Assembly: GCF_000317515.1 (NCBI RefSeq)
Contig: NC_019738.1
Location: 4,738,001 to 4,802,000 of the forward strand
Direction of reading: 5' to 3'
DNA from: Allocoleopsis franciscana PCC 7113
GTDB lineage: Bacteria; Cyanobacteriota; Cyanobacteriia; Cyanobacteriales; Coleofasciculaceae
Length of the DNA: 64,000 nt
Below the pieces are notes generated by a model. It saw nothing but the letters and a program-made list of their open reading frames with translations. It was not told where the DNA came from and made no database searches. The translations under genes and the position numbers were made by a program. Position 1 is the first letter of the stretch. Every line of letters starts with the position of its first letter. Of this stretch, positions 1 to 64,000 are shown in pieces.

Positions 1-654
1 AAAACCAGAATCTGTATATGGAGTTTGAAGTGCTTCCAGAGCTTTCTGATAGCGTTCTATTGCCTGAGAGTATTGACCTAAATTACGACAAACTTCTCCA
101 ATATTATTGTGAATAATTCCTTCTAAAATTTTCATGCAATAGACTAAAAAACTATTTGAGGAATTGCTGTTTATCTCCTCAATATTTTTTTCATTAAGGG
201 CTAATGCTTTATTATATAATTCTAACGCTTGAGGATACTGACCCTGACTTTTATAGACAATACCTATGTTATTGAGTGTGATTACTTGAATGAATTTGTC
301 TTCACTAGCCGCCTCAAATGCTTTCTGGTAATACTCCAGAGATTGAGAATAGTGACCTAAATTCCAGTAAACCGTCCCTATATTGTTAAGAGTAATTGCA
401 ACATAATCCTGTTTACCAGCTTTTCTGTAATTTGCTAAGGCTTGTTGATATTCTTCTAAAGCTGCTTGAAACTGACTATCATCAACTTGCTTGTCACCCT
501 CTCGCTTTAACCAGCCCGCTTCATCTTTGCGGTCTTGAATCGTTTGCGCCTGTGCTGTAAGAGATAGGTGAGAAGAACGGGGTAACAGGGGAGATGTCAG
601 CGACAGCAGTAGACTAGCAGTGGCAAGGCTGAGAGATTTGAGACGGTAGTCCAT
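1..654 (-). CDS. Tetratricopeptide repeat protein, secreted, 3' end outside window
   Basis: Open from an ATG at 654 through 218 codons to the window edge, so the C-terminal part is missing. A hydrophobic N-terminus (about residues 6-30, ending in AQA) looks like a Sec signal peptide. It is followed by TPR-like repeats with the pattern ALEEYQQAL...LNNIGTVYWNLGHYSQSLEYYQKA, at least four units. An AGAGGA ribosome-binding site precedes the ATG. Cyanobacterial proteins that start this way often carry a C-terminal CHAT protease-like domain; that part is not visible, so this is only a possibility. Probably an exported protein-protein interaction scaffold. Confidence 0.85.
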   Translation of the reverse strand, partial: MDYRLKSLSLATASLLLSLTSPLLPRSSHLSLTAQAQTIQDRKDEAGWLKREGDKQVDDSQFQAALEEYQQALANYRKAGKQDYVAITLNNIGTVYWNLGHYSQSLEYYQKAFEAASEDKFIQVITLNNIGIVYKSQGQYPQALELYNKALALNEKNIEEINSNSSNSFLVYCMKILEGIIHNNIGEVCRNLGQYSQAIERYQKALEALQTPYTDSGF

Positions 655-937
655 TGGCAAGTCCTCTCTTGAGCTAGGAAAGCAGATTGCTGACTCAATG
701 CATGTATATCTCTCATGAGGGGAGAAATTATGCAATAGGTTTTGCGATTTGTTTGGCTGGCTGGAGGAACGTGATTATCTCCGGGGAGATCCCCCCAATC
801 TCCAGACTTCGTCTCGCTTCGCTATCACTAAAGCTCCGGCTTAAAAAGGGGGGCTTAATACATGAGGAATTTGCGTTTCACAGGAATAGGGGATCGCTCT
901 TTACTTAAGCTCTGGCTTGAATCTTAATTCTCCCCCC
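655..937. other. Intergenic region with G/C-rich palindromic repeat
   Basis: No convincing gene. The 5' part is the upstream region of the minus-strand TPR gene. From about 787 to 860 there is a repeat with GATCCCCCC at one end and TTAAAAAGGGGGGCTT at the other, in the opposite orientation to the copies at 930-962 and 1384-1414. A 73-codon plus-strand frame here (687-908) runs through this repeat and looks non-coding. Confidence 0.6.
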
Positions 938-962
938 TTAAAAAGGGGGGCTGGGGGGGATC
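930..962. repeat. G/C-rich palindromic repeat at DUF559 3' end
   Basis: CCCCCCTTAAAAAGGGGGG palindrome followed by CTGGGGGGGATC. The last eight codons of the DUF559 gene (MIPPSPPF and stop) are read from this repeat. A related unit lies in the same orientation at 1384-1414. Confidence 0.75.
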
Positions 963-1333
963 ATCTCCGCAATACACTGACACACCCCCTCCCACTCCTT
1001 CAACACTTCATCATTCCTAAATCTGACTACTTTCAACCCATAGCCTTCTAAAACTTGCGTTCTTTCCCTGTCATAATCTTTGCCCTCACTCGTAAAGTGA
1101 CTCTCTCCATCAACTTCTATCACTAACTTCAAATGAGCGCAGTAAAAGTCAACAATAAAGTTATCAATAGGCTTTTGCCTTAAAACTCGAAATGGGAAAT
1201 CTTTTAGGTAGCCGTACCAGAGTTTTCTCTCGGCTGCTGTCATGTTCTTACGTAGTTCCTTTGCTTTCTCTACAAGTTTTGGGTTGTAGGGAAGGTGAAA
1301 GTCAGTCACAATTAAATCTTTTTTATTCGGCAT
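938..1333 (-). CDS. DUF559 domain protein (predicted PD-(D/E)XK nuclease fold)
   Basis: 131 residues from the ATG at 1333. A longer frame opens at 1456, but its extra 41 residues are translated repeat DNA, so the inner ATG is preferred. The core (TAAERKLWYGYLKD...RVLRQKPIDNFIVDFYCAHLKLVIEVDGESH...RTQVLEGYGLKVVRFRNDEV) is a typical DUF559 domain, related to Vsr/endonuclease-like folds; the D and ExD residues in IVDFYCAHLKLVIEVDG fit the PD-(D/E)XK signature. The C-terminus is encoded by a G/C-rich repeat. The substrate is unknown. DUF559 genes are often patchily distributed; here the gene lies between two repeat copies, which suggests it could have moved as a cassette. Confidence 0.88.
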   Translation of the reverse strand: MPNKKDLIVTDFHLPYNPKLVEKAKELRKNMTAAERKLWYGYLKDFPFRVLRQKPIDNFIVDFYCAHLKLVIEVDGESHFTSEGKDYDRERTQVLEGYGLKVVRFRNDEVLKEWEGVCQCIAEMIPPSPPF

Positions 1334-1336
1334 ACG

Positions 1337-1420
1337 ATCCCCCCCAACCCCCGGACAACAAAAAGCGCAAGCAACATCTGGCTTCCCCCTTTTTAAGGGG
1401 GATGGGAGGGGGATCTCAAA
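1337..1420. repeat. G/C-rich palindromic repeat upstream of DUF559 gene
   Basis: GATCCCCCCCAACCCCCGGA near 1337, then TCCCCCTTTTTAAGGGGGAT followed by GGGAGGGGGATC at 1384-1414. Same architecture and orientation as the copy at 930-962, so the nuclease-like gene sits between direct copies. Confidence 0.7.
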
Positions 1421-1442
1421 AGGGGGGAGAATATAATTCGCA

Positions 1443-1688
1443 TCACTCAATATCATCAGGCAACTCCTTGATCGGAAGCCCTGCCTGTTCCATTAGTTCA
1501 ACTAACTTCCTCACCTGCGTCAAAGAAAGCTGAAGCCGTTGATGTTTACCACTTTCGTAATCGATCACTGTTCTCCTTGATATGCCTACAGCTTGGGCGA
1601 ACTGCTCCTGAGTCATCCCCAGGCGATCGCGAACTTGCTTCAAAGTTGGCACGTTGGGGTTGAAATTTGAATCTTGATTGTTTACCAT
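1443..1688 (-). CDS. XRE-family helix-turn-helix transcriptional regulator
   Basis: 81 residues from the ATG at 1688; an upstream TTG at 1727 would add 13 residues. The central region (LKQVRDRLGMTQEQFAQAVGISRRTVIDYESGKHQRLQLSLTQVRKLVELM) is a clear lambda-repressor-like HTH: TQEQFAQAVGIS contains the first two helices and RRTVIDYESG the recognition helix. It lies about 110 bp upstream of the DUF559 gene on the same strand with repeats between, so co-transcription is possible but not shown. No partner toxin is recognisable. Probably a DNA-binding autoregulator. Confidence 0.85.
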   Translation of the reverse strand: MVNNQDSNFNPNVPTLKQVRDRLGMTQEQFAQAVGISRRTVIDYESGKHQRLQLSLTQVRKLVELMEQAGLPIKELPDDIE

Positions 1689-1935
1689 CTTATCAGCGAT
1701 GTGAAACCCTTTCACATTGACGACCAAAAAACACAGGGGAAACGGTGGCGGTGGTTAGTGCTGTGGTTTCCCCTTTCTGAAGATATGTCATAGCCACTCA
1801 TCTTGCTTTGCAACCCAGTCTGCATGGCTGCGGTGTGGTGTCGATATGTTTTTTGTAATTTCTGTGAACGCTGAAAAAGTGATCGCGTCTTTGGTGCGAT
1901 CGCTCAATCTCCTATCCTCACTTACCCAAACTCCT

Positions 1936-2385
1936 ATGAAACATTCAAAATGGCTCCAACTCCACCAACAAGGCGAAAAAATTTGCTCTGTCCTTCGCCA
2001 ACATGGATATCGCATCACCAAACAACACCGTACCCTCTCCTGGAAACTCTGCACAGAGGGTCAGGACGAATACGCCTTAACCTGGTTACCAGAACCCGTT
2101 TCGGATTGGACTTTAGTCCCTAATAATACCAGTCCCGAACGCCAAGAACTTTGGACGCTAATTCAGCGTATATTAGCCGCAATCAGAACCCAAGATGCGG
2201 TAGATTATTCTCGTCCTTGGGCGATCGTGCGGCTCCTACCCGATGCCAGACGATATGTCGTCGCCCGATTTGTCAACCGACAAGATGCAGACGACCACAA
2301 GCGATATCTCAGCCGATTTATGCCTGCTGCCGAATTTACAGTTATTTTTGACCCACCGACCGATGAACCATCGGTGTCAACTTAA
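1936..2385 (+). CDS. Conserved-looking hypothetical protein
   Basis: 149 residues from the ATG at 1936 (MKHSKWLQLHQQGEKICSVL); the frame is open from 1846 but the upstream part is less protein-like. No domain recognised and no signal peptide or membrane segment. The sequence is rich in Trp, Arg and Gln, with a two-part look: an N-terminal helical part, then a C-terminal part (PWAIVRLLPDARRYVVARFVNRQDADDHKRYLSRFMP) that could form an alpha/beta fold. Its stop overlaps by 4 bp the stop of the convergent flavoprotein gene. Function unknown. Confidence 0.65.
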   Translation: MKHSKWLQLHQQGEKICSVLRQHGYRITKQHRTLSWKLCTEGQDEYALTWLPEPVSDWTLVPNNTSPERQELWTLIQRILAAIRTQDAVDYSRPWAIVRLLPDARRYVVARFVNRQDADDHKRYLSRFMPAAEFTVIFDPPTDEPSVST

Positions 2386-3674
2386 ACTCGATTTCCCATT
2401 GCTTGACCTGCTAACCATCCTGTCGTCCAAGCACTCTGAAAGTTAAAGCCACCCGTGACGCCATCAATATCCAAAATTTCTCCCGCAAAATAAAGACCCG
2501 GAACTAAACGACTTTCCATCGTCTTAAAGTCCACTTCTTTCAAACTAACCCCGCCACAGGTGACAAACTCCTCTTTAAAAATCCCCTTCCCTTTAATCGA
2601 GTATTGTCCCTGAATCAGTTCTTGAATCAACTGGTTGAGCGCTTTTTTCGAGACTTCCGCCCAACGTTCTTCTGCACCAATACCCACACTAGCCACTAAA
2701 CTCTCCCACAACCGCTTAGGGATAGGGACAGGACAACTGGTGGTAACTTGGCGTCGCGGCAACTGAGACTTAACTGCCAATAACATTTGACGCAGACTTT
2801 CCTCGTTGTATTGGGGAAGCCAATTCACGAGTAAGGGGGTTTGGTAATGATGCTCGTGTAAAAATCGAGCACCCCAAGCCGAAAGCTTGAGAACCGCAGG
2901 GCCACTTAACCCCCAATGAGTAATTAACAATGGCCCTGTTTGCTCTTTTAAGGTTTTACCCGCTTCCGGTAATCGTAAATGAGCATTATTCACACTTATC
3001 CCTGCTAAATCCCGCAAGCGAGGGTCAGGAATATTAAAGGTAAATAGAGAAGGAACAGGGGATACAACGGTATGACCTAAGGCTTGAGCTATGGCGTAAC
3101 CTTGGGGATTGCTGCCAGTGGCAAGGAGGATGCGATCGCACCTTAAAATCTCACCCGTTTTTAATTCAACCTCAAACGCCCATGGGGTAGGGTTGCTATC
3201 CTCGATTTCACCTGAGAGTCGAGAATGTTGTGGTTCAATCGACTTCACCGCTGTACCCATGCGAAACCTGACTCCAGCATCCTCAGCGGCATTCATCAAA
3301 CCATTCACAATCGTTTCTGAATTATCTGTGACGGGAAACATCCGTCCATCGGACTCGGTTTTCAGCTTCACACCCTGAGACTCAAACCACGCCACGGTAT
3401 CCTTGGCGTGAAATCGCGTAAAAGCCCCCCGCAACGCTTTGCTGCCTCTGGGGTAATTTTGCACCAAAAGCGCAGGTTCAAAGCAGGCATGGGTAACATT
3501 GCAGCGTCCCCCACCGGAAATCCGAACCTTAGATAAAGGCTGACGCCCACCTTCTAATAAAGTAACTTGGGCGTGGGGATGGGCAGACGCACAGGTGACT
3601 GCACCGAAAAAACCCGCCGCACCACCCCCGATGACTATAATTCTTAAAGATTGCAAAGCGAATAAATTACCCAA
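2382..3674 (-). CDS. HI0933/YhiN-family FAD-dependent oxidoreductase
   Basis: 430 residues from a TTG at 3674; a second TTG at 3653 is also possible because the Rossmann motif begins only 10-15 residues in. GGGAAG (about residues 16-21) is the dinucleotide-binding loop. The family signature SGGGRCNVTH follows near residue 53. GGVTGGFNFQSAWTTGWLAG at the C-terminus is the typical FAD-contacting end of the HI0933/BaiN-like family. Physiological substrates are poorly known in this family. It starts 14 bp after the rubredoxin stop on the same strand, suggesting a two-gene electron-transfer operon. Confidence 0.9.
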   Translation of the reverse strand: MGNLFALQSLRIIVIGGGAAGFFGAVTCASAHPHAQVTLLEGGRQPLSKVRISGGGRCNVTHACFEPALLVQNYPRGSKALRGAFTRFHAKDTVAWFESQGVKLKTESDGRMFPVTDNSETIVNGLMNAAEDAGVRFRMGTAVKSIEPQHSRLSGEIEDSNPTPWAFEVELKTGEILRCDRILLATGSNPQGYAIAQALGHTVVSPVPSLFTFNIPDPRLRDLAGISVNNAHLRLPEAGKTLKEQTGPLLITHWGLSGPAVLKLSAWGARFLHEHHYQTPLLVNWLPQYNEESLRQMLLAVKSQLPRRQVTTSCPVPIPKRLWESLVASVGIGAEERWAEVSKKALNQLIQELIQGQYSIKGKGIFKEEFVTCGGVSLKEVDFKTMESRLVPGLYFAGEILDIDGVTGGFNFQSAWTTGWLAGQAMGNRV

Positions 3675-3688
3675 GAAACGAACATCTT

Positions 3689-3853
3689 CTATTCGTTATA
3701 CTCTTCAAAGTCTTCTTTCGTCGCACCGCACACTGGACAGACCCAATCTTCAGGAATATCTTCAAAAGCGGTTCCCGGTGCGATATCACTATCCGGGTCG
3801 CCTTCTGCCGGGTCGTAGACGTAGCCGCAAACAGTACAGAGATATTTCTTCAT
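3689..3853 (-). CDS. Rubredoxin (stand-alone, 54 aa)
   Basis: Short gene with a strong GAGGAG ribosome-binding site before the ATG at 3853. Two CPxCG-like knuckles, C6-x2-C9 ([10 protein letters not shown]) and C39-x2-C42 ([11 protein letters not shown]), bind one iron; the acidic middle ([18 protein letters not shown]) is typical. At 54 residues it is a minimal soluble rubredoxin without the C-terminal membrane helix of cyanobacterial RubA, so it is probably not the photosystem I assembly rubredoxin. It is followed after 14 bp by the flavoprotein gene, which could be its redox partner (inference). Confidence 0.95.
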
Positions 3854-3887
3854 TGTTCACTCCTCTAACCGACGAGGATAGTATAAA

Positions 3888-3911
3888 CCTCCGGAAAGCA
3901 GCTTCCGGAGG
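3888..3911 (-). terminator. Hairpin terminator after ChaB-domain gene
   Basis: Perfect 9-bp stem CCTCCGGAA/TTCCGGAGG with a 6-nt loop, between the ChaB-domain stop (3935) and the rubredoxin start (3853); on the minus strand a TTTATA stretch follows. It would end the ChaB transcript before the rubredoxin operon. Confidence 0.7.
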
Positions 3912-3934
3912 CTAAATATTTTATTTAGGTTTAG

Positions 3935-4702
3935 CTAAACCGTTGCTTTTTGCTTCGACCAGACACCATTTTCATCTTCCTCATACTGTTGGTGAACGGT
4001 TTCCCAAGCTGCCTGTTCTGCCTTCATCGGGTCTTCTGTCTCATCGAAGACGGTATTGTAACGTTCCATGAAGGTTGTTTGAGCCTGTTCGGAGAGATGC
4101 GATCGCACTTCGGGAGACAAGTCCCTAGCCTCATTACACCGACCAGGACAGGCGCGAGGTAGGGTCATCTCAGTGGTATGCACTTCTTCTCCACCTGCAC
4201 TTTCTAATAACAATTGAAATTCTCCACTTTTATTGGCAGGAACTTCTGCCATCACCAGAAACTCACCTGCTTCTACGCGAGTTTGGTAAATGGTTGCCTT
4301 CTCTTCCGGCATTCCCCAAGCGACAAGGGCAGACACTAAACCTGCACCCGCACTTCCTGCGATCGCACCACTTGCCGCACCCAACAGTAGCGCACCCAAG
4401 GGACCTGCTGCTACTACAGGGCCAACAAAGGGAATAAACAAGACTCCAACACCCGTTAGTAGAGCCAAAAAGGAGCCAAATAAGGAACCAAAAACGGCAC
4501 CGGATCGCAGCCCCCCAAAGACGACATCCCGTTTAGTGATAAAGCCAGCAATTCGGGTTTTGGACTGAAAATTTTTGCCCATAACCGAAATGTGGTCTTG
4601 AGGCACGCCCCGATCCATTAAACGCCGTACCACTTGATCAAGTTGCTCTTGTTCCTTAAATACGGCTGAAATCGTGCGTTCTGCTCTATATTCGTCAACC
4701 AT
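3935..4702 (-). CDS. Membrane-associated protein with C-terminal ChaB domain
   Basis: 255 residues, ATG at 4702 preceded by a near-perfect GGAGGG ribosome-binding site. N-terminal part (1-70: [36 protein letters not shown]) resembles the short alpha/beta stress-type domains of cyanobacterial glycine-zipper proteins. Residues about 65-135 are a glycine/alanine-rich hydrophobic stretch, probably membrane inserted. Residues about 190-250 ([54 protein letters not shown]) match ChaB, a small fold named for a putative cation-transport regulator. The fusion suggests a membrane or stress role; no substrate can be named. A second, stand-alone ChaB gene lies at 48388. Confidence 0.82.
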
Positions 4703-4850
4703 TTTTACCCTCCGTAGGCATATTTTCTAATTTTTGATGCCTCTAGAAGGCTACTGAACGGCTGCATAGCACAAAATCGCCCTTAAGATTGATTATTTAG
4801 CAATATTTAAAGATAGTTGATAAATCCTGTATGTAATGTTACAGGTAAGC

Positions 4851-5054
4851 TTAATAACGGCGAGTTTTCTGAACACCGTAAGCCAATCCTGTGGCAATTG
4901 ACAGCAAAATTAAGATCCAAATCACAAGACCCGGTAAAGCCGTGAAACCAGGAACAGCAAAGCCTCTCAGGACATAAACAAGAATAGTAACGGCCAGAGT
5001 ACCAGCAAAAACGTAAGACAAGATTAGAGTTTCTGAAGGGGGAGATTGACTCAT
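4851..5054 (-). CDS. Small two-helix membrane protein, unknown function
   Basis: 67 residues. After a polar MSQSPPSE start, two hydrophobic segments (about residues 9-28 and 36-58) separated by a short Gly/Pro-rich loop, then a basic tail QKTRRY. No recognised family. It stands alone between divergent neighbours. The clean membrane topology and ATG start support a real gene; function unknown. Confidence 0.65.
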   Translation of the reverse strand: MSQSPPSETLILSYVFAGTLAVTILVYVLRGFAVPGFTALPGLVIWILILLSIATGLAYGVQKTRRY

Positions 5055-5158
5055 AGGAATTTAGATTTTAGAGGTTAGATTTGGGATGGGATCGAAATCT
5101 AGCTGAGTGCAAGAATTTATACACTCATCCTATTCTTTTCGTAGCGAGTTGCCACTGG

Positions 5159-5482
5159 ATGAAACAGACAATGTTCAAAACTCTCCAACATTACTGGACT
5201 GGAATAGCCGTTTACGACCGCTGTCAGCAACCTAGCATTCGCTCCCAATGGCAAGCGTTCAAAGATGAGATGGCAGAATTCTTAGAGAAGCCAAGCATTG
5301 AGGAATTTTGGGATATCTTGCATTCGGCTGGCAGGGTTGTTTGGAAGTTGACAGGAATACCATTACAACTCCTCGCTTGGCCTACTGTTCGCAAACATGG
5401 TCTGCGGTTTGCCGAACAGGGCTGTATTCGCAGCCGCCGCAACTGTAAGGGTCACTGTTGTCATCAGCTAAGTCTAGAATAA
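5159..5482 (+). CDS. Hypothetical protein
   Basis: 107 residues from the ATG at 5159 (MKQTMFKTLQHYWTG); another ATG at 5171 is possible and the open frame extends to 5081. The sequence has many Trp and a cysteine-rich C-terminus (GCIRSRRNCKGHCCHQ), with four closely spaced Cys/His residues that could bind metal. No family recognised. It ends 24 bp before the alpha/beta hydrolase gene and may be co-transcribed with it. Confidence 0.6.
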   Translation: MKQTMFKTLQHYWTGIAVYDRCQQPSIRSQWQAFKDEMAEFLEKPSIEEFWDILHSAGRVVWKLTGIPLQLLAWPTVRKHGLRFAEQGCIRSRRNCKGHCCHQLSLE

Positions 5483-5506
5483 TACTTATTATTTGGAATT
5501 GAGGTT

Positions 5507-6439
5507 ATGGCGATCGCTCAATCCACTTCAACGCAGACCGCATCTACGGAACACAGCATCGGTGGTACCGTCCACAACTATCGTTGGACTTGGCAAGGAC
5601 AAGTGCAAATCGTGGTGTATGAAACCCTGGGCGAGGGAACACCGGTGTTGCTACTCCCTGCCTTTAGTACTGTCTCCACACGGGAAGAGATGGGGGGAAT
5701 TGCCCAGCACTTATCCTCTCAGTTTCAGGTTATAACCTTGGATTGGCCTGGATTTGGTGACTCGGAGCGTTCATCTTTAGATTACCGCTCATCGTTATAT
5801 CATCAGTTTTTGCAAGATTTCGTTAGAGATATTTTAGATAGCCCAACAGCGATAGTGGCAGCCGGTCATGCGGCTGGATATGCGATGCAGTTGGCGCAAA
5901 AAATGCCATCCTCTGTGAGCAAAATTGTTTTAGTCGCTCCCACTTGGCGCGGTCCTTTACCAACAATGGGAGCCAATTCGCAGGTATCTGGCATGGTCAG
6001 AGAGCTAGTGCAATCGCCTATTTTAGGTCAAACACTCTACCAGATGAATACAACTTCCTCCTTTTTGCGCTTCATGTATGGGCGTCATGTGTATGTTGAG
6101 GATGCCAAGTTGACGCCAGAATTTATAACCCACAAGCGGGAAATTACTCAGCAACCGGGAGCCAGATATGCTCCGGCAGCATTTGTCACAGGCGCAATTG
6201 ACCCAGTACAGGAACGTGCCGAGTTTTTAGGATACTTCCAATCCTTATCCGTGCCAGTGATGGTCATGATCGGGGAACAGGTTCCTCCTAAATCAAGGAT
6301 GGAAATGGATGTACTCGCTGGATTGCCGGGTGTTCAGTCGGCGGTGCTTCCAGGTTCTTTAGGGATGCATGAGGAATGTGCGGAAGCTGTGGCAGAGGTG
6401 GTTTTGCCGTTTTTGTCACGAACCCCAGAGGGCAAGTAG
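5507..6439 (+). CDS. Alpha/beta hydrolase-fold protein lacking the nucleophile serine
   Basis: 310 residues with a GAGG site before the ATG. The fold is clear: oxyanion-strand region VLLLPAFSTVSTREEMGG (about 47-64), VITLDWPGFGDSER (about 75-88), the elbow, and a C-terminal GMHEE supplying the usual histidine. At the nucleophile elbow the G-x-S-x-G motif reads G120-H-A-A-G124, so the serine is replaced by alanine at residue 122. Either the protein is a non-catalytic relative, for instance binding a lipid or pigment, or it uses another mechanism. No frameshift or other decay is seen, so the substitution looks maintained. Substrate unknown. Confidence 0.85.
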   Translation: MAIAQSTSTQTASTEHSIGGTVHNYRWTWQGQVQIVVYETLGEGTPVLLLPAFSTVSTREEMGGIAQHLSSQFQVITLDWPGFGDSERSSLDYRSSLYHQFLQDFVRDILDSPTAIVAAGHAAGYAMQLAQKMPSSVSKIVLVAPTWRGPLPTMGANSQVSGMVRELVQSPILGQTLYQMNTTSSFLRFMYGRHVYVEDAKLTPEFITHKREITQQPGARYAPAAFVTGAIDPVQERAEFLGYFQSLSVPVMVMIGEQVPPKSRMEMDVLAGLPGVQSAVLPGSLGMHEECAEAVAEVVLPFLSRTPEGK

Positions 6440-6589
6440 TCTAGGAGTGAGATGTTAAATACCTAGCTTGGGAGATTATTGTTGGATTGGCATTGAATAA
6501 TTTGGAGTAAAGCGCTAACAGGAGAGGGATAGCTTTATATCTCAGCCAAATGATAGCGACTTGCTTAAGTTAGTTGCATATCTAAACCC

Positions 6590-7189
6590 ATGAAACGACT
6601 CCAGCCAACAACTGCCGGTTTAGCTTTGACGCTGTTAGTAATAATGACAGGATGCGGTAAGGAGCAGACTCCACAACCTGATGCCATCTTTGTCTTAGGG
6701 GGAGCAACAGAGCGAGAGCGGTTTGCGGCTAAGTTTGCGGCAAAGCATCCAGAACTGCCGATCTGGGTGTCGTCGGGTAGCCCTGAAGGCTACGCAAAAC
6801 GGGTATTTGCCAAGGCTGGAATTGCCAAGAATCGCGTCCACTTGGATTATGAAGCCGTGGATACAGTGACTAACTTCACAAGTTTCGTAGATAAGTTTCA
6901 ATCTCAGGGAGTGGATAGCGTTTATTTAATTACTTCCGACTACCATATGCGCCGCGCTCTGGTTATCGGTGAAATTGTGTTTGGCACCAGAGGAATTAAG
7001 ATTTCTCCTGTACCGATTCCTACGGGGAAGCCTACTGAACCCACGAAAAAATGCCTGCGAGATGGTGCAAGAGCAATCCTTTGGGCCAATACGGGACATA
7101 CCGGCGCAAGTCTCTCTCAGAAAGCAGACATTGCCCAGAAACCGAAACTCGACTCTAGTATGTTGTTAAGTGCTTGCTACAGAAAGTAG
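6590..7189 (+). CDS. YdcF/DUF218-family lipoprotein
   Basis: 199 residues. The N-terminus is a signal peptide with a lipobox-like IMTGC, the predicted lipidated cysteine being residue 22. The DUF218 domain follows: PDAIFVLGG near residue 30, then DTVTNFTSF, and [10 protein letters not shown], the characteristic YHMRRA segment of the family (SanA/YdcF/ElyC-like). Related proteins act in envelope integrity, but the reaction is not settled. The last codons and the TAG stop lie inside the inverted repeat of the element at 7184-7374, so the native C-terminus may have been altered by that element. Confidence 0.85.
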
Positions 7190-7374
7190 GTAAGCATTAA
7201 TATTTGTCGTTGAGGCAAGGCAGAGGGTATAAGGCAGAAGGCAGAAGGCAGAAGGCAGAAGGCAGAAGGCAGAAGGCAGAAGGCAGAAGGCAGAAGGCAG
7301 AAGGCAGAAGGGTAGAGGATTAAAGTCTCTTAGCATTTGTTGATATACCTTCGTTGATTTGTGCTTACCTACTT
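7184..7374. repeat. MITE-like element with an 80-bp heptamer array
   Basis: A perfect 13-bp inverted repeat, AAGTAGGTAAGCA at 7184-7196 and TGCTTACCTACTT at 7362-7374, encloses 7231-7310, which is about 11.4 uninterrupted copies of AAGGCAG. No coding capacity. The left end overlaps the stop codon of the YdcF gene and the right end abuts the IS5-type element, whose target duplication TACTTA partly lies in the right inverted repeat. Such an array is expected to vary in copy number between strains. Confidence 0.85.
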
Positions 7375-7495
7375 AGGGCTTACTGCACAAATCCGAAACC
7401 CTTAGCCATCAATAGTTTAAGCGGCATTGATAGTTGCTCAGCTGCAAGGCAATCAGGTAAAATCCGACAAAACCCTTGCACCTGAACTAGGGAAA

Positions 7496-7981
7496 ATGTA
7501 CCGGAAAGTTGACTCACCCCCCACCCCACCGGAAAAGTTTGAGTTACCCTTTGAGGGAAAGTTATCACAAGATAACCGTTGGGTAATCATCGCTAATCTC
7601 ATACCCTGGGAAGAATTTGAAGAGGAATACGCCAGAAACTTTGCCGAAGATATAGGTGCACCCGCCCTACCGTTTAGGATGGCATTGGGTTCATTAATAA
7701 TCAAAGAGAAATTAGGAATAAGTGATAGAGAAACAGTAGAACAGATAAAAGAGAATCCGTATTTACAATACTTTATAGGACAAAAGTATTACAGCAACGA
7801 GGCTCCGTTTGACGCCTCCCTATTAGTGAGATTTAGAGAAAGAATAAATGCGAATTTAGTGAATCAAATAAATCAAAGAATGGTACACAAGAGTCAAGAA
7901 GAGAGCGAGGAGAAAGCTAAAAAAAAAGCTCACTCTCAGAAAGGGAAGAAGCAAGAGAGCGCTCCAATCAAGGGAAATTAA
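7496..7981 (+). CDS. IS5-family transposase, N-terminal frame
   Basis: 161 residues from the ATG at 7496 (MYRKVDSPPTPPEKF), preceded by AGGG; an open TTG start exists at 7427. It holds the N-terminal transposase domain (RMALGSLIIKEKLGISDRETVEQIKENPYLQYFIGQKYY...FDASLLVRFRERI). The frame runs through nine A residues at 7919-7927 and stops at 7979-7981. After the A run the -1 frame, not this one, continues the family sequence (NQGKLILDATCAPGDI), so the last about 18 residues here are not transposase-like. Either a -1 ribosomal frameshift on the A run produces the full enzyme, or an indel in the run has broken the gene. Confidence 0.8.
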   Translation: MYRKVDSPPTPPEKFELPFEGKLSQDNRWVIIANLIPWEEFEEEYARNFAEDIGAPALPFRMALGSLIIKEKLGISDRETVEQIKENPYLQYFIGQKYYSNEAPFDASLLVRFRERINANLVNQINQRMVHKSQEESEEKAKKKAHSQKGKKQESAPIKGN

Positions 7982-8943
7982 TACTGGATGCAACCTGTGC
8001 GCCAGGAGATATCAGCTATCCCAATGATTTGGGACTGTTAAATCAAGCCAGAGTCAAAACAGAAAAGATAATAGATAGCCTGTATAAACCGCTGAAAGGG
8101 AAACTAGGGAAAAAGCCAAAGACTTATAGAAACCTGGCTCGAAAAAATTACTTGCAAGTCGCAAAAAAACGGAAACCGTCAAGAAAACAAATCAGAAAAG
8201 CAATCAGAAAGCAATTGCAATATGTCAAAAGAAACTTAGCTCACATAGACCAGCTAACCCAAGCAGGCGATGGCTTAGAGGCTTTAAGCTCCCCTCAATA
8301 CAAAAGCTTACTGGTGGTCGCAGAAGTTTATCGTCAACAGCAATGGATGTATGACAATAAAACATCAAGAATTGAGGACAGGATAGTCAGTTTAAGTCAA
8401 CCGCATATCCGTCCAATAGTGAGAGGGAAAGCCGGAAGTCCTGTGGAATTTGGAGCCAAACTCTCGGTAAGTTTAAGAGATGGATATGTATTTTTAGACC
8501 GGATAGACTGGAATAACTTTAATGAATCGGGAGATTTAAAAACCCAAGTAGAAGCCTTTAAAGAAGCTACAGGAGTGTATCCAGAATCAGTACACGTTGA
8601 TCGAATTTATCGAACCCGCTCCAATCGAGCCTTTTGTAAAGAAAGAGGGATTAGAATCAGTGGACCCCCTTTGGGAAGACCGCCAGCTAATGTCAGTGAT
8701 GAAAAGAAGAAGCAAGCCAAAGAAGATGAAACAGTTCGTAATGCGATTGAAGGGAAATTTGGAGTATCCAAACGAAGATTTAGCTTGAATAGAGTTATGG
8801 CTAAACTGCCTAACACCTCTCAAACAGCTATTGCTATTGCTTTTTTGGTCATGAAGCAAGTCCGTCCTGCTACGGCAGGTTTTTTGTCTTTTTTTGTGCT
8901 TTCAGCTCTCACCACACCTTTGGGGAAGACAAACTATTATTAA
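7921..8943 (+). CDS. IS5-family transposase, C-terminal catalytic frame (-1 relative to N-terminal frame)
   Basis: About 340 codons open from just after a TAA at 7918-7920 to the stop at 8943, so it has no conventional start near its beginning (first ATG-like start would be at 8029). It begins KKSSLSEREEARERSNQGKLILDATCAPGDISYPNDLGLLNQAR and includes the DDE region: the first Asp in LDAT, DRIYRTRSNRAF... for the second, and the C-terminal segment EGKFGVSKRRFSLNRVMAKL that holds the Glu. Joined by a -1 shift at 7919-7927 to the N-terminal frame it gives a transposase of about 480 residues. Confidence 0.78.
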   Translation, partial: KKSSLSEREEARERSNQGKLILDATCAPGDISYPNDLGLLNQARVKTEKIIDSLYKPLKGKLGKKPKTYRNLARKNYLQVAKKRKPSRKQIRKAIRKQLQYVKRNLAHIDQLTQAGDGLEALSSPQYKSLLVVAEVYRQQQWMYDNKTSRIEDRIVSLSQPHIRPIVRGKAGSPVEFGAKLSVSLRDGYVFLDRIDWNNFNESGDLKTQVEAFKEATGVYPESVHVDRIYRTRSNRAFCKERGIRISGPPLGRPPANVSDEKKKQAKEDETVRNAIEGKFGVSKRRFSLNRVMAKLPNTSQTAIAIAFLVMKQVRPATAGFLSFFVLSALTTPLGKTNYY

Positions 8944-9091
8944 AGCTGATATTTGGAGGCATTGTCAACAACAATACCTCATCATTCCTTCAACCTTACA
9001 TAACTAATTAATCCATCGGTGGTTTTTCTCTGACTTATTCAGCAAGCCCTACTTAAGTGCAAGACAAAAGTGAGAAAGATGTCAGAAAAAC

Positions 9092-9856
9092 TTATTCTTT
9101 TTTAGCAACAACACGGAGCCTTTTATAATCAGCAAACCAAGTTCCATCCCGATATAGCTCTGGTCGTAGTTGATTTTCAATATTTTCAATAACACTGGCG
9201 TGGTTGTTAATGGGGATAGCTTGTAAAAAGCTATTGGCAAACATTTCCAGCCAATTTTGCAAACCCCTTTCGCCATCTTCTAAGGGAGTTGGACGCTCAA
9301 ACAGAGTGGCGTAGGTTACTGAAAAGCCTTGTTTTTCGAGCAGTGTCGAGTATTCTCCAATGCTAGGGAAATACAAGGGGTTATGCTCTGGTTCTACTGG
9401 ATAGCCAACGGCTTCTAGAGCCTTATTCAACGCTGTTTCGATGGCTTTGATATTTCCTTTACCACCAAACTCCGCCACAAAACGACCACCTGATTTTAGA
9501 GCATTCCCAATACAAGTGATAGCTTTTTCGGGTTCTTTGATCCAGTGCAGTGTCGCATTAGAAAACACCGCATCAAACGGTTCTGCAAAATAAAAATCCC
9601 TGGCATCTGCAATTTTAAATTGCAAGTTTGGATAGTTTTGTTGAGCTTGTGAAATCATCGTTGGTGCCCGATCAATGCCAATAGTGATCGCACCACTTGC
9701 TGCAATTTCTGCCGTCAGTTGTCCAGTACCGCAGCCCAAATCGAGGATTCGCTCACCCTGCTTGGGGGACAACAATTCTAAGCAATCAGCACCATACCGC
9801 CAAACAAAGGAATGTTTGCTTTCGTACAATGCACTCTTCCACTGATGCTCTGCCAT
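9092..9856 (-). CDS. Class I SAM-dependent methyltransferase (trans-aconitate methyltransferase-like)
   Basis: 254 residues from the ATG at 9856 (MAEHQWKSALYESKHSFVWRYG), with GGAG 12 nt upstream; the frame is open up to 9916 and two further ATGs could add 20 residues. Motif I is ILDLGCGTGQ, the acidic residue ending the second strand is in IGIDRAPTM, then IADARDF, and motif IV FDAVFSNATLHW. This is the Tam/methyltransferase 11-25 type acting on small molecules; the substrate is unknown. It is divergent from a LysR regulator across a short intergenic region containing a palindrome, so it is probably the regulator's target. Confidence 0.9.
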   Translation of the reverse strand: MAEHQWKSALYESKHSFVWRYGADCLELLSPKQGERILDLGCGTGQLTAEIAASGAITIGIDRAPTMISQAQQNYPNLQFKIADARDFYFAEPFDAVFSNATLHWIKEPEKAITCIGNALKSGGRFVAEFGGKGNIKAIETALNKALEAVGYPVEPEHNPLYFPSIGEYSTLLEKQGFSVTYATLFERPTPLEDGERGLQNWLEMFANSFLQAIPINNHASVIENIENQLRPELYRDGTWFADYKRLRVVAKKE

Positions 9857-9925
9857 GACACAACCATTCTCCACTGCGATGACTTTCATCCTCACAGTAG
9901 AAGACCCCATTATCAAATGTCCAAT

Positions 9926-9960
9926 ATATGTTTTGCTAAGAACTAATATCTAAAACATAT
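9926..9960. promoter_or_regulatory. Palindromic candidate LysR operator
   Basis: Perfect 9-bp inverted repeat ATATGTTTT (9926-9934) and AAAACATAT (9952-9960), 17-nt spacer, in the intergenic region between the divergent methyltransferase and LysR genes. Size and position fit a LysR-type binding site that controls both promoters. Binding is inference. Confidence 0.55.
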
Positions 9961-9975
9961 AAAAAAGTCAAACAC

Positions 9976-10866
9976 ATGGAGCTTCGTCACCTGCGGTACT
10001 TCATCGCTGTGGCTGAAGAACTACACTTCAGCCGAGCTGCCGAACGATTACAAATGGCTCAACCACCACTGAGCCAACAAATTCAATCACTGGAAAAGGA
10101 ATTGGGGGTGCAACTGTTTAAACGCACGAAACGCCGAGTTGAGTTAACCGAGGCTGGACAGGTATTCTTGGCAGAAGCACGCCTCATCCTGATTCAGGTA
10201 GAGCAAGCGATTCGAGCTGCACAACGAGCTAGTCGGGGTGAGATTGGGCGATTAGGAGTGGGTGTTAACAGTTCTGCCACTCATAATGTTCTGCCTGAGA
10301 TTCTGAGAGTATTTCGAGAACACTTCCCCTATGTGGAAGTCGTCCTACATGAGTTGGCGTCTTACCAACAAATACAAGGGATTCTGGACAACCGCATCGA
10401 CATTGGTTTTCTGTGGCTACCTAACGTGGATGATAGCGCTTTGAGCTTTATGCCCATTTGGCGAGAACTTCTAATTGTCGCCTTACCTGAGGCTCATCCG
10501 TTGGCAAACTTACCCGAAATTCCACTCAAAGCTCTCGCGGGTGAACCGTTTGTTTTGCCCCCGCGTCAGTTGGGACAAGGATTCTATAGTCAGATTATCA
10601 GTCTTTGTCAGCAACAGGGTTTCAGCCCCAAAGTCAGACAAGAAGCGCTGTTGGTGCAGACAATTGTGAGCTTAGTGGCTGGCGGCGTGGGTGTTGCTTT
10701 GGTGCCCGCTTCTCTGCAAAATCTCCAACGCGTGGGAGTGGTTTATAAAACCTTGCAGGGACAGAAATTTGAACTGGAAATGGCTGTCGTTTGGCGGCGG
10801 GATAACTCATCCCAAGTTCTGCAAGAATTCCTTCAAGTCGTTCGGGAGAGGACTCAGTCATCATGA
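9976..10866 (+). CDS. LysR-family transcriptional regulator
   Basis: 296 residues, full family length. The first 60 (MELRHLRYFIAVAEELHFSRAAERLQMAQPPLSQQIQSLEKELGVQLFKRTKRRVELTEAG) are the canonical winged HTH. The remainder is a periplasmic-binding-protein-like effector domain (IGRLGVGVNSSATHNVLPEIL...LDNRIDIGFLWLP...VALVPASLQNL). Divergent neighbour is a methyltransferase, the typical arrangement in which LysR proteins regulate the adjacent gene and themselves. The co-inducer cannot be deduced. Confidence 0.95.
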   Translation: MELRHLRYFIAVAEELHFSRAAERLQMAQPPLSQQIQSLEKELGVQLFKRTKRRVELTEAGQVFLAEARLILIQVEQAIRAAQRASRGEIGRLGVGVNSSATHNVLPEILRVFREHFPYVEVVLHELASYQQIQGILDNRIDIGFLWLPNVDDSALSFMPIWRELLIVALPEAHPLANLPEIPLKALAGEPFVLPPRQLGQGFYSQIISLCQQQGFSPKVRQEALLVQTIVSLVAGGVGVALVPASLQNLQRVGVVYKTLQGQKFELEMAVVWRRDNSSQVLQEFLQVVRERTQSS

Positions 10867-11185
10867 GTAAGTATGATTACCATCCGTTAATCCTATCCCT
10901 AAAACTATCCCTTCTGAGTTGGGTGGATAAGGTATACCCCATCCTGGATAGCCGAACAAAGGTTCAGGGTGGACAAGAATTTTTAATATAAACATCTACC
11001 TTAAGATAGATTTAAATCATACTCCTAAAGTAATAGGTTGCGTGATGAGTCGTTGTTCATGAACACAGACATAACCACAACCCGGAAATCAAACTCTTAG
11101 TTTGAAGGGACTGAGAGCTTTCCTTTAATCTAAGAGGGTGTTGGGTATCACTCAGCTGTGCGATAAACAGCCAGGAAAATAGACT
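10867..11185. other. Intergenic, leader of the hybrid histidine kinase
   Basis: No gene. A perfect hairpin TCAAACT-CTT-AGTTTGA lies at 11089-11105 and a GTTCATGAAC palindrome at 11055-11064. An AGGAAAATAGACT ribosome-binding region precedes the kinase ATG. The hairpin has no T-run, so it is not a clear terminator. Confidence 0.5.
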
Positions 11186-13504
11186 ATGTTGAGATTAAGG
11201 CATCCTCAGCTGCACACCTATATCATGGCTTTTCTGGTTGTTGCCCTCGCGACATTACTCACGCTGATGTTGCGATCGCTGATTGAGCCAACTTTTTTTT
11301 TATTGTTTTTTGCCGCTGTCGCCTTTAGTGCTTGGTATGGTGGTCTTGGGCCAGGGATCTTAGCGACGGTTCTGACTGTTTTCGTCTACGCTTACTTCTT
11401 TATCGCTCCGTTCGATTCGTGGACCATTAGTCTAGGTGATATTGTTCGGCTGGGATTGTTTGTTTTAGTGGCACTGTGGATCAGTTCCTTAAGCACTCAA
11501 CTGCGAATGGCAAAACGGCGAGTTGAGGTGAATCTGCTGAAATTACGGGAGAGCGAGGAACGGTATCGCTCAAGCCAGGAGCTATTCGAGAGCTTTATGC
11601 AAAACATTCCGGGTACAGCTTACATCAAAGACCCTCAGGGAAATTATATCTATATCAATCCAGTCGGCGAACAGTTACTTAACCGAACGCGGATGGATAT
11701 TGTCGGGAAGACGGATTTCGACCTTGTGCCAGAAGCCGTTGCACGGCAGATTCAGGCTCATGACATAGCCGCTCTCGCCGCAAACCAACCCATTGAGGCG
11801 GTAGAAACCGTGCCCCAGTTAGAGGGTAACCAGTATTGGATGTCCTTCAAGTTTCCCATCAACGACGCCTCTGGGAAGTCGCTTCTGGCAGGCATGTCGT
11901 TTGATATCACCGATCGCAAACAAGTGGAAGAGGCACTGCGACAAAGTGAAGAACGCTTCCGTATTGCTCAGGAACTTTCCCTCGATGCCTTTACCGTCCT
12001 GCGGAGTGTGCGAGATGAAACGGAAAAAATTATTGATTTTGAGTGGACTTATGTAAATCCCACCGCTGCCAGAGTTCTGAATCATACAATCGAGGAGTTG
12101 GTAGGTCAGCGTCTGTTGCAGCTTCTTCCGGGCAACCAAACGAATCGTGACTTGTTTAACCGATATGTGCAAGTGGTTGAAACCGGAGAACCTCACGATT
12201 TGGAACTTCACTATGAGTCGGAAGGCGTCGAGGGCTGGTTCCGCAACATGGCGGTTAAATTAGAGGATGGGGTGGCAATTTCCTTTAGCGATATTACCAA
12301 GCGTAAGCAGCAAGAAGCCGAACGAATTGAGCTACTGGAACGGGAACGAGCCGCACGGGCACAAGCGGAAACGGCAAACCGGGTCAAGGATGAGTTTCTT
12401 GCCGTCCTCTCCCATGAATTGCGCTCCCCCCTGAACCCGATTCTGGGTTGGTCAAAGTTACTCCGAACTCGCCCCTGTGATCAAGCAACAAGGGAGCGTG
12501 CTCTGGAAATTATTGAGCGTAATGCCAAATTGCAGACCCAACTAATCGAAGAGTTGCTCGATGTTTCACGCATTCTGCGGGGTAAACTCAGCTTAAATCC
12601 CAGTCCGGTCAACCTGCAATCGACGATAGAAGGAGCAATAGAGACAGTGCGTTTAGCGGCGTCTGCCAAGTCTATTCAAATTGAGACAGTATGGGAACTG
12701 GATCACGGGCAAGTTTGGGGGGATGCTAATCGCTTACAGCAAGTTGTGTGGAATCTACTCTCTAACGCCGTTAAATTCACACCCACTGGCGGGCGAGTTG
12801 AAATCAGACTGCGGCAAAGCGGCAAACAGGCGGTAATCCAAGTCAGCGATACAGGCAAGGGCATCAGTCCGGATTTCCTGCCCTTTGTTTTTGATCGCTT
12901 CCGCCAGGAGAATAGCACGACGACACGAGCCTTTGGGGGGCTGGGGTTAGGGCTAGCCATTGTCCATCACCTTGTAAAACTGCACGGCGGAACAGTTGGC
13001 GTTGCTAGTGCTGGACTTGGGCAAGGAGCCACTTTTACTGTGATGCTACCTCTGAGAAACTTGGAGGCAATACCGCAGACAAAAGACGGGTTGTCCCTCG
13101 ACTCTCCCAATCTCGAAGGAGTCCGCCTACTGGTAGTGGATGATGAGGAGGACACCCGTGAATTGTTACTCTTTAGCCTAGGGCACTATGGTGCCCAAGT
13201 GACTGCCGTGGCTACGGCGGCTGAGGCTCTTCGGGTACTGGCACAGTTAAAACCGGATGTTTTGTTAAGCGATATTGGGATGCCGGACGTTGATGGTTAT
13301 ATGTTGATGCGTCAAATCCGATCGCTGCCACCGGAGCAAGGAGGAAAAATTAAAGCGATCGCTGTAACCGCTTATGCTGGAGAAGCCGACCATCAACAGA
13401 TTATTCGGGCTGGCTTTCAAGGACGTATCACTAAGCCCATCGATCCAGCAGAGTTAGCCAAAGCGATCGCGTCTGTTGTTGGACATGCCGTTCAAAAAGC
13501 GTAA
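11186..13504 (+). CDS. Hybrid sensor histidine kinase (membrane sensor, PAS-PAS-HisKA-HATPase-REC)
   Basis: 772 residues. Residues about 10-105 contain four hydrophobic helices of a DUF4118/KdpD-like membrane domain. Two PAS domains follow (about 130-250 and 255-380). The HisKA phosphoacceptor is H410 in FLAVLSHELRSPLNPILGW. The ATPase domain has the N box VWNLLSNAVKFTP, DTGKGI and GGLGLGLAIV. The receiver domain begins at LLVVDDEEDTREL with the phosphoacceptor D696 in LLSDIGMPD and ITKPID near the end. All catalytic residues look intact. No DNA-binding output domain, so it probably signals to another partner by phosphorelay. Confidence 0.95.
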   Translation: MLRLRHPQLHTYIMAFLVVALATLLTLMLRSLIEPTFFLLFFAAVAFSAWYGGLGPGILATVLTVFVYAYFFIAPFDSWTISLGDIVRLGLFVLVALWISSLSTQLRMAKRRVEVNLLKLRESEERYRSSQELFESFMQNIPGTAYIKDPQGNYIYINPVGEQLLNRTRMDIVGKTDFDLVPEAVARQIQAHDIAALAANQPIEAVETVPQLEGNQYWMSFKFPINDASGKSLLAGMSFDITDRKQVEEALRQSEERFRIAQELSLDAFTVLRSVRDETEKIIDFEWTYVNPTAARVLNHTIEELVGQRLLQLLPGNQTNRDLFNRYVQVVETGEPHDLELHYESEGVEGWFRNMAVKLEDGVAISFSDITKRKQQEAERIELLERERAARAQAETANRVKDEFLAVLSHELRSPLNPILGWSKLLRTRPCDQATRERALEIIERNAKLQTQLIEELLDVSRILRGKLSLNPSPVNLQSTIEGAIETVRLAASAKSIQIETVWELDHGQVWGDANRLQQVVWNLLSNAVKFTPTGGRVEIRLRQSGKQAVIQVSDTGKGISPDFLPFVFDRFRQENSTTTRAFGGLGLGLAIVHHLVKLHGGTVGVASAGLGQGATFTVMLPLRNLEAIPQTKDGLSLDSPNLEGVRLLVVDDEEDTRELLLFSLGHYGAQVTAVATAAEALRVLAQLKPDVLLSDIGMPDVDGYMLMRQIRSLPPEQGGKIKAIAVTAYAGEADHQQIIRAGFQGRITKPIDPAELAKAIASVVGHAVQKA

Positions 13505-13528
13505 TCTCAACTTTGTTTTTGACCCAAA

Positions 13529-13561
13529 AAGGCAGAAGGTAGAAGGCTCCAAGGCAGAAGG
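13529..13561. repeat. Short degenerate heptamer repeat
   Basis: AAGGCAGAAGGTAGAAGGCTCC followed by AAGGCAGAAGG: four or five imperfect copies of the AAGGCAG heptamer that fills the element at 7184-7374, just after the hybrid kinase stop. Confidence 0.6.
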
Positions 13562-13610
13562 AATGCCTTCTCGCTATTAAAATCAATATTTATGCTTTAA
13601 CGAAATAGCC

Positions 13611-15092
13611 ATGCAAGAATCCCCAGCAAATGTCAGGTTGTGGAGTACGAGGCTGCCAAATTTTTATTCACAACAAATCAAAGGTCATCCGTTGGCTTGG
13701 ATGATTGGTGTCAGCATCCTTATCCTATTTTTGTGCAGCAGTCTCCGACACGCGCTGTTTCAATCAACCGGCTGGGATTTGGGAATTTTTGACCAAGCCA
13801 TTTATCTGATTAGTCAAGGACAACCTCCTATCTCTTCTTTGATTAAGGTTCACATTCTAGGTGATCATGCGGCTTGGGTGTTTTATCCCCTCGCGTTGCT
13901 ATACAAGATTTACCCCAATGTCCATTGGTTATTCTTGGTACAATCAACGGCTTTGGCATTGGGAGCTTTGCCGACTTGGCATTTAGCTCGTTTAGCGGGT
14001 TTGAGAGAGGGACAAGCGATCGCATTAGCTGCCGTTTACCTGTTGTATCCGGTAATTTTTAATGCCAATTTGTTTGATTTTCATCCAGAAGTGATGGCTG
14101 TCCCTGCACTTTTAGCGGCTGTTTTAGCGGCTCGATTGAATCAGGTTGTGTGGTTTTGTCTAGCCATTATTTTAGTTTTGGGTTGTAAGTTTATTTTAGC
14201 TCTGACCGTGGCAGCACTCGGCTTCTGGCTGCTGGTGTTTGAGAAGAAGCGTTTATGTGGTGTGTTAGCAATTGTGGCTGGAATTGCCTGGTTTATCATT
14301 GCCACTAAAGTCATCCTCCCCATATTTAATCCTCAACAAATGACCTCGATATCTCGTTATGGTTATTTGGGTAATTCTATTTTTGAAATTGCCCAAAATT
14401 TGTTTCTCAAACCCAGAGCCATTTTCCAAGTCGTCTTGTCATTGGATAATCTTAAATACCTGATTTTAGTGTTTGGACCCGTGATTTGGGGACTCTCACT
14501 CCAGAATCTCATTCCGTTAATCCCGGCGATACCCGCCCTAGCCTTAAATTTGTTGGCAGATTACCAACCCCAAAAAGATATTGTGGCGCAGTATTCTCTC
14601 CCAATTGTGCCGTTTTTAATGTTAGCGGTGATTGCCACTTTAGCAGATGGTCGGGGATGGCTACGCTCTCAACGCGCTATGGTACTGTGGTCTTTAATGT
14701 TTTTCTTGGTGTTTGCTCGGTGGAGCTATTTTTTCACCAAATACTTACCGACTATTGATACTTGGCAAGCCACCCGTGAAGCGATCGCATTGATTCAAAC
14801 TCAAGGGGGTGTCTATACTACCAATGAAATTGTGCCTCATTTGAGTCATCGACCCCTAATTGAGCGCACGGTTACCACTGAACCGCAGGATCTGAATCAA
14901 TTCGAGTATGTGTTATTAAACTTGCGTCATCCGGGGAGTAATAGTTCACCGGAGTTTGCTGCACAATTGGTCGAACAACTGCAACAAGCACCTCAGTTCC
15001 AACAGCGTTATCAGCGTGACGGGGTTATTCTGTTTCAAAAGGCGACTCAGTCGTTGGCGATCGCTAATTTCATCACTCTACTAATTGAATAG
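13611..15092 (+). CDS. DUF2079 multi-pass membrane protein
   Basis: 493 residues with about ten hydrophobic segments. The signature near residues 55-130 (GWDLGIFDQAIYLISQGQPP...VHILGDHAAWVFYPLALLYKIYPNVHWLFLVQS) is characteristic of DUF2079, a GT-C-like family related in layout to membrane glycosyltransferases, with an acidic FDQ near the first extracytoplasmic loop. The C-terminal 110 residues form a soluble domain (IALIQTQGGVYTTNEIVPHLSHRPLIERT). The likely role is in surface glycan or lipid modification, but no substrate is known. Confidence 0.9.
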   Translation: MQESPANVRLWSTRLPNFYSQQIKGHPLAWMIGVSILILFLCSSLRHALFQSTGWDLGIFDQAIYLISQGQPPISSLIKVHILGDHAAWVFYPLALLYKIYPNVHWLFLVQSTALALGALPTWHLARLAGLREGQAIALAAVYLLYPVIFNANLFDFHPEVMAVPALLAAVLAARLNQVVWFCLAIILVLGCKFILALTVAALGFWLLVFEKKRLCGVLAIVAGIAWFIIATKVILPIFNPQQMTSISRYGYLGNSIFEIAQNLFLKPRAIFQVVLSLDNLKYLILVFGPVIWGLSLQNLIPLIPAIPALALNLLADYQPQKDIVAQYSLPIVPFLMLAVIATLADGRGWLRSQRAMVLWSLMFFLVFARWSYFFTKYLPTIDTWQATREAIALIQTQGGVYTTNEIVPHLSHRPLIERTVTTEPQDLNQFEYVLLNLRHPGSNSSPEFAAQLVEQLQQAPQFQQRYQRDGVILFQKATQSLAIANFITLLIE

Positions 15093-15157
15093 AACTCTGG
15101 CAAAAATAGAAAGAACCCCTCCCTAAACGTACTGAAAGGGAGCTATCAATGAGATTC

Positions 15158-15285
15158 ATACCAAATCCGCTTTGATCAGCCCCTTTTCAGCTTAAGTATT
15201 TTTTCTTCTGCTTACTCCTGCCCAGAACGCTGCGCGAACTGCCTTGGAGCCTTCTACCTTGTCTCCGTTAATCCGGATTTGGTAT
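15158..15285. repeat. MITE-like element with 12-bp terminal inverted repeats
   Basis: Perfect inverted repeat ATACCAAATCCG at 15158-15169 and its complement at 15274-15285. The interior carries the dispersed core CCCAGAACGCTGCGCGAACT (15221-15240) and degenerate heptamers. The right inverted repeat supplies the last codons (VIPNPD) and TAA stop of the beta-helix gene. CAAATCCGCTTTGATC after the left end recurs near 54069. Confidence 0.8.
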
Positions 15286-17259
15286 CACTGGGTCTGGAGA
15301 GACGCCTGGGACAAGACCAATCAACTGTGCCGTAGTCTGATCTGCTGTAGGAGAAAAACTCGTGTCTGTACCCAATGCCCCAAGCTGATAGGAACTTGTC
15401 TCTCCCTGTAGCACGCTGCTGTCTTCCGGCTGATTAAAGTCAGCAACAACCGCGTAGTCAGTCAGACCTGAGTCCAAGATGACACCGTCAGTAGAAAATG
15501 CCGTGGTGGTGTTCCCAGCCAGGAGTGGATCGGCATCCGTGCCACCAACGAGGGGAGCCATCTCACCACTTCCTGCATTGGCGGCATTGACACCCGTGAG
15601 GGAATCATTCCCCTCCAAACCTAAACCTCCTTGAGTATCATTGCCCGTACCGCCAAGGAGAGAATCGTTTCCAGCTTGACCAACTCCGAAGTCATTCCCC
15701 GTGGTAGTAGCGTTAGTCGGGAGAGTCCCTCCAAACTCAAAGGCTCCAACATCGATCAGTCCGTCGCTACGGGCTGAACCCAGCCCATCGGTGGTCAAAC
15801 CAGCGATCGCTACCCCAGTATTAATCGCGGCACTTCCTGCCAGCAGGGGATGGACTAAGCGACCGTTAATTTCTTGCAAGGGACCGAGTTTGGGGTCGGC
15901 AATGGTGATAGAAGCCGTAGCATTGAAGTCGTTCGAGTTATTGGTCGATTTGGGAGGAAATTGGATATTACCCCCACCATCGGTGAGTAAACGGCTTGTT
16001 TGTTGCTGAATCCCCCAATTATTGTTTCCATTAGCCGCCGTGTTGTTGGCAAAAATCGTATTTTGCACCGTGACGGGTGAATCATTCGCGGCTATTCCAC
16101 CGCCAACCCATCCGGCCCAATTATTGGCAATGGTCGTGTTGATGATGTTCGTGGGACCATAGAGTGCCATTGCTCCACCGTTACCGCTATAGTCGGTAGC
16201 CGTTGCCTGGTTGCCAGAGAAGGTACTGTTAGTAATGGTGGTGGGTGCATCCATCATCCACAAACCACCTCCCTGATTAGCCGCTATATTGTTGGCAAAC
16301 GAGGTGTTGTTAATGGTAAAGCCCTGGTTGGCTCCATTGCTCATTTGTACCACTGCACCCCCATTTCCACTATTTCCCCCTGGAAGTGCCAGAACTTCGT
16401 TGTTCTTGAACGTGCTGGAGTCGAGCACAACTTTGTCTTGGTTACCGCTGTAAAGATAGGCGGCTCCCCCTTCACCCCGACCTGTGTTGCCATCAAATAC
16501 GCTATCGGTGATGCTAATGATGCCAGTTGGGTTGTTGATATCCGAACCGCGATCGCTGTAAACAGCACCACCATATCCCCTTAAGGTTGGGTTGGCTTGG
16601 CCTGTAGCGACAGTAGCCGCTGTTGTGCTGTTGTTGATGAACGTTGAGCCTTCGATAATCAGTTCACCAGCGAGGTTGTTAATCGCTCCACCGTTAATGC
16701 CTGCGTTGTTGGTGAATGTGCTGTCAGTAACAGTGGTGCGTATTCCTCCCCAGGTTGCGATCGCACCTCCACCGCGCTCGTCGTTACCCGCTGTAGCCGT
16801 GTTGCTGTCAAACTGACTACCACTCACCGTAACGGTTCCTTCAAACGCCCCAAAAATGGCTCCCCCACCAAGACCCGCTACGTTATTCTTAAATTCGCTG
16901 TTTTCGACCGTCAATTGGCCTTGGTGTTCTGTGCGTATCGCTCCGCCGAATTCGTCGGTGTAACCATTCGCAAGGGTCAGGTTTTTGATCGTCAAGCTCG
17001 TTGGGTTGACGGATGCTGATTGCAGGTGAAAGATGCGGCTAGTGTTGTTACCACTGAGGGTTAAACCAGAGGCACCTGCACCATCAATGATCAGGTTTTT
17101 GCCAACGGGAATTTCAAGTTGACCTGATGTGAGGGTAATGGTTTGATTGGCGAGGGTCGAGGCGAATTGAATGGTATCTCCTGACTGAGATTGCGCGATC
17201 GCCGCTCTGAGAGAACCCGTCCCATTGTCTGCAATAGAAGTAACGGTAATAACGCTCAT
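15268..17259 (-). CDS. Right-handed beta-helix repeat protein with degenerate RTX repeats, C-terminus altered
   Basis: 663 residues from the ATG at 17259, preceded by AAAGGA; an upstream start at 17286 is less likely. It begins SVITVTSIADNGTGSLRAAIAQSQSGDTIQF, the CSLREAI-like start of choice-of-anchor beta-helix proteins, without a Sec signal. About residues 40-450 are many parallel beta-helix rungs (short GGA-rich repeats, NNTxxxNxGGG). Near 525-575, GNDFGVGQAGNDSLLGGTGNDTQGG is an RTX calcium-binding remnant, so a type I secreted surface protein is likely. The C-terminal residues come from a MITE-like repeat, suggesting the original end was lost. Confidence 0.8.
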   Translation of the reverse strand: MSVITVTSIADNGTGSLRAAIAQSQSGDTIQFASTLANQTITLTSGQLEIPVGKNLIIDGAGASGLTLSGNNTSRIFHLQSASVNPTSLTIKNLTLANGYTDEFGGAIRTEHQGQLTVENSEFKNNVAGLGGGAIFGAFEGTVTVSGSQFDSNTATAGNDERGGGAIATWGGIRTTVTDSTFTNNAGINGGAINNLAGELIIEGSTFINNSTTAATVATGQANPTLRGYGGAVYSDRGSDINNPTGIISITDSVFDGNTGRGEGGAAYLYSGNQDKVVLDSSTFKNNEVLALPGGNSGNGGAVVQMSNGANQGFTINNTSFANNIAANQGGGLWMMDAPTTITNSTFSGNQATATDYSGNGGAMALYGPTNIINTTIANNWAGWVGGGIAANDSPVTVQNTIFANNTAANGNNNWGIQQQTSRLLTDGGGNIQFPPKSTNNSNDFNATASITIADPKLGPLQEINGRLVHPLLAGSAAINTGVAIAGLTTDGLGSARSDGLIDVGAFEFGGTLPTNATTTGNDFGVGQAGNDSLLGGTGNDTQGGLGLEGNDSLTGVNAANAGSGEMAPLVGGTDADPLLAGNTTTAFSTDGVILDSGLTDYAVVADFNQPEDSSVLQGETSSYQLGALGTDTSFSPTADQTTAQLIGLVPGVSPDPVIPNPD

Positions 17260-17286
17260 GGTCAATCCTTTGCTTGGGTAAATCAA

Positions 17287-17757
17287 TTGGGTAGAGTCCC
17301 TCTGCTTGACGCCATTGGGAAAACTGAAGTCTTACTTACATAGGGAAGCGAAGACTCTGTTGCCTGTTGCTAGATGAGGTAAGAAAGTAGGTAAATGACG
17401 AAGAAGGTGGGCTGCACGCTGGTAAGTTGCAAAAACCCTGTAAAAATGCCAATTAGCTCATTGGTTATCTGACTCGTTGCATACATAGAGAGACCCGTGT
17501 CTGTAGCTAAAACACCCCAAGCTGATAGGAGCTTGCTTTCAGGCAAAAAGCACGATGCGGTCTTCTATCGAGTTAAATTCAGCATGTTGGCGTAGTCAGC
17601 ATGAGTCGATGAGGATGAGACACCTCAGTTCCCTCTCTCATGGGTCAGCACTGAATACGGCAGGAAGTGGTTGCATTAGGCGCAACATGACAACTGTCGA
17701 GCGGATAATCGGTATGAGGAGTTAAGGCTAGAGATCACGATTGCTCTTGGATGCAGC
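17287..17757. other. Intergenic region containing gene remnant
   Basis: No open gene. Apart from the decayed segment at 17499-17640, I see nothing recognisable; 17287-17498 is the upstream region of the beta-helix gene. Confidence 0.5.
17499..17640 (-). pseudogene. Decayed copy of the beta-helix gene's C-terminal region
   Basis: The DNA from about 17499 to 17620 aligns with 15358-15480 inside the beta-helix gene: shared blocks include CGTGTCTGTA, CCCCAAGCTGATAGGA and GCGTAGTCAG in the same order and strand, with indels. No frame is open across it. It appears to be the degenerate end of a second, related gene whose start would be the DUF4347 fragment just upstream on the minus strand. Confidence 0.65.
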
Positions 17758-18126
17758 TTAGTTGGTTTTTAGGACTTGGTGCTGGAGTTGGGTTGATTCT
17801 GGTGGCAAGCTTCCCGCTTGTCCGTGTGAAACGATGTGGATATGGGAAACATTTGTATGTTGGGTAAGCGCTTCAGCAATTTGCGCGACCTCATCTTTTA
17901 TTGCGTCGAAGAATATCACTTCAACTCCCGGTGCTACGTTCTCGTTGAGCTTATTTGCATTGGCTATTAGGGAGTCGATGAACATTAGGCTTTGGCAAAA
18001 ATTTTTACCATTGACTAGCAAGTGTCCGTGAATGACCATAACTTGGGAGTCGATAAACACTAGTGCAAGAAGGGAGTTCGCGTAGCGTTCTCCGTAGGAG
18101 TAGACAGGAGGCAGACCGGAGCTCAT
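17758..18126 (-). pseudogene. DUF4347 domain fragment, probably remnant of a large RTX adhesin
   Basis: 122 residues. Two partial copies of the DUF4347 start (LVFIDSQVMVIHG and LMFIDSLIANANKL) are followed by PGVEVIFFDAIKDEVAQIAEALTQHTNVSHIHIVSHGQAGSL, the recognisable DUF4347 core, normally the N-terminal domain of very large calcium-binding adhesins. Here it stops soon after. The first about 20 codons (YSYGERYANSLLAL) are read from a dispersed cyanobacterial repeat (18065-18114), so the start is probably artificial. Together with the remnant at 17499-17640 this looks like a deleted paralogue of the adjacent beta-helix/RTX gene. Confidence 0.65.
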
Positions 18127-18624
18127 ACGAGGACAGAAGGGATATTGCCTGTACAGTAAGCTTTTTATCCTTTTTCAACTGGATACTTATTTCTGCCAGC
18201 CTGGTATAGGCTTGTGCTTAAAGCCGTTGAGTTGTACATGGTAAATCTCTAGGATTATGGGTTTTCTGTAGAAATATGCTCACGATGACAAGCATTTCTA
18301 CATAGCCTTGAAACACCATCATTTGAGAATCTTTGGATGGTAGTAGACGCCCCTTTTCCCGGTAGTTCACCCTGATCAAGAAGTTGTTTTACTATCTCCA
18401 TTGGAAGGTGAAAACAACTCTTTTCTTTGCTTAGATAAGGTACCTATCTAATGAAGATATGTTTCTATTCTTCACCGTATTTTCAACTAATCGCTCTATC
18501 TTTGGGACTATTTTGCTAAAAACTTCATCAAAACTTTAAACTCTGGCTATAGTTTATGAAAAATCGATATTTTACTACAAATTACCCAAAATGACTTAAA
18601 CTCTGTATATTCTTAGACGGCAAG
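18127..18624. other. Intergenic region with two palindromes
   Basis: No gene. TGTAGAAATATGC (18267-18279) pairs with GCATTTCTACA (18292-18302), an 11-bp stem with a 2-nt bulge. TAGATA (18432-18437) pairs with TATCTA (18445-18450). Both could be repeat-derived or regulatory; the rest is AT-rich. Confidence 0.45.
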
Positions 18625-20241
18625 GTGAAGACTAAGTTGACTCAGAAGGGGAGTTCTTCAGTCAATAGGTTAAAGTCATTAATGCTCAGTGTGTTACTCA
18701 TGGGCTTTGTTTTTCGCTTCGCTCATCTTGACCGAAAAGTCTACTGGCATGATGAAGCTTATACTTCACTGCGAATTTCGGGTTACACGAGTGCTGAAGT
18801 GAAGCAGGATATCTTTCAGGGTCAAGTTATTAGTATTGAAGACTTACAAAAATACCAACGCCCTAATCCTGAAAAGAGCCTAACTGACACCGTAAAAACG
18901 TTAATTATTGAGGATTCTCAGCATCCGCCATTTTATTATATTTTGGTGCGATTGTGGGCGCAAGGGTTCGGTCATTCGGTGGCTGTAATCAGAATTTTGT
19001 CTGCGCTGATTAGCCTACTGATATTACCTTGTGTTTATTATCTGTGTCTAGAGTTATTTGATTTGTCGTTAGTGGGATGGTTAGCGATCTGCTTAATTTC
19101 CATCTCTCCTTTTCACGTTTTGTACGCTCAGGAAGCCAGAGAATATAGTCTCTGGACAGTGATGATTTTGTTATCGAGTTGGGCATTACTTAGAGCCTTA
19201 CGTCTCACAGTGCAAAATGAAGGAATTGGCTTGCAAAATTGGGGAATTTATGCATTAACTTTAGCCCTCAGTCTCTATACCTCTTCCTTATCTCTGTTGG
19301 TAGGAATGGCGCAGGGAATTTATGTCATTACTAGGGAACATTTCCGACTTACTAAAACCCTAATCGCTTATTTTCTATCTTCAATCATTGCCCTTTTAGC
19401 TTTTGCCCCTTGGTTAGCCATTATCATTGCCACTTGGTCGCAAACTGGCTCAACTTGGACGGCGATCCCTATCCCCTGGATTGATTGGATAAAAACTTGG
19501 GGTCTGCATGTTAATCGTGCTTTTATTTTAACGGTAGGCGACTTTGGTTTCGATCATTTATCAACTTATTTAACCTTGCCGATTTTTTTGATTTTGGTCG
19601 GCTATGCCATTTATTGTCTTTGCCGTCAGACAGCCCTGAAAGTATGGCTTTTTGTCTTATGTCTGATGGGGATTCCCTCTCTAGCCTTAGCGCTGCCCGA
19701 TTTAATTTTAGGGGGACAGCGTTCTATGGCAACACGCTATCTCATCCCCTTTTTATTAGGAATTGAGATTAGCCTAGCGTATCTATTTGCAACTCAACTA
19801 ACTTCGAGAGGTTTATTCAAACAAAGGCTTTGGTACATGATCATGGCTGGAGTCATTTCTTGCGGAATCATTTCTTGCAATATTAGTTTTCTCGCCGAAA
19901 CCTCTTGGAATAAAGTTGTGAGCTATAACAATCACCAAGTTGCCCGAATTATTAATCAAAGCAACGCTCCGCTTTTAATTAGTAACTCCTATGGGATGAA
20001 TTTCGGCAATATCTTGGCTCTTAGCTATTTACTGAATTCCAAAGTCCGTCTTCAACTCATTAACGATAATCCCCAAACGGGCTTCAGTGATGTTCCAAAG
20101 ATTCCCCAAAATTTTAGCGATGTATTTCTTTTAAACCTTCCCGATCCACTGCGGGAGAGTATTGAGAAACAGTATGGCTGGAAGCTAAGCCTGATTTTCA
20201 ATGACTCTCATCTCTGGCTCTGGAAACGCGAAAACCTTTAA
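18625..20241 (+). CDS. GT39/ArnT-like membrane glycosyltransferase
   Basis: 538 residues from a GTG at 18625; there is no better ATG. It has eleven or so hydrophobic helices. The early acidic motif VYWHDEAYTSLRISG after the first helix and SPFHVLYAQEAREYSL further on are hallmarks of GT-C-type glycosyltransferases of the GT39/DUF2723 kind, which use polyprenyl-phosphate sugars on the outer face of the membrane. The C-terminal 100 residues are soluble. It is followed after 65 bp by a second such gene on the same strand, forming a probable pair. Acceptor unknown. Confidence 0.85.
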   Translation: MKTKLTQKGSSSVNRLKSLMLSVLLMGFVFRFAHLDRKVYWHDEAYTSLRISGYTSAEVKQDIFQGQVISIEDLQKYQRPNPEKSLTDTVKTLIIEDSQHPPFYYILVRLWAQGFGHSVAVIRILSALISLLILPCVYYLCLELFDLSLVGWLAICLISISPFHVLYAQEAREYSLWTVMILLSSWALLRALRLTVQNEGIGLQNWGIYALTLALSLYTSSLSLLVGMAQGIYVITREHFRLTKTLIAYFLSSIIALLAFAPWLAIIIATWSQTGSTWTAIPIPWIDWIKTWGLHVNRAFILTVGDFGFDHLSTYLTLPIFLILVGYAIYCLCRQTALKVWLFVLCLMGIPSLALALPDLILGGQRSMATRYLIPFLLGIEISLAYLFATQLTSRGLFKQRLWYMIMAGVISCGIISCNISFLAETSWNKVVSYNNHQVARIINQSNAPLLISNSYGMNFGNILALSYLLNSKVRLQLINDNPQTGFSDVPKIPQNFSDVFLLNLPDPLRESIEKQYGWKLSLIFNDSHLWLWKRENL

Positions 20242-20306
20242 ACTGGGAAACCAGGACAATCCTCATGCTCTAACCAAGCCGGAGGAAGCGATTTAGGATA
20301 ACCCAA

Positions 20307-23141
20307 GTGAAGTTCCTAACAGACAAAGCTCAACGTAGTCGGTTCAAAACATGGCATATACTAGGAGCAATTTGGCTCATTGGTGCTTTGTGCGATCGCC
20401 TCTGGTTAGCCCTTGACCGCTCGATTCCCGCTTGGGACCAAACCAACCACCTGACCGGTTCCTTAAACTACCTCAACGCCCTGCAACAAGCACAGTGGTT
20501 TTCCGGCGAATGGTGGCAGCACTTATGGAAACTCTCTTCTAAATATCCGCCCTTACTCTACATTGTCACCGCTCCCTTTCAACTAATCTTTGGCACTGGC
20601 CCAGAGCAAGCACTGCTGGTAAATTTGCTCTTTAGTGCCATTTTGCTCGTCTCAGTCTACGGTTTAGGGAAACACCTGTTCAACCCACAAGTCGGTTTAT
20701 GGGCGGCAGGATTATGTATCCTTCTCCCCAGACTTTACACCGCCCGCATCCATTACTTGCATGACTATCCTCTCACGGCGTTAGTCGCAGCTAGTTTCTT
20801 GTGTCTCACCTTGTGGCGCGATGCGAAAACCAAATGGCAGGGATGGCGTTGGGCGTTATCGTTTGGTGTCTGCTTTGGTCTGGCAATTATGATCAAGCAG
20901 ACAGTGCTATTTTTTCTGTTTGTACCCTTATTGTGGGTGAGTATTCCACTGCTGCGAAAACTGGCTTGGGGACGAATGGCACAGTTAATCGGCGGCTTCT
21001 TCGTCTCTGTCTTGATTTTCGCCCCTTGGTACCGCACCAACTGGATTTATTTGTTCAGTGCCTATCAGAATGCCATTGTTGTACCCGGAACCGAGGAAGG
21101 CGATCCCCCCCTCAATACCCTCGCGGCTTGGACGTATTATTGGCATGACTTACCCCGTGCGGTATCTTGGCCTTTACTGTTAGTTCCCCTGGTTGGCTTG
21201 CTGTTGTATTGGATTCTGCTATTGCCTCCATTCCGCAACCGTTTCCACGGCGATGAACTGAGGGAACCGACCCCCGTACCTGATCGCGCCAGTGATGACT
21301 CCGAACACTACCGACTGCAAGAAGTCGGCTATCCCCAGAATCCTCATCCCACCTTCAAACCCCGCCGACAAAAGCCAGTTCGAGAAGGGCAAAATCCACC
21401 CTCTCAAACCGCATCCGCGTTGTGTTGGTTAGCTCTATTTCTGATTGCGTCTTACTTGATCAACTCCGCTAATTTTAATAAAGATACCCGTTATGTCATG
21501 CCTTATATGCCGATTCTTTCGGTAATTTTGGCCTATGGGTTGACGGTATGGCCTAGGCGCTTGCGAGTGGTGCCTTGGTTGACGGTAGGTTTAGCCTCTA
21601 TATTAATGTTGCTGAATCTGTTCCCGATTGGGGGAATACCGGGCAATTATTTAACGCAGACATTGAGTCCCAAAGCGCAAACTTATCCTCAGTTTGGCTC
21701 AAACTGGCCTCATGCTCAGGTGGTTGCGGAAATCGTTCGCACAACGCCTCAACTAAAAGCCACAGTGGGTGTGTTGCCTAGGATACCCGATTTGAATCAC
21801 AACAATTTTAATTACTACGGCGCGTTGAGCAAGTTTCAGGTGTATGGGCGTGAGGTGGGTACCCGTAAGAAATTTATACCCCAAGATGCGCGATCGCTTT
21901 CTTGGTTTGTCACCAAAACCGACTATCAAGGTTCGCCGAAAGAATCGCAAATGATGATGATGCAAACGGTGGAACAAAGTCGAGATTTTCAGGTGCAAAA
22001 AACTTGGAAATTGCCGGATAACAGTACTCTCAAACTCTATCATCGCGTTCAACCACCCGTACAAGTCAGGGCAATTCCCCAATCCCTCACTCAGGTGAAA
22101 TTAGAGCGAGTCGTTGTGCCTCCACAAGCCCCTCCAGGAGTACCCGTCCCTGTGACTTATGAATGGTCGGGTGCGTGGCAGCAGTTGCGATCGGGTATTG
22201 TTTTATTAACTTGGAAAAAAGAGGCGAGTCTGGATTCAGAAGTCATAGAGGCGACACCTACATCGCCTCTACAGAAATCACAGGATACAAACCAATCTAC
22301 TGTTTCTAATTCCCAAATTCAGCCATCGGTACAAAATCCCAAATCTTTTCCTCCCGAACGTCCTCTGCCTAAAAAGGAAAGCCAAACTCCAACATCAAAT
22401 AATCAGGCTCAACCCAATCTGCAACGATGGATACATGACCACGGTATCGGATTAGGAGAACTTTATCCTGGACGCTTGAGCGATAAAATATGGCAGAGTA
22501 GTTTTCAGGTACTTGAATCCACGGCAATGCTGCCTCCAGCGGATGTTGCACCTGGAATTTATACCCTGGAAGCGAATTACCTAAACAGGGAAACGGGGGA
22601 GAATTATCCGATTTCTGTACCACCAGTTACCCTAAAAATTGACCCTAAATCTGCTGCTACATCGGCTCCTGAATTGGATTTAATTACTCAGATGTATGCA
22701 TTAGCTCGTCAATTACCTGAAGGGCGACAAGCGCTCGATCGCGTCTTTGATGAAATTGGACGAATTAATCAGTATGACCCGGTTCAAGATTACACGATTC
22801 AGGCGGAACGTGCTCTAGAATTTCGCCTCCAACAAGAACCCAAAAACCGCGATTTTGCTTATGGATTGGCGTTTTCCCACGTTTTACAAAAAGACCCAGA
22901 ACGTGCCACAGAAGCGTTGAAACGTGTGGTGCAACTCGATGCCCAGAACCCTTACGCCCATGCTTATCTCGCCTTTCTCTATATCTATCAATGGCGGGGT
23001 AGACAGGCTGAAAGTGCGATCGCACCTGCTCTTAAACTCAATCCTAATATTCCTGAAGTGCAAGCGCTCTCCGGTGGGGCAGCTCTTTTGCAAGGACAAG
23101 TTTTTAAGGCATGGGATATTCTCAAGGGATTAAAACTTTGA
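20307..23141 (+). CDS. GT39-like glycosyltransferase with C-terminal TPR region
   Basis: 944 residues from a GTG at 20307 with AGGA 8 nt upstream. N-terminal 470 residues: multi-pass GT39-type membrane part, with SIPAWDQTNHLTGSLNYL after the first helix and NKDTRYVMPYMPILSVILAYGL. Residues about 340-370 form a polar loop (PVPDRASDDSEH...HPTFKPRRQKP). Then a soluble region of about 300 residues with a Pro/Ser/Gln-rich stretch, and a TPR-like C-terminus (RALEFRLQQEPKNRDFAYGLAFSHVLQKDPERATEALKRVVQLDAQNPYAHAYLAFLYI). The fusion of GT-C core and TPR is unusually long compared with its upstream neighbour. Confidence 0.85.
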   Translation: MKFLTDKAQRSRFKTWHILGAIWLIGALCDRLWLALDRSIPAWDQTNHLTGSLNYLNALQQAQWFSGEWWQHLWKLSSKYPPLLYIVTAPFQLIFGTGPEQALLVNLLFSAILLVSVYGLGKHLFNPQVGLWAAGLCILLPRLYTARIHYLHDYPLTALVAASFLCLTLWRDAKTKWQGWRWALSFGVCFGLAIMIKQTVLFFLFVPLLWVSIPLLRKLAWGRMAQLIGGFFVSVLIFAPWYRTNWIYLFSAYQNAIVVPGTEEGDPPLNTLAAWTYYWHDLPRAVSWPLLLVPLVGLLLYWILLLPPFRNRFHGDELREPTPVPDRASDDSEHYRLQEVGYPQNPHPTFKPRRQKPVREGQNPPSQTASALCWLALFLIASYLINSANFNKDTRYVMPYMPILSVILAYGLTVWPRRLRVVPWLTVGLASILMLLNLFPIGGIPGNYLTQTLSPKAQTYPQFGSNWPHAQVVAEIVRTTPQLKATVGVLPRIPDLNHNNFNYYGALSKFQVYGREVGTRKKFIPQDARSLSWFVTKTDYQGSPKESQMMMMQTVEQSRDFQVQKTWKLPDNSTLKLYHRVQPPVQVRAIPQSLTQVKLERVVVPPQAPPGVPVPVTYEWSGAWQQLRSGIVLLTWKKEASLDSEVIEATPTSPLQKSQDTNQSTVSNSQIQPSVQNPKSFPPERPLPKKESQTPTSNNQAQPNLQRWIHDHGIGLGELYPGRLSDKIWQSSFQVLESTAMLPPADVAPGIYTLEANYLNRETGENYPISVPPVTLKIDPKSAATSAPELDLITQMYALARQLPEGRQALDRVFDEIGRINQYDPVQDYTIQAERALEFRLQQEPKNRDFAYGLAFSHVLQKDPERATEALKRVVQLDAQNPYAHAYLAFLYIYQWRGRQAESAIAPALKLNPNIPEVQALSGGAALLQGQVFKAWDILKGLKL

Positions 23142-23177
23142 ACTCTATACTCTTGTTGATAGTATGAGTCGTCTTGA

Positions 23178-24284
23178 TTAATTACCCCATTTCCGTTTGC
23201 GTAATCGGCTCAAAACCATGCTGAGTCCTCCTAAACCCAATACTCCTAAAACAGAAGTTGGTTCGGGAACAGATTTGGCTTCAGGTGTGAGGAGAAAGCC
23301 ACGAGACTCGCCATTAATTTTGCCCGTGCCAACAATCTGATTTTTATTATTAATTTTTGATGCAGATACTAGTTCCCATCCCGAATCAGCCGGAATCAGG
23401 GTGTTGAGGTCAAACAATTCGCCATCTTCCCAGATGGAAGCATAGGTTGTACTGTTATTGCTTCTGGATTCACCAACCACTAGGGTTGAATCGTTAATAC
23501 TATTAGCAGAGAATACGTTGCCATCGATGTTATCCAGAATTGTTCCGGTATTTCCGTCCCACAATAAGGTGTCAATTCTAGGCGTAGAAACGAAGAACGG
23601 AACTGAAAAAGAGCCAACAACCTGACCTGCATTGTTGATGTCTTTTGCCTTAACATAGGTTATCGTAGTAGTATCTTGAGGTGTATCTAGCGCAGTAAGG
23701 GTGCCGTTATTCCATACGAACGCTACACTCCAACGAGCGGCACCAGTGACAATAACTTGACCTGCATTGTTGATGGCATCGGCATCATTGATCAGGTAAG
23801 AAGGAGCGAGCGTATCTATTAGAGTGCCATTAGCCCAGACAAAGCCTTGATAAGACCAGCTAACTAAATCACCGACGATTTGACCTTGATCGTTAATGTC
23901 ATTAGCCGTTGCGTAGTAGCAACCTGTACAAATCGAGGCAGGAGGAGTTCCCAAGCTACTCATGATGCCATCTTGCCATATAAAGGCACTGCTAGAACTG
24001 CCAAGCAAGCCAGAACTGCCGACGACTTGACCGACGTTATTGATGCCCTTAGCGTAAGTAGCATTAGCTCCAGGCAGAAAGCCCAATTCAGTTAGTGTTC
24101 CACTTTCCCACAAATACTGAGAACCGACAATTTGACCTTTGTCATTAATATCTGTAGGGACAAAAGGTAATTCAGTAATGGAATACAAGGAGATGGCAGC
24201 AGCAGGTTCAATGCTTCCAAGCGCCAGTAGGGCAACCGTTGCGGTTGCGAACGAGAGTTTTTGTCCAATAGATGTGCAATTCAT
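23178..24284 (-). CDS. PEP-CTERM protein with HAF-type extracellular repeats
   Basis: 368 residues from the ATG at 24284, preceded by CAGGGG; an upstream start at 24314 is less likely. Signal peptide about residues 1-30 (LSFATATVALLALGSIEPAAA). The body has about six repeats of DINDKGQIVG...GTLTELG, the HAF extracellular repeat that probably forms a beta-propeller. The C-terminus VPEPTSVLGVLGLGGLSMVLSRLRKRKWGN is a complete PEP-CTERM sorting signal: VPEP, a hydrophobic helix and basic tail, processed by an exosortase. Likely exported to the cell surface or sheath. Confidence 0.93.
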   Translation of the reverse strand: MNCTSIGQKLSFATATVALLALGSIEPAAAISLYSITELPFVPTDINDKGQIVGSQYLWESGTLTELGFLPGANATYAKGINNVGQVVGSSGLLGSSSSAFIWQDGIMSSLGTPPASICTGCYYATANDINDQGQIVGDLVSWSYQGFVWANGTLIDTLAPSYLINDADAINNAGQVIVTGAARWSVAFVWNNGTLTALDTPQDTTTITYVKAKDINNAGQVVGSFSVPFFVSTPRIDTLLWDGNTGTILDNIDGNVFSANSINDSTLVVGESRSNNSTTYASIWEDGELFDLNTLIPADSGWELVSASKINNKNQIVGTGKINGESRGFLLTPEAKSVPEPTSVLGVLGLGGLSMVLSRLRKRKWGN

Positions 24285-24415
24285 AGTACCCCTGAGAAAA
24301 TTTTGTGATGGCACAAAGGATAATTACCTCAAGCTTAATCATCTAACTGAGCAATAAACTTGAAGATTTCTATGAATCTGTCTCCCCGTTGGCATTCAGC
24401 CTGTCTAAGTTACCA

Positions 24416-24435
24416 GGGCGCACCGCCGTGCGCCC
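24416..24435 (-). terminator. Hairpin terminator after nblB
   Basis: Perfect 8-bp stem GGGCGCAC/GTGCGCCC with loop CGCC, between the nblB stop (24473) and the PEP-CTERM gene start on the same strand. No strong T-run, so a repeat-derived palindrome is also possible. Confidence 0.5.
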
Positions 24436-24472
24436 CTAGTGTCGTTATACGGACTTTTTCAAGTCAACCCAA

Positions 24473-25129
24473 CTACAAAGCCGCCTGCGCTTCCTTCGCC
24501 ACTTCTTTGTTTTCATCCTTCGCCAAAGTTTCCAGCGTAGAATGAGCCTCTACACCTCCCAGCCGACTTAGCGCCTGCGCGACGCGAAAGCGAATCTGCC
24601 AATCTGAATTCGTGGCAAAAGGAATCAACAACGATACTGCACGCGCATCGCCTAACTCTCCCAAGGCACTAATTGCCGCCGTTTGCACCAGGCTGGTTTC
24701 AGAATTAAGCGCTTCCTGCAATAACTCAAAAGAACGCGGATCACCCATTTCCCCCAACGCGGCAATAATACTAAACTGCACTAACCACTCCGAGGTTTGG
24801 TAATAAAGCCGCTGAATATCTTCATAGGCTTCTGTGAGTTTGAGTGCACCCAACGCATCAGCCGCCGCCGCTTGCACATCCGGTTCCGAGTCATTGAGTA
24901 AGCGATCGCGTAATAGGGTTAACGTTGCTGGTAAATCTTGATTCCCCAAGGTATCCAACTGACTCACCGCCGCATATCGAACACGAGTATTGGCATCCGT
25001 CACAATTGGCTGAATTAACTCAAACGCCACAGCCGGTTCCAGTTGACGTAACTGGTTAACTCCACTTATACGCTGACCAAAGTCCTGAGAACTTAGCAGC
25101 TCTTGAACAGACTCACGAGTAACGCTCAT
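24473..25129 (-). CDS. nblB: NblB-type HEAT-repeat protein, phycobilisome degradation
   Basis: 218 residues, whole length built of HEAT/PBS-lyase-like repeats: VNQLRQLEPAVAFELIQPIVTDANTRVRYAAVSQLDTLG, DVQAAAADALGALKL, LVQFSIIAALGEMGDPRSFELLQEAL and LVQTAAISALGELGDARAVSLL. Length, sequence and repeat arrangement match cyanobacterial NblB, which helps dismantle phycobilisomes during starvation, probably through chromophore contacts. Related CpcE/CpcF lyase subunits use the same repeats, but they are usually paired with another subunit and none is nearby. Upstream is a CBS-domain gene on the same strand, separated by a hairpin. Confidence 0.82.
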   Translation of the reverse strand: MSVTRESVQELLSSQDFGQRISGVNQLRQLEPAVAFELIQPIVTDANTRVRYAAVSQLDTLGNQDLPATLTLLRDRLLNDSEPDVQAAAADALGALKLTEAYEDIQRLYYQTSEWLVQFSIIAALGEMGDPRSFELLQEALNSETSLVQTAAISALGELGDARAVSLLIPFATNSDWQIRFRVAQALSRLGGVEAHSTLETLAKDENKEVAKEAQAAL

Positions 25130-25163
25130 TGGTATTTGTTTATTATTGCTTGATTAGAGAATA

Positions 25164-25206
25164 GGGCAGCGGTTAATTAGGCCAAAGCCCCCATTAACTG
25201 CTGCCC
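25164..25206 (-). terminator. Hairpin terminator after the CBS-domain gene
   Basis: 14-bp stem GGGCAGCGGTTAAT/ATTAACTGCTGCCC with one G-T wobble, 15-nt loop, between the CBS stop (25263) and nblB start (25129). A short T-run (TTTCTC) follows on the plus side. Confidence 0.65.
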
Positions 25207-25262
25207 TTTCTCTGCATTAAACCAGGAATTGTGTCCTCAGTGCCACACACAGAGCCTTCGAC

Positions 25263-25730
25263 TCAATCCTTAAACTCCGCTGCCATCGCCCGTACAATAT
25301 CCCCAGGCGTAAGAATACCAATCACCTTACCCTGATCATTAACTACTGCCAATCGCCGGATAGATTTCTCCTGCATCAGCTTTGCCGCTTTCCGTAAGGG
25401 TTGATCCGATTCCACCGTCACGGGATTCGTACTCATCACTTCCCCAACAGTTTGCCCCAGCGCTTTATGGAGTTCTTGCTCATGACGAGCGGGATTTTCT
25501 AAAAAAATCACACTATCGAGAAACATAATGTAGATTGGCGGCTCAACTCCTGTCTCCTGCCACAACAAATCCGTTTCAGAAATAACGCCCACCAAGCTGC
25601 CTGCGTCATCCACCACCGGCAAACCACTGATGCGCTGTTCTGCAAGAATCTTGATTGCCTCTTTGATCGGCGTTTGCGGCTTGACCATGATGGGGTCACG
25701 GCTCATGACATCGGCAACGGTTTTGGCCAT
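25263..25730 (-). CDS. Two-CBS-domain protein
   Basis: 155 residues. Two CBS motifs: VADVMSRDPIMVKPQTPIKEAIKILAEQRISGLPVVDDAGSLVGVISETDLL (about 5-56) and VGEVMSTNPVTVESDQPLRKAAKLMQEKSIRRLAVVNDQGKVIGILTPGDIV (about 95-146), together one Bateman module that usually binds adenine nucleotides. Stand-alone CBS proteins regulate partners by sensing energy charge; no partner is evident. Confidence 0.95.
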   Translation of the reverse strand: MAKTVADVMSRDPIMVKPQTPIKEAIKILAEQRISGLPVVDDAGSLVGVISETDLLWQETGVEPPIYIMFLDSVIFLENPARHEQELHKALGQTVGEVMSTNPVTVESDQPLRKAAKLMQEKSIRRLAVVNDQGKVIGILTPGDIVRAMAAEFKD

Positions 25731-25838
25731 ACTCAGGCTGTTTGCTCTTTACAATAAGTCTCACATTACATTGTAAGGAATTGCGGGGAACACCGAGCTT
25801 CTTCTTTCCTGAGCGACTCTGGCTTAATAGACAATCCT

Positions 25839-26213
25839 ATGACTGTTCACTACACCGATGCCTTTGTTACCTTAGCCGCTGCTGATGCCGAGATTCTGGT
25901 TCGGTTTTATCGCCAGTTGCTCGATCAAGAACCCAAACCCTACATTCCCCATGTCTATGCTGAGTTTCAACTGACTGGGTTGCGGTTGGGCATCTTTCAG
26001 CCTAAACCAACGCACCTGGAAGAATTTGCCAATTCTAGCCAAAGTGGCATGAGTTTGTGTTTAGAAGTGGATAATTTGGAGGATGCGATCGCTCATTTAA
26101 CCCAAATCGGATACCCACCTCCCGGAGAAATTATCACAGCCTCTCACGGTCGAGAAATTTACGCTTACGACCCAACGGGAAATCGCTTAATTTTACATCA
26201 GTCCCATGCATAG
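25839..26213 (+). CDS. VOC/glyoxalase-superfamily protein
   Basis: 124 residues. A single vicinal-oxygen-chelate fold: AFVTLAAADAEILVRFYRQLLDQEPKPYI at the start, GLRLGIFQP, CLEVDNLEDAIAHLTQIGY, and EIYAYDPTGNRLILHQ at the end. It lacks an obvious complete set of metal ligands of true glyoxalase I, so it is probably a small binding or resistance-type protein. Substrate unknown. Confidence 0.85.
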   Translation: MTVHYTDAFVTLAAADAEILVRFYRQLLDQEPKPYIPHVYAEFQLTGLRLGIFQPKPTHLEEFANSSQSGMSLCLEVDNLEDAIAHLTQIGYPPPGEIITASHGREIYAYDPTGNRLILHQSHA

Positions 26214-26239
26214 CCGTCCAGCAGCGATACCCTACCCCG

Positions 26240-26554
26240 TTAAGATCGATTGAGTAGTCCGTAATTTCTAACGAGGTAAACAAAGCTAGAAAAGCTATAA
26301 GCCAATAACAAAAGGGTAGACACCAATACCATCGGCTTACGAGACGAAGGAATGAGCCACTCTCGTACCAGCATGGAGATGGCAGATCCAATCACAAAGC
26401 TGGAACTGAGTACTAGGTAAGGCCATTCTGGTGAAAAAAACCACTTCATGCCCAAACCCAGAGCAAATGACATCATCAAGTACTCAACAAACCCAGGTGG
26501 ATCGTACTGGATGGAAAAAACTAAAGAGCGCCACCACAATTGACAATATCTCAT
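26240..26554 (-). CDS. Small membrane protein, unknown function
   Basis: 104 residues with three hydrophobic segments (about 22-40, 45-63 and 72-93) and an aromatic-rich N-terminus (MRYCQLWWRSLVF). No family recognised. It faces the VOC gene tail to tail, 26 bp apart. Probably real because topology and length are coherent. Confidence 0.55.
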   Translation of the reverse strand: MRYCQLWWRSLVFSIQYDPPGFVEYLMMSFALGLGMKWFFSPEWPYLVLSSSFVIGSAISMLVREWLIPSSRKPMVLVSTLLLLAYSFSSFVYLVRNYGLLNRS

Positions 26555-26690
26555 TGCTAATTAACAGTTGTTTTTAGAGAGCCGCTACCCTATGTTCGCT
26601 CCAACCCACTCCCGTTTACCAAGGTTAGAGCTACTGTGGTTAGGATAATTCAGCATCGCAGGTTTGGCTAGCCCTTGAGGACGAAGAACT

Positions 26691-27377
26691 CTAGTTTTCC
26701 GCGATCTGAGGATGATTATGGCTGTGCAAATAACTCAAAGCATCCTCGGATTCAACCTGAGGAAATTGTTCATAAAAGCGGCTCACACTGGAAAATTGCT
26801 TGGGTGCTTCTAGAACCACAACGCGATCGCACCACTTTTGCAACCAATTCATGAGTCCTGCTGGCGCTACCGGCGCACAAATCCAAAGCTGTTTTGGCTG
26901 TTGCATTCTCAAGGCTTGGGTTGCGGCTGCCATGGTCATTCCTGTAGCAATTCCATCATCAATTAAAAGTGCCAAAGTGTCTTGGGGATTGACTAAAGGA
27001 CGCCCTTGAGAAAACTGCTGGAGTTGAGCTTGAGCTTTCTCCTGAGCTTGATGTACAGCCGTTTGCAACAAGCGCTCACTTTTTTTGCCTAATCGCTTTT
27101 GTCGTAACCAAAGAACCTGTCCTTCTGGAGTCACCGCACCAATGGCTAATTCTGGATTTTGGGGCATTGTAATTTTTTTAGCCACGACAATATCCAAAGG
27201 ACAATTGAGTTTACGGGCTACGGGGGCTGCTACAGGAAGACCGCCGCGAGGGAGGGCATATACAATGGGTTCAGCCGAAAAACCAGCTTCCCGCAGTTGG
27301 TTAATTTGAATGAGAAGCGACTCTGCTAGCTGCTCCCCTGCATCGGCGCGATCGCTAAATAGCGGGGCAGACGACAT
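26691..27377 (-). CDS. Phosphoribosyltransferase-family protein
   Basis: 228 residues from the ATG at 27377, which has a strong GGAGGAAACC ribosome-binding region; a start at 27392 would lie upstream of it. It begins APLFSDRADAGEQLAESL and has YALPRGGLPVAAPVARKL, DIVVAKKI, and the PRPP-binding loop LALLIDDGIATGMTMAAATQAL (about residues 130-150). This is the predicted phosphoribosyltransferase family often annotated DUF/ComF-like; some members are fused to hydrolases. The base substrate is unknown. Confidence 0.9.
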   Translation of the reverse strand: MSSAPLFSDRADAGEQLAESLLIQINQLREAGFSAEPIVYALPRGGLPVAAPVARKLNCPLDIVVAKKITMPQNPELAIGAVTPEGQVLWLRQKRLGKKSERLLQTAVHQAQEKAQAQLQQFSQGRPLVNPQDTLALLIDDGIATGMTMAAATQALRMQQPKQLWICAPVAPAGLMNWLQKWCDRVVVLEAPKQFSSVSRFYEQFPQVESEDALSYLHSHNHPQIAEN

Positions 27378-27599
27378 GGTTTCCTCCGGCATTTAAAAGC
27401 ACAGCTTGCTTGCCCTCATGATGACTGATTTTGCTCAATCTGCCCTGCACTGAAGGGGTGATTCTTGACAAAAAATATCGCCGCTTCCTTTTCACCTGGT
27501 TGCGAGTCGTTCATTGCCATCTAGAATTTAGAAGGCTTCCTGCTCTCCTAACCGGGTGTACCTGTGTGCATTCTGCCCTGATCCGAAACCTTAAAATTC

Positions 27600-28295
27600 A
27601 TGTCCAGCGAAGAACAATTGAGCTTATTTGATCAGTCAACATTCCCTGACTCAACGCCGACTGACTCTCAATCCGAACTCATTCCCACCAATGCCAAAAT
27701 TCCGATTCCTCCTGGTACTTACGACTCAATGGTGCCCTTAGCACAACATTGCAACGCTTGTCATCGATGCGACTTAGGAGCCACCCGTACTCACGCCGTT
27801 GTGGGGCGAGGCAATCCCCAAGCCCCGATCATGATTATCGGGGAAGGGCCGGGTCAAAATGAAGATGAAACCGGTTTGCCGTTTGTCGGGAAAGCCGGAC
27901 AACTATTAGAGAAAATCCTAGAATCTGTCAAGCTCGACAGTGAGCAGGATGTCTATATCTGTAATGTCGTCAAATGCCGCCCACCAAGTAACCGAGTGCC
28001 GACTCCGGATGAAATCGCCGCTTGTAAGCCTTATTTATTAGAACAAATTCGCCTGGTCGATCCGAAGATTATTCTTTTAACCGGTGCAACAGCGGTGAAA
28101 GGAGTGACCGGTGACAAGCGAGGTATTACCAAAATTCGTGGCACCTGGATGGAGTGGGAAGGGCGTTTGTGTATGCCCATTCTTCACCCGGCTTACCTAC
28201 TACGAAATCCTTCACGGGAACAAGGTAGCCCTAAATGGCTGATGTGGCAAGATATCCAGGTGGTGCGTGCCAAATTGGATGAACTGCACTCTTAA
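27600..28295 (+). CDS. Family 4 (UDGa-type) uracil-DNA glycosylase
   Basis: 231 residues. Motif A is GEGPGQNEDETGLPFVGKAGQLL (about 80-102) and motif B ILHPAYLLR near 200. Four cysteine ligands for a 4Fe-4S cluster are visible: two in the N-terminal CNACHRC region and C-x15-C in CRPPSNRVPTPDEIAAC. It removes uracil from DNA to start base excision repair. Its stop overlaps by 4 bp the stop of the convergent APH/kinase gene. Confidence 0.95.
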   Translation: MSSEEQLSLFDQSTFPDSTPTDSQSELIPTNAKIPIPPGTYDSMVPLAQHCNACHRCDLGATRTHAVVGRGNPQAPIMIIGEGPGQNEDETGLPFVGKAGQLLEKILESVKLDSEQDVYICNVVKCRPPSNRVPTPDEIAACKPYLLEQIRLVDPKIILLTGATAVKGVTGDKRGITKIRGTWMEWEGRLCMPILHPAYLLRNPSREQGSPKWLMWQDIQVVRAKLDELHS

Positions 28296-29355
28296 GCTGG
28301 GAGGATTTCTGCCAGGAGTGATGCCCAATCTTGGGTTGTATCGATCGAGGTGACGAGAGATTGTTCTGCCTCCGTAAAGGGTTCAGCCGTCGCTAACTGT
28401 TGAGTCAGTAAATCGGCAGTAGCATCGGAAACATCGCCTGTGCGAGAAGATAAGCGATCGCGCAATATTTCCTCTGGTGCCGTACACTGGATCATCTTGA
28501 GGGGCAAATGATGACGATTCGCTTGAGCCATCGCCTCTTGTCGTAACGCCCTGCGATCGTATTTTGCATCTAAAATCACCGGAAAGCCTGCGTTTGCCAG
28601 CATGATGCCCAATTCCAATAAGCGTCCGTAAGTCTTCTGGCTCATTTCACTGGTATAAAGTTCATCTCCCCCTTTCTGTGCCAAGGGAATCCCCGCCAGG
28701 TGTTTGCGTACTGCATCTGAACGCAGGTGAATCGCCCCTAAGCGCCGTGCGAGATGTCGCGCTACCGTCGATTTACCAGAACCCGACACCCCTGACATCA
28801 AAATCAATTGCCCCTGATTTGTTTTCGTATACTCCCACGCCTGTCGATAATAATCTGACGCGACTTTTGCCGCCTCTTGCTTGGCATCTTGCGGCACACC
28901 AGGGTCATCCAGTAAAAAAGAAGTGACCTTCGCTCTGACATACGCCTGCCGACTTAAGTACAACGGTAAAACCTGCAATCCTTCCCAGTCGCCCGTTTGC
29001 TCAATATAGGTATTTAAAAAGGCATTTCCTAAGTCTTTACGCCCCCGTGCTTCTAAATCCATCACGGCAAACGCCACATCGTACATTACATCAACAAAGC
29101 GGAATGGCTCATTAAATTCAATCCGATCAAACAATTGAATTTTGTCATGCCAAAAGCAAATATTTCTTAGATGCAAATCGCCGTGACATTCCCGAATCCG
29201 GTTATTTTCCCGACGTGTTGCGAATAACGTCTGCTGCTGTTCAAAGAAGGTATCGCTAAAGTTCTTGGTTTCCTCGTATTGTTGTTGCGTTTGAGGCTCA
29301 CCAATATAAGTAGGTGGATAGGGAAAAACTCAACTATGTAACGCTACATTAACAA

Positions 29356-30009
29356 TTAGCCGGACTTGAACTTGAAACGCTCTGTACTCCGCCCCTCAAC
29401 TTGGCCTCTAGCTTCTAGACCATCCATCACTGCATAAGCTAGGTCTAACTCATCTTCAAACATCTGCCCTGCCAGTTCATGGGTTTTGAGTTGATGCCAT
29501 TCCGACTCAATCAGATTCATCTGGGAGCAATAGGCTGGCAAAAAGAATAAGTACAATCCTTGAGCTTCCCATTGTGCCCACTTTTGTTGTACTGGAGTAC
29601 TGGTATGAATTGAGCCATTGTCTTGCACGATGACGCGAATCCGTCCGGTATTGGCAAACTCTTGTGCTGCAACACCAGCTTGCTGATCGATCATTTTGAT
29701 GTAGCTTTCACTGGTGAAACTGCCAATCACTAAGCCATAGACGAAGCTGACTAACGGTTGCCAAAGCCCTAAAATACTCAGCCGTCTCCCTCGTCGAGGG
29801 GTTTGTTCGAGGCGTTTTTGTTCCCCCCGGAAAAAGTAGCTGTAGCTGGCTGGACTCCACAAGCTAAACCCGGACTCATCCAGGTACAGTAGGTCAATCT
29901 CTCCCGTGGCAGCAGCTAACTCCAACATATCCAAGTCGGCTTGCTTGATGGCTCGTTGTTCGGAATCTTGTTTGTCTCGATGGCTGACACGGGTACGCTT
30001 CCACATCAC
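29356..30009 (-). CDS. IS630-family transposase, DDE catalytic frame
   Basis: 217 residues. Catalytic triad visible: LLYLDESGFSLW (first D), VIVQDNGSIHTS (second D) and NLIESEWHQLK (E). The frame lies -1 to the HTH frame and the 4-bp overlap follows an AAAAAAAGGGGG run, so programmed frameshifting is probable, as in other two-frame IS630 elements. Both frames are undamaged, so the element may be active. Confidence 0.9.
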   Translation of the reverse strand: MMWKRTRVSHRDKQDSEQRAIKQADLDMLELAAATGEIDLLYLDESGFSLWSPASYSYFFRGEQKRLEQTPRRGRRLSILGLWQPLVSFVYGLVIGSFTSESYIKMIDQQAGVAAQEFANTGRIRVIVQDNGSIHTSTPVQQKWAQWEAQGLYLFFLPAYCSQMNLIESEWHQLKTHELAGQMFEDELDLAYAVMDGLEARGQVEGRSTERFKFKSG

Positions 30010-30416
30010 CCCCTTTTTTTGAGTACTCGACGCAGGTGGTCGGGACTCAGTTGAACTTGCCGCTCCGTTGCCAGTTTTTGTGCCAATTGATGAGCGTTGT
30101 AGGTGCGATTGTCTTGTCTAAGACACGCTTCAACATATTCGATGTCGGCTTTTTGCCAACGACATTTCCCCCCTCGTCCGGAAGCCTCCCACAATCCTCC
30201 CAATCCCTTGGTTTCCCACCGATGAATCGTCTCTCGTACCGTTTGCATATGCCAGTTGAAGTAGATGGCGATTTTCTCGACGTACCACCCTTGTGCATTC
30301 AGTCGCACCACTTCAGCTCGATCTTTGACCCGTTGCGGCACTGTTGTCGCCGTTCTCAGCTCAAACAATGTTCGCTTTTGTTCGAGTGTGAGGAAGATTC
30401 TCAGTCGGGCACCCAT
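30006..30416 (-). CDS. IS630-family transposase, N-terminal HTH frame
   Basis: 136 residues: LRIFLTLEQKRTLFELRTATTVPQRVKDRAEVVRLNAQGWYVEKIAIYFNWHMQTVRETIHRWETKGLGGLWEASGRGG, the paired HTH DNA-binding part, then LRRVLKKRG and stop. The end contains A7G5, a heptamer-type slippery site. A -1 shift there would join it to the DDE frame starting at 30009. Confidence 0.88.
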   Translation of the reverse strand: MGARLRIFLTLEQKRTLFELRTATTVPQRVKDRAEVVRLNAQGWYVEKIAIYFNWHMQTVRETIHRWETKGLGGLWEASGRGGKCRWQKADIEYVEACLRQDNRTYNAHQLAQKLATERQVQLSPDHLRRVLKKRG

Positions 30417-31144
30417 GAGTCATCTCCTAGATTGAAGAGCTTGATGATTCACTTATCTTTACATACTTTAGGATTTTCTCCCCGACCTACTTACTTTTCT
30501 GTTTGCTGATAATTTTCGTCAAATGCCTCGCGAATTTTAGAGACTTCCCCAAAAGAGCAGATGTAATCATTGGTTTGGGCTTTGTCATGGAATTGGGCAA
30601 CCATTCGCCCTAAATCTTCCATGTGGGTTTCTGTCAACTTCCCCTGTTCAAACATCGTAATAAATAGCGCTTCTTGAGGAAATTGGCACATTTTTAGCGT
30701 AGATTCTACCGCTTCACCCGCACCCCCCAAAACAAACTTGCCATCAATTTCAGCAATAGGCAAAACCTCCAGATAAATCTCCGGCGCAATTGGCTGATTC
30801 ATCCGCAATTCTTCTAAACAGAAATGCTGCCGTTGTGCCAAAGTGGAGAAATCTAAGAAGCCAAAATTCACCGGTTTCTTGACTTTATAAGCATAATCAC
30901 CGGTCAGAAACACGTAGGAAACATGAGTTTGAATGAATTGAATGGGTTCTGTTACCGGGTGAGGATAGAACCCTGGCTCCATCATTTGCTGAATTAAGGC
31001 AGGAACAGATGTCTGTGTCATGTTTTCAGGTAGGCTTCGTTTACAAGTCGTGATGCGTACAGCCCCCATGCTTTTAGCAGGAGGAAGATGTCAAAGTCTT
31101 GGTTTTATATGAGGGGAAGGGACAAATGTTCTTGGATGCGGCAT

Positions 31145-31265
31145 TATAGCTGTAGCCATAAAGGTTAGGACTTTCTTTAATAACCTAAACGACCCATACC
31201 AGTCATAACTATTCTGCCTTCTGTCTACTCCTGCCCAGAACGCTGCGCGAACTGCCTTCTGCTAT
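31145..31265. repeat. Dispersed MITE-like repeat, copy 1
   Basis: About 120 bp related to 39532-39649. Shared blocks in order: TATAGCTGT, CATAAAG-TTAGGAC, ACGAC, CCAGT, TTCTGCC, the 20-mer CCCAGAACGCTGCGCGAACT (31234-31253) and GCCTT-TGCTAT. Ends ATAGC/GCTAT are inverted repeats. Confidence 0.75.
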
Positions 31266-31274
31266 CTCTCATAC

Positions 31275-31301
31275 AAAAAAGCCAGGGACAATTGTCCCTG
31301 G
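31275..31301 (-). terminator. Rho-independent terminator after rplY
   Basis: On the minus strand a perfect palindromic stem CCAGGGACAATTGTCCCTGG followed by CTTTTTTG. It lies 27 bp after the rplY stop codon. Confidence 0.9.
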
Positions 31302-31327
31302 TCTTCCTAAACTCATGAGGATAAACC

Positions 31328-31927
31328 TCAAGTCGCTTCTGAAGCTTCTTCGGTTCCTTCTTGTGTACCGCCAGCGTAACCGCCCACAATGACAATCGTG
31401 GTTTCGGGTTCAAGCATTGGTGTAATGCCCTGTGGCAGAATGAGGTCGCCAACATGCAGACTATCTCCAATCTCTAGATTAGAAACATCAACATCAATGG
31501 ATTCGGGGATGTCGCCTGGGGCACACTGTACCTGAATTTCTGTAATCACAGGGTCGAGGATTCCTCCTGATTTAATCCCTGCGGCCTGTCCCACAAAGTG
31601 CAAAGGCACGGTTACTTCAAGGCTGTCTTGAGAAGCTACGGAGAAAAAGCTGAGATGGTAGATTTGACTTCTTTTCCAAGGATGAGATTGCACTTCCCGC
31701 AGGAGAGCTTTACCATTCCAGGAAATGTCAGGAATATTGACCTGAACAAGAGTGTTGTTAACTGTAGCCTTTTTGAGCAGAGTTTCTGCGGTTTTGGCGG
31801 GTAAGGTGAGTGAAACGGATTCTGTCCCTTTATGTCCGTAGAGAACCGCAGGGATTAAACCCGAACGACGCAAGGCTCCTGGCTTGCTGCCGTCTGGTCG
31901 CTTTTGACATTCAACTGAAACTTCCAT
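31328..31927 (-). CDS. rplY: 50S ribosomal protein bL25 (general stress/CTC form)
   Basis: 199 residues. The N-terminal domain (MEVSVECQKRPDGSKPGALRRSGLIPAVLYGHKGTESVSLTL) and the L25 core (QVNIPDISWNGKALLREVQSHPWKRSQIYHLSFFSV) bind 5S rRNA. A C-terminal TL5/CTC beta domain (VTVPLHFVGQAAGIKSGGILDPVITEIQVQCAPGDIPESIDVDVSNLEIGDSLHVGDL) is present, so it is the long form. An acidic tail ends GTEEASEAT. It follows purA on the same strand after 114 bp. Confidence 0.97.
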   Translation of the reverse strand: MEVSVECQKRPDGSKPGALRRSGLIPAVLYGHKGTESVSLTLPAKTAETLLKKATVNNTLVQVNIPDISWNGKALLREVQSHPWKRSQIYHLSFFSVASQDSLEVTVPLHFVGQAAGIKSGGILDPVITEIQVQCAPGDIPESIDVDVSNLEIGDSLHVGDLILPQGITPMLEPETTIVIVGGYAGGTQEGTEEASEAT

Positions 31928-32005
31928 CTGAGTAGCTTTTATAGGTTTTCAAGAGTGAGCGACAGCCCGATCTTAGATTTTAGAGGGTCGAGGCGAGAAT
32001 TATGG

Positions 32006-32023
32006 GTTGGACTTTAATCCAAC
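32006..32023 (-). terminator. Possible terminator between purA and rplY
   Basis: GTTGGA/TCCAAC 6-bp stem with a 6-nt loop, within a larger AGATTTT/AAAATCT pairing, just downstream of the purA stop. Could separate the transcripts, but the stem is short. Confidence 0.4.
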
Positions 32024-32041
32024 ATCCAAAATCTACAATTT

Positions 32042-33397
<1,356 letters not shown>

Positions 33398-33664
33398 CTA
33401 AAGTTTTCACAAACTACAATTATTATCATCCGGTGTATCGGGTGTCAACTTAAAAGTAACAGTAAGTTATGACAATAAAAAGAGAGGATGGGTACAGGCG
33501 TTGCTCATCAATCTGTGGCAACGCATTGAGCTTGAGAGCCACCTAGTAACAGCGCAAGTTCTGGATAGGGTAACGGCTTGTGCTGAGTGGACTCCCACTT
33601 GAAGGATATTGACAGCGCTATTAGCTATCCCACGCATTAATAAATTTAGATTAGAGAGGTTTTT

Positions 33665-34711
33665 GTGACTTTATACGCTGAATTACACCGTCATCTCGGC
33701 GGATCGGTTGTCCCTCGTATTCTTTGGCGATATTTCCAACGCCAAAATCCCGAACAGGCGGGACGGTTTCCTGAGTATCCTGGGTTTGAGGAGTTTTATA
33801 CACGCCCTCGTAACACGTTAGATGAGTATTTAGAACTGCACACCTTGGTGGAAAGTGTCCAAACCGAGGAAACTTTGCCCTATTTCATCTATCGCTTGAT
33901 TCGTGGCGCACACATTTTTGAAAATTTGGCATATTTGGAGTTACGTTATACGCCTTATCTCCGCACCTCTGAGCGGTTAAGTCAATCTGAGCGAATTGAT
34001 CAGATGACGCAGATTGTGGAAATCGTCGGCAAAGCCAGTCAGGTTGCCGAGTATCCGATGGTAACCAGCCAAATTCTGTGTATGCACTCACGATTACCTT
34101 ATGAGGTAAACAAGGCGATTGTTGATTTGGCAGCGCAGAGTCAAGAGTATGTGTGTGGGGTTGATTTGGCGGGAGGAGATGCTCACTATGCAGAGCGTTT
34201 AGATGAGTTTATTGGGTTGTATCAGTATGCGCGATCGCTGGGGTTAAAAACAACCGGTCATCTCTACGAAACTCCAGATGGCTGTTACCCTGAACTGCTA
34301 CCTTATCTCATGCGAATTGGTCACGGTATCCAAATTCCTTTAAAGCATCCAGAGTTATTATCTCAGTTGCAACAGCAGGGGCAATGTTTGGAAGTTTGTC
34401 CTACCACTTATCTGAAAACTGGGACTTTACAAGATATTCGGCAGTTGAAGGTGGTATTTGACCGCTGTTTTGAGGCGGGTGTAGATATTGCGATTGGTAC
34501 GGATAATGCGGGATTGCACAATGTTCGTCTGCAATTTGAGTATGAGAATTTACTGACTCAAGATGTGATTAATTTTAAGCAGTTACAAGCTTGTCAGGAT
34601 GCTGCCTTTCGACATGCTTTTGCTTGGCCTCATACTCAAGACCCAACTTCGTTGTTGACGGGATTGCTGAAAACTGAACCGAAAAAAACGTTGGCTGGTA
34701 AGAGTCAGTGA
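33665..34711 (+). CDS. Adenosine deaminase-family protein
   Basis: 348 residues from a GTG at 33665. Zinc-binding HRHLGG begins at residue 8. Other ADA-superfamily markers are GVDLAGGDAHY, TGHLYETPDGC with the HxxE catalytic pair, RIGHGIQI, EVCPTTYLKTG and IAIGTDNAGLHN. It deaminates adenosine or a related purine to the inosine form. Some family members act on other nucleosides or on adenine, so the substrate is not certain. Divergent from purA. Confidence 0.92.
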   Translation: MTLYAELHRHLGGSVVPRILWRYFQRQNPEQAGRFPEYPGFEEFYTRPRNTLDEYLELHTLVESVQTEETLPYFIYRLIRGAHIFENLAYLELRYTPYLRTSERLSQSERIDQMTQIVEIVGKASQVAEYPMVTSQILCMHSRLPYEVNKAIVDLAAQSQEYVCGVDLAGGDAHYAERLDEFIGLYQYARSLGLKTTGHLYETPDGCYPELLPYLMRIGHGIQIPLKHPELLSQLQQQGQCLEVCPTTYLKTGTLQDIRQLKVVFDRCFEAGVDIAIGTDNAGLHNVRLQFEYENLLTQDVINFKQLQACQDAAFRHAFAWPHTQDPTSLLTGLLKTEPKKTLAGKSQ

Positions 34712-35169
34712 GAATGTCAGGTAGGAGTCTGTTGTTAATAGTCAGAATGAATGCGTTATGATCGGATTTTTTTAACGCAGAGGTCTCGGAGGTTCTCGCA
34801 GAGGTTCGCAGAGGTTTTGGAGTTAGTTTTTATTGGGTTTGTTGGGCATGGAAAGTACTATCGTGCTTTCTAAGTTCTTTTGAAGGCAAGGTGTTTGACG
34901 GCTTGTACACTGGTGATTTCTTTGGATTGTTGGAGTCTTTTAGTAGGGTGGGCAGTGCCCACCTTACTTGTAGAGTTTTTGTGCAAGTCCTGAGCAATAA
35001 TTCGATTAGCACTTATACAATCTGGCTGGACAAGGGCTACATAGGTATAGGTATCGATTATTCGTCAGTCATTCGTTGTTAGTTTTAACTCCTATTTCAA
35101 CGATTAAATCTCAAAGAATTACTCCTGAAAATCCGCTAATTTGTAGCCACTTTTTCCTCAAAGGTAGGA
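34712..35169. other. Intergenic region with repeat-like hairpin
   Basis: No convincing gene; short frames at 34891-35082 and 35076-35324 have no protein-like features. A hairpin with stem GGTGGGC/GCCCACC and loop AGT at 34947-34963, extendable outwards to 34943-34967, is a typical dispersed cyanobacterial palindrome. A CGCAGAGGT-rich tract lies at about 34779-34815. Confidence 0.55.
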
Positions 35170-35601
35170 TTACCATACTTCATCAATGGGTGGTGGTTCT
35201 ACTCCTTGAAAACCCATGCCCCATTCATAGTGCGGTGGCTCTGGTAGGGGTGGTGGTGGGGATGCTCCGATGGGCTTATCGTTGGCATCAGGAGCTGAGT
35301 TTAAGGCATGAATCGGTGCTGTAGTATGGATACTGCTGACCCAGCTATTGTTTGTCCTTGCTGGCAACGGTGTCAACGTATCTGGAATTCTGCCTTCCCG
35401 ATCTAGTAACTCACTCAGATGGTGCAATCCTTCACATAATTTGTGTAAGTGTAGGCATCGGTAATTGGCGGCTTGCCAGTCTCCTGCTTCGAGGGCTTCG
35501 ACGTAGCCCTTCTGCAAAGCTCTAATCAGCCTCAACTGGGTTTCGATGATTGGATATGTAATTGCCATGGATTTTGCTGTTGTTGAATTGTGCTCCGCCA
35601 T
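35170..35601 (-). CDS. Hypothetical protein with proline-rich C-terminus
   Basis: 143 residues; an internal ATG (MAITYPIIETQ, residue 12) is an equally good start. The N-terminal 65 residues look helical (QLRLIRALQKGYVEALEAGDWQAANYRCLHLHKLCEGLHHLSELLDRE), with His and Cys. The C-terminus is PIGASPPPPLPEPPHYEWGMGFQGVEPPPIDEVW. No family recognised. Confidence 0.6.
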   Translation of the reverse strand: MAEHNSTTAKSMAITYPIIETQLRLIRALQKGYVEALEAGDWQAANYRCLHLHKLCEGLHHLSELLDREGRIPDTLTPLPARTNNSWVSSIHTTAPIHALNSAPDANDKPIGASPPPPLPEPPHYEWGMGFQGVEPPPIDEVW

Positions 35602-35807
35602 ATATCCCTTAAGGCATTCTCTGTAGAAGAAGAGAAACCAGCCTTCCCTAATAAGGCTTTCAAGCTTAATTCCGTTTAACAGAATCCCTTCAAAGAAGTT
35701 TTGTTAAAGAGATGTCACGGTTACGCCAACAATGTGTGATCGCCTGCGTTCGTCGTAAGCGTTGTGACCAGCAAGACTCTACCCATTAAAATGTTGGTGA
35801 TAGGGCA

Positions 35808-38800
35808 CTACTCCCCAGCGCTCAAGGTTCTGACGGAGGATGAAATGGGAATTTGAATCCAAAATTCAGCTCCCTGCCCTGGCTCTGAGTAACACTGGAG
35901 AAGGCCTCCATGTTTCTCGACTATGATTTGGTGACTAATCGACAGACCTAAACCGGTCCCCTTACCCACTGGTTTGGTTGTGAAAAAGGGATCAAAAAGA
36001 CGCCTAACGACGCTCGGTGGCATTCCCAATCCATTATCACGAATCCGAATCACCGCTTGATTATCTTCCAGAAGTTCTGTGCTAATCCAGATTGTTGGTG
36101 AAGTTGAAGCAGGATGAGTAGATGATGAGGTGTTGATCTGGCAGTGTCCCTCTATGTCTTCCTGACTTTCCCTAAACAATTGTTGTTCCGTCCCTTCCAC
36201 TGTGCAATTCTCTAGGGCATCGATCGCATTACTGAGGATATTCATAAAAACTTGATTGATCTGACCGGCGTAGCACTCCACCGGGGGCAAGTTGCCGTAC
36301 TCTTTAATCACCGTCACCCCTGGATGTTTCCCTTTGGGTTTCAAGCGATTTTGCAGAATCAGCAATGTACTATCAATCCCTTCATGAATGTTGATCGGCC
36401 TCATTTGGGCATCATCCAACCGCGAGAAGTCGCGCAAAGAAAGCACGATTTCTTGTATCCGGTCAGCTCCCATTTTCATGGAAGAGAGGATTTTAGGTAA
36501 GTCTTCGATCAAGAATTCTAAGTCAATTTCTTCGATAAATCCTTGAATTTCCGAGTTCGGATTGGGATAGTGCTGTTTATAGTAGTTAATCAGCTCCAGC
36601 AGGTCTTGGATATAGTTTGTGGCATGGCTCAGGTTACCTGTGATGAAATTAACGGGGTTGTTGATTTCATGGGCAACTCCGGCAACCATTTGACCGAGTC
36701 CGGACATTTTTTCGGTCTGAATCAGCCAGGTTTCCGTTTGCTGAAGGTCTTTTAACGCCAGTTCCAGATGGCGTGCTTGGGTTTGAGCGGCAAGAGCGGC
36801 AGCACGATTGTTGGCGAACATTTCTGTTTGCTCGATCGCAATTGCGAGCTGATCCACCACGGCTTGCAAGAGTTCAACTTCTCGGTCGCTCCACTGACGC
36901 GAGCCATTATAGTGACTACAGGCGATCGCACCGAGCTGTCCCGTGTGGGTCTTCAGGGGCAGCAGGAGTCCCGCTGTAATCCCCCAATTGCACAGCAGAG
37001 ATTGGGTTTGGGCATTTAAATCACCCGTCTGTCTCAAATCCTCAATTTTTAGCGTTTTTTGCTCGCGAATGATTTCAGCGATGGGTTTGAGATGGGGCGG
37101 CAGGTTCTCTCCCAACAAACACGGCAATTCAGGGTTACAGGCTTCGTGAGATATGGTTAACCTGGGTGACTCTGCCTCTTCAATGCACCATAAAAAGTGA
37201 CAACTGTCAACACCAAGCAACCTCCAAATCTCAGTGACGGCGGTATTGAGAATAATATCGAGGTCGAAGAAGTTGTGAATTTGATTAGCTAACTGACAAA
37301 GCAAGGCTTCCCAACGACTGAGAAATTCATCCCGCGACCAAGCACGGTCAATTGCGGTGGCGATCGTATTCGCCACCCACCCTAAAACGTTGTGAACCAC
37401 TTGGGAAAAGCGATGGCGACTATGCAGTGCGATCACCCCCACCAAGCGCGACTCGACCATGAGGGGGTAACCACTAAAGTTAATGGGGGCGCTGTCGGCT
37501 TCCTCTGATTCGACAAACAACTGAGTGTTTAAAGATTGCCTGGTTTGGGCAATTGTGCCGATGAGGTGATGGTTTGGAGGAACGTGAGCGGGAAATGTGT
37601 TGGCGGGTCGAAGAGTTCCGGCACAGGCTTGCAAATCTAAGGGTAAGGGGTCACCTGACCCAACCGATGCGGAGTCAACCAACCAAATTCCAACCCCGAT
37701 CGCGTCGAGATGTTGTACCATGGCCTCGGTGCAGCGTTTGAGGCTCTCAACTAATGGACTGCCCTGTCCCAACGCAGCTGCGACATCAGCTTCTAGGGTT
37801 GAGAAGTGGGAACGCTCTAGAAGGGTGGCTTTTCCTGGTTTGTGGGGGGGAACCTCATGCCCAATCCCATAGATCAAGTGTTCGTTAACCGGGCAAAAAA
37901 AATTCCAGCGTTGCCATTTATAGGAACCATCCTGGCAACGATAGCGATTTTCTACCTCAATGTTTTCGGTGGCACTCCCCAGCTTCTCCCATACGGATTG
38001 GGTTGCAACTTTGTCTTCAGGATGAACAAAATCCAGGAAGGGTTGAGAAAGAAGTTGTTCTGGGGTGTAGGAAAGAATTTTTTCAAAGGCTGGATTCACC
38101 TGTTGGAAATGACCATCCCCACTAAGGATGCACATCAGATCGGGCGAGAACTTAAAGAAGATCTCTGTCCCACCCTGAGATGGACTCAGGCGCTCGTTTT
38201 CTATCCGCTTATGCTCAGTAATATCTTGACAAACCGATATATAGGCATAAGGTTTTTCCTGAGCATTCAAAATCGGTACGATCGCCGTATTTACCCAGTA
38301 AAAATTGCCATCTTTAGCTCGGTTCCGGATTTCACCTCTCCAAACCTTTCCTCTGCTAATGGTCACCCACATCTGTTTAAAAAAATCCGATGAGTGGTAA
38401 CCGGAATTCATGAGGCGGTGGTCTTTTCCTAACAGTTCTTCTCTAGAATACTGTGAGATTTTACAGAAATTATCATTAACATAGTTAATTTTGCCCCGAT
38501 GGTCTGTAATCGACACCATCGAAGTACACTCTAGTACCAACTTAAGTGTTGCCAGTTCTTGCTGTAACGTTGGCTTTGCCTCCTTCTGTTGCTGACGCTT
38601 GTTTGTTCTTCCTTTCAAGCTCGTTACGCTTTTATGGCGCTCCGACTGCATGTTAACACCGCTTATTGTTAGGCTGATTGCTTGTTTACTCAACGTCGCT
38701 AACGCCTTTTTTTGTTTTAATGTTAGCGATCGCGGTTGGTGATCCATTACGGCTAGTATGCCCACTATGAGTCCCTGAGGCATTACTAAGGGGACACCCG

Positions 38801-39152
38801 CGTAAAATCCGATGTTGGCTTGAGATGTTACCCCTTCATGGTTAGCCCAATGGGGGTCTGCTAACACATCTTCAATCACCCACAAACGAGAATCCCAGCG
38901 TTCTCGTTGCAGGAGCGTTTGAGCGCATAACGCCAAGTAAGCCTCGGTTGAGTTGGGGTCTAAGCCAACTTGGGATTGAACCCACCCTCTTCTAACATCA
39001 ATGAAGCATAGTAGCGCGATCGGTGTTTGGCAAATGCAAGCTGCTAAGCGAGTCAAATCGTCAAAGGCAGCTTTGGAATTAGCTTCCAAACCTTGATACG
39101 GATCAAGCTGATCAAAGCTGATGGCTCTGTTCCCAAATAAAAGCGTTTTCAT
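35808..39152 (-). CDS. Large soluble sensor histidine kinase (GAF-PAS-PAS-GAF-GAF-kinase)
   Basis: 1114 residues, no membrane segment. Order: an N-terminal GAF (about 20-165), two PAS domains (about 205-320, with ENP-like [30 protein letters not shown], and 325-450), GAF domains at about 470-610 and 625-780, a short coiled coil, then the kinase. The phosphoacceptor His lies in [24 protein letters not shown] (about residue 830), followed by the N-box [19 protein letters not shown] and [10 protein letters not shown]. The GAF domains lack an obvious conserved Cys for bilin attachment, so light sensing is not shown. It has no receiver domain; a partner regulator is needed. Confidence 0.93.
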   Translation of the reverse strand: [1114 protein letters not shown]

Positions 39153-39899
39153 TGCTTTGCGTTCCTCTCCTCGCCGAAGCCAGGTTCTTTACGGTTTCTT
39201 GGCTTAATGGGGTTTTACTGAGTAACGGACGGTGTTGTCGCTTCCCTTTGTGGTCACAGCTTTTTTGTACAACGGCGATTCTGTTACTGTGAATAACCAG
39301 AGAATTTTTCCACAACGATGAAGTCAATTACTCTTAACGTCTTAAAGCCGATGTTCGCAGCCTTTGAACCCGTGTCACAGACTAAAATTTTTCTTGTTAT
39401 GAGCTTCTATGCAAGCTTTCCCCCGATTCGTCATCGGTTGATTACTTTAATCTTAACTAATTTTAGAACCTCTTTTCTAATCTTTATAAATCATATAAAA
39501 CCTTAAGAAATATAAAGTGCTTAAAAAAGTTATATAGCTGTCGTCATAAAGCTTAGGACAGATTGAACGGCTGTAAACGACTGCGTACCAGTAAAAAACC
39601 TTCTGCCTACTCCTGCCCAGAACGCTGCGCGAACTGCCTTTTGCTATATGACTAACCGAACTCAGGACTTTGAATTGAAATAGGGGTTAGTCAAAATAAT
39701 ACTCAAGGGAATAGAGCGCGTGAGTTGATAAGCAACTCAACTCAGCAATCAATTAATGCAGCGAGATATTTCAACGCCAAATCTAAAGATTAGATTGCAG
39801 TTTCTAACTTTAGGGTTGGCGAGGTACAAAATAACAGTAAGTATGAACTCAACAACAGTCCTTGAGTAATGTAAAGGCGTACTGAGAGGGGAAATACTG
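39153..39899. other. Long intergenic region with a MITE-like repeat
   Basis: 747 bp with no convincing gene. A 62-codon frame at 39318-39506 has no support. The MITE-like repeat at 39532-39649 takes up part of it. A nearby inverted pair GACTAACC/GGTTAGTC lies at about 39648-39690. The AGAGGGGAAAT before 39900 is the ribosome-binding region of the next gene. Confidence 0.6.
39532..39649. repeat. Dispersed MITE-like repeat, copy 2
   Basis: Related to 31145-31265 along its length, with the identical 20-mer CCCAGAACGCTGCGCGAACT at 39616-39635. Ends are perfect 7-bp inverted repeats ATATAGC (39532-39538) and GCTATAT (39643-39649). Confidence 0.78.
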
Positions 39900-40142
39900 A
39901 TGAAATTTTCACGTTTTAACAACAAAGCTCCCTCCCCAGCAGAACTTCAAGATTTAGAAAAACTCAAAGCTCTGATTGAGCGTGCTGTCGCAGACGGTAA
40001 AGTGACAAAGTATGAAATGGAGTCTATCCAGGCGGCGATGCGTGCTGATGGAAAAATCAGCTTTGAGGAACTGGAGTTATGTAGAGAACTGATCTGGGAA
40101 AAAATCCAAAACGGAGAACTGGAATACGACTGGTGGAATTGA
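39900..40142 (+). CDS. Small acidic helical protein, unknown function
   Basis: 80 residues with a clear AGGGG ribosome-binding site. PSPAELQDLEKLKALIERAVADGKVTKYEMESIQAAMRADGKISFEELELCRELIWEKIQNGELEYDWWN. Two DGK-containing loops (ADGKVTKYEME and ADGKISFEELE) are EF-hand or TerB-like in appearance but each loop is too short for a canonical EF-hand. It is convergent with the Ser/Thr kinase gene. Function unknown. Confidence 0.75.
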   Translation: MKFSRFNNKAPSPAELQDLEKLKALIERAVADGKVTKYEMESIQAAMRADGKISFEELELCRELIWEKIQNGELEYDWWN

Positions 40143-40157
40143 GCCAAATTGAGCGGA

Positions 40158-42287
40158 TCAACTCGGTGATTCAATCGGGGAAGATTCAGGCGTTGCCGAA
40201 CTCTCCGGTGTGGGTTCAGGGGGAGTCGCATTTTCGACGGTGAGTTCGAGTTGATAATTAACCGACCCAGAAGATTCTGATACGATCACAAACTCATATA
40301 AACCCGATTCTGGCAGTTCTCCTGACCATCTGCGATCGCGCGAATCTTCCAACAAGGTTGGCTTGCCGCTAGGACTATAAATGGAAAACAACACCCTACT
40401 TCCCGTTTGCAAGTTGGCAGTCATCACCTGACCCTTAGACAATTCAGCCAGGAAGACTTTGCCTCCTCCGGGTTTCAGGGTGCCAGTGACGGTTTTACTA
40501 ACAGCCTCTGGGTCAAACTCAATTCGCTCTAAAGCCTCTCTGGTTTTCAGTGCGGGGAGTGTATCTGCCACCATCGCTTGCCAGATCTGGAAGATGGGTT
40601 TGTTCCGAAAATTCTGATTCTCCTTCTGTTCGGGGAACGATTGAAAGAACTTGGCATCAACTAAGTCGTAAAGACTACGGCTACTGACACGTAGCTGATT
40701 GGCTTCGGCTTTGGCACGAGTGAGATCAGCCTCGGTATAGCTGCCTAATTGCCGTCGTGCGGGGGCACTTAACTTCAGGTTATCGAGTTGTCGGAGGACA
40801 TTGGAAGCGATCGCATCCCACTGTGCTCTAGCCTCAGCATCTTCTGGCCCCTCACCTAAAGTCTGACCTCGGCGATCGGGGTACTGAGTCCAATATTCCT
40901 CATTCACTAAGCTAGCGTAATAGTCATAGCGAATATCTAGGGCGACACGACGCTGCTGTAGACGTTCCTTGCGTTGTATTTCTTCGCGGGTAAATGGTGA
41001 GGATGGCTCCAGTGTGGGTTCAATCGTGGGCGAGACTGAACCCGTCTCGGTAGGCTGGGGTGGAATATTGTCAGATGGTACTTGGGACTTGATCCACCAA
41101 TTGCCCGCCAACCAGCCAATCCCACCCGCAACCGGAATCAGCACGAGCACCGCTATAATTTTCCCCCACCAACCGGAGGACGGATTATCGGTTGAACTGG
41201 GCGATGGTGTTGCAGGCACAAGGGGGGCAGAGGAATTATGAGCCGCTACCACCAAGGGAGGGGAAACTGCCATCGTTGCTTCCGTTGGAGGAGACGGAAG
41301 CTGAGTCGGGAGGTACGCCGGGGGTGGGGATTGTGCCGTGAGGGATTGCAGCACTTCCCGTGCACTTTGATAACGCTCCGTCGGATTGAGTTGGAGCATT
41401 TTATCCAGCACACTGCCTAGCTTGGGGCTGAGATTGACTTCCCGCCGCCAGTTCCATGCCGATGTGTTCGGGTCAATCAGCAGTTGCGGTTCCTTCCCTG
41501 TGAGCAACACTAATACCGTTGCCCCTAAAGCATAGAAATCACTGTGGGGATAGGCTATGCCTCCTTGCATTTGTTCGTGGGGCGCAAAGCCCACCTTCCC
41601 CAAGCGAGTGGCATGGGCGGGTGTACCACCGACAGGAGGTGACCCCATCACTTGAGAAGCGACCGATGCCGCGACTTGCTTAACCCCACCAAAGTCAATC
41701 AGCACAGGCAACCCATCCGTACTCCGCAAAATGAGATTATCGGGAGAAATATCCCGATGAATCACACCCAAGGAGTGGATGTATTCTAAAACCGGTAGGA
41801 TTTGCAGCAACAGTTGGGTAACTTCTGCTTCATTAAACCGTAGTCCTTGCTGCTTGCGAGTATCGAGTAAGGCGTGGTACGTTTGACCGACCACATAGTC
41901 TTGTACTAAAAATAAGCGCCCCTTGCTTCCTTGTTTGACGCGAAACATCTCTCGGAACTTGGGGATTTGGGGATGTTGCAATTTGTAGAGAATACCGGCT
42001 TCCCGCTCAAAGAGTTCCTCTGCTTTTTGCAGGGCGTAGGTTCCTTGAACTTGGGGGGCAAATTCCTTTAACACACAGGATTCATTAAACCGATTCAAGT
42101 CTTCGGCTAAATAGGTGCGTCCAAAGCCACCATGCCCTAATTCCCGGACAATACGGTAGCGACCCCCCATCACCATCCCAGCCTCAACACTTTGGGCATC
42201 CGGCTGGGTTAGCTTCTCGCCACACAGCCTGCAAAATCGATTTGCAGTGGGATTTTCATGTCCTTGAGAGCAATAGAGGGGAGCCAT
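40158..42287 (-). CDS. Membrane Ser/Thr protein kinase with N-terminal zinc ribbon and PPC-like C-terminus
   Basis: 709 residues from the ATG at 42287. A zinc-ribbon-like start (LYCSQGHENPTANRFCRLCG) precedes the kinase domain: glycine loop ELGHGGFGRTYLAED, catalytic lysine in CVLKEF, HRDISPDN and IDFGGVK, all intact. A Pro/Ser-rich linker leads to one transmembrane helix (IIAVLVLIPVAGGIGWLAGNWWI). Outside is a helical region shared with the next kinase (YDYYASLVNEEYWTQYPDRRGQTLGEGPEDAEARAQW...LSAPARRQLGSY). The C-terminal beta domain resembles PPC (VFLAELSKGQVMTANLQTG...SGLYEFVIVSES). Eukaryotic-type signalling; substrates unknown. Confidence 0.92.
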   Translation of the reverse strand: MAPLYCSQGHENPTANRFCRLCGEKLTQPDAQSVEAGMVMGGRYRIVRELGHGGFGRTYLAEDLNRFNESCVLKEFAPQVQGTYALQKAEELFEREAGILYKLQHPQIPKFREMFRVKQGSKGRLFLVQDYVVGQTYHALLDTRKQQGLRFNEAEVTQLLLQILPVLEYIHSLGVIHRDISPDNLILRSTDGLPVLIDFGGVKQVAASVASQVMGSPPVGGTPAHATRLGKVGFAPHEQMQGGIAYPHSDFYALGATVLVLLTGKEPQLLIDPNTSAWNWRREVNLSPKLGSVLDKMLQLNPTERYQSAREVLQSLTAQSPPPAYLPTQLPSPPTEATMAVSPPLVVAAHNSSAPLVPATPSPSSTDNPSSGWWGKIIAVLVLIPVAGGIGWLAGNWWIKSQVPSDNIPPQPTETGSVSPTIEPTLEPSSPFTREEIQRKERLQQRRVALDIRYDYYASLVNEEYWTQYPDRRGQTLGEGPEDAEARAQWDAIASNVLRQLDNLKLSAPARRQLGSYTEADLTRAKAEANQLRVSSRSLYDLVDAKFFQSFPEQKENQNFRNKPIFQIWQAMVADTLPALKTREALERIEFDPEAVSKTVTGTLKPGGGKVFLAELSKGQVMTANLQTGSRVLFSIYSPSGKPTLLEDSRDRRWSGELPESGLYEFVIVSESSGSVNYQLELTVENATPPEPTPESSATPESSPIESPS

Positions 42288-42498
42288 TGAAAATGCCAAA
42301 TCAATAATTAAGAGTGAAAGGCACAAGCGCGGATTTCCTCAAGCTGAAGCGATTGCGATTCAGCTATTGGGATTGGAATACCAGCGACTTGTATTCTGGC
42401 TTTTTGCGATCGCTCAGGGATCAGTTGCTTTTGCCCACGAACCATCAACAACGGACAGAAACACAAGTTTAGATTATGCCCACTAGATGCACAACAGG

Positions 42499-44283
42499 TT
42501 AATTCTTGCCCGTTTCGAGTTGACTCGCCCGATCCGAGAAGATCGCATACCAAATTTGACCGAATGTCTGTAAGTTCAGTTTCTCAATCCGTTGCTCAGG
42601 AAACAGTTGATTAAATGTTTTATCTGTTTGTTGACTGAGCTGGTTCATCGTGTAACCACCCAATTGACCTTGCTGGGCTTTACGCTGCCAACTTTGGTAA
42701 TCTCGTTGAGCATAACGTCCTAACTGGCGACGAGCCGCCGCACTAAGTTGAGCTTGTTCTAGTTTATCGAGCAAGTCCTCCGCTGTGTTGTGCCATGCCT
42801 TTCGTAATGCCGCATCTTCGGGTTTAAGTGTTAACGTTCGTCCCCGGACTTCTGGGTACTTCGTATAAAATACATCATTGACTAAATTGTTAAAATATGC
42901 ATCCGGAATGCCTAAGTCTTGACGGCGGCTTAACAGTTGGTTCATCCGCTTCTGCTCCGAAGCACTGGCAGAGCCACGGTCGGGTGTATTGTCGGATTGA
43001 ATACCTATAGGGTCTAAGCGGACTGAACGAATCATGGAACTCATCATCGCCCAACCCGCCCATCCGGTGACTAAAATCAAGCCTGCACCCACCCCCATCT
43101 TGAGCAACCACCCACCCAGCCCGTTGAGAACTTGCGGGGGTTTTGGTATCGGTTGAGGGTTAGGCTGTGCAGCAATGGGGCTGGGGGTAACTGGAACGGG
43201 TTTGGCAGGGGCTTTGGGAGCCACTACCAGTGTTCGCAGATGGGAGGCGATGGTGTTGAGGGCGAACGGACGTGGAGGAGGAGTGGGGTTGGGTGCGGGA
43301 GGGTTGGGGTTGGCTTTGAGGGCAACGACTTGTGTTTGCCGTTGGGACACAGGACTATGAGTGACAAGGGGAAGTTGGGATGGCAGGGCTTGCAGGACTT
43401 CATCGGCACTGGAAAAGCGATCGCTCGGTTTATGAGCTAACATTTTCTGCAACACCGCTTGCAGTTGAGAGGACACCTGAATGTCCTGTCCCCACCGCCA
43501 ATTGCCTTGGTAGATGTCATACAAATGCTGAGGTTCTTTGCCAGTTAGCAACACCAGGGCGGTTACCGCCAAACTGTACAAATCGCTGTTAACAAATACT
43601 TTCCCCTGTCGCAGTTGCTCCTCTGGGGCGTATCCCTTCTTACCCAATCGAGTTTGTAGTACCCCAAGCTGGGTAAAGTTGGAAACAGCGGTTGCCGCTA
43701 TTTCTTTGACACAGCCAAAGTCAATCAGTACCGGAAGCTGGTCTGAATTTCTCAGGATAATATTATCGGGAGAAATATCTCGATGAATCACGCCTTTGGC
43801 GTGAATGTACGAAAGTACGGGTAGCATTTGGCATATAAGTTGAATCGCTTCTGCCTCACTCAACCGCTTGCCGGACTTGAACAAATCGAAGTAGGTTTGA
43901 CCTTCCACGTAATCTTGCACCAAGAATAGGCAACCCGTACCGCCTCCAATATCGGCTGGAAACAATTCCCAAAATCTGGGCAATTGTGGGTGTTGAAGCT
44001 GATGGAGCACTCCCGCCTCTCGTTCAAATAATTCCTTGGCTTTGTGTAACTCAGAAGCCCCTTGAACTTGAGGAGCAAATTCCTTGAGGACACAGCGATC
44101 GCTAAAGCGTTGTAGTGCTTCGGCTAAATAAGTACGACCAAAACCCCCCTGTCCCAATTGGCTGACGATGCGATAACGCTTTTCCAGAACTTGTCCAGTA
44201 CCTAAGGGGAGACGTTGACCGCACTCTTGACAAAAGCGGTGACTGGAGTCGTTTTTGTGACCTTGGGAGCAATAGAGAGGCAT
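42499..44283 (-). CDS. Membrane Ser/Thr protein kinase with N-terminal zinc ribbon
   Basis: 594 residues from the ATG at 44283. Same plan as the downstream paralogue: PLYCSQGHKNDSSHRFCQECG zinc ribbon, kinase motifs QLGQGGFGRTYLAE, CVLKEFAPQVQG, HRDISPDNIIL and IDFGCVKE, a Pro-rich linker, one transmembrane helix (MGVGAGLILVTGWAGWAMM). The shared helical extracytoplasmic domain follows (YFNNLVNDVFYTKYPEVRGRTLTLKPEDAALRKAW...LSAAARRQLGRY). It ends there, without the PPC-like domain. The pair probably arose by tandem duplication; divergence suggests different inputs. Confidence 0.92.
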   Translation of the reverse strand: MPLYCSQGHKNDSSHRFCQECGQRLPLGTGQVLEKRYRIVSQLGQGGFGRTYLAEALQRFSDRCVLKEFAPQVQGASELHKAKELFEREAGVLHQLQHPQLPRFWELFPADIGGGTGCLFLVQDYVEGQTYFDLFKSGKRLSEAEAIQLICQMLPVLSYIHAKGVIHRDISPDNIILRNSDQLPVLIDFGCVKEIAATAVSNFTQLGVLQTRLGKKGYAPEEQLRQGKVFVNSDLYSLAVTALVLLTGKEPQHLYDIYQGNWRWGQDIQVSSQLQAVLQKMLAHKPSDRFSSADEVLQALPSQLPLVTHSPVSQRQTQVVALKANPNPPAPNPTPPPRPFALNTIASHLRTLVVAPKAPAKPVPVTPSPIAAQPNPQPIPKPPQVLNGLGGWLLKMGVGAGLILVTGWAGWAMMSSMIRSVRLDPIGIQSDNTPDRGSASASEQKRMNQLLSRRQDLGIPDAYFNNLVNDVFYTKYPEVRGRTLTLKPEDAALRKAWHNTAEDLLDKLEQAQLSAAARRQLGRYAQRDYQSWQRKAQQGQLGGYTMNQLSQQTDKTFNQLFPEQRIEKLNLQTFGQIWYAIFSDRASQLETGKN

Positions 44284-44381
44284 TGTACTAAAGGAGGGAT
44301 CAATGCTATTTCCGAGCGATTGCAACACGGAGCGAACTTCCTGTATCGTAAGCGTAATTTTTAACTCAACCAACTGGGAAG

Positions 44382-45881
44382 ATGCGAGAAGAACAACGTC
44401 ATCGGGCAGTTACGGCGTTTCAAGCGTTTCTAACCACACCCTTAGAGGAACAACTCCGACGGCATCAAACCACTTCTCCAGAATCGGCTGCCCTGGCGTT
44501 GTTTCACGATGTTGTGACTCATGTTCCGGCTTACAGAGCTTTTTTGACACAACAGGGCATCTCCTATAACTCCATCCAGACCTTTGAGGATTTCGCAAAC
44601 CTTCCCCTCATTACTAAAAATAACTACCATTCGTGTTACCCATTGACCGATTTGTGCCGGAATGGACAACTGGACTTATGCGATATGATTGCGGTTTCCT
44701 CCGGTTCCACGGGCAAACCCACATTTTGGCCCCGCTTCCTCACCGACGAACTCCAGATAGCGACACGCTTTGAACAGATTTTTCACGATAGCTTTCATGC
44801 CGACACTCGCCGTACCTTAGCCGTGATTTGCTTTAGCTTAGGGACATGGGTAGGCGGGATGTACACCACGAATTGCTGCCGCTATCTGGCGAGTAAGGGT
44901 TATCCGGTTACCGTTGTCACTCCTGGTAATAACAAAGACGAAATTTTCCGAGTGGTTCAGGAACTGGGTTTAAGCTTTGAGCAGGTGGTATTGCTGGGTT
45001 ATCCGCCCTTTCTGAAGGATGTGATTGATACTGGTATTGCTCGTGGGGTGGAGTGGCAACGGTATCAGATGAAGTGGGTAATGGCGGGAGAGGTGTTCAG
45101 CGAAGAGTGGCGGAGTTTAGTGGGGGAACGAGTTGGCTCAACGAATCCCTGTTATGATTCTGCTTCGCTGTATGGAACTGCTGATGCGGGGGTGTTGGGG
45201 AATGAAACCCCGTTGAGTATTTGCATTCGCCGTTTCTTAGCCAAGAATCCCGATGTTGCCAAGAGGCTATTTGGAGAATCGCGCTTGCCGACGTTGGTCC
45301 AGTATGACCCCCTCAGTCGCTTCTTTGAGGTGTATGAGGATACGCTGCTGTTTTCGGGAGATAACGGAATTCCCTTGGTGCGTTATCACATTTCGGATCA
45401 CGGGGGACTGATTGCTTATGAGGCGATGCTAGAGTTCTTAGCAGAATGGGGTTTTGACCCGGTGGCAGAGTTGCAAGAAGGCAGAGGGATTCATCCTTTA
45501 CCCTTTGTCTATGTGTTTGGGCGGTCTAATTTTACCGTTTCTTATTTTGGTGCGAATATCTATCCGGAGAATGTCACGGTTGGGTTAGAGCAACCCGTGA
45601 TTCGAGAGTGGGTGACGGGGAAGTTTGTGTTGCAAGTTAAGGAAGATGCGGATCAGGATCGGTTCTTATCGGTAGTGGTGGAGTTAGCGCCGGGAAGTGA
45701 AGCGAGTGACGAGAAACGGGATGCGATCGCTTCTTCCATTCTCTCCCAACTTTTGCGGCTTAATAGTGAGTTTGCCAACTATGTTCCTAAGCAGTATCAG
45801 TTGCCACAAGTAGAGCTGGCTCCGATGGGCGATCCAGAGTATTTTCCGCTGGGAGTTAAGCATCGCTATACTCGTAGCTAA
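44382..45881 (+). CDS. Phenylacetate-CoA ligase/CoF390 synthetase-like adenylating enzyme
   Basis: 499 residues, divergent from the kinases, with GGGAAG before the ATG. ANL-superfamily core: P-loop-like IAVSSGSTGKPTFWPR (about 103-118), then DSASLYGTADAGVLGNETPL and PLVRYHISDHGGL. It is nearest to the PaaK-type family, which activates carboxylates to acyl-AMP/CoA. The real substrate is not identifiable. The next gene, a phosphohexomutase, starts 38 bp later on the same strand. Confidence 0.8.
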   Translation: MREEQRHRAVTAFQAFLTTPLEEQLRRHQTTSPESAALALFHDVVTHVPAYRAFLTQQGISYNSIQTFEDFANLPLITKNNYHSCYPLTDLCRNGQLDLCDMIAVSSGSTGKPTFWPRFLTDELQIATRFEQIFHDSFHADTRRTLAVICFSLGTWVGGMYTTNCCRYLASKGYPVTVVTPGNNKDEIFRVVQELGLSFEQVVLLGYPPFLKDVIDTGIARGVEWQRYQMKWVMAGEVFSEEWRSLVGERVGSTNPCYDSASLYGTADAGVLGNETPLSICIRRFLAKNPDVAKRLFGESRLPTLVQYDPLSRFFEVYEDTLLFSGDNGIPLVRYHISDHGGLIAYEAMLEFLAEWGFDPVAELQEGRGIHPLPFVYVFGRSNFTVSYFGANIYPENVTVGLEQPVIREWVTGKFVLQVKEDADQDRFLSVVVELAPGSEASDEKRDAIASSILSQLLRLNSEFANYVPKQYQLPQVELAPMGDPEYFPLGVKHRYTRS

Positions 45882-45919
45882 TCAGCATTAATCATCGTTG
45901 TGTGAGGGAGCGTTTAACT

Positions 45920-47452
45920 ATGAACAATTTCGACTGGAAAAAACTCCAAAATGGTTCGGATATCAGAGGTGTTGCTCTGGAAGGAGTGGCGAATGAATCG
46001 GTAAACCTGACTCCCCAAGTTGCTAATATTTTGGGGAAAGCGTTTGTGAAGTGGCTGGAACAAAAAGTCGGGAAATCGGCTTCGGATTTAACGATTTCCG
46101 TAGGACGGGACAGTCGCTTGTCTGGCCCAGAATTAATGCAAGGAGTGATGGAGGGAATTTCTTCTATCGGTAGCCGTGTTTATGATTTTGCGATGGCGTC
46201 TACCCCTGCAATGTTTGTGAGTACCGTCACTTCAGGATTTGATTGTGATGGAGCCATTATGTTAACGGCGAGTCACTTACCTTTTAATCGTAATGGTTTA
46301 AAGTTTTTTACGGCTCAAGGAGGTTTGGAGAAAAAGGATATTTCAGATATTTTGGCATTGGCGGAAAAAAATGAGTTTGAAGAAGCTGTAGCTAAAGGTG
46401 CTATTGAACAGCATGATTTTATTTCCGTTTATGCGGATGGATTTGTGAATAAAATTCGTCAAGCGGTTAATCATCCCCAACATTTCGAGCAGCCACTCCA
46501 GGGATTAAGAATTATTGTCGATGCGGGAAATGGAGCCGGGGGTTTTTATGCCCAGAAAGTTTTAGCGCCGTTAGGAGCTGACACGACGGGGAGTCAATTT
46601 TTAGAGCCTGATGGCACATTTCCGAATCATATCCCTAATCCGGAAAATAAAGAGGCAATGGCTTCAATTTGTCAAGCGGTTATTGCTAATAAAGCAGATT
46701 TTGGGATTATTTTTGATACGGATGTCGATCGCGGAGCAGCAGTTGATCAGTTCGGAAAGGAGTTGAATCGGAATCGATTGATTGCTCTAATTTCTGCAAT
46801 TGTTCTGCGGGAACATCCTGGTTCTACTATTGTCACTGATTCAATTACTTCGGATGGTTTAACCCAATTCATCGAGGGGGAATTAAAGGGGGTTCATCAT
46901 CGATTTAAGCGAGGTTATAAGAATGTGATTAATGAGTCGATTCGCTTGAATCAAGAAGGACAGGACTCTTGGCTGGCGATTGAAACATCGGGTCATGGGG
47001 CGATGAAGGAAAATTACTTTTTGGATGACGGTGCGTATTTGGTAAGCAAGTTATTAATTGAGTTGGCTCAATCTAAGTTGCAAGGTAAGTCTTTGCCTGA
47101 TTTGATTGCGACTTTAAAGGAACCTGAGGAGAGTGAAGAATTTAGGCTCAAAATTGGCGTGCCTGATTTTAAATCTTACGGTCATGAGGTAATTAAAAAA
47201 CTTCAAGCCTTTGTCTCGGAACAATCGGATTGGACAGTTGTACCCAATAATTATGAGGGTATGCGTGTATCCTGCCGCTCATCAATGGAAGATGGATGGT
47301 TTTTGTTGCGCTTATCGCTTCATGACCCGGTGTTACCTTTAAATATTGAGTCTAATGTTAAAGGGGGGGTTTCTCAAATAGCAACTCGGCTGATAGCTTT
47401 TTTCCAGGATTTTGAATCTTTGGATATATCGGCTTTTTTTATACAAAGTTAG
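45920..47452 (+). CDS. Phosphohexomutase (phosphomannomutase/phosphoglucomutase family)
   Basis: 510 residues from the ATG at 45920; the frame opens at 45902. Start region SDIRGVALEG and DSRLSG, then the phosphoserine loop MLTASHLPFNRNGLKFF with the catalytic serine in TASH. Metal-binding FDTDVDRGA (Asp triad) near residue 270, and the sugar-binding ETSGHGAMKENYF near 355. C-terminal phosphate-binding RVSCRSSMEDGWFLLR is consistent with the family. It interconverts hexose 1- and 6-phosphates; mannose or glucose preference is not certain. Probably co-transcribed with the upstream PaaK-like gene. Confidence 0.93.
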   Translation: MNNFDWKKLQNGSDIRGVALEGVANESVNLTPQVANILGKAFVKWLEQKVGKSASDLTISVGRDSRLSGPELMQGVMEGISSIGSRVYDFAMASTPAMFVSTVTSGFDCDGAIMLTASHLPFNRNGLKFFTAQGGLEKKDISDILALAEKNEFEEAVAKGAIEQHDFISVYADGFVNKIRQAVNHPQHFEQPLQGLRIIVDAGNGAGGFYAQKVLAPLGADTTGSQFLEPDGTFPNHIPNPENKEAMASICQAVIANKADFGIIFDTDVDRGAAVDQFGKELNRNRLIALISAIVLREHPGSTIVTDSITSDGLTQFIEGELKGVHHRFKRGYKNVINESIRLNQEGQDSWLAIETSGHGAMKENYFLDDGAYLVSKLLIELAQSKLQGKSLPDLIATLKEPEESEEFRLKIGVPDFKSYGHEVIKKLQAFVSEQSDWTVVPNNYEGMRVSCRSSMEDGWFLLRLSLHDPVLPLNIESNVKGGVSQIATRLIAFFQDFESLDISAFFIQS

Positions 47453-47813
47453 AATTCCTGAGCTTGCTCCCCTGTTCCCCTACTCCTCTACTCCCCCGTC
47501 CTCGTATGAACTCCGGCACTGCTCCCCCACCGCCAACGGATGGGTTATTTTTGCCTGGGTACAGTAGGTGATTCCTCTGTAATTTGATACATTGTTCAAT
47601 CTAAAAAATTAAGATTTTACATACCTTTGGATACAGGATTTGAGAACGTTTGTAGCGTTAGCCTTCAATATAGAAGCGTTTCAAATACGTCTCTATTTTA
47701 AAGGGATGTAGCTTCTGCACAAGCAGATTTTGCTTGAATACTAACATTCGTTCGGTTTTGAAAAGATAACTTCAAAGCTCAGAATGCTTTCACCTAATTA
47801 AGAGGACAGAGCC
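47453..47813. other. Intergenic region, low complexity
   Basis: No gene seen. The first about 100 bp are C/T-rich (CTCCCC-type repeats), then AT-rich sequence without a recognisable element. Promoter of the next gene is expected at the right end. Confidence 0.4.
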
Positions 47814-48224
47814 ATGAGCACATACCATAACAAAAAATCATTTAAACAGGTTTTGACGCTAATCGGCGTTGCTAGCGCTAGCGCTTTACTCGCTTTGCCA
47901 GCTTTCGCTCAGATCAATCCAGGAAATACTCAACAAAATCCTGTGGGGACAAGTGGCACTCCAGAAACACAGGGGGGTTTTATTCCACAACCTCAAGTCC
48001 CTCCTGTAGGAAATGGTACGGTTCCCCAAACTCTGGGGAATCCTGTTTCACAACCTCAAGTTCCTTCTATAGGAAATGGTACAGTTCCTCAAAGTCTGGG
48101 GAATCCTAGTCCTTCTGTAGGGACGGATTCGATTTTCCAAAATCCTAGGGGGAGGGGTCCGATTTTCCAATTTCCTGGTAGTACGAACCAGACTCAACCA
48201 AATACTCAAATCAATGGAATGTAG
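47814..48224 (+). CDS. Secreted Pro/Gln/Gly-rich repeat protein, unknown function
   Basis: 136 residues with an AGAGGACAGAGCC ribosome-binding region. Signal peptide residues about 1-32 (VLTLIGVASASALLALPAFA). The mature part is low complexity, with repeats of PQPQVPPVGNGTVPQTLGNPVS and QPQVPSIGNGTVPQSLGNP also visible as direct repeats in the DNA. A third shortened copy is cut off at NPSPSVG. Exported; likely disordered; function unknown. Confidence 0.7.
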   Translation: MSTYHNKKSFKQVLTLIGVASASALLALPAFAQINPGNTQQNPVGTSGTPETQGGFIPQPQVPPVGNGTVPQTLGNPVSQPQVPSIGNGTVPQSLGNPSPSVGTDSIFQNPRGRGPIFQFPGSTNQTQPNTQINGM

Positions 48225-48387
48225 GGTAGTCTCAAGAAAGTTTTGTGTTCTTTGCTACCCAAAAAAATCACACTACCTCATTCCCCAGATAGAGAACTTA
48301 GGAGTTTATAACTACCTCCTAGAAAGAGGAACTTGTCTTTTTGAATCCCTAGGATAAAGGCAAAGCTTAAATAATAGGAGTCAATTC

Positions 48388-48630
48388 ATGGCAGAAGTGC
48401 AACTCGATAACTTACCTGGAGAAGTCAACGATTTACCAGAAGGTGCTCAAAATATTTTCAAAGCTGCATTCAAGAGTGCTCAAGAAGACGGAATCAGCAG
48501 AGATGGAGCAATCAATATAGCTTGGAACAGTATCAAGCAAGGTTACGCCCAGGGTGAAGATGGTAAGTGGTACAAGGTACCCCAGGATTCCAACACTCAC
48601 CATAAACCTATCACCTCCGGCGGCAACTAA
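48388..48630 (+). CDS. ChaB-domain protein
   Basis: 80 residues, good TAGGAG ribosome-binding site. VNDLPEGAQNIFKAAFKSAQEDGISRDGAINIAWNSIKQGYAQGEDGKWYKV is the ChaB fold (DUF-like small domain). It is the stand-alone relative of the C-terminal domain of the protein at 3935-4702. ChaB is named for a putative cation-transport regulator; a direct function is not established. A terminator hairpin follows. Confidence 0.85.
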   Translation: MAEVQLDNLPGEVNDLPEGAQNIFKAAFKSAQEDGISRDGAINIAWNSIKQGYAQGEDGKWYKVPQDSNTHHKPITSGGN

Positions 48631-48701
48631 CAACTTGTACTTGTTTGAAGTGCATGTTTATTAACTGTTTTTGAAATGCTCTGATAACTTCATCATCTAA
48701 A

Positions 48702-48730
48702 CCCACCCACCCGACAAAGGCGTGGGTGGG
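48702..48730 (+). terminator. Terminator after the ChaB-domain gene
   Basis: 9-bp stem CCCACCCAC/GTGGGTGGG with an 11-nt loop, followed by AAATTTGT, 72 bp after the stop codon. Confidence 0.6.
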
Positions 48731-48931
48731 AAATTTGTATGTAGACATAAAAATTATCTAATAGAAGAAAAATTGCTCAGATAAATCGTTTCTGACAATC
48801 TAGGTTCTCACCTTATCTGTCTCTGGGATAAGCGCGATCGCTATGAAAGAGAATGTGTGATAAATTTTCGGAATTTCCTTCACTTGAATTGTATTTACCC
48901 ATTAATGAGTGTAAGTTCCCGAAGATCAGCG

Positions 48932-49306
48932 ATGATGAGTACAGTTCTAGTTGTGGATGATGATTGGGCCCAACAGCAAATCCTCCACATAATCCTGAAA
49001 AAATTGGGATTAAACGTGGTTGTTGCCAGTGATGGCATCGAAGCTCTTTCTCTGGCGGAACGCCATTGCCCCAAGCTTGTTATTCTAGATATCATCCTCC
49101 CCCGGATGAATGGCTACGAAGTCTGTCGGAAGCTCAAATGCTCTCCAAAAAATCATCAGCCAGCTATACTGATGTACTCGAATAAATCAGAAGAATGTGA
49201 TTTTTACTGGGGCTGCAAGCAAGGTGCTGATGCTTATGTTTCTAAGGGTTGCCGTCCCCAAGAACTGATCGATACGGTTAAGTATTTGTTACAAAATGAA
49301 GGATGA
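48932..49306 (+). CDS. Single-domain response regulator
   Basis: 124 residues from the ATG at 48932; the frame is open to 48857 and an ATG at 48905 is possible. A CheY-like receiver: STVLVVDDDWAQQ with the acidic pocket, LVILDIILPRMNGYEV with the phosphoacceptor Asp, and the lysine in DAYVSKGCRPQEL. No output domain. The usual Thr/Ser position reads LMYSNKS, so Ser may serve. Its kinase partner is unknown; no kinase is adjacent. Confidence 0.88.
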   Translation: MMSTVLVVDDDWAQQQILHIILKKLGLNVVVASDGIEALSLAERHCPKLVILDIILPRMNGYEVCRKLKCSPKNHQPAILMYSNKSEECDFYWGCKQGADAYVSKGCRPQELIDTVKYLLQNEG

Positions 49307-49339
49307 CGTTTAAATCCTCAACCTTCAACCTTCCAGCGT

Positions 49340-50047
49340 TTAAAGACAACTGCCCGTTGGTGGAGACTGTGTTTTGACAATAACCTGTTTATAGCCTGCC
49401 GTGTTTAACAGTTTTTCGACCACCAGTTGTGCTCGGTCATTGGCTTGCGCGAGCAAATTCCCTTTACAGGCTGCCGCTTGAATTTTTTTCAGGGTTTCTT
49501 GTTGCGCGAGGGATTGTAACTGAGGTGCGGTGTCGGGTCCTAAACCTAAAAATCCGCGATCGTAGTCGTATACGCTAGAACGATTCACATCAATCTTGCT
49601 GTCCAAGATGCGGGGGGGTGGTAGTTGTAGCTCAATCGTATCGTTGACGATGGTTACATTATTCGCATTTAATTCCTTTAAATCAACCCCAGCCCGTACT
49701 TCACCATAAGCAATATAAAGCAGCGTGGTTGCACCGAGGGTATACTGCCCAATTTTTCGCTCTTGACGAGTCGGGACAACCGCCTCCATCGTAAACACAG
49801 CCGTGGTTAACTCACTCGCGCCCCGAACTTGACTGACAATGAGGGAACGAACATCGACCTGTGGTTTACTGGGTTCGCCGGTAAAAATCGCATTGACTCC
49901 CTCGAAAAAGCGACTTCCCGATCGCCACATCCCAATGCCAAATAGTAATGCAAATAGCACCATGCCGCCGGTGGACACCAGCATCAGGTTTCTCACCAGC
50001 CAAGACGTGATGCTGATCATCTGACGCTTTTGAAACTGTTCGCGCAT
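49340..50047 (-). CDS. DUF4230 domain protein
   Basis: 235 residues with a strong GAGGAG ribosome-binding site. One membrane helix near residues 18-42 (NLMLVSTGGMVLFALLFGIGMW), so a single-pass membrane anchor. The DUF4230 region follows, VSQVRGASELTTAVFTMEAVVPTRQERKIGQYTLGATTLLYIAYGEVRAGVDLKELNANNVTIVNDTIELQLPPPRILDSKID. This family has no known biochemical function. It faces the response regulator tail to tail. Confidence 0.88.
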   Translation of the reverse strand: MREQFQKRQMISITSWLVRNLMLVSTGGMVLFALLFGIGMWRSGSRFFEGVNAIFTGEPSKPQVDVRSLIVSQVRGASELTTAVFTMEAVVPTRQERKIGQYTLGATTLLYIAYGEVRAGVDLKELNANNVTIVNDTIELQLPPPRILDSKIDVNRSSVYDYDRGFLGLGPDTAPQLQSLAQQETLKKIQAAACKGNLLAQANDRAQLVVEKLLNTAGYKQVIVKTQSPPTGSCL

Positions 50048-50337
50048 GTTATTGCTCCTCTAGCAAGACTGTATTGGCATCCCTAAACAAGTCGCCGTCT
50101 TTTATAATATTCGTTCCTCCTAACAAGGTGGGGATACAGGTTGTCAATTCCTGTTTGAAGCGGATACATCCCTAATCCGGATGGAACTCTTTAACCGCTA
50201 ACCATTTTTTTAAACTGTTAGATCCATTCAAGTGCGATCGCGAAACATCCAGTGACCTCCTTTCGACAGAGAAGCTTGAGTGGATGTCTATGGTAAAAAT
50301 TCTCTCAAAAGAGTTAGATGAAGATTGGGTAACGTGA

Positions 50338-51801
50338 ATGAGTTCAATGTTGGTTAAACAAGTAAAACGTTTATTGCTCAGTGGCATAATCCTGGGTGTT
50401 GGGTTTTGGGCCATGCCAGGACAAGCTCAAGTCTCGGAAGGACAGGTTCGGGCACTGGTGCAGGCGCTCAGAGACGCCGCCCAGCAACGTGCTCCTGGAA
50501 ATAATGGTTTGGTGAGTGAGTGGCAAATTTTACCGGAAAACATCCCCCGTTGGTCGAGACAATGCACGGGACAAGCCCTGACATCCGCCCAATTTGAGGC
50601 AAGTACCGGCAAAGCCCGTGAAATTTTGGTGTGTGTGATGCGCGATGTGCTACGCGATGAGTACAAAGCCAGTGGCAACAGTGAAAGCCTAGCTGTGCGA
50701 CGTGCGGCGGCTTGGTGGATGACAGGCAACCCCAATCGCTACAACAGTGACTCAACCGCTGCTTATACGCAGAATGTTTTGAGTTTCTACCAGAAGCAGC
50801 GTACCGATTCACAAGCGGCTCAACCGGCTCCTACCCCTCTGCCCAAACCCCCAGCCGTGGGGCAAGTTCCGCGTCCCACCCCTCAGCCCTCCCCTAAACC
50901 CTCCACTAGAGCGTCATCCTCTACTCTCGTTTCCAATGCCCAAGTGGGAAGGTTGGTGGAAGCGCTACGACTCGCTGCACAGCAACGTGCTCCGGGCAAT
51001 AATGGGCTGGTGAGTGAGTGGCAAATTTTACCCGAAAATATTCCCCGTTGGTCGAAACAATGTCACACTCAAGAACTGACACCTTCGCAATTTGAGGCCA
51101 GTCCGGTGACGGCGCGTGCCATTCTGGTGTGCGTGATGCGCGATATTCTCAACGAGCAGTACAAAGCCAGTGGCAATAATGAGTCTTTAGCCGTGCGGCG
51201 TACCGCTGCTTGGTGGATGACTGGTGATGCCAATCAATACAAAAGCGACTCAACGGCTGCCTATACTCAGAATGTTTTAGGGTTCTACCAGCCGTCCTCC
51301 AGTTCACAAGCTCAGTCGCCTGCCACTCCTGCCCAACCCGCTCCTTCTGGACAAGCGGCGCAACCTACCGCCAGTACCGCTGCGGCGGCTCAGATTTCCA
51401 ATACCCAAGTGGGGAGACTGGTGGAAGCGCTACGACAAGCAGCGCCCGAAACGGATCAACCGGACGATGAACTTTATGGTGCTTGGCAAGTTAAAGCGGA
51501 AAATATTCCCCGTTGGTCTCAACAGTGTATCGGCAAAGAACTGACACCCATACAGTTTCAGGATAGTCCGGTGACGGCACGTTCAATTCTGGTGTGTGTG
51601 ATGCGTGATGTACTGAGTGAGCAGTATAAAGCCAGTAATAATGATGAGTCTCTGGCGGTGCAACGTGCAGCGGCTTGGTGGATGACGGGTGATCCTAGTC
51701 AATATAATAGTGGCGCGATCGCCACCTACTCTCAACGAGTTTTAAACTTGTACCGAGAGCCGAACCGGGAGCCGAGTTTTCGGTTCTTCTCGCATATCTA
51801 A
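50338..51801 (+). CDS. Secreted protein with three copies of an uncharacterised approximately 110-residue repeat
   Basis: 487 residues. Signal peptide about 1-31 (LLLSGIILGVGFWAMPGQAQA). Three tandem domains of about 110 residues (about 33-148, 200-315 and 350-475), linked by Pro/Ser/Gln-rich spacers. Each domain has a WQ-type Trp, ENIPRWSxQC, ILVCVMRDxL, YKASxNxESLAVxRxAAWWMTG and a final LxxYQ. The two cysteines per unit may form a disulfide. The third copy is the most divergent. No known family recognised; a helical protein or peptidoglycan/polysaccharide-binding role is possible but unsupported. Confidence 0.78.
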   Translation: MSSMLVKQVKRLLLSGIILGVGFWAMPGQAQVSEGQVRALVQALRDAAQQRAPGNNGLVSEWQILPENIPRWSRQCTGQALTSAQFEASTGKAREILVCVMRDVLRDEYKASGNSESLAVRRAAAWWMTGNPNRYNSDSTAAYTQNVLSFYQKQRTDSQAAQPAPTPLPKPPAVGQVPRPTPQPSPKPSTRASSSTLVSNAQVGRLVEALRLAAQQRAPGNNGLVSEWQILPENIPRWSKQCHTQELTPSQFEASPVTARAILVCVMRDILNEQYKASGNNESLAVRRTAAWWMTGDANQYKSDSTAAYTQNVLGFYQPSSSSQAQSPATPAQPAPSGQAAQPTASTAAAAQISNTQVGRLVEALRQAAPETDQPDDELYGAWQVKAENIPRWSQQCIGKELTPIQFQDSPVTARSILVCVMRDVLSEQYKASNNDESLAVQRAAAWWMTGDPSQYNSGAIATYSQRVLNLYREPNREPSFRFFSHI

Positions 51802-51826
51802 TGATCACGTTTTGCCCCTGAAAAAA

Positions 51827-51846
51827 CCTGCCCTAGCGGGGGCAGG
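51827..51846. terminator. Bidirectional hairpin terminator
   Basis: Stem CCTGCCC/GGGCAGG with a 6-nt loop between two convergent genes. On the minus strand it is followed by TTTTTT, and on the plus strand by CTCTATTTT, so it can serve both genes. Confidence 0.85.
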
Positions 51847-51875
51847 CTCTATTTTAAAGTTGAAGATTGTTGAAA

Positions 51876-52259
51876 TTATTCGACTTTTTCAATCACGACT
51901 TTCAGCCGAGCAACCAGTGCCCCAATGGCTCCAACCGCCGCTACGATGGGAAATAAGGTGGCGGCGATTACTCCACCGACGACTCCAGCGGTTAGAGGAA
52001 TCTCAATCAGTATACGTTCCTCTTCGTTTTTGATCGTGATTCGACGGATATTCCCTTGATGAATGAGTTCTCTCACCTTGGCAACGAGGTCATCGCCGCT
52101 GATACTAAATTCTTCGACACGAACTTTTTCCTCTGTACCAACTCCTGTAGAATCGAGATTTGTTTCTACTTCAACGGTTGTCGCTGTTTCATCGCCAGTT
52201 GTTGTCTTAACTTCAAGCCACTCGACTTTTTCTTCAGGACGATCTACTGGTTCGTTCAT
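51876..52259 (-). CDS. DUF4342 domain protein
   Basis: 127 residues from the ATG at 52259, which has a GGAG site 12 nt upstream; the frame is open to 52499 but that part lacks a signal and is not protein-like. VEEFSISGDDLVAKVRELIHQGNIRRITIKNEEERILIEIPLTAGVVGGVIAATLFPIVAAVGAIGALVARLKVVIE is the DUF4342 fold: a helix, two beta strands and a hydrophobic glycine-rich membrane segment. The N-terminal 50 residues are acidic. Function unknown; probably membrane-associated. Confidence 0.85.
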   Translation of the reverse strand: MNEPVDRPEEKVEWLEVKTTTGDETATTVEVETNLDSTGVGTEEKVRVEEFSISGDDLVAKVRELIHQGNIRRITIKNEEERILIEIPLTAGVVGGVIAATLFPIVAAVGAIGALVARLKVVIEKVE

Positions 52260-52528
52260 TGTCAGATTCTCCGTAGAGGGTAAAAGATGGAATAGCTTCT
52301 CCATGTATAGGATTACCTTGATGGAAAGCAAAAGGCTTCCTGCAATAGGAGGATCTAATCCAGTGAGATGGGCAAGGGTTGATTGAGCATTGCCACCTAT
52401 TGTTCTGGGCATAGCTTTAATCTCAGCCTCATGCCTTCCTCCGCCGTGAGGAATCACTCCTCTAAAATGGGGAAAGATCAGCGCGTCGAGCTGATTCATC
52501 TATATTAGCCATAGATTAGCAGGTCTGT

Positions 52529-54064
52529 ATGAAGATTTCCCCAAATTGTTTAACTGTTATTAAAAAATGGGAAGGATTCCATTTAGACGCTTACTCAGAC
52601 CCTGTGGGTATCGCAACAATTGGGTATGGAACAAGACGATACCCGAATGGGCAAAAGGTTCACCTGGGTGACAAAATTACGGAACAAGAAGCTGAAGCTT
52701 TTCTAAAATTTGAGTGTGATAAAGTCGCTGAAGAAGTCTCGAAGTTAGTGAGTGGGATTTCACTGACTCAGAATCAATTTGATGCGATTGTCTCGTTTTC
52801 TTATAACGTCGGTACTGGCGCATTTGCAGATAGTACCCTGTTGAAAAAACTGAAAGCCAATGACTTTGCCGCTGCCGCCAATGAGTTTGAGCGTTGGGTG
52901 AAAGGGACAAAAAATGGTGTACAGACGAAACTTCCTGGCCTCGTGGATCGCAGAAAAAGTGAGCGATCGCTGTTTGAAAAAGCCGATGAACAAGGAACTC
53001 CAATTGAGGTGGAAGACTCTCCCCAAGATCGGGTGGAATGGCTGGAAGGATATCGGGATGGGGAGAAAAATGTCATCGTAGCCTGGGGAGATTCTGAAGT
53101 TGTGGAAATCCTCACCCTGGAAAGTTTCCTCAAAGACGATTTAATTACCCTATTACAGCAATATAAGAATGCAAAAGAGTTTCGCTTTGCACCGCAAGAT
53201 AAGGCTATTCCTAAGGGGAAACCCATTGCAGTTTCTGGAAAGGGAGAGGCAATTATCAAGGTAAAGAATCCCCCCAAACTCAATCGTGTTTTAGTACGGG
53301 GGAGTGAAGGCGATGATGTTAAAGAACTGCAAAAGCGGCTCAATGATTTGGGGTATGACGGCGGAAAAGTGGATGGTGCCTTTGGGAAGAAAACCGAAGA
53401 AGCGATGAAATCTTTTCAAGCGGATTACTTTGGTTTAGCAGAAGCCGATGGTAGGGTTGGCCCTCGTACCTGGGAGAAGTTATGGGGAGATGTGGCTGCT
53501 ACTAAGCCAGCTTCTACTAAATCCGTTTCTCCTAAATCAACGGCGACTGAACCCGCGCCTACTACACCTGCTTCAGGTAAAAATTATCTGCGACTCACTA
53601 AGACTCAGAGTAAAGACCCTTATGGATGTTATAAATTAAAGCTGGAGTATTTCAAAGATGGGCAATTAAAGGATGAACTAGAGGTTTGCTCCGGTTCTCC
53701 TTCCAGACAATTCTTCCGCAAAGGGAACCAAAGTGTTGCCGGTTCATACGAGCCAATCCCCGAAGGAAAATGGTACATTGGCGATATTTCTTGGGCTGGG
53801 GGTGCCAATAAGTATGATGGCCCCATTCATCAAAGTGGAATTGGTCCTGTCACTGTTCCTCTGCGTTATGTTGAGCCTGGTAATACTCAACGAAGTGGGA
53901 TTGAAATTCATATTGATTGGAACCGACAATCGAGTGCAGGGACGGCTGGGTGTGTTGGGATTTATACAACCGCCGACTACAAGCGATTTGTCAGTTGGTT
54001 ACGTGAAACCGATCCCCGTGATTTTTTTGTGGATTGGGGTTTAGGGACTTGTCCTGCTGTTTGA
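52529..54064 (+). CDS. Three-domain endolysin-like protein (GH24 lysozyme, PG-binding, YkuD-like)
   Basis: 511 residues without a signal peptide. Residues 1-150 are a T4-type GH24 lysozyme with the full E15-x8-D24-x5-T30 catalytic pattern (WEGFHLDAYSDPVGIATIGYG). Residues about 165-250 are unrecognised. Residues about 255-320 are a PG_binding_1 domain (VRGSEGDDVKELQKRLNDLGYDGGKVDGAFGKKTEEAMKSFQADYFGLAEADGRVGPRTWEKL). After a Thr/Pro/Ser-rich linker, residues about 350-505 resemble a YkuD/L,D-transpeptidase-type fold with a conserved-looking Cys475 in SSAGTAGC and a His before it. Combination suggests a prophage or tailocin-derived cell-wall enzyme, but no phage genes are near. Confidence 0.85.
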   Translation: MKISPNCLTVIKKWEGFHLDAYSDPVGIATIGYGTRRYPNGQKVHLGDKITEQEAEAFLKFECDKVAEEVSKLVSGISLTQNQFDAIVSFSYNVGTGAFADSTLLKKLKANDFAAAANEFERWVKGTKNGVQTKLPGLVDRRKSERSLFEKADEQGTPIEVEDSPQDRVEWLEGYRDGEKNVIVAWGDSEVVEILTLESFLKDDLITLLQQYKNAKEFRFAPQDKAIPKGKPIAVSGKGEAIIKVKNPPKLNRVLVRGSEGDDVKELQKRLNDLGYDGGKVDGAFGKKTEEAMKSFQADYFGLAEADGRVGPRTWEKLWGDVAATKPASTKSVSPKSTATEPAPTTPASGKNYLRLTKTQSKDPYGCYKLKLEYFKDGQLKDELEVCSGSPSRQFFRKGNQSVAGSYEPIPEGKWYIGDISWAGGANKYDGPIHQSGIGPVTVPLRYVEPGNTQRSGIEIHIDWNRQSSAGTAGCVGIYTTADYKRFVSWLRETDPRDFFVDWGLGTCPAV

Positions 54065-54108
54065 GTGCAAATCCGCTTTGATCGGCTTCCTAAGGGGTTA
54101 TCACATTA

Positions 54109-54206
54109 TGTCCGGCTGAATCTTACACTTTGGTGGAGAGAAGGCAGAAGGCAAGGAGGAAGGTTGTAAGGTCAAAGGAAATGATGGCTGTTTAGCCGGA
54201 AATTAT
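54109..54206. repeat. MITE-like element with heptamers and 9-bp flanking direct repeat
   Basis: ATCACATTA occurs directly at 54100-54108 and 54207-54215, a likely target duplication. Inside, TCCGGCT (54111-54117) and AGCCGGA (54194-54200) are inverted, with weaker pairing outside. GAGAAGGCAGAAGGCAAGG in the middle is a heptamer fragment. The right flank overlaps the TGA stop of the oxidoreductase gene. Confidence 0.6.
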
Positions 54207-54207
54207 A

Positions 54208-55380
54208 TCACATTACAAACAAGCCACTAGCCAAAAACGCATCTAAACTTGGCACTTTCACCCAACTCCCCGTGTCATGAGATTGATGGGTTAAATCCAT
54301 TAATAGCTGCGAGTACACCCCTTCTCGGAGTGAGGGGGTGATGGCTTGGTGGGCATCAATGCCTTGTACCCACTGATTAACGACTCGGATAAAGGGTGCC
54401 AAACGCCCATCAATGTACTCTTGAGGAAAGGCGAGGCGATCGGGAATTTCAATATTTGTCAAAGGTTCACCGGCGGGCGCGACTTTGAGATGAAACCCGT
54501 GGACGTAATCTTTTTGATTGTCGCTGCCTAAGATTAAAGTACCGCGATCGCCATACACTTCCACAAAGTGCCCTCGCCCCTGATACGTTACGGAACTAAT
54601 GCACAGTTGACAGGGTGTTCCATCTTCCAACTCCAACAGCAGGAGACAAGTATCATCCGCATCTACGCGCTTGAGTTTACCACCATCACTCTGATCGGGC
54701 CGTTCTGGAATTGCCGTACTTAGTTGGGCACACAACCGCCGCACAGGGCCAAATAACCAATGAATGTAATCGAAAGCGTGAGAACCGACAGCGCCCAATG
54801 CGCCTCCTCCCTTATCTTTTTGAGCATACCAGTTCCAAGGGCGTGAGGCATCGGCACGGCTGGACACCAACCAATCAATTTTAATCAGGCGTTTTTGTCC
54901 CACATATCCCTCGGCTAGATATTCGGCAAACCGTTGCCACGCGGGAACAAAGCGAAATTCAAAATCCATCATGGCAACAACCCCCTCACCAGAGGCGAGT
55001 TGGTAAAGTTCCCGCGCCTGGGTGGCTGTCAGCGTTGTGGGTTTTTCCAGCAATAAATGCTTCTTCGCGTGCAAGACTTTCTTCGCCATTTCATAATGCA
55101 GGAATGGCGGGGTTGAGAGGCTGACGGCTGAAACCGAGGGTTCGGCTAGGATATCTTCAAGGCGATCGCAAGCATGGGGAATGTTGTGGGATTGTGCGAT
55201 CGCTTTTGCCTGTTTCAGTTCGCGGTGATACAGGGCAACCACTTGAGTCCGGGGGTGTTCCTGAAAACCTGGAATGTGGATTTTTTGCCCAAATCCAGTA
55301 CCGACAACCGCGACACCAATGGTTGGTGTTTGTGGGGTTGCATTTGGATCAGACAATGGGGCGGGTGAGGGGGACATCAT
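54208..55380 (-). CDS. Gfo/Idh/MocA-family oxidoreductase
   Basis: 390 residues. N-terminal NAD(P)-binding Rossmann motif GVAVVGTGFGQKIHIPGF (about 23-40), VVALYHRELKQAKAIAQSHNIPHACDRLEDILAEPSVSAVSLSTPPFLHYEMAKKVLHAKKHLLLEKPTT with the typical EKPTT, and the C-terminal dehydrogenase fold with DWLVSSRADASRPWNWYAQKDKGGGALGAVGSHAFDYIHWLFG. NAD(P)-dependent dehydrogenation of a sugar or related polyol, substrate unknown. The stop codon lies at the boundary of the MITE-like element at 54109-54206. Confidence 0.93.
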   Translation of the reverse strand: MMSPSPAPLSDPNATPQTPTIGVAVVGTGFGQKIHIPGFQEHPRTQVVALYHRELKQAKAIAQSHNIPHACDRLEDILAEPSVSAVSLSTPPFLHYEMAKKVLHAKKHLLLEKPTTLTATQARELYQLASGEGVVAMMDFEFRFVPAWQRFAEYLAEGYVGQKRLIKIDWLVSSRADASRPWNWYAQKDKGGGALGAVGSHAFDYIHWLFGPVRRLCAQLSTAIPERPDQSDGGKLKRVDADDTCLLLLELEDGTPCQLCISSVTYQGRGHFVEVYGDRGTLILGSDNQKDYVHGFHLKVAPAGEPLTNIEIPDRLAFPQEYIDGRLAPFIRVVNQWVQGIDAHQAITPSLREGVYSQLLMDLTHQSHDTGSWVKVPSLDAFLASGLFVM

Positions 55381-55657
55381 CGCTTAATCTCAAAAATCCG
55401 ATTGTGAATGGGTAACAATAAAATTTGTTTGGGTATGTTGAGGGTGTGTCTTGTCAGTCTATTTTTCACAAACCACAGAGGCATGGAGGGCACAGAGGGG
55501 AGAATAGAGAGGTTGAGTTTTGAGTCTTCACAGCAGTTTATGGATAGATCTTAGACTGCACAACTATTAAATCAATCAAGGGGTACTTTCCACAAGCTCT
55601 TTCATTTTTATTTCAAGATGACTGACAAGGATAATCCAATTTAAAATCTAAAATCCT

Positions 55658-57940
55658 ATGAGTGAACAGCCGTTTTCCAGGCTTGCCCCCTTTATCCAAG
55701 ATTACATTTATACTCACGGCTGGACTGAATTGCGACAAGTTCAAATTGAAGCCTGTCAGGTAATTTTCGATACTGATGCTCACCTTTTAATTGCGGCAGG
55801 TACCGCCTCCGGAAAAACAGAAGCGGCTTTTCTTCCCGTTTTAACTCTATTGCACCAAAACCCCTCAGAAACGGTAGGAGTCCTTTATATTGGCCCGATT
55901 AAAGCACTCATCAACGACCAATTTGAACGCCTCAACGACTTACTTAAAGAAGCCGATATTCCGGTTTGGGCTTGGCATGGCGATATCTCTCAAAGCCGCA
56001 AGCAAAAGTTACTGAAAAATCCTCAAGGTGTGCTGCAAATAACCCCAGAATCTTTGGAAAGTTTATTGCTGAATAAAAACACGGAACTAATTCGTTTATT
56101 TGGGGATTTGCGGTTTGTCATTATCGATGAAATTCACGCTTTTATGGGTTCTGAACGCGGTTGTCAGATTCTCTGCCAACTGACACGCCTCTCCCAATTC
56201 ATGCAACAGCCACCCCGTCGGATTGGTTTATCGGCAACGCTGGGAGATTACGCACTGGCTGAAGAATGGTTGCAATCGGGGACTAAAACTCCCGTAATTA
56301 CACCTGAAATTCAGAGTGGGCAACGGCAAGTCCGTTTAGCGGTAGAGCATTTTTATCTACTTAACGAAGATAAATTAGCCATCAGCCCTTCCCAACTTGG
56401 GCGGCAAGAAGAAGGTAAGAAAAGTCCAGTTCCCCCCAAGTCTGGGGGGCAAAGTCCAGTTCCCCCCTTAGCAAGGGGGGTTAGGGGGGTAAGTCCCATC
56501 AATCCCTACTACCGCTACCTGTTCGATATCAGTAAATCCAGCAAGTGCCTGATCTTCGTCAACAATCGTACCCAAGCCGAATCTGCGATCGCAAACCTGC
56601 GACAAATTGCCCAAGCAGAAAGTTATCCCGATGTTTATCACGTCCATCACGGTAGCATCTCCCCCTCACTCCGAGAAACGGCGGAGGAAGCGATGCAAGG
56701 GAATGCCCCAGCCGTCACCGCCGCCACTGTTACCCTAGAACTCGGTATTGATATCGGACAATTAGAACGAGTTATCCAACTAGATGCCCCACTTTCCGTC
56801 GCCAGTTTCTTGCAGCGATTAGGACGTACTGGCAGACGAGGCACCCCGGCAGATATGCGGTTTATTTGTACAGAAGATGAACCCTTGGGGGAGGAATGGC
56901 TACCCGCACAAATTCCCTGGCAACTATTGCAATGCATTGCCATCATTCAACTGTATGCCGAAGAACGTTGGATTGAGCCGATACAACCGATTCAATGCCC
57001 TTTCAGTTTGCTTTATCACCAGACAATGAGTATCTTGGCGTCGATGGGGGAACTCTCATCGGCTGCCCTTGCCCAACACGTTTTAACTCTACCTCCCTTT
57101 GCGGCAATCTCTCAGGATGATTTTCGGCAACTGCTGCGATATCTGATCGATATTGACCATATTCAACTTACAGAAAAGGGAGGATTACTGGTTGGTTTAA
57201 CTGGGGAAAAAATTGTCCGCAACTTTCACTTTTACGCTGTTTTTCCCTACAACATGGAATATAGTGTGCGAGACGCATCCCAAGAAATTGGCAGTATTGT
57301 GATACCCCCCATACCAGGAAATCGATTTTCTCTAGCCGGTAGAACGTGGGAAGTGTTAGAGATTGATGTAAAAAGAAAAACGGCATTTGTCAAGCAAGTG
57401 GAGGGAATTGCCAGTAGTTCCTGGCGGGGGGGCGGCGGTACCATTCATACGAAAATTCTCGAACGGATGAGACGTGTTTTAGTTGAAAATATTGAGTATC
57501 CTTATCTGCAACCCCAAGCTCAAAAGAGACTGAAAGCGGCTCGAAATCTGGCTCGAAGCGCTCAATTAGAACAAGATAATATCCTCTTTCTTGAAAGAAG
57601 TACCTGCTGTATTTTTCCCTGGATGGGAACTGTTGCATACCGCACGTTGGAACGATTTCTCAATTTCTTCGTCAGATATACTCTGGATATCCGCAGTATT
57701 GGAGGAGTCTCTCCCTACTTTTTGACCCTAAAATTAGGTAAAAATAGCCTGGAACAACTTAGAGATGAAGTTAAATCATTTTGTGAAAAAGACTTGACGG
57801 GTTATGACTTAGTCAGTTCTGAGGAATGCCCTCGGTTACACAAATACGATGAATTTATTCCCAATAACTTACTGCGCCAAGCCTTTATTTGTGATTCTCT
57901 GGATGTGGCAGAACTTCGAGAAATTATCAAAAATTGGTAG
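55658..57940 (+). CDS. DEAD/DEAH-box helicase (Lhr/RecQ-like plan)
   Basis: 760 residues. Helicase motifs: Q-motif-like LRQVQIEACQVIF, I AGTASGKTEAAFLPVL, Ia IGPIKALINDQ, II DEIHAFMG, III LSATLGD, IV LIFVNNRTQAE, V ATVTLELGIDIG and VI QRLGRTGRRGTPA. Residues about 255-282 (KKSPVPPKSGGQSPVPPLARGVRGVSP) between the two RecA domains are read from a G/C-rich dispersed repeat inserted in frame. The C-terminal 300 residues form the family's accessory domain. Likely DNA repair or RNA/DNA metabolism; no partner is encoded next to it. Confidence 0.92.
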   Translation: MSEQPFSRLAPFIQDYIYTHGWTELRQVQIEACQVIFDTDAHLLIAAGTASGKTEAAFLPVLTLLHQNPSETVGVLYIGPIKALINDQFERLNDLLKEADIPVWAWHGDISQSRKQKLLKNPQGVLQITPESLESLLLNKNTELIRLFGDLRFVIIDEIHAFMGSERGCQILCQLTRLSQFMQQPPRRIGLSATLGDYALAEEWLQSGTKTPVITPEIQSGQRQVRLAVEHFYLLNEDKLAISPSQLGRQEEGKKSPVPPKSGGQSPVPPLARGVRGVSPINPYYRYLFDISKSSKCLIFVNNRTQAESAIANLRQIAQAESYPDVYHVHHGSISPSLRETAEEAMQGNAPAVTAATVTLELGIDIGQLERVIQLDAPLSVASFLQRLGRTGRRGTPADMRFICTEDEPLGEEWLPAQIPWQLLQCIAIIQLYAEERWIEPIQPIQCPFSLLYHQTMSILASMGELSSAALAQHVLTLPPFAAISQDDFRQLLRYLIDIDHIQLTEKGGLLVGLTGEKIVRNFHFYAVFPYNMEYSVRDASQEIGSIVIPPIPGNRFSLAGRTWEVLEIDVKRKTAFVKQVEGIASSSWRGGGGTIHTKILERMRRVLVENIEYPYLQPQAQKRLKAARNLARSAQLEQDNILFLERSTCCIFPWMGTVAYRTLERFLNFFVRYTLDIRSIGGVSPYFLTLKLGKNSLEQLRDEVKSFCEKDLTGYDLVSSEECPRLHKYDEFIPNNLLRQAFICDSLDVAELREIIKNW
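56421..56495 (+). repeat. G/C-rich dispersed repeat inside the helicase gene
   Basis: Two units, AGTCCAGTTCCCCCCAAGTC and AGTCCAGTTCCCCCCTTAGC, each followed by GGGGGG tracts and ending GGTTAGGGGGGT. Same kind of palindrome as 930-962 and 1384-1414. It is a multiple of three in effect, so the reading frame continues. Confidence 0.75.
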
Positions 57941-57946
57941 ATTGTA

Positions 57947-57967
57947 GGGTGCGTTACTAACGCACCC
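57947..57967. terminator. Bidirectional terminator/palindromic repeat between helicase and tldE
   Basis: GGGTGCGTTA-C-TAACGCACCC, a near-perfect palindrome between two convergent stop codons (57940 and 57979). The sequence is of the kind found repeatedly in cyanobacterial intergenic regions. Confidence 0.7.
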
Positions 57968-57978
57968 TATTGATTCAC

Positions 57979-59319
57979 TTACTCTCCCGTAATGGAAAGT
58001 TCTTCAACCCAAACTCTGGGACAAATACCTCCTGGAGTCAATTCGGCTTCTTTCTCCAGAAAAATGATCGACTTTAAGACTTCAAGAAAGTCTCCAGCCA
58101 CAGTTGCCGACTCAATACTGATGCGTTCTCCTTGATTCACCATCCAACCATCAAAGGGCAGAGAGAAAGAACCTTGTAAAGCTTTCACTCCCGCATGAAG
58201 TGCCTGTAACTCATCAATGAAAATTACATTTTCCGCTGTTTCCAGGCTATATTCTTGCTCAGCCGCCACTCCCGAAGAAACATGGTAAAAATGTGGACTC
58301 ACTGTTACTTTAGCGCCAATATTTCCATGTCCTGTAGGATTTTGGTTCATCCGTTTCGCGGTACCAACGCTATGCAGGAAATGACTCAGGACGCCATTAT
58401 GAATTAACTCCACGCGGCGGGTTGGTGTACCTTCCCCATCAAACAAGGTTGACGCTACGTTATCAGGATGTCTCGCATCATCAGCCACACAAAGGAGAGG
58501 TGAGGCTATTTCGGTTCCCAAAGAGTCTGGAGTAGAAAGACTTTGCTTATCCAGAATATTTTGAGCATTGAAAAGATTGGAAAAAGCCCCCAACAAGCTC
58601 AAAAATGCCTCTGGAGAGAAAACCACTCGATACTTGCCGGACTTGACTTTTTGGTAATTTAAATGACTAATGGTTTTTTCGGCGGCTTCTTTCAAGCAAC
58701 CTTGAATATCCAGGTCATTTAAACTATGGCTGATTCTAAACGCGCCAGCACTACGAGGCTTTTTCCCTTCTTCTTCCGTCTTACTATAAAGATAGAGCGA
58801 TGCATAAGAACGAGCTTCTGTTCGCAAGGCGTCGTCGCTGTTCAGATAAAATCGCGCCAAATCTCTTTGAGATAGCCCATTGTAAGGCACACTTTTAATT
58901 GCAGGATGAGCACTCAAGAGCTCTTTTTCAGCTTGGATGAGATTCTCAATTAATTGTGAGACGGGAGCCTGCGATGATTCTCCATTAGAGCTATCTTCAA
59001 TCGGAACCGAGGCTTCAGGGCTAAAATCAGGCACATTTTCTTTAACCCCAAAGAAACTCGCTTCATAAGCGGTTTTTAAAGCTAATTCAAGTCCTTCTGA
59101 ATCTACATCTGTCGTGCTGGTAACCCCGACGGTATTCTCTTCATTCCAGACACGAACAATGACACTCGAACGATTAGAGGCTTTAACTTGTTTTGCCTCT
59201 CCGCTCTCGACTTGAACACTGGTTTCATCGACTGTTGAGCCATAGATATCAAATTTCTTGATACCTAATTTACTGGCGCTATCTTTAGCTTGAGTTGCAA
59301 TCTCGTCAATCTTGGGCAT
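57979..59319 (-). CDS. tldE: TldE/PmbA-type metalloprotease-fold protein
   Basis: 446 residues from the ATG at 59319; a TTG at 59325 would add two residues. It has the PmbA/TldE architecture, beginning KIDEIATQAKDSASKLGIKKFDIYGSTVDETSVQVESGEAKQVKASNRSSVIVRVW and ending with VTVSPHFYHVSSGVAAEQEYSLETAENVIFIDELQALHAGVKALQGSFSLPFDGWMVNQGERISI. It lacks the HExxxH of the partner. TldD/TldE form a heterodimeric protease; the substrate here is unknown. It follows tldD by 59 bp on the same strand. Confidence 0.9.
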   Translation of the reverse strand: MPKIDEIATQAKDSASKLGIKKFDIYGSTVDETSVQVESGEAKQVKASNRSSVIVRVWNEENTVGVTSTTDVDSEGLELALKTAYEASFFGVKENVPDFSPEASVPIEDSSNGESSQAPVSQLIENLIQAEKELLSAHPAIKSVPYNGLSQRDLARFYLNSDDALRTEARSYASLYLYSKTEEEGKKPRSAGAFRISHSLNDLDIQGCLKEAAEKTISHLNYQKVKSGKYRVVFSPEAFLSLLGAFSNLFNAQNILDKQSLSTPDSLGTEIASPLLCVADDARHPDNVASTLFDGEGTPTRRVELIHNGVLSHFLHSVGTAKRMNQNPTGHGNIGAKVTVSPHFYHVSSGVAAEQEYSLETAENVIFIDELQALHAGVKALQGSFSLPFDGWMVNQGERISIESATVAGDFLEVLKSIIFLEKEAELTPGGICPRVWVEELSITGE

Positions 59320-59378
59320 AGTCAATTTTACAGGTTGGATTTTGGATGATTTATATTCAATTTCGGAAATCCAAAATG

Positions 59379-60851
59379 TTAGCGTCCTCCGACAGTAATC
59401 GAATCAACCTTGATATGAGGCTGTCCTACAGTGACGTAAACGCTTCCACTCACCGAACCACAGAAGCCAGCGGCTAATCCCAAGTCTTGAGAACACATAG
59501 AAATTTTATGCATAATTTCCGTGGCTTCCCCAATCAGAATGGCACCCTTAAGTGGTTTGGTAATTTTACCGTTTTCAATCAGGTAAGCTTCATCCACACC
59601 AAAGTTAAATTGCCCTGTCGCCCCTACACTACCACCGCCCATTTTCTTGCAGTAAATGCCTTTATCAATGGAGGCGAATAAGTCTTCGTTGGTGTAGTTT
59701 CCGGGTGCAATGTAAGTGTTACGCATCCGAGAAGCAGCGGCAAAGGTATAGTTCTGGCGACGTCCACTACCCGTTCTGGGATGTCCAGTCCGTACAGAAC
59801 CGGCGCGATCGGCAATAAAGTTTTTAAGAATGCCGTTTTCAATTAATAGAGTCCTTTGAGCAGGCATTCCTTCATCGTCCATGTCAATAGTACCAAAAGC
59901 ACTTTCAGAACGTCCTTCATCCCAGGCGGTTAAGCTTTCATGAGCAATTTTTTCGCCTTTTTTGTCAGCAAAGGGCGTGGTTTTTTTCTCTATTTGAGTG
60001 GTTTCTAGGAGGTGTCCGCAAGCTTCGTGGAAAATTACCCCACCAAATTGATTAGCCATGATAATGGGGTAAGTTCCGGATTCAACATAATCCGCATAGA
60101 GCATTTTTCCAGCGGATTCAGCCACATCTTCAGCCGTAGACTTATAATCCCACGAGCGCAAAAATCCAGGCTCACTGGTATTGCCAGCACGTTGATTAAT
60201 TGATGAGCGATTTGCACCATCTGCACACAACAAGCTATATCCTACCGATTGCGTCAGGCGAATATCACGGGCGAAGGTGCCATCACTGGAGGCGATTAAC
60301 ACTTCTTGCCAGTCGCGGAAATAGGCAGCGCGTCTCGATTGGACATGACTGGCTTTCAGCTTAAGTTGCTGGTTCGCATCGAGAAGCACTTCACCCATTT
60401 CGCGCATGGAGCTACATTGAGAAAGCCACGTATCTTTGCCTCTTTTGGTGGCGTAATCTCTGAGCAATTCCAGGTTAATTTCTGGGATATGGGCGTTGGG
60501 TGCGGGAAGTTGCAGTCCCTGGATAGAAAGGGCTTTTTCCAGGGCAGCTTTTAGGCCCCAAAAAGATAGATCGTTCGTGCTAACATAGCAATCCGCATGA
60601 CCCCGAAACACTCTCACGCCAGCGCCCGTGGAGAGGCGGGGAGAGATGCTGGTGATGATATCATCTTCGGCTAAACAACTGATGTAGTTGACCCGCTCTA
60701 AGAAAAACTCGACAAAGTCAGCACCAGCAGCGCGTCCGACGCCCAAAAGCGTTGCCAGGGGATCTTCCCAGCTTTCATCAAAGCGATTGGGGGTAGAAGT
60801 GTAGTGCAGGGTGGGGAGTTCTTTCGTCAACAGCAGGGGACTTGGATGCAT
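59379..60851 (-). CDS. tldD: TldD-type metalloprotease
   Basis: 490 residues with an AGAGG ribosome-binding site before the ATG at 60851. Zinc motif HEACGH in [21 protein letters not shown] (about 270-290), then [21 protein letters not shown] and [22 protein letters not shown] with a further ligand region. Partner of the next gene tldE. The pair is known to process small peptides, such as microcin-type precursors, and toxin/antitoxin proteins in other bacteria. No RiPP precursor is recognisable here. Divergent from the DUF11 protein. Confidence 0.93.
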
Positions 60852-61135
60852 GAGTAACCTCTTTATAGGTGCGTGCCAATTAAGGGACTGGAAGGACTGG
60901 GGATATATCTACAACCCAAAGTTTTAGTGTAGACACATTGACCAAAACTCTAGGGTTCCCCATCCCTAATCATCAATCCCCATTCTTCGTAAACTAATTT
61001 TTACAATTATTTACTAGTCTAACAAATCTCTGAGAGCTACCTCGACCAAGGCGCTTTTCTCCTGCTTGAAAATCTTGGAACTAATAACAGTTATTAACCC
61101 TAAACTTCTCCTGTTTAAGGACTATAAAAAAACCT

Positions 61136-61300
61136 TTAAACCGGGAGCCTTCCCATAGGTGCCAATACATCTTCTTGTGGGGTGAACCCAAAAACTCGCT
61201 TTTGTGTAGTGGCTGCTCGTTTGCGAGCTTTGTTCCTGACACAATCCACCTTAACAAATATTTCCTTCTTTAGGCAGAGTCGAGACAACGGATTAGCCAT
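61136..61300 (-). CDS. Possible small basic protein, 54 aa
   Basis: From the ATG at 61300 with GAGGT 10 nt upstream; another ATG lies at 61306 in the same frame. MANPLSRLCLKKEIFVKVDCVRNKARKRAATTQKRVFGFTPQEDVLAPMGRLPV. Basic, with a KARKRAATTQKR stretch and hydrophobic N-terminal residues; no family recognised. Support is the clean frame, ribosome-binding site and position in an otherwise gene-free region; it could still be chance. Confidence 0.42.
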   Translation of the reverse strand: MANPLSRLCLKKEIFVKVDCVRNKARKRAATTQKRVFGFTPQEDVLAPMGRLPV

Positions 61301-61351
61301 TAGCATCTACCTCGTTAAGAAATTAATGCCAATTGTTTGTTTAAGGATGCT

Positions 61352-61391
61352 AACAGCCTGAGCTGTCGTGTGTCTCACGACGGCGGCTGTT
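61352..61391 (+). promoter_or_regulatory. Long 5'-leader hairpin ahead of the DUF11 gene
   Basis: AACAGCC (61352-61358) pairs with GGCTGTT (61385-61391). After a TGA bulge, GCTGTCGTG (61362-61370) pairs with CACGACGGC (61376-61384) with one G-T wobble and a TGTCT loop: 16 bp in total. The ATG at 61405 is only 13 nt after it. There is no T-run, so a translation- or stability-controlling structure is more likely than a terminator. Confidence 0.55.
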
Positions 61392-61404
61392 GCTATGCTC
61401 GCTC

Positions 61405-63288
61405 ATGCCATTTGTTAACCACAATTTTACTTCTGTAATTCAACATCAGCATCTCGGCTGGTTGCTTGGCAGCACACTCCTACTGTTCGCAGCTAGCAGC
61501 TCACCCGTCGCCGCTAACGTCACAGTCGTCGAAGAAAACTTCACCGATGGGACTTCTTATGGATGGACGAATGGTGGAACGCTTCCCCCTTGCTTGACTG
61601 CCGCAGGGTCATCTGCACCCGGATCAATTCCCAACTGTAGTGCAACCTCTGATCCGCCTGGGTCGGGAGTACTCCGATTGACGACCAACACAACCAACCA
61701 ACGAGGTTTTGTTTTTTACGACTATGCCATTCCCTCCAATCAAGGCTTGGTTATCACCTTCGATTACTTTGCCTACGGTAGTGGAAACAGTACTCGATCT
61801 GGAGCTGATGGGACAACGTTTTTCTTATTCGACGGCAGTACAGACACGCCGGCTTTAGGTTCAACGGGTGGTGCCCTCGGCTATGCCCAAGAAGTCAGCA
61901 ATACGACCAATGAAAATGGACTCACGAATGCCTACATTGGTGTTGGACTCGATGAGTTTGGCAATTTTGCCAATGACTTTGAAGGACGGGGGAATGGTTG
62001 TCCCATCCGTTCTCCTTTTGGGAGTGGCCCAGGGTTGTCCTCACCCGCCGAACAGGTGAGAGACTCTGTCACCATCAGGGGGCCGGGGAGTGGGTTAACG
62101 GGATATTGCTACCTCGGCACATCCGGTACCTTGTCTAATCAACCCGGCGGATTCAGCATCGATAACCCAGACGCGACTTCGCGCACCGCCCCCAATACCA
62201 GAAGGAGAGTTAGGGTTACACTCAGTACCGATAACACCATCACCGTAGAAATAGACCCAACCGGTACAGGTTCAGCCTTTCAAACCATTTTAAGCGGTTT
62301 TCCAGCTCCCCCTAACCGACCCGATAGCTTCAAGTTTGGTTTTGCCAGTTCTACGGGTGAGGGGATCAATTTTCATGAAATCATCAATTTGCGGGTGGAA
62401 ACGATTGCTACCCCACCCTTACCGGATTTAGCCATTACCAAAACTCACTCTGGTAACTTCATTCAAGGCCAAACCGATACCTACACCTTAGGAGTGCAAA
62501 ATTTACCAACCGCTACGGGACCGACCTATGGCCCGGTAGCGGTAACAGATACTTTGCCGGAGGGCTTCGATTTTGTCTCAGCCACAGGCAATGGCTGGAA
62601 CTGCTCCGCCGTGGGACAACAAGTAACCTGTGTTTACGATGGCCCTGCTATTAATCCCGGTGGCACTCTCCCAGACATCACGCTCAACGTTAACGTAACC
62701 TCACCCGTGGGTAACTACTCCAACCAAGCAGAGGTTTCAACAACAGGGGATAGCGATTTGACGAACAACACCGTAACCGACCCAACCCGCGTTGTCACGA
62801 CGAGAGACCCTAATCTGCGTCTGGTGAAGCGAATTACGAATGTCACGAGAGGTGGAGTACCCCTAGCAGGAATAAATTTCAGCAGCTTTGTGGATGACCC
62901 AGCAGATGAGAATGACAATGCACCGGGTTGGTCACAACTATCGCCAGTGGGACTTTATGACCTGGGGCTTGACTATGCTTTAGAAACTAACGATGAAGTT
63001 GATTACACTGTCTATTTTCTCTCGGATGGAGGTAGCCCAGTCACCAACGTTAATTTCTGTGATTTGATTCCCCAAGGAACAACATTTGTTCCCGGCAGTA
63101 TTCAGGCATTGAATGCAACAACCCCAAGAGAAGGGACTTTCTTCTCACCCTTGGCACCGTTGCCTGCGGGAAATTCCTGCTCTAACCAAACCAATCCTGA
63201 AGGAGCTGTGATTGTCAATTTGGGGGATATCTCTGATCAAGAGGGAAACAATTTTGGTTCAGTCCGCTTCCGCGTCAGGATTGACTAG
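61405..63288 (+). CDS. Secreted DUF11-repeat protein with lectin-like N-terminal domain
   Basis: 627 residues from the ATG at 61405; a TTG at 61390 would add five. Signal peptide about residues 12-38 (LGWLLGSTLLLFAASSSPVAA). Residues about 40-330 form a large beta-rich domain (VTVVEENFTDGTSYGWTNGG...VLRLTTNTTNQRGFVFYDY...GADGTTFFLFDGSTDTPALGSTGGALGYAQE...IGVGLDEFGNFAND) resembling L-type lectin-like or beta-jelly-roll domains. Residues about 340-460 are a DUF11 Ig-like repeat (LAITKTHSGNFIQGQTDTYTLGVQNLP...VTDTLPEGFDFVSATGNGWNC). A second, less clear repeat follows. Probable surface adhesin; no sorting motif seen. Confidence 0.85.
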   Translation: MPFVNHNFTSVIQHQHLGWLLGSTLLLFAASSSPVAANVTVVEENFTDGTSYGWTNGGTLPPCLTAAGSSAPGSIPNCSATSDPPGSGVLRLTTNTTNQRGFVFYDYAIPSNQGLVITFDYFAYGSGNSTRSGADGTTFFLFDGSTDTPALGSTGGALGYAQEVSNTTNENGLTNAYIGVGLDEFGNFANDFEGRGNGCPIRSPFGSGPGLSSPAEQVRDSVTIRGPGSGLTGYCYLGTSGTLSNQPGGFSIDNPDATSRTAPNTRRRVRVTLSTDNTITVEIDPTGTGSAFQTILSGFPAPPNRPDSFKFGFASSTGEGINFHEIINLRVETIATPPLPDLAITKTHSGNFIQGQTDTYTLGVQNLPTATGPTYGPVAVTDTLPEGFDFVSATGNGWNCSAVGQQVTCVYDGPAINPGGTLPDITLNVNVTSPVGNYSNQAEVSTTGDSDLTNNTVTDPTRVVTTRDPNLRLVKRITNVTRGGVPLAGINFSSFVDDPADENDNAPGWSQLSPVGLYDLGLDYALETNDEVDYTVYFLSDGGSPVTNVNFCDLIPQGTTFVPGSIQALNATTPREGTFFSPLAPLPAGNSCSNQTNPEGAVIVNLGDISDQEGNNFGSVRFRVRID

Positions 63289-63297
63289 AGCGGTCGT

Positions 63298-64000
63298 TCA
63301 CACCACAGCAGACTCTAACAGATGAATCGTGCCTTGATCAGCATCAATTTCTACGTCTAAACCAACGGGTACAGTGAATTTATCCTTGATATGACCGATC
63401 ATTGAACCATACCAAGCCGGAATCCCTAATGGTTGAATATGGTCTCTTAATACTTGTGCCAACGTTAATGAATCTTCCTGGTCTTTGGGCACACAATTAG
63501 TACATTGTCCAAATATAAACCCAGCAATTTGGGGCAAGATTCCTGCTAACTTTAACTGAGTTAGCATCCGGTCTACCCGGTAAGGGTCTTCCCCAATTTC
63601 TTCCACAAATAAGATGGTTTGTTTCCAGGAAGGAAGGTAAGCTGAACCCACCATGGCGGCAAGTACGGATAAATTGCCGCCAACTAGTTTCCCCCTAGCT
63701 TTTCCAGGCGTAATTGTTTCCACAGGGATTGGGGTTGTCGTCAAATTATCCTGGTTAGGACGTGGATTTTGTAGGGTTACAGCTTCCCCATTCAACAGGA
63801 TTCGCCTAACATAATCCACGGTAAACGGATTCCAGGTTGATGTTCCTACGGCTCCATGAAAGGTGACAATACCACTACGGGCATAAATCGCTAAAAGTAG
63901 GGCAGTAATATCGCTATAACCCATGAGAATTTTAGGAGAGGTGCGGTAGCGATCGTAGTTGAGGAGTGGCAAAATTCGATTACAACCCCAACCTCCCCGC
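63298..64000 (-). CDS. S66 LD-carboxypeptidase/MccF-like peptidase, 5' end outside window
   Basis: The frame is open to the window edge, reading RGGWGCNRILPLLNYDRYRTSPKILMGYSDITALLLAIYARSGIVTFHGAVGT. This is the family's nucleophile region, with the catalytic Ser in GYSDIT. Downstream TILFVEEIGEDPYRVDRMLTQLKLAGIL carries the Glu, and GHIKDKFTVPVGLDVEID the His near the C-terminus. The N-terminal start lies beyond 64000. It removes the terminal D-amino acid of murein tetrapeptides or cleaves related amide bonds. It is convergent with the DUF11 gene, with the two stops only about 10 bp apart. Confidence 0.92.
   Translation of the reverse strand, partial: RGGWGCNRILPLLNYDRYRTSPKILMGYSDITALLLAIYARSGIVTFHGAVGTSTWNPFTVDYVRRILLNGEAVTLQNPRPNQDNLTTTPIPVETITPGKARGKLVGGNLSVLAAMVGSAYLPSWKQTILFVEEIGEDPYRVDRMLTQLKLAGILPQIAGFIFGQCTNCVPKDQEDSLTLAQVLRDHIQPLGIPAWYGSMIGHIKDKFTVPVGLDVEIDADQGTIHLLESAVV

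Follow-up and report, generated by a model that had tools for sequence, protein, structure and literature searches.

The locus lies within a 64-kb window, the whole stretch of DNA analyzed here. It comprises a DUF218 gene, a 189-bp MITE that occupies the 3′ end of that gene, and an IS5-type insertion sequence (IS) lodged in the MITE tip. An IS630-family IS with MITE-like tips is situated 22 kb from the MITE. Two genomes recur in the comparisons: G000, the window's own genome, and G001, one other genome of the same genus. The features, in order of position, are as follows.

6590–7189, + strand: DUF218 gene; the MITE end creates its final codon and stop (AAG TAG), and the protein terminates in SACYRK*, as against SACYR* in G001
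7184–7196, + strand: left arm of the perfect 13-bp inverted repeat, AAGTAGGTAAGCA, read from the window sequence; supplies the new stop codon to the upstream gene
7185–7373, + strand: MITE body, family A, with ends AGTAGGTAAGCA...TGCTTACCTACT; a repeated family, the site being empty in G001
7217–7223, + strand: seed-like AAGGCAG following GTCGTTGAGGC; at least one perfect AAGGCAG is present in 51 of 59 family A copies
7231–7307, + strand: 11 perfect tandem AAGGCAG units, from Tandem Repeats Finder and a count of perfect runs
7362–7374, − strand: right arm of the perfect 13-bp inverted repeat, TGCTTACCTACTT, read from the window sequence
7375–9050, + strand: IS5-type IS in the MITE tip, with a transposase ORF broken into a DUF772 part and a DDE_Tnp_1_2 part; 4-bp duplication ACTT at 7371–7374 and 9051–9054
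29309–30491, − strand: IS630-family IS of 1183 bp, with tips AGTAGGTCGGGG / AGTAGGTGGATA that match the MITE and TA on both sides; candidate autonomous partner
29356–30009, − strand: second ORF of the IS630 (DDE_3), above the curated cut-off of the NCBIfam IS630 model and supported by Pfam
30006–30416, − strand: first ORF of the IS630 (HTH domains by Pfam), below the NCBIfam IS630 cut-off

As an earlier note on this DNA had described, the AAGGCAG array is enclosed by a perfect 13-bp inverted repeat, the right arm being the exact complement of the left, and the array within it runs to 11 perfect units. Tandem Repeats Finder calls a period of 7 with consensus AAGGCAG over 7217–7311 (13.6 copies, 93% match), and the score of 169 is the second-highest among its 14 rows for the window. 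If the TA target is counted as a duplication, the element proper is 7185–7373. It contains no ORF of 60 aa or more, a weak test at such length. Taken alone, the 13-bp inverted repeat is weak evidence for an element: in 20 first-order Markov simulations of the window, perfect inverted repeats 13 bp or longer, within 400 bp, arose zero or one time per simulated window, with one in 7 of the 20, and the real window holds two such places, the second at 31571–31859. What lifts the element above chance is its recurrence with unrelated flanks together with its empty sites; these dispersed copies and empty sites rule out a chance inverted repeat, though the repeat itself is not rare.

Copies of the element, designated family A, were collected by the exact core of the left inner arm, which is found 8 times in G000, 7 times in G001, and in 44 stretches from named cyanobacteria, mostly Coleofasciculus, Symploca, Nostoc, and Anabaena, with Symplocastrum, Brasilonema, and a few unplaced cyanobacteria among the others; the search required AGGCA, such that copies lacking the seed may be missed. 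The earlier note had proposed a genome search with the 13-bp ends themselves. That exact 13-mer occurs four times in G000, two of these being the element in the window. Since most family A copies end in AAGTAGGTNGGCA or close to it, an exact search with the ends of the window copy under-counts the family, and it is the core of the left inner arm that brings the number to 8. A DNA search of G000 with the whole unit (40 of 150 candidates scored) returned sequences whose arms match and which have few or no heptamers between. The 59 copies that were read have differing flanks and are thus dispersed; the right end could be located in 38 of them, giving lengths of 109 to 274 bp with a median of 132.5.

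Empty sites and target duplications, which the earlier note had suggested seeking, were looked for by joining the flanks of 13 copies into single queries against both genomes. At least 5 of the 13 have an uninterrupted site in the other genome (40 of 83 and 40 of 97 candidates scored): the window copy and L128 are absent from their sites in G001, and the G001 copies L137, L139, and L141 from theirs in G000. A single TA stands at the join in four of these five aligned empty sites, the alignment of L137 being messy, and TA is accordingly shown by the empty sites to be the target. For the remaining eight copies, the query hit a single flank, pieces, or nothing, or else recovered both flanks separated by other sequence. 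L131 is of the last kind, its flanks aligning to ~34.6–35.0 kb of the window around 237 intervening bases. The copy pair L136/L129 is orthologous and filled in both genomes. Among the copies with both ends located, TA flanks both sides in 21 of 38 and is absent on one or both sides in the other 17; it is present on the left side in 43 of all 59. Alignment with the empty site in G001 shows that the window copy itself has lost one base from its left TA. The 189-bp unit is a real, MITE-like mobile element with TA as its target. In this respect the earlier note, which had called it a MITE-like unit, was right, and dispersed copies, empty sites, the TA target, and an IS with matching tips now stand behind the designation.

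Insertion of the window copy altered the end of a gene. In G001, the DUF218 reading frame terminates as SACYR followed by TAA, and the TA of that stop is the insertion target. The window protein instead reads SACYRK, and its TAG stop comes from the MITE end, which presents a stop in every forward frame within its first 17 bases. A mobile element has here taken over the stop codon of a gene, at a cost of one extra residue.

The natural candidate for a partner is the IS630 in the same window, with which the MITE has AGTAGGTNGG-type tips in common. PF13358 (DDE_3) is found at five places in G000, three of which are copies of one IS, the window IS630 among them; the IS ends in this genome are AGTAGGTCGG and AGTAGGTGG, adjoining TA. 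The two ORFs of the window IS630 overlap by four bases (30006–30009) beside an A/G run, an arrangement that suggests a programmed frameshift. Past the first 12 bp, the right ends of the seven Nostoc MITE copies tested are all like the G000 IS (z 3.0 to 6.4), and those of six non-Nostoc copies are weakly so (z 0.2 to 2.5, the window copy included at 1.7 and 0.7); the right ends of those six do not match the IS of G019 or G013 past the 12-bp tip. In none of 13 copies is the left end, past the 12-bp tip, like any of the three IS compared (z −2.7 to 0.8). MITE and IS630 thus hold their tips in common and their right ends in part, with the left interior apart. These common tips suggest that the window IS630 could mobilize the MITE.

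The same type of tip recurs in relatives of this IS. In those of G013 and G019, AAGTAGGTGGG forms either end. Among 26 plasmid records with a relative, six were examined: three have AGTAGGT[AG]GG at both ends, one end in Nostoc UHCC 0302 being AGTAGGTAGGCAC, and the other three have different tips with AGTAAGTCG-type right ends. A DNA search of plasmids using the IS630 produced no match. At E ≤ 1e-30, the transposase is matched in 5 of 37 genomes searched, G000 included. G001 has seven MITE copies, yet no match to the transposase at that threshold, so the partner may be patchily distributed, or other transposases may serve in its place.

Arrays of the heptamer reach well beyond family A. In G000, 27 loci contain at least three perfect tandem AAGGCAG units (30 runs, 116 pattern hits), and 26 of them (25 in the first version of the motifs) are in, or next to, repeated elements that fall into about nine kinds, where the classifier scores an array locus within 230 bp of an element motif and so records association, not proof that the array is inside. 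This count is partly circular because most family motifs were derived from G000 arrays. Family B, with ends TATAGCAG...CAGCTATA, accounts for 13 loci, or 14 with one locus called as both B and I; C accounts for three, A, E, and G for two each, and D, F, and H for one each. In G001, 18 of 28 array loci are near motifs that had been fixed before that genome was examined, and 23 of 28 after F, I, and the right end of E had been added and H loosened, one of the five left being at a contig end. Random places in the fetched loci, scored with the final motifs as a control, gave 75 of 2400. The inverted repeat is not peculiar to the window copy, nor are the other arrays without bounding elements, the two findings that the earlier note had said would tell against it. 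In a search that scored 40 of 232 candidates, families C, D, E, and H were seen to be dispersed; family G consists of two similar left ends and family F of two orthologous sites. That most arrays of one heptamer, in two genomes, are in or beside small repeats with MITE features suggests that transposition plants a seed and that local change in copy number builds the array.

Family B, the largest contributor, occurs at 36 places in G000, with AGGCA within 140 bases before the match in 29 of 30 that were read and perfect AAGGCAG runs of 0 to 14 units. Two of its members, L196 and L201, have long arrays in which the uniform unit is a different one (AAGGTAG; GGCAGGA/GGCAGGG types), which suggests that local homogenization may have acted on them. 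When a transposase for this family was sought by way of TATAGC[AT]G near two other DDE_3 places in G000, a single match was obtained and no pair. The window has two matches to family B and one to family E, at 31145–31206, 39533–39594, and 54105–54208.

Conceivably, the AAGGCAG array is a module common to many unrelated cyanobacterial MITE families, held by each at a typical place and orientation and useful to them. We regard this as rather doubtful. If true, the array could act, for example, as a recombination joint at which MITE ends are swapped and genomes rearranged, or could offer smaller mobile repeats a landing pad. A hint in this direction comes from G000:C1:1428008, since the change there falls at the heptamers: this locus and its G001 counterpart have the right flank in common and differ on the left, switching at the heptamers (L130 1380–1660, L268 150–420).

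How the window came by its long array is best judged from the unit counts of its own family. Among the 59 family A copies, perfect tandem AAGGCAG units number 11 in one, 4 in one, 3 in two, 2 in six, and 1 in 41, with none in eight, and it is by these counts that the 11-unit array is exceptional. The comparison of array lengths between copies that the earlier note had suggested thus went against a general long array, the next longest after 11 being 4 units. The note had further held that arrays are the cargo of a MITE-like unit and that this may explain how they spread. Its first half finds company in the G000 loci in or beside elements; its second half fails for family A, whose transposition spreads a one-unit seed, the long array being local. 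Were the MITE to transport its long array as fixed cargo and spread such arrays by moving, one would expect an array wholly between the ends and an empty site that has neither ends nor array, as is the case here, but more than four units in a single copy and one unit in 41 rule out such spread in family A and make the idea very improbable. Instead, the window array most likely expanded in place from the conserved seed. At another element, the arrays at orthologous sites differ in length, at 3 units in G001 and 14, one of them imperfect, in G000; a filled ortholog of the window MITE site was not found in G001, and expansion of the window array itself was not seen. Several family A copies (L085, L087, L123, L128, L139, L141, and others) have other short repeats nested among their heptamers, some of them with GGCAG on either side, as in L087 and L128, for example.

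Taken together, we consider it highly probable that the unit is a non-autonomous MITE of the IS630, Tc1/mariner type with a one-unit seed, that it underwent local expansion, and that it replaced the DUF218 stop. A transposase of the IS630 subgroup with AGTAGGTNGG tips would recognize the MITE ends, as their common tips imply, and the MITE would enter at TA with duplication of that dinucleotide. The conserved interior AAGGCAG, often followed by AAGG, could provide a seed for slippage, from which the heptamer would grow or shrink locally after insertion, to 11 units in this case, presumably by slippage or unequal crossing-over. At this locus the MITE would have hit the TAA stop of the DUF218 gene and put the TAG of its own end in place, and an IS5-type IS would have entered the MITE tip as a later step.

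A quite different function might be sought in the fold of the unit. The RNA of 7184–7374 has a better fold than any of 200 shuffled versions (z −3.77), and the unit overlaps the 3′ end of the gene, as would be expected if it were kept chiefly for a hairpin, in RNA or DNA, that affects the upstream gene as a 3′-end structure, its mobility being incidental. However, inverted repeats fold in any case, the folded DNA is ordinary (z −1.36), no terminator-like site lies in the unit, and the site is empty in G001, where the gene has its own TAA; we hold a hairpin role to be highly unlikely. A structured RNA was likewise rejected, there being no Rfam match at E ≤ 1. Across 6500–7800, one promoter-like hit was found against 1.9 expected and two terminator-like hits against 1.3 expected, none of them within 7184–7374. 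That heptamer arrays were the insertion targets of MITEs, or that MITE arms arose around an older array, is scarcely credible even though other short repeats do sit within the heptamer part of family A copies, because a bare TA with no heptamer array stands at the join in four of the five aligned empty sites, none of the five has an array without MITE arms, and the place of the seed is fixed between family-specific arms.

For the mobile element with a locally grown array, the closest known kind is BrickBuilt of Porphyromonas gingivalis, a non-autonomous MITE with an internal tandem array and short inverted ends like those of a resident IS (PMC4596501). The trait of a tandem array within a MITE is found in family A, at 0 to 11 units over 59 copies. 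BrickBuilt has a 23-nt unit, GAGACC-type IS5-like ends, and target duplications that vary or are lacking, whereas family A has a 7-nt unit, AGTAGG IS630-type ends, and a TA target, and is therefore not BrickBuilt itself (PMC4596501). The window IS630 resembles ISY100 of Synechocystis, a member of the IS630/Tc1/mariner group that inserts almost only at TA, duplicates it, and has imperfect terminal repeats; the two differ in that ISY100 measures 947 bp with one transposase protein and 24-bp repeats, and the window IS630 is 1183 bp long with two overlapping ORFs (PMC2170065). Cyanobacterial MITEs are also represented by the Type II MITEs of Anabaena sp. 90, which number 147 complete or partial copies of 77–541 bp, mostly intergenic. 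By description they are set apart from family A, having no evident similarity to IS ends in their genome, whereas family A has such an IS (PMC3542288). In 1990, Mazel et al. reported dispersed tandem heptamers from a cyanobacterium, which were not characterized further, according to the accessible text of PMC4692102; there the heptamer is GGGGA(C/T)T, and that text does not place the arrays inside MITEs.

Our literature search, outside of which most subscription papers lie, found no paper placing AAGGCAG inside MITEs. In full-text string searches, the MITE core and end strings occurred in no paper and the doubled heptamer in two, whose titles are not cyanobacterial. Very small mobile elements are reportedly present in cyanobacteria, in the form of the small mobile repeats of Elhai et al. 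2008 and the Nezha MITE, and the families described here may overlap either of these. MITEs with tandem arrays, IS630 insertion at TA, and cyanobacterial tandem heptamers are each already known. With a candidate family A transposase of matching tips in the same window, the idea that transposition plants a seed which then grows locally is open to test at the bench.

The MITE has itself been a target. The tip that the IS5-type IS interrupts is the right one, and at G000:C1:4243420 a second IS5-type copy with an identical end occupies a MITE's left tip, with the duplication AAGT. Both G000 copies that have the 106-bp IS5-type end in common at 100% are oriented alike within family A MITE tips. That the IS5-type element has a particular affinity for the MITE was considered and set aside, as the tetramers before its 81–84% relatives, compared by eye, vary and include AAGT; plain target preference may account for the IS5-type copies in MITE tips.
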